IMG/VR virus record: IMGVR_UViG_3300020020_000141
Location: 1-27,006 of that record
Length of the DNA: 27,006 nt
Strand: one strand, 5' to 3'
Origin: a virus
Shown piece by piece: positions 1-27,006 of the stretch (position 1 is its first letter; every line of letters starts with the position of its first letter). The translations under genes and the position numbers were made by a program. The notes under the pieces are model-generated. The model worked only from the letters and a program-made list of their open reading frames with translations, ran no database searches and was not told the DNA's origin.

Positions 1-2
1 CT

Positions 3-800
3 ATTATAAAGTTCCCTACTCCTAAGGATGCAGGTGAAGGTTGTATAATGATGTATGAACCACCATTTAAAAGAGGTGGTTCTGTACCCGATGATTTATA
101 TTATATTGCGAATGACCCTTTTGCTCAGAGTGGTGGTCAATCATTAGGTTCATGTGCCGTTTATAAACGGGTTAACAAATGGAGTTCTCCTGATGATATT
201 ATCGTCGCCGAGTATCATGCTCGCCCTGCATCAACCGAAGAGTATGATAGGCGAATGTTTAAATTAGCTGAATTTTATAATGCTAAGATAGGATTCGAGA
301 ATGACCGAGGTGATGTTCTGAGTAATGCTAAATTAATGAAGAAGGTTCACTTACTTGAACCACAATTTACTCTTGAATATAATAACGATTTAAAAGACTC
401 TCCTGTTGCTAGACCTTATGGTATGCACATGACTGAAAGTCGTAAAGTTGCAGGTGCTGGTTATCTTAATACTTGGTTAAGAAGATTGCGTGGATATGAT
501 AAAGATGGTAAAGCTATCCTTAATCTCCACATGATTAGAGACCCTGCCACCATTGAAGAACTTATTGCATTTAATTATAAAGGTAACTTTGATAGAGTTT
601 CACAAATGATTATAGCAATGTTCTATGAAAAAGAAATGGACTTTACTGAACGTGCTGTTGGAGAACAAGAACGTGAAGATGATTTCTTTAATCGTCGAAG
701 ATTCTTTGGGGGTGATGAATATGAAAATGGTCAATGGGCTACTAGCGACGAAATGAATATATATGACAACTATACAGGTGGACATACCTTAATGTACTAA
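3..800 (+). CDS. terL: Terminase large subunit, C-terminal nuclease part (5' truncated)
   Basis: The reading frame is open from the left window edge (first full codon at 3), so this is the C-terminal 265 residues of a longer protein. It matches the RNase H-like nuclease domain of phage large terminases, which cuts concatemeric DNA at the portal during packaging. Three acidic positions fit the metal-binding triad: Asp in the strand YIANDPF (codon at 114), Glu/Asp in FENDRGD (codons at 297 and 303), and Asp in FDRVSQM (codon at 591), which begins the helix that carries the last catalytic acid in this family. The ATPase domain must lie upstream of the window. An internal Met at 48 is not a credible start because the homologous domain continues before it. 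It ends one base before the portal start codon, the usual terminase-portal arrangement. Confidence 0.9.
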   Translation: MIKFPTPKDAGEGCIMMYEPPFKRGGSVPDDLYYIANDPFAQSGGQSLGSCAVYKRVNKWSSPDDIIVAEYHARPASTEEYDRRMFKLAEFYNAKIGFENDRGDVLSNAKLMKKVHLLEPQFTLEYNNDLKDSPVARPYGMHMTESRKVAGAGYLNTWLRRLRGYDKDGKAILNLHMIRDPATIEELIAFNYKGNFDRVSQMIIAMFYEKEMDFTERAVGEQEREDDFFNRRRFFGGDEYENGQWATSDEMNIYDNYTGGHTLMY

Positions 801-801
801 T

Positions 802-3216
802 ATGGATACAAATAGTTATACAATGCTGCCTGAGCAAGCAGTAAGTAGAAAGAAGAAGGAAGCAAAGGACTTTAAGATAATGAAAGATAGTGCCAAGTAT
901 TATATAGGCTTGGCTAACTTTAAAGATGATGTTCTTCCTCTATATCGTTATGCTAATGGTTCTTATATAAATACACGGGATTATGCTCATCTTACTAACG
1001 AACTAGGTTTATCTAAAGCTAATAAAGATCAGCGTCGAATACTTGAAAAAGGAAATGCTACTAAGTTACGTAACTTTCCTATCATTACTCCTATAGTTAA
1101 TAAGTTCATGGGAGAAATGAGAATGCGACAGAATGATTATATTGTCCAAGCTATCAATGCTGATGTAATCAATAAGAAAACTGCTGCTCTTCTTGATAAG
1201 GTTAATAAGTATCTTGAACAAGCTGCAATCAATATGATGAATGCTCAAGGTATGGATACTGGTGTTCCTTCCCAAGAACAACCACCTCTTGAAGAAATGG
1301 TTAAAGCGTTTAACATTTCTTATGTAGATGAACGTAGTATTATAGGTCAACGAGCACTTAATATTATAGTAGAGGAATGTAAACTTGTAGAGAAGCGCAT
1401 GAAGATGTACTTCGATTGGTTAGTAGCCGGTTATGCGTTCTCTTATAAGTGTGTTGAGAAAGATACTATTATAACTGAGACTGTTGCTCCTGTAGACTTT
1501 TGGTATGCTGGTTCTCCTGACATTGATTTTGTAGAAGATACTGAAGCGCAGGTAAGGAGACTTACTCGATTCCCCATCGAGAAGATTAGACAGAAGTTTC
1601 CTGAGATAAAAGAGAAGGATTTAAAACTAATAGAAGATAGATACGGTATTAGCTTTAGTCCTGGTAAGTTTGTTGCAGGAGATACTCATACAGGTTATAA
1701 TAATTATAATACTGGCTTCATAGATAACCGTAGCGTTAATCAACAAGAAATGGGTCATCATACTACTATATATCATGTAGTATGGAGAAGTCAAATGCTT
1801 CGTAAGACTTTACAATATCAAGATATACTTGGAGAACTTCAAGTAATGTTTGTAGATGAAGATTACGAATTTGATGAATCTCATGGTGATATAGATATTA
1901 AAGAAGAGTGGATAGATGAATATTGGGAATGTTATCAGATTACTAAAGACGTTTTTTCTGACCCTCAACCTATTCCTTATCAGCGTTACTCTTTCACTGG
2001 TGCTGCAAAGTCTCCTTATAATGGTCGTGCTTTTAGTGATCGTTTTGCTGAGAATATGTCTATCGTTAAATTAGGATTAGATTTTCAGAAAGAAGTTAAT
2101 GAGATTCGTTATCGTGTAGGTCGTACACTTGCTAAGAATAACGATAACGTTTTACTTATAGATATCTCGGTTATACCTAATAGACCTGGTTTTAATAGAG
2201 ATGATTTTATGCACTTTATGAAAGAGTTCGGTATAGCATTTATCGACAGAAATCAAAAAGGTGCTGATAGAAGCTTTAACCAATATACTGTATTGCAAGC
2301 TTCGCAAATAGATATGGTTACTAAAGGCTTTGAATTACTTATTACTTGGCGTAACTTCTATTGGGATTTAGTAGGTATGAATCCACAACGATTAGGACAA
2401 GTTAGTAGTAGTGCAGGTAGAGATGTTACTCAAGATGCAGTTCAAGCTAGTAGTGAGATTAGTGAAGAAAATTTTGCACGTTTTGAAGAATTTGAAGAGC
2501 GTGAGGTTCAAGGATTTCTCGACCTATCGAAGTTCGCATGGAGGGAGGGCAAACAGGCAATCTTTAAACGTGGGGATGGTGAAGAGGAATTCCTTAAAGT
2601 AGAAGGTGCTGATTATACTGAAATGGAGTTTAGAGTAGTTGCTAAGAAAGCAGGTAAAGAACGCCAAAAGGTTAAGATGTTTAAAGAAATGCTAATGCCT
2701 ATCATTCAGAATAGTGGTCAACAAGGAGTTAAAACTTCTATGGTTGCACAACTACTAGATATGGAAAGCATGAGTGAAGTTAAGAAACTTGCTAAGTCTT
2801 TTGATGAAGCAGAAATGAAAGCTGCACAACAACAGCAACAAGCTACTCAACAGCATGAACAAGAAATGCAACAACAACAACAGGATATGATTAAACATCA
2901 AGAAGATGTGAAAATGTTGATGCAAGAGAAAGAGATTAAGAAAGAAATTGATGTTGCACTTATTAAAGTTAGTGGTATGGATACAATGGGTAGCGGTGTT
3001 GAAGCTCCTATAGACGTAGAAGGGATTAAAGATGCCTCTCTTGCTTTTATAGCTGAAAACAATAAGGCTGCTGCCGATCAAACTAAAGCTAGTTTACAAA
3101 GAGAAAAGATTGCTTCTGACGAACGTATGAATGAATTGAATGCAAAAGTTAAGAAGTATGATTCTGATAATAAACTTAAAGCAGCTAAAGCAAATAAGAA
3201 TAAGTACGATAAATAA
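802..3216 (+). CDS. Portal protein, crAss-like
   Basis: 804 residues, starting one base after the terminase stop. The portal is a dodecameric ring at one capsid vertex through which DNA enters and leaves. Size, position and the segment around residues 525-575 (GMNPQRLGQ, then a helix rich in S, E and F) are typical of podoviral portals and are followed by the crown/barrel helices. The C-terminal ~140 residues are strongly helical, with a glutamine-rich stretch from about residue 675 (runs of 4-5 Gln) and a Lys/Glu/Ala-rich coiled-coil-like end, which could form the barrel reaching into the capsid. A short patch at about 2520-2600 is richer in G than its surroundings but stays in frame. An intrinsic-terminator-like hairpin follows the stop. 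I am confident of the role from context and length; family detail is from recognition, not search. Confidence 0.85.
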   Translation: MDTNSYTMLPEQAVSRKKKEAKDFKIMKDSAKYYIGLANFKDDVLPLYRYANGSYINTRDYAHLTNELGLSKANKDQRRILEKGNATKLRNFPIITPIVNKFMGEMRMRQNDYIVQAINADVINKKTAALLDKVNKYLEQAAINMMNAQGMDTGVPSQEQPPLEEMVKAFNISYVDERSIIGQRALNIIVEECKLVEKRMKMYFDWLVAGYAFSYKCVEKDTIITETVAPVDFWYAGSPDIDFVEDTEAQVRRLTRFPIEKIRQKFPEIKEKDLKLIEDRYGISFSPGKFVAGDTHTGYNNYNTGFIDNRSVNQQEMGHHTTIYHVVWRSQMLRKTLQYQDILGELQVMFVDEDYEFDESHGDIDIKEEWIDEYWECYQITKDVFSDPQPIPYQRYSFTGAAKSPYNGRAFSDRFAENMSIVKLGLDFQKEVNEIRYRVGRTLAKNNDNVLLIDISVIPNRPGFNRDDFMHFMKEFGIAFIDRNQKGADRSFNQYTVLQASQIDMVTKGFELLITWRNFYWDLVGMNPQRLGQVSSSAGRDVTQDAVQASSEISEENFARFEEFEEREVQGFLDLSKFAWREGKQAIFKRGDGEEEFLKVEGADYTEMEFRVVAKKAGKERQKVKMFKEMLMPIIQNSGQQGVKTSMVAQLLDMESMSEVKKLAKSFDEAEMKAAQQQQQATQQHEQEMQQQQQDMIKHQEDVKMLMQEKEIKKEIDVALIKVSGMDTMGSGVEAPIDVEGIKDASLAFIAENNKAAADQTKASLQREKIASDERMNELNAKVKKYDSDNKLKAAKANKNKYDK

Positions 3217-3236
3217 TTAAGTCTATAAGAAGTAGA

Positions 3237-3274
3237 GCAATAGAGATAATGGAAATTATTTCTATTGCTTTATT
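3237..3274 (+). terminator. Hairpin after portal, probable weak terminator
   Basis: A 14-bp stem (3237-3250 with 3255-3268, arms starting GCAATAGA and ending TCTATTGC, one G-U pair) with a 4-base GGAA loop, followed by TTTATT. The stem is mostly A-T and the U-tract is interrupted, so it may terminate only partly or act as an mRNA 3'-end stabiliser. It sits between the portal and the next gene. Confidence 0.65.
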
Positions 3275-3327
3275 ATAAGGAGTAGAAATTATTTTTATAT
3301 ATTTAACTAACTAATTAAGAGAAAATT
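3275..3327 (+). promoter_or_regulatory. AT-rich leader before head module, possible promoter
   Basis: 53 bases between the hairpin and the next ATG, almost entirely A and T (for example ATTTTTATATATTTAACTAA), ending with an A-rich stretch AGAGAAAATT just before the start. A similar AGAGAAAAC leader precedes the gene at 6562. No clear match to the Bacteroidota -33/-7 consensus can be defended, so the promoter idea rests only on its position after a terminator-like hairpin. Confidence 0.25.
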
Positions 3328-4425
3328 ATGTTTATTAAACTGAGAAAACAATTGAATCAGCAACAGGTAGGTGGTAATGTCCTAGATAGTCCTGATGCTC
3401 ATAATCAGGTTATTGCATCTACTACAACGGTTGACCCTATAGTTCCTCCGACTCCCCCTGTAGAGCCACCTGTAGAACCAGTTATGGTTGCAGTACAACC
3501 TCCTGTTGTTGATCCAATTAATCCTAATCCTGAGATTATTCCTCCTGCTGAACCCCCAGTAACAGAGTGGTATCAAGAAGCTGCTGCCCAAGTAGGTATC
3601 GAAATTGATGAACCTATTGAAGATAGTATCGAAGGTATTGCTAAATTTGCTACTAAGGTAGGTGAGAAGTTTTCTCAACAAGCCCTTGAAAGAGAATATC
3701 AAGAACTAGAAACTAAACATCCTCATGCAATTGAGTTGATGCGGTGGCAAAATCAAAATCCTAATAAAGATGTATTAGAATTTTATGCTGCAAAGTTAGG
3801 AGCACCTTCTATTGACCCTGAGACTTTAGACCCTAACGACAGTGCTAGACATAAAGATATTCTCTATAAAGACTTCATGCGTAGAGGTATTCCTGAGAAG
3901 ATGGCTTCACAGTATGCTCAGAACGCTGTAGACAGTAACTCTGCGTATGAAGATGCAAAAGAGATTCTTAAAGTAACTGCTGTTGAAAGACAAAAAGCAG
4001 AAGAACAACAAGAAGCTTATGATGCACAACAGGCTAGAATAAACTATGAAAATTTTGTTAAAGATGTTCAGGCTCGTGAGAAGAATGTTCTTGAATCGGG
4101 TAAGTTAGGTAATGTAATTATACCTGCTTCTGAACGTCAAAACTTCGCTGACGCTAATTATTACGATGCAAAGAATCCTCAATTTCCTGGTATGAGTGAG
4201 GTAGATATTGCACTCGCTACTATGTCATCTGAAGAGAAAGATTTGTATCGTTATCTTGCTTGGAAAAAACTAAACATTTCTGGATTAGTTATGGCAAGAG
4301 AAACTACTAGAACTGTTACTGGAATTCTTAATAAGAATAAAGGTGGTGATACTAGTAAGATGAGTGGAGGTTCTAATCGTATAGTTGATACTAGCGATAG
4401 ACGATTAGATAGTCCAGGAACTTGA
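3328..4425 (+). CDS. Probable scaffold-like protein between portal and capsid genes
   Basis: 365 residues, family not recognised. Residues about 30-75 are proline/valine-rich (repeated PPVEP-type segments), followed by a region rich in Glu, Gln, Ala and Lys that looks helical (about 75-290, including a Lys/Glu/Gln-rich stretch near 215-245), and a Gly/Ser/Thr-rich disordered end. An acidic, helical, low-complexity protein encoded between portal and major capsid genes is the classic profile and place of a capsid scaffolding protein, which templates procapsid assembly and is then lost. That role is inference from place and composition; an internal-head or ejected cargo protein is an alternative. 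The start follows an A-rich leader and is the first in-frame ATG after the hairpin. Confidence 0.6.
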   Translation: MFIKLRKQLNQQQVGGNVLDSPDAHNQVIASTTTVDPIVPPTPPVEPPVEPVMVAVQPPVVDPINPNPEIIPPAEPPVTEWYQEAAAQVGIEIDEPIEDSIEGIAKFATKVGEKFSQQALEREYQELETKHPHAIELMRWQNQNPNKDVLEFYAAKLGAPSIDPETLDPNDSARHKDILYKDFMRRGIPEKMASQYAQNAVDSNSAYEDAKEILKVTAVERQKAEEQQEAYDAQQARINYENFVKDVQAREKNVLESGKLGNVIIPASERQNFADANYYDAKNPQFPGMSEVDIALATMSSEEKDLYRYLAWKKLNISGLVMARETTRTVTGILNKNKGGDTSKMSGGSNRIVDTSDRRLDSPGT

Positions 4426-4448
4426 ACTAACTATCTTAATTAAAAGCC

Positions 4449-5021
4449 ATGATTAGCAGGATAAACAGATATAATCTGAGAAACCAACCGGATGGAGACT
4501 ACGTAGTATCTATATTAAACAAGTTAGATGAATGTATTACTCTAATTAATGATATACCTGATAATCCTACTGTTGTAGATGATGCAGTTAAATTAATTAG
4601 ATTAGGTAGTATTGTAGTAAAACATACTAATGGAATACCTACAGACGTTATAGGTACTACAGAGTTACAAAATTCTAGTACCTATTATGTTCCTATCGCT
4701 GATATGAAGATTGTAGGTGCTAAGTGGGTTACTAATATAGCTACTGATTCTATACCATCTACTCCTTTCGGTACTTTAAAGATTATCTCTGCTGCTCTTG
4801 TTAATTCTTCTATTATATTTCAAGAGATAGTTCAACCTATTAATACGGATTTTATAGCAGTAGGTTTAAATACCCAAGCTATGTATGATGTAGAACTTAC
4901 CGATATGCCTATAACTTTAAAAGCATTTGAATCTAATTATGCTGTTCAAGTTATTTTAGATGCTTCTGCTCCTACAGGTGCTTACGCATTTGAGGTTTAC
5001 ATTAGAGCCGAGTATGTCTAA
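4449..5021 (+). CDS. Beta-rich structural protein upstream of MCP (unrecognised)
   Basis: 190 residues, 23 bases after the previous gene and 43 before the major capsid gene. The first 45 residues look helical (YNLRNQ, then VVSILNKLDECITLIND), and the rest reads as a beta-strand-rich domain with many Ile, Val and Thr and few charges, ending in AFEVYIRAEYV. A short helical stem followed by a beta-sandwich is compatible with a head decoration or head-fibre subunit, and crAss-like virions are known to carry both auxiliary capsid proteins and head fibres. No diagnostic motif is visible, so the role is a guess from the neighbours. No signal peptide or membrane segment. Confidence 0.55.
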   Translation: MISRINRYNLRNQPDGDYVVSILNKLDECITLINDIPDNPTVVDDAVKLIRLGSIVVKHTNGIPTDVIGTTELQNSSTYYVPIADMKIVGAKWVTNIATDSIPSTPFGTLKIISAALVNSSIIFQEIVQPINTDFIAVGLNTQAMYDVELTDMPITLKAFESNYAVQVILDASAPTGAYAFEVYIRAEYV

Positions 5022-5064
5022 CATATTCATTAAATAAGTAATCAAATAAATCAATACAATAGAA

Positions 5065-6528
5065 ATGGGAAAGATAACCTTATTAAACGATCACATGCAA
5101 TACTCAAAAGAGCTGCATGATGATGAATATGAGTTAGAGAAACACTTTGCAGGTAGTACTGCAACTCTTACTCAGAATATCATTTATATGGCTGCTGCTC
5201 AAAACAACCAGTTTCCTATGAGTGCTATCACTGAAGGTGGTGCTTTAGGTCGGGTTAAGACTGAGTATGTTACGGAAGATGAATATGATTATCCGGTTAG
5301 TGATAACATTTCAACTCGTACTACAACCATCTATAAAAATAACTACATAGGTGCTCAGACTGCTAAAATAGGTATCAATGGTACTCCATTTGATATTTAT
5401 ACTGAAGGTCCACTTATCCCTACGTATGAATATATCTTGAACTCTACTACTAAAGTTTATTGTAGAGATGTTGAAGATGCAGCTGATGGAATGTTTAAAG
5501 GTACATTCAATTTAGTTGATGCTACAGACGTTGCTAAAACCGTTCCTCAATCTGACTTAGAAGTTGGTAAGAAAATCTCTCGGATTGTTTCTATCAACTC
5601 AAAAGCCGGTTCTCGTGGGAATGGTTCTCTTTTTGTAACTCCATACAAAAAGAAGAACATGATGAACACCTTCCGTAAAACTTATAAATGGGAAGGTGAG
5701 ATTCCAACTAAGGTAGTTCGTTTCAATTATACTCAAGCTGGAACTGAAGCTAAAACTCTATGGATGGATTACCGCAAGTGGGTATTCATGCAAGAGTGGG
5801 CTTATGAGAAAGAAGTAGGTATTTGGGAAGGTGAATACAATAAGACTGCTGATGGTAAAATCTACCTGAAAGATAGACATTCCGGTAACGTTATTAATCG
5901 TGGTTCAGGTGTTTGGGAACAAATTCCTAACTGGGATTCATATAGCAAACTTACTGGTTCTAAGTTAAAGTCTATTTCTCGTTCTGTATTCCGTGCCAAT
6001 AATGACCAAGCTTCTGGAGGTCGTGATATTAAAGTATTTGGTGGTACTATTGCTGCTGAAAACTTTGATGCTGCTATGAAAGAACTTTGGGGTGCAGGTC
6101 GTTTCTACGATGGTACTGACAAAATGGTTTCCGGTAGTGGAATGGATATGGAGTACGGTGCGTACTTTACAAAATATCGGACTATTGATGGTGATAGATT
6201 CACCTTCGTTAAATCTGATATGTTTGATAATGGACCTCGTGCAGAAGTTGCTGACCACTATAAAGATGGTTTCACTACTGAATCCGGTAAAATGGTATTC
6301 ATTGATGATACTATGTATAATGGTGAACCAAACATCAAAATGGTTATCCGCAAAGGCATGGAGAACTTGTTCCAAAAAGTTGCCGGTGTTGGTACACAAG
6401 AAGGTGGAGGTCAACCTGAATTCGTATCTAGCGATTTCCACGGAAGTTCACATGAGTATATGACTATGCGTAACGTTCAAATTATGCGTAATACTAACTG
6501 CTTCGTGTTAGAACTGGAAGTAGCTTAA
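5065..6528 (+). CDS. Major capsid protein, crAss-like (HK97 fold expected)
   Basis: 487 residues, close to the length usual for crAss-like major capsid proteins, which adopt the HK97 fold and form the icosahedral shell. The sequence matches my recollection of that family: a short charged N-terminus, a beta-rich body (ISTRTTTIYKNNYIGAQ, IYTEGPLIPTYEYILN), an aromatic-rich central helix (KWVFMQEWAYEKEVGIWEG), and a C-terminal axial-domain-like region with Met/Gly-rich segments. Codon use is unlike the neighbours: by eye 14 of 23 Phe codons are TTC, and AAC, ATC and CGT are common, as expected for the most highly translated gene. It lies downstream of portal and putative scaffold, the normal head-gene order. 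No obvious N-terminal pro-sequence or in-line protease is visible. Confidence 0.88.
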   Translation: MGKITLLNDHMQYSKELHDDEYELEKHFAGSTATLTQNIIYMAAAQNNQFPMSAITEGGALGRVKTEYVTEDEYDYPVSDNISTRTTTIYKNNYIGAQTAKIGINGTPFDIYTEGPLIPTYEYILNSTTKVYCRDVEDAADGMFKGTFNLVDATDVAKTVPQSDLEVGKKISRIVSINSKAGSRGNGSLFVTPYKKKNMMNTFRKTYKWEGEIPTKVVRFNYTQAGTEAKTLWMDYRKWVFMQEWAYEKEVGIWEGEYNKTADGKIYLKDRHSGNVINRGSGVWEQIPNWDSYSKLTGSKLKSISRSVFRANNDQASGGRDIKVFGGTIAAENFDAAMKELWGAGRFYDGTDKMVSGSGMDMEYGAYFTKYRTIDGDRFTFVKSDMFDNGPRAEVADHYKDGFTTESGKMVFIDDTMYNGEPNIKMVIRKGMENLFQKVAGVGTQEGGGQPEFVSSDFHGSSHEYMTMRNVQIMRNTNCFVLELEVA

Positions 6529-6561
6529 TAAATGTTTAAGTAAACAAATAAAAGAGAAAAC

Positions 6562-7494
6562 ATGAGTACCAAAGTACAAGAAAAAATCGTTTACATTAAA
6601 CGTAAACCTTCTAAGCATATTGACAGTAATCCTGCTCTAAAGCTTATGAACGATAATGCTACTAAGTATCTAGGATCTGCTGGATATTCAAATACAGAAC
6701 TACCTGTTACTGGTCTTACGGAGATTGAGAAAGCAGCTATATTACCTTCTCTAGTACAAGTTTCTGCTAACCATGTAGAATTTGATGAGAAAGTAAATAA
6801 CTATTATCACGAACTTCGTGAGCTAGTACCGGCAGGTAGAGGTCTTAGACTTAATGTAACAACTGTTCCTAAAGAGATTACTTATGCAAATAATAAAGAA
6901 GTAATTGAATTTCCTGTTAAACCTAAAGATTACGTTATTTGGAAGCGCGCTATTAGCGAAGATTACAAACAATGTGGTATGACTTTAGAAGATGCTAAAG
7001 CAGGTGGTAATAGAGTTAAGTTTTATATCCATGATTTAGAACTTGCTCAGAAAGCAGAAATAGAAGTTGGCGATTGGAGAGATAAAGCGTATGGCGCATA
7101 TCTTGATATTGCTGATATTACTACTAACTGGGAATCTATTCTACTTGTTCATGGTATTAATCCTGATGTATTATCTAAGGTTGAACAGAAAGCTAAATTA
7201 CGTAGTCTAGCTATTGCTACCGATATTAAAGATTATGCAGAGCAAATTACAGCTTTCAAAAAGTTTGTAGAGGCAGTGGGTGATAAAGATATTGAGATCA
7301 AAGCTACACTAAATAAATTTGTTAATGCTAAAATCATTCTTGTTGTAGATACTTCTTATATTTACGATAATGCTGCTGCTAGTGTTACAATTGGTAATGA
7401 TGAGAGAAGTGCTGTTCTTTGGTTGAAAGATGCAAAGAATACTAAAGACTATCAAATCATGCTTGCTGAACTTACTAAAAGAAATAAACAATAA
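6562..7494 (+). CDS. Conserved-looking head-module protein downstream of MCP (unrecognised)
   Basis: 310 residues, start preceded by the A-rich leader AAAAGAGAAAAC. No family recognised. The protein is soluble and mixed alpha/beta: a basic N-terminus (VYIKRKPSK), a helical middle part with an acidic YHELRELVP segment, a WKRAISEDYKQCG stretch around residues 130-142, and a C-terminal region ending in a Lys/Asn-rich helix. No signal peptide or membrane segment. Its place directly behind the capsid gene and before a connector-like gene suggests an auxiliary capsid, completion or assembly protein; this is inference only. Five bases separate it from the next gene, so the two are almost certainly co-transcribed. 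Confidence 0.5.
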   Translation: MSTKVQEKIVYIKRKPSKHIDSNPALKLMNDNATKYLGSAGYSNTELPVTGLTEIEKAAILPSLVQVSANHVEFDEKVNNYYHELRELVPAGRGLRLNVTTVPKEITYANNKEVIEFPVKPKDYVIWKRAISEDYKQCGMTLEDAKAGGNRVKFYIHDLELAQKAEIEVGDWRDKAYGAYLDIADITTNWESILLVHGINPDVLSKVEQKAKLRSLAIATDIKDYAEQITAFKKFVEAVGDKDIEIKATLNKFVNAKIILVVDTSYIYDNAAASVTIGNDERSAVLWLKDAKNTKDYQIMLAELTKRNKQ

Positions 7495-7499
7495 TAGTT

Positions 7500-8558
7500 A
7501 TGACTATAGATGAAATTCATATCAAGGTTCGCCAAGATGTACAAAAACTAGATAGTCATGCAAATGGTAATCTGCTTGATGAAGAGATTGACTTTCATCT
7601 TAACTATTATGTAAGGAAGTTTGTGGATAATGTGGTGGGTAAGTTGAGAGGTCGCTTACCTGCCACTCCCACAGATTTTCAGCAGAACCAAAGACTGTTA
7701 GATAGTTTAAGTACACTACAAGTTAAAGGAGTTTCAATACCTTCTTATGTAGGAGGTGCGAATCTTTCTTATGGTATATTTCCACCTGACTATAGACATT
7801 TAATTGAAGATGTATCTGAGATTGCATGTAATAGAAAAGGTATAGTAAAGAATCAAGTTGATGCTAAGGTTTATACCTACTCTTTCTCTTTTTTAGCTGA
7901 CTACCAAACGTTTAGTGAATTAGAGCTAAAAATAGAAGGAGATGTATTCTTTAAATTAACTGATTATTTGCCTAATGGAATAACTGACCCTGAAACTAAG
8001 TATCAAGTCGTTAATCTAATACTTGACGTTACTAATGATACTTATTGGGAAAATTATGATGGGAAATATTATCCTCAAAATTTTATACTTGTAAGTACTG
8101 AACCTCTTAATTTTAGTTACACTATTACAGTTCTTGATAATGCAGGTGTAGGAACATCTACAACTGTAAGTGTTGTTCGGAAAATAGTTACAAATAAAGT
8201 TTATCGTAATAGTTCTGAGGATAAGTTTTCTAGACGTCCTAATAGACTAACTAACGATAATAATTTAAACTACGTTCTGAATCATCCATTTGAAGGAACT
8301 ACTTGGGAATTTCCAATATCTACTCTTGGTAATGGTAGGTTATATGTATATGAAGATACTACGTTTAAAGTAAAGAACCTAGTTATTGATTATATTAGAG
8401 AACCTATTCAAGCTTCAAAAGCTAGAGCAGTTAATGTCGATTTGCCTGACACTTCTACTCAATTAGTTGTAGAGCAATTAATCGTACATCTTAAAGGTAT
8501 GATTCAAGACCCTACTTGGCAAACTGATATGCAACATAATCAATTAAATAATCAATAA
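7500..8558 (+). CDS. Probable head-tail connector or ring protein
   Basis: 352 residues. The N-terminus (MTIDEIHIKVRQDVQKL, then LLDEEIDFHLNYYVRKFVDNV) is helical and resembles the opening of podoviral head-completion/adaptor proteins, which bind below the portal and extend the DNA channel. A beta-rich central part follows (residues ~100-260, rich in Tyr, Thr and Asn), then a final segment with YIREPIQ and a C-terminal helix (VVEQLIVHLKGMI), a pattern seen in adaptor subunits where the last helix packs against the portal. Position downstream of the capsid gene fits. crAss-like virions have several stacked ring proteins; which ring this would be cannot be told. A strong hairpin can form inside the coding region at 7632-7666. 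Confidence 0.5.
   Translation: MTIDEIHIKVRQDVQKLDSHANGNLLDEEIDFHLNYYVRKFVDNVVGKLRGRLPATPTDFQQNQRLLDSLSTLQVKGVSIPSYVGGANLSYGIFPPDYRHLIEDVSEIACNRKGIVKNQVDAKVYTYSFSFLADYQTFSELELKIEGDVFFKLTDYLPNGITDPETKYQVVNLILDVTNDTYWENYDGKYYPQNFILVSTEPLNFSYTITVLDNAGVGTSTTVSVVRKIVTNKVYRNSSEDKFSRRPNRLTNDNNLNYVLNHPFEGTTWEFPISTLGNGRLYVYEDTTFKVKNLVIDYIREPIQASKARAVNVDLPDTSTQLVVEQLIVHLKGMIQDPTWQTDMQHNQLNNQ
7632..7666 (+). other. Intragenic 12-bp hairpin in connector gene
   Basis: Stem 7632-7643 with 7655-7666 (arms GTGGTGGGTAAG and CTTACCTGCCAC), 10 Watson-Crick pairs plus two G-U pairs, 11-base loop. It has no U-tract and lies about 130 bases into the gene, in a locally GC-richer patch. Confidence 0.5.
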
Positions 8559-8577
8559 CTTAAAGTAAAATAAAGAT

Positions 8578-9843
8578 ATGAAACAATTCATAGGTTTTAA
8601 AGCCAATGCAACTGCTAAACTTCTCGGAACAAATGCAGTTCCGGATACTATAGGTGGTGCAACTTCTCCTGAGATGTTAGGAACAGCACTTCCTGGTGCT
8701 TATGGAATAAGTAAAACTACAGGTTTACTAATTCCACTTCCTGATAATACTGCATTATTGACAGTTGATAAATTTGTAATAGCAAGAGGTAATCCGAAAG
8801 ATAGTAACCCTAATGATACGGATGATACCAAAGAAGGAGCTACTATTTCAGATGAAATTGATCGTAGAAATTTTACGGTTAAAAAATATGTTGCTGTTGC
8901 AGGTGCAGCTAAAGTAATTACTTTAGGTAGTACTGGTAATAACCTTGTTGGTGGTGTTAATACCGTTGCAGGTGCTACTGCAGGAGTTACTATTGTAGAT
9001 ACTGCTCCAAACATTATGACTGATTGGAAAGTAAGAACGTATGAAGTAAAACCTGCAATTGGTTCTTCCGGTACTGTTGTAGCTACAGCATTAGCGGCTA
9101 AGATTATGGCTGACTCTGACCGTCTAGTTGATGCTGTTGGTACTGGTGAAACTTTAGTTCTAACTCATAGAAAAAAAGGTCTTGCTTTTGATGCTCATGG
9201 TACAGATGGAACTGTTTGCGAAGGTTGTGCTAAAGCTATAACTACTAAACCGATTAGTGTAGATAATACTGTTGCCAGTATGAGAGAGTTAGAACTTGAA
9301 TGTGCAGGCTATCAAGGTAATACTCGCAGAGGTGATGGTCAACTAGGAGATATTCTTCCTTATACTCAAGTTGATATTGATGCTGCTACTTCTACTCCTA
9401 GCGGTTTCGTAGTATATCATATTACTTGGGAACGTAATGTTCAACGTCAAGGTGCTCCTGTAGATGCTAGAGCTTCTCGTTTCTTACGTCTATATTTAGC
9501 TGTACCTTCTTTTAGTGCAGGAATGATAGCAGGTCTTGATGCATTATTTGGTGCTGCTATGATTACTGTTGCTGGTCTCTTTGAAGAAGATGAAGAAGGA
9601 ACTCCTTTATTAGAAGGAAAAGAAGCAGATGCAGAAAGAAAAAGATTTGAAAAAGAAGCTAAAGAAGTAGAGAAAGAAGAGAAAGAAAGAGAAAAAGCTT
9701 CACAACTTCCTGCGGAACAACCTCAAAGAGAAAGAGGACATGCTGAACAACTTCCTGCTGAACAAACCCCAAGAGAAAAACAAGAACAAAAAGAAAGAGA
9801 AGAACGGGAAAAAGCTGCACATAGAGATGCACACAAACATTAA
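8578..9843 (+). CDS. Structural protein with beta-rich body and repetitive charged C-terminal tail
   Basis: 421 residues. Residues 1-330 are rich in Gly, Ala, Thr and Val, with no obvious charge clusters, and look like stacked beta-domains. A single Cys pair occurs in VCEGCAK near residue 215, followed by a conserved-looking segment with ITWERNVQRQG and RASRFLRLYLAVP. From about residue 335 the composition changes abruptly to Glu/Lys/Arg/Gln (an extended helix), with two copies of a 10-residue unit QLPAEQ-x-x-RE spaced 15 residues apart (376-385 and 391-400), ending in a His/Lys-rich KAAHRDAHKH. It is the last gene before a strong terminator, so it closes the head module. Head decoration or auxiliary capsid protein is plausible; no homologue is recognised. 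Confidence 0.5.
   Translation: MKQFIGFKANATAKLLGTNAVPDTIGGATSPEMLGTALPGAYGISKTTGLLIPLPDNTALLTVDKFVIARGNPKDSNPNDTDDTKEGATISDEIDRRNFTVKKYVAVAGAAKVITLGSTGNNLVGGVNTVAGATAGVTIVDTAPNIMTDWKVRTYEVKPAIGSSGTVVATALAAKIMADSDRLVDAVGTGETLVLTHRKKGLAFDAHGTDGTVCEGCAKAITTKPISVDNTVASMRELELECAGYQGNTRRGDGQLGDILPYTQVDIDAATSTPSGFVVYHITWERNVQRQGAPVDARASRFLRLYLAVPSFSAGMIAGLDALFGAAMITVAGLFEEDEEGTPLLEGKEADAERKRFEKEAKEVEKEEKEREKASQLPAEQPQRERGHAEQLPAEQTPREKQEQKEREEREKAAHRDAHKH
9703..9780 (+). repeat. Imperfect direct repeat in charged tail
   Basis: Two copies of a ~33-base unit (9703-9735 and 9748-9780), 45 bases apart, both beginning CAACTTCCTGC and ending AGAGAAA. They encode the two QLPAEQ-x-x-RE units of the charged tail. 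In-frame period of 15 residues. Confidence 0.8.
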
Positions 9844-9863
9844 TATTTACTGGTGTTCATAAC

Positions 9864-9897
9864 ATATAGGGAGATAGAAATGTCTCCCTATATTTTT
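9864..9897 (+). terminator. Strong intrinsic terminator between head and fibre modules
   Basis: A perfect 11-bp stem (9864-9874 with 9883-9893, arms ATATAGGGAGA and TCTCCCTATAT) with an 8-base loop, followed by TTTTT (9893-9897). This is the best terminator in the window. Only 21 bases separate the U-tract from the next ATG, leaving little room for a promoter after it. Confidence 0.85.
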
Positions 9898-9918
9898 ACC
9901 ATTTAATTCGATACGAAA

Positions 9919-10626
9919 ATGGACGTAATAATAACCTGTGCAATTGCCGAAACATCTGTAACCTTACATAATGCAACGGTTTATCCTCCACACGTGAGAA
10001 GCGATTATGCTGCTCTTATGTATGTTAATGCCAAAAGAACTACAGGAGATTCTCCTTTAATTGTAAATACTCCTAATGCTCTTACTACTAATGACTGGGT
10101 ATTTGACCCTATGGCTGATAATTATTATAAAGCCGAATTGCTTATGATACCTACTTGGACTACTGCTGTTAGTGGTCCTAATGGAGCTGAATATAATCAA
10201 CATCCTATAACTGCTGGAACTCTTGTATATTATAATGGTACGTTTTATCGTGCTGTAAATGAAATACTATTTAATGGAACTTATACTACTCCTGATATTG
10301 ATTATAATAATTGGGAAATACTTGATATCACAAATATCGAAGATGTTTATGATGAATTAATGATGCCTTATTTTCCTCCTTATGCTCAAACCTTTTATGG
10401 TTTTAAAGAGTTTGTATTTTATAATAACCTTGTATATGCATTTCTGAATCTCTCTGCTGAGATTACTAAGAGTTGTAATATATGTGCTAATCCACAAATT
10501 GAAGAACTACGTTGCCTAAGAGATAAATACGAAAGTGTTGAACTTGCTGTTGCAGCAGGTAATTACTCAGGAGCACAAACTATTATCGAATCATCTGAAA
10601 ACCTTGTTAATTCCTGCTCATGCTAA
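9919..10626 (+). CDS. Fibre-module protein with carbohydrate-binding-like segment
   Basis: 235 residues, first gene of the fibre module. The overall family is not recognised. Residues 100-132 follow the pattern G-x-x-V-x-Y-x-x-x-x-Y-x-A-x-x ... W (GTLVYYNGTFYRAVN, then NNWE), which resembles the small aromatic three-stranded carbohydrate-binding fold of chitin-binding type 3 / CBM5-12 domains; this is a similarity of pattern only. The C-terminus has Cys at 186, 189, 199, 233 and 235 (SCNIC, RC, CSC), which could bind metal or form disulfides. A helix-like region (IEELRCLRDKYESVELAVAAG) lies between them. Its last 7 bases overlap the next gene, implying translational coupling and perhaps a joint complex. 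Possible fibre adaptor or base. Confidence 0.5.
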   Translation: MDVIITCAIAETSVTLHNATVYPPHVRSDYAALMYVNAKRTTGDSPLIVNTPNALTTNDWVFDPMADNYYKAELLMIPTWTTAVSGPNGAEYNQHPITAGTLVYYNGTFYRAVNEILFNGTYTTPDIDYNNWEILDITNIEDVYDELMMPYFPPYAQTFYGFKEFVFYNNLVYAFLNLSAEITKSCNICANPQIEELRCLRDKYESVELAVAAGNYSGAQTIIESSENLVNSCSC

Positions 10627-11063
10627 CAATTGCTCAAGTAGATTTATTTCAGGCGCAACTTCAAACTAAGATGCTTGAAGTGGCTCTTGAACAAGCTAAA
10701 GCTGAACTTAATGATGACTATGAATGTGCCAAAGTTCATCAATGTACTTACAGGTTTCTAACTATATATTATGCTGTTTTTACTAATCCTCTTTTTAATT
10801 ATACTATGGCTGAAACGGAAGCCATGATTAATTGGATTAGTACTATTACAATGTTGAATGAAGTAGTTCCAGTATCATTTACTAACTACACAACTATAAA
10901 TACGGGTACAGACCATACACATAGTATCTCTCAGATTATAGGATTGCAAGCTGCGTTAGATGATTTGCAATTACAGATAGATAATATTCAAGCTACCGAT
11001 ATAGAAATTATAGGAGGTGGGTCTGCTAATGTAACTGATTTTTATCCTCCATATCAATATTAA
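10620..11063 (+). CDS. Small fibre-neck or fibre-adaptor protein
   Basis: 147 residues; the start codon overlaps the last 7 bases of the previous gene. The N-terminal 40 residues form a likely helix (QVDLFQAQLQTKMLEVALEQ). At residues 99-115 there is HTHSISQIIGLQAALDD, which strongly resembles the H-x-H ... G-L-Q-x-A-L-D motif found in the neck of many trimeric phage tail fibres, where a short triple coiled coil follows a metal-binding His region. A Gly-rich stop (IIGGGSAN) and an aromatic end FYPPYQY close the protein. This suggests a trimeric neck or adaptor that carries the following fibres. The motif is visible; the precise role is inferred. Confidence 0.6.
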   Translation: MLTIAQVDLFQAQLQTKMLEVALEQAKAELNDDYECAKVHQCTYRFLTIYYAVFTNPLFNYTMAETEAMINWISTITMLNEVVPVSFTNYTTINTGTDHTHSISQIIGLQAALDDLQLQIDNIQATDIEIIGGGSANVTDFYPPYQY

Positions 11064-11076
11064 TTAAGATAAAATT

Positions 11077-12249
11077 ATGCCTACACAATATAAAACACGA
11101 ATTCTTTTACGTACTGATACAAGTAGTAATTGGACTAGTATGAACCCTACTCTTAAACTTGGAGAGATGGGTTTTGCTATAGACAATGGTGTTGTAATTG
11201 GCGGTAAGGTAGGAATGGATAAAACATGGAATTCTACACCATTTCATTTTACAGCCTTTCAACCTATTGTAACTAATTACGGTAGAAATCTTGATGAAGG
11301 TAAAAGTGGACCTCCCTATAATGCACAACATAATTTCCAAACTGAGACTGAAGCTTGGGAATATGTTCTATATCCTTATTCACCACCATCTGTAGGAATG
11401 CCTGCTAGTATTATATGGGATGCAGAAGTAGGAGATACTTTTAATAACTATGCTCCTGTTGGACAAGCTGGTACTTATCCTTTTGATTTTTATGTTTATA
11501 ATACTCCAACTCTATTTCCTGAAAAAGTATCAGGAGTAGATAAAAAGGTATACTACGTTTCTACTCCTTTTGCTCCTGTTACTCCTCTTCAAATTATAGG
11601 AGGTACTGCTACTAAATATGCATTGACAGACCAGACTAGTAATACCGCATATCAAGTTCATAATGCTCCTATTAAAGCTAACCGTGATACAACTGGTACA
11701 GAAAACGTATTTACTGCATTTGTTAGAGGTAAGAAAGATCCTACTAATGTTAATAGTGTATATCAAGCAAGTGCCTATGTAAGATTTAGAATACGTTCTA
11801 ATGCTTTCTTATGGAAATCAAATGATGAACTTCTTAATCCTGGTACTTATACTGATGCTCAACTATCTAGTATATTAAGAAGCCTAGGTTCATCTGGAGA
11901 TATGGCTGGGGTTAGATATAATAATATGGCTGATGGTAGTGGTAGCAAAATATTTAACGGAGGTAATACTATAACTTGGAATACAACAGCTCTTACTAGT
12001 ATTGTACCTGCTCCTCCGGCTGCTGCTGGACATGGAGGATTCTTTAATATTTGTATAGCTGTTCCTTCAGGTGCAGGATTACCTATTGTGTATAATGCTG
12101 CATCTGACCCTTCTAATCCTATGACGTTTAGTACACCACGTAATTTCATGTATAGTAATGGTACTGCAACTGGTGCAAAAGCTATTCCATATACTTTATA
12201 TTTGGTTGCTCAACCAATTACAGGAACATTATCAGTTAAAATGATATAA
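11077..12249 (+). CDS. Fibre protein with Mtd-like N-terminal domain
   Basis: 390 residues. Residues ~6-56 carry a motif common at the start of phage fibre and hyaluronidase-type proteins and seen in the N-terminal domain of the Bordetella phage Mtd adhesin: KTRILLRTDTSSNW, NPTLKLGEMGFA, then KVG and TWNSTPF. In known fibres this region forms a small trimeric domain at the virion-proximal end. The rest is beta-rich with many Pro, Gly and Thr (PFAPVTPLQIIGGTATKYAL, then SIVPAPPAAAGHGG) and ends in a short LSVKMI strand. No catalytic motif is visible. It sits directly after the neck-like protein and 9 bases before another fibre gene, so it likely contributes a receptor-binding or connector segment. 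crAss-like phages carry both head and tail fibres, so attachment site is not decided. Confidence 0.65.
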   Translation: MPTQYKTRILLRTDTSSNWTSMNPTLKLGEMGFAIDNGVVIGGKVGMDKTWNSTPFHFTAFQPIVTNYGRNLDEGKSGPPYNAQHNFQTETEAWEYVLYPYSPPSVGMPASIIWDAEVGDTFNNYAPVGQAGTYPFDFYVYNTPTLFPEKVSGVDKKVYYVSTPFAPVTPLQIIGGTATKYALTDQTSNTAYQVHNAPIKANRDTTGTENVFTAFVRGKKDPTNVNSVYQASAYVRFRIRSNAFLWKSNDELLNPGTYTDAQLSSILRSLGSSGDMAGVRYNNMADGSGSKIFNGGNTITWNTTALTSIVPAPPAAAGHGGFFNICIAVPSGAGLPIVYNAASDPSNPMTFSTPRNFMYSNGTATGAKAIPYTLYLVAQPITGTLSVKMI

Positions 12250-12258
12250 GATATAGTT

Positions 12259-13380
12259 ATGCCATATACAGGTTCATATACAGATTATATTGCCAATCAA
12301 CCTAGACCAGATGCTCCTGGTAATGTTAGTTGGACACAAACACTTCTTATTCAGAATTACGCTGCCGATTTACCTATTGCAATTGATAAGGAGATTAAAG
12401 GAGGTCTACATAGAGTTAAATATCGTTCTCAACTTTATAATTCTAATTATGATGGTATCTTTACTACTCGTAGAGTTAAAGGTATGATTTGCTTTGTAGA
12501 ATTAGAAGATGATGATACTGTATGCGGGAAATATTATTCTCTTGCAATGCTTCCTGGAACTACTGCTGACCAATGGAAAGAGGTAGGTTCTGGTGCTGCA
12601 GTTACATTAAATAATCCTAAAACTGTTCCTAATTTAGCTGCTAGAACTGCTTTAGAAACAACTGCACTTCCGGGTACAGCTACTACCCAAGCCGGTAATA
12701 AGACAGTTAATGGGGTAGGTACTAATTGGACTACTTCCCTTGCAATTGGAGAAGAGTTTAGATTTGGTAGTACTGAGTATTATTTTGTAGAGAGTATTAC
12801 AAATGATACCAGTATGAAAACTACTGTTAATACACTTGCGCATAGCAATGAAATTATATATAAAATAACTGTTCAACCTAATGATTTTGTTAACGTAACT
12901 GATGCTCGTACTCCTGCTGAAGTTACAGCTAACGTACCTGCTTACTCTGCATCTTTTATTTGGGATGGTACTCAATGGTTACGCATATATCCTTATGCAG
13001 CAGACCCTCATAGCCACGTTCAAAATACTGATAGTTATATTATGATATATGGTTCTCCTATGAGTGGAGATTCCATTTGGGGTACTATAATGGATACCAG
13101 TTATCGTAAATACTATAATGACCTTGCAGATTTACAAACTGCTGCTGATGGTCCTGTAGTTGATAATAATGGTACAGAAGCTTTTACTTCTAAAAGAGTT
13201 GCACAAGAACTATTATTAAGACCTGCTTCTGATCCAGTTAATGGAGATGATAATTATTATCTAAATCAGAAAGGTGAATGGGCTATTCCTCCTGGTGGTG
13301 ATGGAAATGGAACTCCTTTAAAAACAGGCGATATACTTGGTGGCGGTGGAGCAGATAAAACATATTTTGGAGAGGTGTAA
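12259..13380 (+). CDS. Fibre shaft protein
   Basis: 373 residues. The N-terminus (MPYTGSYTDYIANQPRP) is unrecognised. Residues ~140-200 form a beta-domain with KTVNGVGTNWT ... LAIGEEFRFG ... VESITNDTSM, a pattern (V-x-G-x-G-T-x-W, later a G-x-x-F and a V-x-x-I) that recurs in phage fibre and tail-spike proteins. A His pair (H251, H253 in DPHSHV) is followed by a beta segment. Near the end, NYYLNQKGEW at 333-341 is the hallmark of fibre tips that repeat a Y/F-L-x-x-x-G-x-W unit before a Gly/Pro-rich linker, and the last 20 residues are Gly-rich. The stop lies 2 bases before the next fibre gene, so it probably works with the paralogous array. Confidence 0.6.
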   Translation: MPYTGSYTDYIANQPRPDAPGNVSWTQTLLIQNYAADLPIAIDKEIKGGLHRVKYRSQLYNSNYDGIFTTRRVKGMICFVELEDDDTVCGKYYSLAMLPGTTADQWKEVGSGAAVTLNNPKTVPNLAARTALETTALPGTATTQAGNKTVNGVGTNWTTSLAIGEEFRFGSTEYYFVESITNDTSMKTTVNTLAHSNEIIYKITVQPNDFVNVTDARTPAEVTANVPAYSASFIWDGTQWLRIYPYAADPHSHVQNTDSYIMIYGSPMSGDSIWGTIMDTSYRKYYNDLADLQTAADGPVVDNNGTEAFTSKRVAQELLLRPASDPVNGDDNYYLNQKGEWAIPPGGDGNGTPLKTGDILGGGGADKTYFGEV

Positions 13381-13382
13381 TT

Positions 13383-15425
13383 ATGGCTACATATAAAGTA
13401 AAACTAGCATGTCGGAAAGATAATGAAACTAATTGGAATAATGAAAACCCAACTCTCATTAGTGGAGAGTTGGGCATTGCTACGCATAATGTAAAAGGTA
13501 CAGAACTTGTAAAAGGCATAAAGGTTGGAGCAGGTTTAGCATGGATAGATACTGATTATGTTTCATTAGTTGATGTAGATAGTCTTGTTCCCCTTGTGAT
13601 GAACTCATTTGGAGACTCTCCTTCTATTAACTTTTATTATGATTCTACTGATGGTCTTTATAAATTTGAAGTATTAACTGAAGGAATTGACCATATTACA
13701 GATGTTACTCATGCTGATATTTTGGCTAAAATAAATGCAGGTACGTTAACTATAAGTAGTTTCTATAGAATTACTGATTATCGGACAGTTCATATGATTC
13801 CTTATACTAATGTAGCACCTAGTATAGCAGCTATTAATACAGGTCCTGAAGAACCACTTGTTATGCAAGCTATTAATATAAATGCATTATCTAGTGTTGC
13901 TCAATCTGCATTATATCCTCAAGATGTTATCTATTATGATGTAATGAATGTTTTATGTGAGGATGGTATTACTCCAAGAAAAGGTAAAATAACTTATAGA
14001 AAAGATACTGCAAAAAATCTTGAAACTTATTATGATTTTAGAAACGTTAAGTTTAGACGTTGGAAAGTTAATCCTGCTGCATGGGTAGCAGGTACTCCTT
14101 ATTCAAGAGGTGCAGCAGTTTTAGCTTCTGATGGTGGTGTCTATGTTTCAAAGAAATTTGGTAGTAATTCAAATGTAGGAAATGACCCTAATTTAGCAGC
14201 ATATACAACACCAGGAAATCCAGCACCTTCAGAATGGGCAGTTAAAACAGATGCAAATTGGCTTAAAGTATTAGTACCAAGTCGTACTTTTTATTTAAGT
14301 ACAAGTCCAGTATCCTTTCCTTTAGGCTTTGCAACTATTCCTGCATTAGCAACTGATTTTCAAGATTCTTATACTTTCACCACAAGTATAGCCGGAAGTG
14401 GTGGGGGAGCAATGCGGAATATTTCAATAGGTTTAGCTTCAACATATAATAATATAATCTTTATAGATAGTTCTGTTAATGGAACAAGTCCTGCAAATTC
14501 AGCCGGTGATGGTAATTCATTTCACGATAATACATTTGATTTGAATTGTACCAATATGACTTTCACCAATGGGAATGTTTTTGGAAATAGCTTTGGGCAA
14601 TTATGTACAAGTAATATAATTCAAGGTGGATTTAATTTTAATCTTTGTGATAATAATTTTTCTTATAATCATTTTGTATTAGTTAGGTCGGGTGGTTATG
14701 CCCCTGTAAATAGAAATTTCTTTGCTTCAAGTTGTACTTATAATATTTTTAATCCTGAAACTCAATATAATGAATTTGAAGGACTTATTTTTCAAAATTC
14801 ATTTGAAGTACAAACTTCTGCTAATGAAATGCGAGGTTCAAGTTATCAATGCAATTTTGGTTATGGGTGGAAAAGCAATAAAACAGAAGAAACATATCAA
14901 CTTCAATGTGGCAATACTTGTGAATATAATAGATTCAGTGCAAGAATAAGTAATATAATTATAGGTAATGCTTATAGGCATAATACAGCAACTAATTTAA
15001 ATGGAACTGCATTAGGGAATTCTGTAATTGGAAATAACGTTCAGCAAAATGTAATTGATGGAATGCAAACTAATATGAATTTACCTGATGGATTTCAGTT
15101 CAATTCAATTAAAGGGGTATTTGCAGCCGGAACTACCTTTGCAATAAACAGCAGCAAAAACACTTTTAATAATGATTTTGGAGGAGGTACTTTAGCAATA
15201 CCACTTAATCTTAATAATTGTGTATTTAATAAGCCAGTATCAGGAATGCAGGTAGCTAATACAGGAGTAGTTCTTAATGGTATTATAAGTCTTGTATCTA
15301 TTACTTCTAAGACTTTTCCTATATCATTAACTAATGAGGTAATATCTGCTATATCACCTGATGGTTCTTTATGGGCACATGGAACAGACGATACAGGACA
15401 CGTAACCGCTGAAAAAATTGTATAG
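13383..15425 (+). CDS. Array fibre 1: Mtd-like N-terminus plus beta-helix adhesin
   Basis: 680 residues, the longest of four tandem paralogues. Residues ~4-60 are an Mtd-like virion-proximal motif (TNWNNENPTLISGELG), absent from the other three. A module shared by all four follows: an FYRITDYRTVHMIPYT-type segment, CEDG at 192-195, KITYRKDT, and FRRWK at 224-228, then a W/Y-rich insert (about 232-275) of carbohydrate-binding type. Residues ~340-630 are a repetitive Asn/Phe/Gly-rich region (units such as GNSFG and NTFNN) typical of a right-handed beta-helix, as in phage tailspikes. The C-terminal cap SPDGSLW (658-664) and DDTGH is shared with the others. Likely a trimeric receptor-binding protein; no lyase or hydrolase residues can be assigned. 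It ends in TAG, two bases before the next gene. Confidence 0.7.
   Translation: MATYKVKLACRKDNETNWNNENPTLISGELGIATHNVKGTELVKGIKVGAGLAWIDTDYVSLVDVDSLVPLVMNSFGDSPSINFYYDSTDGLYKFEVLTEGIDHITDVTHADILAKINAGTLTISSFYRITDYRTVHMIPYTNVAPSIAAINTGPEEPLVMQAININALSSVAQSALYPQDVIYYDVMNVLCEDGITPRKGKITYRKDTAKNLETYYDFRNVKFRRWKVNPAAWVAGTPYSRGAAVLASDGGVYVSKKFGSNSNVGNDPNLAAYTTPGNPAPSEWAVKTDANWLKVLVPSRTFYLSTSPVSFPLGFATIPALATDFQDSYTFTTSIAGSGGGAMRNISIGLASTYNNIIFIDSSVNGTSPANSAGDGNSFHDNTFDLNCTNMTFTNGNVFGNSFGQLCTSNIIQGGFNFNLCDNNFSYNHFVLVRSGGYAPVNRNFFASSCTYNIFNPETQYNEFEGLIFQNSFEVQTSANEMRGSSYQCNFGYGWKSNKTEETYQLQCGNTCEYNRFSARISNIIIGNAYRHNTATNLNGTALGNSVIGNNVQQNVIDGMQTNMNLPDGFQFNSIKGVFAAGTTFAINSSKNTFNNDFGGGTLAIPLNLNNCVFNKPVSGMQVANTGVVLNGIISLVSITSKTFPISLTNEVISAISPDGSLWAHGTDDTGHVTAEKIV
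13448..13474 (+). other. Intragenic 10-bp perfect hairpin in first array fibre
   Basis: Stem 13448-13457 with 13465-13474 (arms CCCAACTCTC and GAGAGTTGGG) and 7-base loop ATTAGTG, 65 bases after the start codon, within the codons for the NPTLISGELG motif. No U-tract follows. Confidence 0.55.
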
Positions 15426-15427
15426 CT

Positions 15428-16819
15428 ATGACAAAGATAAAACAAGCACTGCTAACTGAGGCAACTCCTCCTGTTTCCGGTACATATACTGCTATTGCTG
15501 CATTAAAGAGTTCTAATAGTCTAGTTCCTGGAGCTTATTATACTATAACTGATTTCCAAACTATTCATATTATACCTAATACTTCTGCTTTATGTGTACA
15601 AGGTACAGTATATGAAATTAAAACAAATTGGACTAATACTTTATCAGAAGGAGTAGAACCATTAACTTTAATAGCTTTAAGTAATAATACTTTTGGAGGA
15701 AGTGTAACTTCTCTTAATAATCCTACTGATCAAATCTTATATGATTTTACTAAGAATCTTTGTGAAGATGGAGTAACAGCAAGGAAGGGTCAGATAACTT
15801 ATAGGAAAAATACTACTTATAATATCGAAGCCTATTTCGATTGGATGAATCATAGATTCAGAAGATGGAAAATTAATCCTCAAATTTATAATGCAGCTAC
15901 TACTTATAATGCTAATGATATTGTAGCAGATGTAAATACAATTTACATTTGTCAGCAGAATGGTACGGTTGGAATACCATTAGGAAGCGATGTAAAAAGA
16001 TGGCTTACTTTATATGATAGAACTGGGTTCTCAGGTTATGGAATTCTTACGGATTGGGTTGCTACAACACCAACCAATTTTAAAATTGCCGGTTATGCCG
16101 TACCAGTTGATTCTTCAAGTTTTGGCGATTTTCTTGCAATTAGCAGAGCAATTGGAGCAGATGGTAGGTCGCATAGTTTAATACTTTCACAAGGAGTTTT
16201 AAATAATATTTCAATTGGCAAATGTGTAACCGATCCTAATCTATACAATAATATTGTTATCTGTATTGGAAATACTGCTTTTGGATTTTACTGTAAAAAT
16301 GTACGATTTGCTGCGAATTGTAAAAACATGACTTTTAGTTTTGCTTTGGAAGATTCTACTTTCCATGCTGCTTGCTATGATAATCTATTTAGATATGCTA
16401 TAATTTCAAGTCAATTTTTTGGACCTGTTTATAATTGTTGCTTATTATATCACTTCCAAAAGGTAGTAGCAATGAGTGAATTTATGAATAATGTAGGTTC
16501 ATTTTCATATTGCTTTTTTGGTAGATTTGTTTACAATAGTCATTTCAATAGTGGTGCTTCAAATTTTGTATGTACTAATGAAATTGAAGGTTGCAAGTTT
16601 GGAGCAGGAATTGGACGTTTAGATGCAGTTCAACTTTATAAATCTAATTTTTGGGGAGTTCTAACTGATATTAAATTTACTGTTGGAGTAAGAAATGTAA
16701 CTCTAAATGGAACTTATGATGGCTACAATAAAGTAGTTAATATGGTTTCTCCTGATGGCTCTCTTTGGGCTAGTGCTATTGATGATACTGGACACTTTTC
16801 ACCTGAAAAACTTATATAA
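15428..16819 (+). CDS. Array fibre 2: beta-helix adhesin, Cys-rich middle
   Basis: 463 residues. It starts straight at the shared module, without the Mtd-like leader of array fibre 1: SLVPGAYYTITDFQTIHI near residues 30-50, CEDG at 112-115, QITYRKN, and FRRWK at 144-148, then a Y/W-rich insert (NAATTYNANDIV ... IYICQQNG ... W). Residues ~255-430 form the variable middle; short strands alternate with turns as in a beta-helix, but with 13 Cys in the whole protein, many about 9-21 residues apart, instead of long Asn ladders. The C-terminal cap SPDGSLW (441-447) and DDTGH matches array fibre 1. Likely a trimeric adhesin with its own receptor range. Two bases separate it from genes on either side. 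Disulfides would need oxidising conditions; the Cys may simply be buried. Confidence 0.7.
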   Translation: MTKIKQALLTEATPPVSGTYTAIAALKSSNSLVPGAYYTITDFQTIHIIPNTSALCVQGTVYEIKTNWTNTLSEGVEPLTLIALSNNTFGGSVTSLNNPTDQILYDFTKNLCEDGVTARKGQITYRKNTTYNIEAYFDWMNHRFRRWKINPQIYNAATTYNANDIVADVNTIYICQQNGTVGIPLGSDVKRWLTLYDRTGFSGYGILTDWVATTPTNFKIAGYAVPVDSSSFGDFLAISRAIGADGRSHSLILSQGVLNNISIGKCVTDPNLYNNIVICIGNTAFGFYCKNVRFAANCKNMTFSFALEDSTFHAACYDNLFRYAIISSQFFGPVYNCCLLYHFQKVVAMSEFMNNVGSFSYCFFGRFVYNSHFNSGASNFVCTNEIEGCKFGAGIGRLDAVQLYKSNFWGVLTDIKFTVGVRNVTLNGTYDGYNKVVNMVSPDGSLWASAIDDTGHFSPEKLI

Positions 16820-16821
16820 TC

Positions 16822-18636
16822 ATGGCAGGTATAAAACACGCATTGTATAGTGAAATAACTTCATCTGTTTCAGCACTTCATTCTGCTATCCTTACTCTAA
16901 AGAATAGTAATAGTCTTGTACCAGGAGCTTATTATAAAATAACTGACTTTCAAACAATCCATATAATTCCTAATACAACGTTAGAGCCAAGTACAGCTGC
17001 ACTTGCTGTAAATGGAGTTACTGTTGGTAATCCTTTTGGATGGGATCCTAATAAACCTATTAAAAATGAAGGGGTTGAAGAATTAATTATATTAGCAATT
17101 ACTCCTTCTGCTTTTTCTCCTGTAGCTTATTCCCCTTCATTTCCTACAGATATAATTCATTATAATTTTAATGATATATTATGTGAAGATAATTTAACTC
17201 CAAGAAGAGGTAAGATAGTATATAGAAGAGATACTATTTTAAATATAGAAGCTTACTATGATTGGAGAAAGGTTATATTCAGACGATGGAAACTAAATGC
17301 TCCTGTATGGGCAATAAATACAGATTATGGAAGAGGTGCAATAGTTAAAGGTTCAGATGGTAGTACATATATTTCTAAAAGAGCAGCTAATAGAAATAAT
17401 GATCCAATTAGTGCACCGTGGCTTGGTAATACAGGTTGGAATGGCGGAGCAAATATAAATAGTATTTGGTGGGAAAAAATAGTTGTAGCTAGTAAAAATA
17501 ACTATCTTGGTACTTTACCTACACAAGTTACAATAGCTAGTGGAACTTGTCCTACTATTGCTAATGATTTTGTAGACTATTATACTTTTAATACTTCAAC
17601 TATAGGAGACAAAGGATTGATAAAAAATATTAAAATAGGTACTCATTCTACTTATAATAATATTATTTTTATTAATTCTTTAGTAAATTGGAATCAAGTA
17701 CCTGATAATAATGAATCTGTTTTTAATAATCATTTTGATGATGGTTGTTCTGATTTTACTATTTTAGGATGGGGGAATAATAATAATACATTTGGTCTTG
17801 GATGTACCAATAATATACTTCAAGGGTCAGTTAATAATAATGACTTTGATGCTGCTTTTAATGCTAATCTTTCTATTTATTCTGATTATCAATCATTAGG
17901 AGCTATGGCTCAAAATAAAGTTGCAGCTGGTTTTAGTAATAATGTTTTTAATAGTCAATTTCAGTATAATACTGTAATGGCAGGTTCATACTTATCTAAT
18001 AATTTCTTTGGATTTGATTTTGCTAGAAATTCTATTCAAGGACATTTTTATACTAATTCTATTAATAAGGCTTGTAGTGATAATACTTTTCAATTTATGA
18101 ATAGTAATAATCTAGGAGATAACTTTCAACACAATGTAATATATGGTGGTGGTAATGCTGATAATAGTTTTAGAAATACAACTGTTGGAAATGATTTTAA
18201 ATTTAATTTAACTAGAAGTTTTATTAATTGTGTCGTTGGAAATACGTTTCAATATAATCTTATTGAAAGTGGACTCTTTAAAGGTATAACTATACTAGAT
18301 GGTTTTCAATATAATAAGTTTTATGGAACAGTAACAGCAGGTACTAGTTTTGCTATAAATACTAATAAGAATACATTTATGGGTGTCTTTGGTGGAGGTA
18401 CTGTTTCAGTTCCATTATTATTAACTGAATGTGTATTTAATCAACCAGTTGTAGGATTACAATTTACAAGTACTGGTGTTCTTCTTGCTAGAGTTGTTTG
18501 TAATTGTGCTATTACAAATAAGACTATTTTATCTATACAAACAAATAATACAATTACTGCTTCACCTGATGGAAACCTTTGGGCATCAAATACACAAAAT
18601 ACTACAGGTACTATAACAAACACTTTAATAACTTAA
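16822..18636 (+). CDS. Array fibre 3: Asn-rich beta-helix adhesin
   Basis: 604 residues. The N-terminal module is closest to array fibre 2 (SLVPGAYYKITDFQTIHI, one difference across this stretch), with CEDN at 121-124, KIVYRRDT and FRRWK at 153-157, then the W/Y-rich insert (YGRGAIV ... TYISKRA ... W). Residues ~290-545 hold a clear repeat of roughly 10-12 residues of form N-x-F-x-x-N (NNVFNSQFQYN, NNFFGFDFARN, GNTFQYN), the asparagine/phenylalanine ladder expected of a right-handed beta-helix. The last rungs (FQYNKFYGTVTAGTSFAIN, then FGGG) parallel those of array fibre 1, while the N-terminus resembles fibre 2, giving a mosaic look. The C-terminal cap is SPDGNLW (581-587), with a slightly altered tail ending NTLIT. 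Likely adhesin. Confidence 0.7.
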   Translation: MAGIKHALYSEITSSVSALHSAILTLKNSNSLVPGAYYKITDFQTIHIIPNTTLEPSTAALAVNGVTVGNPFGWDPNKPIKNEGVEELIILAITPSAFSPVAYSPSFPTDIIHYNFNDILCEDNLTPRRGKIVYRRDTILNIEAYYDWRKVIFRRWKLNAPVWAINTDYGRGAIVKGSDGSTYISKRAANRNNDPISAPWLGNTGWNGGANINSIWWEKIVVASKNNYLGTLPTQVTIASGTCPTIANDFVDYYTFNTSTIGDKGLIKNIKIGTHSTYNNIIFINSLVNWNQVPDNNESVFNNHFDDGCSDFTILGWGNNNNTFGLGCTNNILQGSVNNNDFDAAFNANLSIYSDYQSLGAMAQNKVAAGFSNNVFNSQFQYNTVMAGSYLSNNFFGFDFARNSIQGHFYTNSINKACSDNTFQFMNSNNLGDNFQHNVIYGGGNADNSFRNTTVGNDFKFNLTRSFINCVVGNTFQYNLIESGLFKGITILDGFQYNKFYGTVTAGTSFAINTNKNTFMGVFGGGTVSVPLLLTECVFNQPVVGLQFTSTGVLLARVVCNCAITNKTILSIQTNNTITASPDGNLWASNTQNTTGTITNTLIT

Positions 18637-18640
18637 TATT

Positions 18641-20152
18641 ATGACAAATACAGAGCAAACTCCCTATATTATATCGAATTATTCTGCTATTAAATCTTTA
18701 AAAGATACAGGGAGTCTTGTAGCAGGAGGTATATATCAAATATCTGATTATCAAACTAAGCATAGAATTGCTGGAACTACTGAAATACATGAAGGTCCAA
18801 TGGAGACTTTAACTCTTAAAGCCCTTACATATACTACATTTGATACTTTTGTTATTTCATCACTTTATCCTAATGATATTATTAAGTATGATATAACAAA
18901 TGTTTTATGTGAAGATGGAACTACACCTAGACCTGGATGGATTACTTATAGGAAAGATACGATTCTTGGTAATGAGGTTGAAGGGTTCGATTTTAGAAAC
19001 GTTGTATTCAGACGTTATAGATTAGTTGTTCCTCTTTGGGATTCACAAGTTGCTACTACAGGTTATACTGTTGGGTCTGTTGCACATAGTGGAGGAAACT
19101 ATTATATTTCTACTAAGAAAGGTTTAAATACTGGTGCTCTTGGTAGTGCTGGATGGTCTTTTATGCAAGTCTTTCAAACTGATAATATATATTCTCATGA
19201 TGGACTTTGGAAGTTTTTAGCAACACCTGCACCAACTACTAACTTTTCAGTAAATACTGCTGATTATAAAGATTACTTAATATTTAATACTACTTATAAA
19301 GATGTAGCAAGTGGTAGTAAATATGATTTATTTAAAGGTACAAACAATAGAATACTTGGTGGTAGTACTGCTTCAGATATAGTTTTCATCCCATCAGGTG
19401 ATGGTGTTAATGTTAAAAACAACACTATTGGATATGGTTGTAGTAAATGGACTTTTTGGAAATCTGATAACTGTCAAGGTAATATTATTGGAAATGGTAG
19501 TAATGGTGTATTTATGTATGGCTCTGTTACTAATAATCAACTTGGTGCAAATTTTAGTAATCACTTTTGTGCTGAAACCTTTATGAATAATATTACAGAA
19601 ACTTCCGTTACTGGATGTTTCTTTGGGTTCTTAACGGGATTAAATAAACTAGCTTCCAATCTGACAAATTGTATATTTGGACTAAAGGTTGAATCTAATG
19701 ATATTTGTTGTGTTGAAAGTCTTGTTACTGGTGGATTATTTGCAGGTAATAAATTCTTAGGTGGTTATCTTCCTCTCAATTCATATCCATACGCTAAATC
19801 ATATATGAATGGTATGTATTTTGGTGATTTTTGTAGTGGTAATACATTTGTTGCTCAAGATACAAAAGAAGTATATTTAGGTAGTTATACTATTAATAGT
19901 ATATTTAACTCGAAACTTGATAATTTCGGAAGTTCAACTACACCAGTAGTTGTAAGTAGTTGTGTAATAAATTCTCCATTAACTAACGTCAATTCCGGTA
20001 CATTAACTAATGTAGTTATTAATACACCTATTACTGGTAAAACATTACCTGCATTAACTAATAAAGTTGTTTCGCTAACTTCTCCTGATGGTAGAGTTTG
20101 GCAGTCAAGTATTGATAATGCAGGTGTAATAACTAATACTGTAATCGTATAA
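18641..20152 (+). CDS. Array fibre 4: beta-helix adhesin
   Basis: 503 residues, four bases after array fibre 3. The shared module is the most diverged of the four: SLVAGGIYQISDYQTKHRI, CEDG at 90-93, WITYRKDT, FRRYR at 123-127, and an insert with GYTVGSVAHSGGNYYISTKK ... W. The middle (about 220-440) is Asn/Phe/Gly-rich with beta-helix-like units (NNTIGYGCSKW, GNIIGNGSNG, GNTFVAQ). The C-terminal rungs (NSPLTNVNSGTLTN, then LPALTNKVVSL) lead into the cap SPDGRVW at 481-487, ending NTVIV. The role is probably the same as its paralogues: a trimeric receptor-binding fibre. Lower similarity suggests it is the oldest duplicate or an import from another phage; neither can be decided here. Confidence 0.68.
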   Translation: MTNTEQTPYIISNYSAIKSLKDTGSLVAGGIYQISDYQTKHRIAGTTEIHEGPMETLTLKALTYTTFDTFVISSLYPNDIIKYDITNVLCEDGTTPRPGWITYRKDTILGNEVEGFDFRNVVFRRYRLVVPLWDSQVATTGYTVGSVAHSGGNYYISTKKGLNTGALGSAGWSFMQVFQTDNIYSHDGLWKFLATPAPTTNFSVNTADYKDYLIFNTTYKDVASGSKYDLFKGTNNRILGGSTASDIVFIPSGDGVNVKNNTIGYGCSKWTFWKSDNCQGNIIGNGSNGVFMYGSVTNNQLGANFSNHFCAETFMNNITETSVTGCFFGFLTGLNKLASNLTNCIFGLKVESNDICCVESLVTGGLFAGNKFLGGYLPLNSYPYAKSYMNGMYFGDFCSGNTFVAQDTKEVYLGSYTINSIFNSKLDNFGSSTTPVVVSSCVINSPLTNVNSGTLTNVVINTPITGKTLPALTNKVVSLTSPDGRVWQSSIDNAGVITNTVIV

Positions 20153-20162
20153 AAATAAAATC

Positions 20163-20843
20163 ATGGCTGTAGTAAATCACACTTTTCCTTATAGAGGACT
20201 TAGCATAGATGTTTCATCAGGTGATGCAAAGAATCATGCTTATATTAAATTTGCAGAAGAAGGTGTTCAAAGAGAATATCTTATTGAAGGTGTAAAGACT
20301 TCTAAGACTAGACAAGAAGTTATTATCTTCTATCTCAAACATTTTAAAGATGATGCAGGTAATATTCTTAATCAAGATATTGAACAACAACTTATATTAA
20401 CTTCACAGATTAGCACTGAAGATTTATATAATTCACCTGCTAATAAAGTTGGAGAGAAACGAGATCAACTAAGTGTTAATGGTTTATTAATGCTTCTTAA
20501 AGGAGTGCAATGTTTTTCAAATGAAGATGATACTTTCTATCCGCCTATTACAGCAGATACAGTAAGTACTAATTGTACATTTACACTAGTTCCTCTTGCT
20601 CCTCCAGAAGGTAGTAGTATGCCTCCTGCTTCTAGTTATGAATCAAATGATGATGGTACTATAACAGTATCTCCAGTTGACATACTTGGTGTGCCAACCT
20701 TTACAATTGTTGAAACAGCAGCAACTAATGCAGAAGGTATATTTACTGATCTCCCTGCCGGTAAGTATACTATTTTGGTAGAGTCTGATGGTGCTGAAAT
20801 GCCTTTTAAAATGATAGTTGAAGTAGGGAGCGAGTATCTTTAA
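20163..20843 (+). CDS. Fibre-module closing protein with Ig/Cna-B-like C-terminus
   Basis: 226 residues, last gene before the terminator at 20857. Residues 1-125 are mixed alpha/beta and unrecognised (KFAEEGVQREYLIEGVKTSK, a helical LTSQISTEDLYN part, then LSVNGLLMLLKGVQCF). A Pro/Ser linker (about 143-165) leads to a C-terminal beta-domain whose GIFTDLPAGKYTILVE segment (about 191-206) is the typical G-x-F/Y-x-x-L-x-x-G-x-Y-T-x-x-V strand-turn of Cna-B / carboxypeptidase-regulatory-like or SprB-like Ig folds. Such domains are common surface-adhesion modules in Bacteroidota phages. It is probably a fibre-associated chaperone, tip or decoration protein. Composition and placement support co-expression with the four adhesins. 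Confidence 0.55.
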   Translation: MAVVNHTFPYRGLSIDVSSGDAKNHAYIKFAEEGVQREYLIEGVKTSKTRQEVIIFYLKHFKDDAGNILNQDIEQQLILTSQISTEDLYNSPANKVGEKRDQLSVNGLLMLLKGVQCFSNEDDTFYPPITADTVSTNCTFTLVPLAPPEGSSMPPASSYESNDDGTITVSPVDILGVPTFTIVETAATNAEGIFTDLPAGKYTILVESDGAEMPFKMIVEVGSEYL

Positions 20844-20856
20844 TTCTCCGATGAAT

Positions 20857-20889
20857 AGAGTAGTTATGCCTAGCATAGCTACTCTTTTT
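20857..20889 (+). terminator. Intrinsic terminator after fibre module
   Basis: A 12-bp stem (20857-20868 with 20874-20885, arms AGAGTAGTTATG and CATAGCTACTCT, one G-U pair) with a 5-base loop, running into TTTTT (20885-20889), 13 bases after the preceding stop codon. Confidence 0.85.
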
Positions 20890-20977
20890 ATTAAAAATTA
20901 AGTCGTACTTATTTGTATATTATCCGTATAATTTTATATTGAATATAATGAAACAAACTCTATAAGTAACTACATAT
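20890..20977 (+). promoter_or_regulatory. AT-rich leader, possible promoter for connector/lysis genes
   Basis: 88 bases between a good terminator and the next ATG, with no gene. It contains TTTG at 20912-20915, and 19 bases later TATATTGA at 20935, a weak fit to the Bacteroidota -33 TTTG / -7 TAnnTTTG pattern (the last two positions differ). A TATAAT also occurs at 20927-20932. The position after a terminator makes a promoter likely; which bases form it is uncertain. Confidence 0.35.
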
Positions 20978-21181
20978 ATGAGGAAGCAACTAACTAAACC
21001 AATTGAGAATCCTAATCAAGCACTCTTTAACTATATAATTACAAATAGTAAAGATGAAGAAGATGAAGATTATGATAATGTATTTAATTATGATGTTCCT
21101 TATAATGCAGAAAGAATGACATACAGTTGTAGTATGTTTGATAATAGATGTTATAATTATGTATTTGGTTTACCTTATTAG
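20978..21181 (+). CDS. Small acidic protein, unrecognised
   Basis: 67 residues: a basic start (MRKQLTKP), a short hydrophobic segment (ALFNYIITN), an Asp/Glu run (DEEDEDYDN), and a Tyr/Asn-rich end with two Cys (SCSMFDNRC). No family recognised and no membrane segment long enough to call. It is the first gene after the terminator and AT-rich leader, ends in TAG and is spaced 2 bases from the next ATG, which supports it as a translated gene rather than chance. The role is unknown. Confidence 0.5.
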   Translation: MRKQLTKPIENPNQALFNYIITNSKDEEDEDYDNVFNYDVPYNAERMTYSCSMFDNRCYNYVFGLPY

Positions 21182-21183
21182 TT

Positions 21184-21579
21184 ATGATAGATATGCATCC
21201 AGTCGCATTTATAATAAGAGAAATGCTAAGAAGTAAAGTACTAACATTAATCTTAACAGTATCGGGAGGATTACTCATAGAAGAATCTCTTCCTTTTCTA
21301 GCTCACATGCTAAAGATTAAACCCAAACCCACTGTAAGTATGACAACCATTACTAGAGCTAGAAAAGAGAAAGATGCTCTTATACCTGTGGTTGATAGTC
21401 TTACTAAGCGTATTGAAAAGCATCCAACTAAAGAAACTGTTTATAGAACTATCAATGAGAAAGTTTATAATGTTACTCACAATGCTACTAATGCTCAACT
21501 TGACAGCATACTCACAAATTATAAGTATGAACCGTTCACAAAAAAAGGAGATAGCGAAAGGTTTGATAGGTTTCGATGA
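21184..21579 (+). CDS. Single-pass membrane protein, candidate inner-membrane spanin
   Basis: 131 residues. A single hydrophobic segment (about residues 18-42, KVLTLILTVSGGLLI onward) follows a short N-terminus with two Arg, giving the N-in/C-out topology of inner-membrane spanins (Rz-type), which link the inner to the outer membrane in the last step of lysis. The ~90-residue exported part is charged and helical (RARKEKDALIPVVDSLTKRI, then QLDSILTNY), as expected. Its 3' end overlaps a second ORF in another frame that also encodes an export-competent protein, an arrangement known from Rz/Rz1 genes. No holin or endolysin is adjacent, so the lysis role is inferred from topology and overlap. A holin-like or tail-membrane protein is the alternative. 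Confidence 0.5.
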   Translation: MIDMHPVAFIIREMLRSKVLTLILTVSGGLLIEESLPFLAHMLKIKPKPTVSMTTITRARKEKDALIPVVDSLTKRIEKHPTKETVYRTINEKVYNVTHNATNAQLDSILTNYKYEPFTKKGDSERFDRFR

Positions 21580-21808
21580 ATGTAAGATAGCCTTATATGA
21601 TTCTTATAGAGAAAGAGATGCACTTAAATACGCCTTTGCAGTTGAACATGAAACTGTACAACTCTATGATGAAATCTATAAAGGACAACTGATTGAAAAT
21701 GGAACTCTTGTTAATGAAAATAAAAAGCTTAAAACTGCTAGAATTCGTTGGAGAGTTTTTGCTATTACTAGTACTATACTTGGTTTTTATATAGGAACAC
21801 AACTATGA
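21455..21808 (+). CDS. Secreted/anchored small protein overlapping previous gene, candidate spanin partner
   Basis: 117 residues from the ATG at 21455, which starts inside the previous gene in another frame and runs 126 bases within it. I chose this start because it gives a good signal peptide: MRKF, a hydrophobic run (IMLLTMLLMLNL), then TAYSQ, a typical Bacteroidota cleavage site. An in-frame ATG at 21374 would add 27 residues and a second hydrophobic stretch; one at 21527 would remove the signal. There is no lipobox Cys, so it is not a classical Rz1 lipoprotein. The mature part is charged and helical, and residues ~97-117 (WRVFAITSTILGFYIG) form a C-terminal membrane segment, recalling one-protein spanins that bridge both membranes. 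The stop overlaps the next start (ATGA). Confidence 0.5.
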   Translation: MRKFIMLLTMLLMLNLTAYSQIISMNRSQKKEIAKGLIGFDECKIALYDSYRERDALKYAFAVEHETVQLYDEIYKGQLIENGTLVNENKKLKTARIRWRVFAITSTILGFYIGTQL

Positions 21809-22431
21809 ATCAAATAGATGCAATAACTTATAAGGTAGCTGAAATCCTTGATCGAAGAAATGATTTAGGTTACATAAGGGAATTACGAGATACCTTATGG
21901 GATATACGGGCTACTTATCTACGTAATGACTTTAATAAGAATATGCTTTATAGACCTGAAAGTATTCAGGATTTAGGTTGCATTAAACTTGTTGAAGTAC
22001 CTAAAGGTGAATGTGCTATGCCAAAGGATTGTCAAATGAAGAGAACGGAATGTCCTATTCCTACTCCTATTGACACTAAGTATCTCAATCAATTTATGTA
22101 TATAGGAGCTGCTGATGGTTCACCTGACTATCAACCTACTACTGAATTTGAAAATGAGAACGCTGCATACGAGCCGTTCCCTGCACTATACCCTACCTAC
22201 TTCCGAAAGAACGGCTTCATATACGTTGTTAACGGTAAGAATACCATTAATATTCGGACTATGTTTATTAATCCTAGAGAAGCTGCGGAATTTTGTAATA
22301 ATGATAATGCAAATTGCTCAATACTAGAAAATGCCTATACTCCTAAAGACATGATAAAGGATATAGTAACAGAAATGCTCAAACTTCATGGAATAGAAAA
22401 ACTTGCTGAAAACGACGAAATCAAACTGTAA
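21805..22431 (+). CDS. Probable tail connector/structural protein, unrecognised family
   Basis: 208 residues, start overlapping the previous stop by 4 bases (ATGA), end overlapping the next start by one base (TAATG). Helical N-terminus (ITYKVAEILDRRNDLGYIRELRDTLW), then a Cys-containing linker (C59, C70, C76, C83 in CAMPKDC and TEC) that could bind metal, a beta-rich central part rich in Tyr and Phe, and a helical end (MIKDIVTEMLKLHGIEKL). The compact set of three small coupled genes ahead of a stabilisation/hub-like protein resembles the ring/adaptor genes of crAss-like tails; which one this is cannot be told. A local patch (22160-22235) uses C-ending codons unlike the rest of the gene and can pair at 22172-22216. 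Confidence 0.5.
   Translation: MNQIDAITYKVAEILDRRNDLGYIRELRDTLWDIRATYLRNDFNKNMLYRPESIQDLGCIKLVEVPKGECAMPKDCQMKRTECPIPTPIDTKYLNQFMYIGAADGSPDYQPTTEFENENAAYEPFPALYPTYFRKNGFIYVVNGKNTINIRTMFINPREAAEFCNNDNANCSILENAYTPKDMIKDIVTEMLKLHGIEKLAENDEIKL
22172..22216 (+). other. Intragenic inverted repeat within C-rich codon patch
   Basis: Perfect 8-bp inverted repeat AGCCGTTC (22172-22179) with GAACGGCT (22209-22216), 29-base spacer, inside a patch that is visibly richer in C than the flanking DNA. No U-tract; effect unknown. Confidence 0.4.
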
Positions 22432-22961
22432 TGGCAACTAAGGCATCTAAATTCTTACATACTAAAAGGATAACTACTAAGATGATGTATAAAACATACA
22501 TCAAAGCTTATCCTAATAGTCTTATAGCTAAAGAAAAAAACTATAATCTATTTAAAACAATCGTTACTGAGACTCATAAAGAAGCAGTAGATGAATGTCT
22601 TAAAGGAGGACAATATCATTTCGGTACTGATATAGGAATACTTGAAGTAGTAAAATATGAAAAGGCAGTTTTTATAGATGCAGAAGATAAAGTTCGTGGA
22701 TTAGCTATTGACTTTGGTACTACAAGAAAGAATAAATCTGCCGGTATAAATGAAACTGCGTATCATACTAACACTCTTGTTTGTAGATGGAATTGGTCTA
22801 AAGCACATGGAGGTGGTATTAAGAATAAGACGGGTTGGCAACTAGCTGTTACTGATGGACCTATAGGTATATCTCGTAAACTTGCTCATTATGTAAAAAG
22901 GAATGAGAAAGCTAGTATCAATTATAGAGATTGTGAATTTAAATTTTTAAAGGAACTGTAA
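22431..22961 (+). CDS. Small basic structural protein in connector cluster, unrecognised
   Basis: 176 residues, coupled at both ends by TAATG overlaps. Basic overall: MATKASKFLHTKRITTKMMYKTY at the N-terminus (helical, Lys-rich), a central beta part (GTDIGILEVVKYEKAVFID), then an aromatic segment NTLVCRWNWSKAHGGG near residues 118-130. No known motif and no membrane segment. The A-x-H-x-N ... W-x-W-x-K pattern recalls small proteins seen next to connector genes in other Bacteroidota phages, but I cannot name the family. Position suggests a tail-assembly or ring component; DNA-binding is a weaker alternative based on charge. Confidence 0.45.
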   Translation: MATKASKFLHTKRITTKMMYKTYIKAYPNSLIAKEKNYNLFKTIVTETHKEAVDECLKGGQYHFGTDIGILEVVKYEKAVFIDAEDKVRGLAIDFGTTRKNKSAGINETAYHTNTLVCRWNWSKAHGGGIKNKTGWQLAVTDGPIGISRKLAHYVKRNEKASINYRDCEFKFLKEL

Positions 22962-23671
22962 TGTCAAATATAATAAGTTCAATGACCGTTCTATTGAATG
23001 TTCAAAGAAGATTCAAACCGAAAGATAAGTCTTGGATGAATGATGCAATACGTTTTATAGGTGAAGCTATACAAGGTATTGGTACTGCTCTTCCAATGGA
23101 AACAAAAAGTGTACCTCTAAAAGTAGTTAATAGACGAGCTATACTTCCAAAAGATATGATTGACCATATTGGATTTAGTCATTGTGGTTCTCGTATTCCT
23201 GTAGCTAAAGGTATTCCTGCAGAACAAAGAAATGAAGGAGGTGGTTATTGGATGAATCCTGGCTACCTCGTTTGTCCTTTTAATGAAGGTGAAATTAATT
23301 GCGTATATAAAGCTATTCCAGTAGATGAAAGAGGACTTCCTCTCATATACAATGACTTTGATTATCAAAGAGCAGTTGAATGGTATATAATGATGAGTAT
23401 GCTTGCTAGTGGTTATGAACATAAAGTATTCAATTATAAAGATTGTGATACTAAATGGCAAGAACATTCTGCAAGAGCTTGTAATAATATGAAAATGCCT
23501 TCTCGTGATGAACATGTGGCTTTTGGTAATTGCTGGATTAGATTATTTGAAGATGGTCTATTTATGGAAAACTTTGGTAGAGGTCTTGAGTATACCGATG
23601 ATACTACATTAGGAGAGGGAACAATAATCCTACCTACCTATGTGGATAGAAATAAACTAGCTAACAACTAA
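22961..23671 (+). CDS. Probable tail ring/adaptor protein
   Basis: 236 residues, start overlapping the preceding stop (TAATG). N-terminal helix with the pattern K-x-W-x-x-D-A-I-x-x-I-x-E-A-I (residues 23-41), followed by a beta core. Residues 101-131 read GYLVCPFNEGEINCVYKAIP and VDERGLPLIYND, a pattern (F-x-x-G-x-I-x-x-x-Y-x-x-x-P-x-D-x-x-G-x-P) frequent in podoviral head-tail connector proteins, where the strand pair lines the channel and the helix after it (AVEWYIMMSMLASG) packs on the ring. Ten bases separate it from the stabilisation/hub-like gene. Of the three small genes here it is the best connector candidate. Function inferred from pattern and context. Confidence 0.6.
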   Translation: MSNIISSMTVLLNVQRRFKPKDKSWMNDAIRFIGEAIQGIGTALPMETKSVPLKVVNRRAILPKDMIDHIGFSHCGSRIPVAKGIPAEQRNEGGGYWMNPGYLVCPFNEGEINCVYKAIPVDERGLPLIYNDFDYQRAVEWYIMMSMLASGYEHKVFNYKDCDTKWQEHSARACNNMKMPSRDEHVAFGNCWIRLFEDGLFMENFGRGLEYTDDTTLGEGTIILPTYVDRNKLANN

Positions 23672-23681
23672 CCTGAATGCT

Positions 23682-26600
23682 ATGGAGTTAAAAGGTATGT
23701 ATGATGATAGCCTAGATAAGGCTAATGCATCAGAAGGAATGTGGAGCATTAATACCAGAAATATTGTAATAACCAAGGATAAAAAAGCTATTAAGAATGA
23801 AGATGGTTTCAATTTATATGCTTATAATTATACTCAAGGGGCTACCCCAATTGGTTTTATTACATTATATGACGATGAAGTAATTATATTTTCTGTAACT
23901 ACTACTTCTGAAATAGGTAAAATAGATAAAAAAGGTTTTTATACGGTTATTGTAAGGGATGATGGTTTTAACTTCAGTATAGATTATCCTATAAGTGGAA
24001 GGCATCATTATAATATTTATGGACATACAGAGATTGTATTTACAGATAATTATAATCCTGTTAAAGTTCTTAATATAACTAAATTACCTTTTGCTCTTAA
24101 TCCTGACAAGACTTTAGTTGACCCTTCTCAATTAAATAATGCTTTCTTATTTCCTGAAGTTATTATACCTCAATTTAATGTAACTGAAGTTGGAGGTTCA
24201 GGAGGTAATATTACTACAGGTACTGTATTCTTTACAGGACAATATGTAGATTATAATGGCTTTACTACTAATGCTTTTCCTCTCTCAAATCCTACTAGGA
24301 TAATTCCTATTAATAGTACCTATCCACAAATTAGTGGTGCTCCTAGTGGAAGTAAAACTTCTAATATTGTAAAGCTTTTTATATCAGGTCTTGATACTCG
24401 TTTTAAAGAACTTAAACTAATAGTAGTACGTAAACAATCAAATCAATATTACGCAGAACAATTTACTACTCTTGATATACATGATATTAATGCTACAGCT
24501 GTATATACTGGTTTAGAAGTTCCTATTAGTATGTCTCTTGGAAGTGTATTTGTAGATAGACCTAGTTACACTACAGCTTCTTCTGTATTAGTTAGTGATG
24601 ATATTCTTTATCTTGCTGATGTAGGTGCTAAACCTAAACTTAATATTCAGAAGTATGTTAACAATTGGAAGATTCAATATACAACCGATGTAGTAAGTGT
24701 TAATCAATTACCTAACTCTTACAAAGATGGTAAAGTAGGTTTTGATAAAAGTACTTTTATGCATAATGAAGTATATGCTGTTTATGCGGTAGTTACTATG
24801 CTAGAAGGTGATTATCAATATGCCTTTCATATTCCTGGTCGTCCTGTTAGAAAGATAGTAGGTGTTCCTGAATTAGCAGGGTATGATGAAAATACACCTA
24901 TGTCAACATTAATGAATGTTGCTATTGCTACTGGTACTCCTGCTGGTTCTGTAAAATATTTATCTGAAGATAATGCTATAGCTAACGGGGTTAAATATTT
25001 TCAAACTAGAGATACATCAAGTTATCCTATTGGTACTATGGGCTTTTGGGAAAATGAAAATGAATTTTATCCCGATACAGAAGATTTTGATTATTGGGAT
25101 GCTACTGGAAAGATAGCAGGAAAGACTTTACGTAAAGCACAAGTAAGACACCATAAAACACCTAGTCATAGTAGACATGGTTATCTAAATACAAATAAAG
25201 AATGTAATATATTAGGAATAAAAGTAACTGATATTTATTTACCTCCTGAAATAAGAGCACAAATACAGAATATAGAAATCTACTATGCTAAACGTACTGG
25301 TGCTAATAGTACCCTTGCAGGTAGAGGTTTATTTATGTTTGCAGGTAAATACATATATGATTCTCCTAGTTTTGCAGTTACATCTAATGCAGGTAATTGG
25401 ACTACACAAACACAAGATGGAAATATTGGTGTACATATTGATAGTATGAGAATGTATCCATTCGATATGCTTGTCGATAAAACAAGTGTAATGCCTAATT
25501 ATATTTATAATAATTGGAAAATTCTAACTACTCCTGTACCTGACCCTAATTCTAATGGAGGTTCTCTTTCTGATGGTAAAGGAGGTAGTAATGATGGGTC
25601 TATATTTAAGTTCTTAGATATGACTGATTATAGAAGTGGAGGTCTTACTACTATACAGCCAGCACAAGATCAATTTAAAGTACGAGGTATTGAGTATCAA
25701 AGATATCTTCCATTTAATACAAATATTGGAGTTGTAAATGGACTTAGTATAGAGAATAGATATTCAGAAGAAACATTTTTTGCATTTTTAAAAAATAATA
25801 CAGTTTCAGGTAGAATTAATAATGGAAGTAATTCTATGGATTTGGTTATTCCTACTATAAGTTATAGTACTAATCCTCAACATCAAACCTATACTACAGA
25901 TTTATGTGTATGGAAACCCAATGTGTATAATAGATTTAATGAACAAGATTTAGTATCTACTGGTTATCGTGTTGATAATGATGCTATTGCTACTGCTCCT
26001 ATATTTGGTGGAGACGGTTATGTTGGTACTCAAGGTATGATTCTTACTGGACCTACAAGAAATACTTTTAATGATTTAGCTGACCAACATGATGGTATTA
26101 GAACTAAAATTCAATTTTATGTAGAGACTGCTAATCCTGCTGAATTACAATATGGAGATTTCTATCCTAAGTATGATTATGAAATGGTAAATAATGGTAC
26201 TAGTAATAGTTCAGAATATCCAATAAGATTTCATAAAGATTATACTGCTTTAAATTCTCTTAATGTTGTATCGCATATTGATTTTGATGCATTAGATATA
26301 ACTAGATATACTAATCGTATTCTACGTTCTACTAAAGCAGAAAGAGGGGAATTAGTTTTATCTTGGAGAGAATTCTTACCTAATAACTATTACGATACAA
26401 GTAGAGATAGAGGTAGAATAGTTCACTTAGAAGCAGTTAATGGAGAGATACTTATTCAACATGAGTACGGTCTTTATATAACTAGAGGTAGTGAACAATT
26501 ACACTCTGATGTTACAACTATCGAAGTAGGAAGTGGTGATGTATTTGGTCGTCCTCCTAAAGAGATTCTAGATTCTAAAGATGGATATGTAGGTTGTAAT

Positions 26601-27005
26601 TCTAAATTCGTTTGTGGTAAATTCAAAGGTGGATACTTTACTGCTGATGAAAAGCAGGGTAAGATATTCATTATGGATAACTCTACGAAAGAGATTTCCA
26701 ATGAAGGTATGTATAAATGGTTTAGAGATCATCTACCTATGATTGGGAATCTTACTTCAAATAATCCTTTTGCTTTCAATGGACTTTGTTCTTCTTATGA
26801 TGAAGTTAATAATAGAATTATCTTTGTCAAGAAACAATTAATTCTTTCTCCTTATGATGTTTCACGGTATAAAGGACACTATACAGAAGATATAGCATTT
26901 ATACGAAGTCTTGTTCCTGGAGATGTTGTATATAAAGATGGAAAATATATGAGAGTATTAGAAGGTTCTCCTAATGTAGGAATCCCTATACCTCCTGAAT
27001 CTTAA
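23682..27005 (+). CDS. Stabilisation/tail hub-like protein (P22 gp10-like)
   Basis: 1107 residues; complete, since the TAA at 27003-27005 falls just inside the window. The N-terminus MELKGMYDDSLDKANASEGM, then NTRNIVITK and IKNEDGFNLY, matches the opening of phage tail-stabilisation/hub proteins, which begin by listing a positioned strand before a beta-propeller-like body. Repeated strands of 30-60 residues run through the protein, with a segment PPEIRAQIQNIEIYYAKR (about 525) and a distal part IEVGSGDVFGRPP, then YVGCNSKFVCGKFKGGYFTAD (about 947-990), typical of the propeller end of that group. In short-tailed phages it closes the lower end of the tail tube. In the crAss-like virion it could be the hub or the muzzle; this cannot be settled here. 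No enzymatic motif seen. Confidence 0.72.
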   Translation: MELKGMYDDSLDKANASEGMWSINTRNIVITKDKKAIKNEDGFNLYAYNYTQGATPIGFITLYDDEVIIFSVTTTSEIGKIDKKGFYTVIVRDDGFNFSIDYPISGRHHYNIYGHTEIVFTDNYNPVKVLNITKLPFALNPDKTLVDPSQLNNAFLFPEVIIPQFNVTEVGGSGGNITTGTVFFTGQYVDYNGFTTNAFPLSNPTRIIPINSTYPQISGAPSGSKTSNIVKLFISGLDTRFKELKLIVVRKQSNQYYAEQFTTLDIHDINATAVYTGLEVPISMSLGSVFVDRPSYTTASSVLVSDDILYLADVGAKPKLNIQKYVNNWKIQYTTDVVSVNQLPNSYKDGKVGFDKSTFMHNEVYAVYAVVTMLEGDYQYAFHIPGRPVRKIVGVPELAGYDENTPMSTLMNVAIATGTPAGSVKYLSEDNAIANGVKYFQTRDTSSYPIGTMGFWENENEFYPDTEDFDYWDATGKIAGKTLRKAQVRHHKTPSHSRHGYLNTNKECNILGIKVTDIYLPPEIRAQIQNIEIYYAKRTGANSTLAGRGLFMFAGKYIYDSPSFAVTSNAGNWTTQTQDGNIGVHIDSMRMYPFDMLVDKTSVMPNYIYNNWKILTTPVPDPNSNGGSLSDGKGGSNDGSIFKFLDMTDYRSGGLTTIQPAQDQFKVRGIEYQRYLPFNTNIGVVNGLSIENRYSEETFFAFLKNNTVSGRINNGSNSMDLVIPTISYSTNPQHQTYTTDLCVWKPNVYNRFNEQDLVSTGYRVDNDAIATAPIFGGDGYVGTQGMILTGPTRNTFNDLADQHDGIRTKIQFYVETANPAELQYGDFYPKYDYEMVNNGTSNSSEYPIRFHKDYTALNSLNVVSHIDFDALDITRYTNRILRSTKAERGELVLSWREFLPNNYYDTSRDRGRIVHLEAVNGEILIQHEYGLYITRGSEQLHSDVTTIEVGSGDVFGRPPKEILDSKDGYVGCNSKFVCGKFKGGYFTADEKQGKIFIMDNSTKEISNEGMYKWFRDHLPMIGNLTSNNPFAFNGLCSSYDEVNNRIIFVKKQLILSPYDVSRYKGHYTEDIAFIRSLVPGDVVYKDGKYMRVLEGSPNVGIPIPPES

Positions 27006-27006
27006 A

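What the first reader, a model, noticed from the sequence alone, without database searches (positions are those of the whole stretch)
13383..20152. Four tandem paralogous fibre genes: conserved ends, variable beta-helix middles
Seen directly: four adjacent genes, gaps of 2-4 bases, all have the SLVPG/ITD(F/Y)QT, CEDG/N, YR(K/R)(D/N) and FRR(W/Y) segments in the same order, and a C-terminal SPDG-x-(L/V)-W cap. Between these the middle differs in length and sequence. Such a layout suggests duplication followed by exchange of the receptor-facing middle, giving one phage several adhesins that may recognise different capsules or surface glycans. I know of no named description of this four-gene array; novelty is inference.
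Basis: partly seen in the sequence, partly recalled or inferred. Interest (0 to 1): 0.75.

Follow-up and report, generated by a model that had tools for sequence, protein, structure and literature searches.

The report
Four mix-and-match phage fibre genes
A crAss-like virus of bacteria carries four side-by-side copies of a fibre gene whose shared front part is attached to different, demonstrably swapped sugar-binding-module-plus-rod parts, one of them shared almost intact with an unrelated virus; this is a new and clean example of the known way in which phages reshuffle the parts they use to recognise host cells.

Summary
In detail: four adjacent genes (13383-20152, gaps 2, 2 and 4 bases) are paralogues (blastp E down to 1e-121). 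The key interpretation, exchange at module borders, was tested and holds. Trees of the N-domain, the middle and the C-terminus reject one another (AU P<=0.023), and four-fold degenerate sites jump at the borders, so this is more than faster amino-acid change. g1's middle is 84% identical (aa) to a fibre in an unrelated, non-crAss phage, while its N-domain is 56%. g4 and its counterpart in the only sister crAss-like phage found share the N-domain (77% aa) but not the middle (29%). That sister's MCP is 97% and portal 88% identical, yet its locus has three fibre genes, not four. Corrections: the middle is a CBM5/12-like module plus a beta-solenoid of about 18 residues per turn; the C-terminal tip has its own history; only g1 carries a recognisable virion-docking domain; traceable relatives point to Bacteroidota hosts such as Pedobacter, not specifically gut. 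The family is unnamed but common (62 non-redundant members, arrays in several other phages). It works like the four-tailspike array of Ackermannviridae without being one. Receptor binding is inferred.

The parts
13383..15425 (+). Fibre gene g1 (680 aa)
13383..13562 (+). g1 N-terminal docking domain (Mtd_N-like), the only one among the four genes; also in 11077-12249
13695..14060 (+). g1 N-domain (conserved platform, ends at FRR)
   Evidence: HMM; pLDDT 69-97 by ten-residue block
14079..14273 (+). g1 CBM5/12-like module (WVAGTPYSRGAAVLASDGGVYV...)
   Evidence: sequence motif; homologous to the structurally matched module of g2
14298..15245 (+). g1 beta-solenoid middle, about 18 residues per turn; with the CBM 84% aa identical to L019 fibre
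15333..15422 (+). g1 C-terminal SPDG-x-L-W tip, closest to sister phage gene Lb (77%)
15428..16819 (+). Fibre gene g2 (463 aa)
15476..15865 (+). g2 N-domain
15878..16024 (+). g2 CBM5/12-like module (residues 151-199)
16061..16717 (+). g2 solenoid middle, about 18 residues per turn
16727..16816 (+). g2 C-terminal tip
16822..18636 (+). Fibre gene g3 (604 aa)
16867..17286 (+). g3 N-domain
17308..17490 (+). g3 CBM5/12-like module
   Evidence: motif
17524..18531 (+). g3 solenoid middle
18544..18633 (+). g3 C-terminal tip
18641..20152 (+). Fibre gene g4 (503 aa), counterpart of L020:7808-9238
18674..19015 (+). g4 N-domain; 77% aa identical to the sister phage, similarity drops exactly at FRR (residues 122/124)
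19037..19160 (+). g4 CBM5/12-like module
   Evidence: motif
19193..20050 (+). g4 solenoid middle (not shared with its sister counterpart)
20060..20149 (+). g4 C-terminal tip
15354..15582 (+). Junction repeat copy 1: tip of g1, stop, start and N-terminus of g2
   Evidence: 71% identical to 16748-16976
16748..16976 (+). Junction repeat copy 2: tip of g2, stop, start and N-terminus of g3
20163..20843 (+). gD, downstream gene; homologue (50%) lies near the g1-like fibre in the unrelated phage L019; possible accessory or chaperone
   Evidence: function inferred
11077..12249 (+). gU1, upstream gene with Mtd_N docking domain
   Evidence: PF18454 E 3e-6

Best explanation
A recombining array of host-recognition fibres in a crAss-like phage. 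Each gene encodes a conserved N-domain platform, a CBM5/12-like carbohydrate-binding module, a beta-solenoid rod of variable length (about 18 residues per turn) and a C-terminal hairpin tip. Copies arose by tandem duplication. Since then the CBM-plus-solenoid part, and separately the tip, have been replaced by recombination whose joints lie in or near the conserved segments (the CEDG to FRR stretch, the C-terminal shoulder, perhaps the tip/stop/start/N-terminus junction repeat), both within the array lineage and with unrelated phages. Most likely (inferred) the fibres are attached near the tail and bind surface glycans, so that the phage presents four different binders; g1 docks through its own Mtd_N-like domain and g2-g4 attach by their short N-termini or to other fibre proteins.
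For: SHOWN: paralogy. Sister phage L020: TerL 94%, MCP 97%, portal 88%, rings 84-91% identical, but the fibre locus is 3 genes against 4 and only 38-48% identical. g1 vs the fibre of the non-crAss phage L019 (different portal family, head protease, Erf): N-domain 56% aa, middle 84% aa and 86% nt; four-fold sites identical 5/22 vs 75/112, Fisher P 2e-4. g4 vs Lc: N-domain 77%, middle 29%; four-fold 33/39 (as in the backbone) vs 10/23, P 1.3e-3; break at FRR. Lb: N-domain nearest g3 (64%), C-shoulder and tip nearest g1 (70/77%). AU tests: each region's tree rejects those of the other two, P 0.023 or less. CBM5/12: g2 residues 151-199 vs chitin-binding domain 2d49, TM (target) 0.75, rmsd 1.6; 1wvv Z 6.5, rmsd 1.6 over 47. 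INFERRED: adhesin role from position beside the crAss ring and muzzle genes (PF25702, PF24228, PF25731), beta-solenoid/tailspike-like models, Mtd_N on g1 (E 0.0025, below Pfam's cut-off) and weak tail PHROG hits to that region.
Against: No direct binding, host-range or virion data. The solenoid models have pLDDT about 40-75, and no Foldseek PDB match reaches E 0.001. Solenoid alignments between paralogues are weak, so break-point positions are approximate. MaxChi permutation P values assume exchangeable sites and overstate certainty where conservation varies; the four-fold-site and AU tests were added for that reason. Only one sister phage was found. No donor was found for g2 and g4 middles. 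Some N-domain identity could be purifying selection.
Confidence: 0.77

Rival explanations
1. The four proteins are structural subunits of one composite (branched or heteromeric) fibre rather than four alternative adhesins: g1 docks by its Mtd_N-like domain and g2-g4, which lack a recognisable docking domain, stack on g1 or on each other through the conserved N-domain and tip.
For: Only g1 has a docking-like N-terminus; g2-g4 start 11-16 residues before the N-domain; crAss001 fibres form multi-protein inner and outer assemblies on gp22 (PMC10172136). In L020 none of the three has the Mtd_N domain.
Against: Paralogues free to exchange middles and vary from 3 to 4 copies are harder to fit into a strict hetero-complex; in other phages one N-domain fibre often stands alone. 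Compatible with the main explanation if the complex only serves to display several binders.
Confidence: 0.3
2. The conserved/variable pattern is only purifying selection on the N-domain and relaxed or diversifying selection on the middle, without exchange.
For: N-domain more conserved than middle in nearly all paralogue pairs, in 8 of 9 arrays; only the L067 pair is equal.
Against: Four-fold degenerate sites change at the borders; g1 has the reverse pattern with L019 (middle more similar than N-domain); trees conflict.
Confidence: 0.07
3. The solenoid is an enzymatic depolymerase (tailspike) and each copy degrades a different polysaccharide.
For: Second-look structural matches include phage tailspikes and polysaccharide lyases (Z about 10-12, rmsd 3.4-5.8); crAss001 gp22 is annotated polygalacturonase/tailspike.
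Against: No lyase or hydrolase family hit in Pfam, NCBIfam or PHROGs; pentapeptide-repeat and designed solenoids score as well or better (Z 10-14); about 18 residues per turn is a narrow coil with little room for an active-site groove; the models are of low confidence.
Confidence: 0.15
4. The middle is a length-variable spacer (rod) and specificity sits in the CBM5/12 module and tip; exchange mainly changes reach and glycan preference.
For: In relatives the rod changes by whole turns: L070 vs L071 are about 99-99.8% identical at the flanks and differ by 216 nt = 72 aa = 4 x 18; strong 9/18-residue periodicity; CBM fold match.
Against: In the window the rods differ in sequence, not only in length; the CBM is absent from some family members that keep the rod (for example L031:5127-6704).
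Confidence: 0.3

Closest known systems
Ackermannviridae TSP1-TSP4 tailspike array (CBA120, S117; PMC8432352, PMC11414711)
   Same: Up to four tailspike genes together; conserved N-terminal parts, variable receptor modules, a conserved motif proposed as recombination site, same module found on different TSPs and in distant phages.
   Different: Ackermannviridae TSPs have XD anchoring domains and large beta-helix depolymerases in contractile-tailed enterobacterial phages. Here: crAss-like phage, unnamed N-domain, CBM5/12-like module, narrow solenoid, no XD or enzyme family detected by the profile searches, and paralogy detectable along the whole length.
Crassvirales tail fibres of crAss001 (gp22-gp26; PMC10172136, PMC10136315)
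   Same: crAss-like ring and muzzle genes flank the array; the tail-spike region of Crassvirales is described as strikingly diverse in number and type of genes.
   Different: In crAss001 the fibre genes lie between portal/gp21 and MCP and carry five different annotations; here four paralogues lie between gU2 and the ring/muzzle genes, after MCP.
Shared host-recognition module of Alteromonas phages A5 and V22 (PMC10579305)
   Same: Tail fibre and neighbouring accessory protein shared between phages of unrelated backbone; here g1's middle and gD are shared with L019.
   Different: Different fibre fold; single fibre, not a paralogue array; gD has no demonstrated chaperone role.
DGR-diversified tail fibres and BACON repeats of crAss-like phages (PMC12386605, PMC6949934)
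   Same: Diversification of crAss-like tail proteins.
   Different: In the window no TR/VR-like repeat was found, and no family hit to a reverse transcriptase among the proteins scanned; exchange is by recombination of modules.

Membership tests
Crassvirales (crAss-like phage backbone) | crAss-type TerL, portal, MCP, ring and muzzle genes | tested here: met
   phrog_6681, phrog_6547, phrog_11589, PF25702, PF24228, PF25731; listed best matches about 26% in portal and 25-27% in MCP to database crAss phages, so a distant branch
Crassvirales (crAss-like phage backbone) | Placement in a named family by whole-genome or TerL phylogeny | not tested
   window is a 27-kb fragment with partial TerL
Ackermannviridae-type four-TSP array | Several adjacent tailspike genes with swappable receptor modules | tested here: met
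   (adjacency and exchange; that the modules bind receptors is inferred)
Ackermannviridae-type four-TSP array | XD1/XD2/XD3 anchoring domains | tested here: inconclusive
   no Pfam or PHROG hit on g2-g4 beyond one weak unknown family; N-domain has only H9NBX6 as strong structural match in BFVD; no direct XD comparison
Ackermannviridae-type four-TSP array | Contractile-tailed Ackermannviridae backbone | tested here: not met
   backbone is crAss-like
CBM5/12 carbohydrate-binding module | CBM5/12 fold | tested here: met
   g2 151-199: 2d49 TM(target) 0.75 rmsd 1.6; 1wvv Z 6.5 rmsd 1.6 over 47
CBM5/12 carbohydrate-binding module | Profile hit above curated cut-off | tested here: not met
   only g2 hits PF02839, 12.9 bits vs cut-off 26.2, E 0.12; so 'CBM5/12-like'
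CBM5/12 carbohydrate-binding module | Binding of chitin or another glycan | not testable with these tools
   needs protein
Beta-helix tailspike depolymerase | Right-handed parallel beta-helix with catalytic family signature | tested here: inconclusive
   solenoid models at low confidence, tailspikes and pentapeptide repeats both match; no enzyme family hit
DGR target protein | VR/TR repeat pair and reverse transcriptase nearby | tested here: not met
   within the 27-kb window self-blastn shows only the fibre paralogues and no RT hit appears among proteins scanned; the rest of the genome is not available

The most novel reading that the evidence does not exclude
The conserved blocks (N-domain ending at FRR, C-terminal shoulder, and the tip/stop/start junction repeat) are maintained as recombination joints, making the array a standing cassette-shuffling device: CBM-plus-solenoid cassettes and tips are swapped among copies and captured from unrelated phages of the same hosts, and rod length changes by whole 18-residue turns, within living phage populations.
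Probability: 0.3. Interest if true: 0.68.

Novelty: new variant of a known kind. Interest (0 to 1): 0.5.

Why it matters
Crassvirales fibre regions are known to be hypervariable, but how they vary is poorly traced. Here a sister pair with 88-97% identical core capsid genes and an unrelated phage sharing one fibre middle show module-by-module exchange with identifiable joints. It also defines a widespread, unnamed fibre family (62 non-redundant members in viral contigs, plus Pedobacter and Mucilaginibacter genomes) with a CBM5/12-like module, which can be expressed and tested for glycan binding and host recognition.

Tried and rejected
DGR as source of variation: no TR/VR repeat or RT hit in the window (and family scans). 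Sequence-based homologues in the PDB: none significant with the four-copy profile. Close relatives of g2 and g4 alone in viral contigs: none confirmed. More sister phages through ring and muzzle proteins: only L020 again. NCBIfam: no hit. Whole-chain Foldseek on g1 and g2: no PDB match at E 0.001; the absence of a PDB match for the N-domain is not proof of a new fold, as it was never folded or searched alone. The loose CBM regular expression (46 of 62) gives false positives and is not used as a count. Gut origin: not supported, not excluded.
Full report
OBSERVATION. The window is the whole of a 27,006-base virus record. Four ORFs at 13383-15425, 15428-16819, 16822-18636 and 18641-20152 are adjacent, on one strand, with gaps of 2, 2 and 4 bases. 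They are paralogues along their length (alignment).

SETTING. The record is a crAss-like structural cassette: TerL end, portal (phrog_6547), MCP (phrog_11589), then upstream fibre-type genes, the array, gD, ring proteins 2 and 1 (PF25702, PF24228) and the start of the muzzle (PF25731). Listed best portal and MCP matches to database crAss phages are about 25-27%, so it is a distant branch. In crAss001 the fibre genes gp22-gp26 lie between portal and MCP and are differently annotated genes; here the array sits downstream of MCP, close to rings and muzzle. The fibre family's hits in sequenced genomes are Pedobacter, Mucilaginibacter and two Bacteroidetes/Bacteroidia MAGs, and a cultured relative is Sphingomonas phage PAU gp99. 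A Bacteroidota host is likely; a gut origin is neither shown nor excluded.

ANATOMY. (1) g1 only: about 100 extra residues with an Mtd_N-like docking domain (E 0.0025, below Pfam cut-off), shared with upstream gene 11077-12249, which passes the cut-off. (2) N-domain, ending at FRR(W/Y), modelled with high confidence (g2 blocks 84-98 pLDDT); its only strong structural match is a viral protein, H9NBX6, 130 columns at 2.4 A, which I take to be PAU gp99 from the sequence hit. (3) A CBM5/12-like module: g2 residues 151-199 match the chitin-binding domain of Streptomyces griseus chitinase C (TM on target 0.75, rmsd 1.6) and ChiC/ChiB chains (Z about 6, rmsd 1.2-1.9 over 46-48). By sequence only g2 gives a sub-threshold PF02839 hit, so '-like'. 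(4) A beta-solenoid: strands in the g1 model recur at 464, 482, 500, 517, 535 (about 18 residues per turn), and the sequences show lag 9/18 periodicity, weak in the window (z about 2-4) and very strong in relatives (z 14-22). Second-look structural matches are pentapeptide-repeat and designed solenoids and phage tailspikes (Z 8-14), but pLDDT is only about 40-75. (5) A C-terminal SPDG-x-(L/V)-W hairpin tip.

EXCHANGE TEST. I compared g1-g4 with the three array genes of the only sister phage found (La, Lb, Lc = L020:4375, 6146, 7808) and the fibre X17 of L019. Sister backbone identity: MCP 97%, TerL 94%, portal 88%, rings 84-91%; fibres only 38-48% and three genes, not four. Region identities: g1-X17 N-domain 56%, CBM 81%, solenoid 85%, tip 57%, while X17's N-domain is nearer g3 (60%). 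g4-Lc N-domain 77%, solenoid 25%, break at FRR. Lb N-domain nearest g3 (64%), C-shoulder and tip nearest g1 (70%, 77%). La-g3 diverge evenly, so not every pair is mosaic. MaxChi break-points lie in or near the conserved segments. ML trees of N, middle and C regions reject one another by AU test, P 0.023 or less in all six comparisons; the more conservative SH test keeps two of the six (P 0.057 and 0.084). Four-fold degenerate sites: g1-X17 5/22 identical in the N-domain vs 75/112 in the middle (P 2e-4); g4-Lc 33/39 vs 10/23 (P 1.3e-3), the former equal to the backbone. Selection on protein sequence alone does not explain this. L019's phage has a different portal family, a head maturation protease and an Erf recombinase, and no phrog_6547 portal anywhere in its 38-kb record, so the g1 middle moved between unrelated phages. 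gD has a 50% homologue near that fibre too.

POSSIBLE JOINTS. A 229-nt direct repeat (71%) spans tip, stop, start and N-terminus at the g1/g2 and g2/g3 junctions (15354-15582, 16748-16976). Such repeats and the N-domain stretches (13883-14152 vs 17109-17378, 71%) are plausible sites for homologous exchange; that they are the actual joints is inference.

GENERALITY. An N-domain profile finds 119 ORFs (62 non-redundant) in the window and fetched loci, with tandem or clustered copies in L010, L020, L023, L029, L031, L039, L065 and L067. In these the N-domain is more conserved than the middle in nearly every pair. The near-identical contigs L070 and L071 differ by 216 nt, 72 aa or four 18-residue turns, inside the solenoid, so rod length changes by whole turns.

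MECHANISM. Shown: duplication, module exchange, transfer between unrelated phages. Inferred: attachment near the tail, glycan binding through CBM and/or solenoid, four binders per virion. Whether g2-g4 dock by themselves or through g1 is open. An enzymatic role has no family-level support.

KNOWN KINDS. The nearest working analogue is the four-TSP array of Ackermannviridae, with receptor modules exchanged at a conserved motif (PMC8432352). Fibre modules shared between unrelated phages are described in Alteromonas phages (PMC10579305), and diversity of Crassvirales tail-spike regions is reviewed in PMC10136315. I found no paper naming this family in seven searches of an open-access library, which is not proof of absence. 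I rate it a new variant of a known kind.

Noticed in passing
window 21184-21579 and 21374-21808: Two ORFs overlap in different frames and both are conserved in the sister phage (57% and 66% aa); the first has an N-terminal hydrophobic helix, the second a signal-like N-terminus. They resemble an overlapping Rz/Rz1-type spanin pair (inference; the real start of the second is probably near 21455).
   Followed up: partly
window 10620-11063 and L020:956-2092: The first ~93 residues are shared (44%) but the rest is unrelated: a short protein in the window, a 378-aa protein in the sister phage; another graft on a common N-terminal domain.
   Followed up: no
L070:9803-11863 and L071:9803-11647: Near-identical phage contigs whose fibre solenoid differs by 216 nt, exactly four 18-residue turns.
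   Followed up: partly
L065:1243-2898 and L065:4556-6499: Two fibre paralogues with 98% identical N-domain and 97% identical C-terminal 35 residues but solenoids of different length and sequence (77% over the alignable part).
   Followed up: partly
L072:9767-11659: After FRRW, where relatives have the CBM5/12-like module, there is a long (GSS)n run.
   Followed up: no
contig behind L031 (235,318 bases, handle G004): Carries the fibre family at many places (17 matches, at least seven genes), several in arrays.
   Followed up: no
window 20163-20843 and L019:10479-11150: gD, 50% identical between the crAss-like window and the unrelated phage that shares the g1 middle; may travel with the fibre as accessory or chaperone.
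   Followed up: partly
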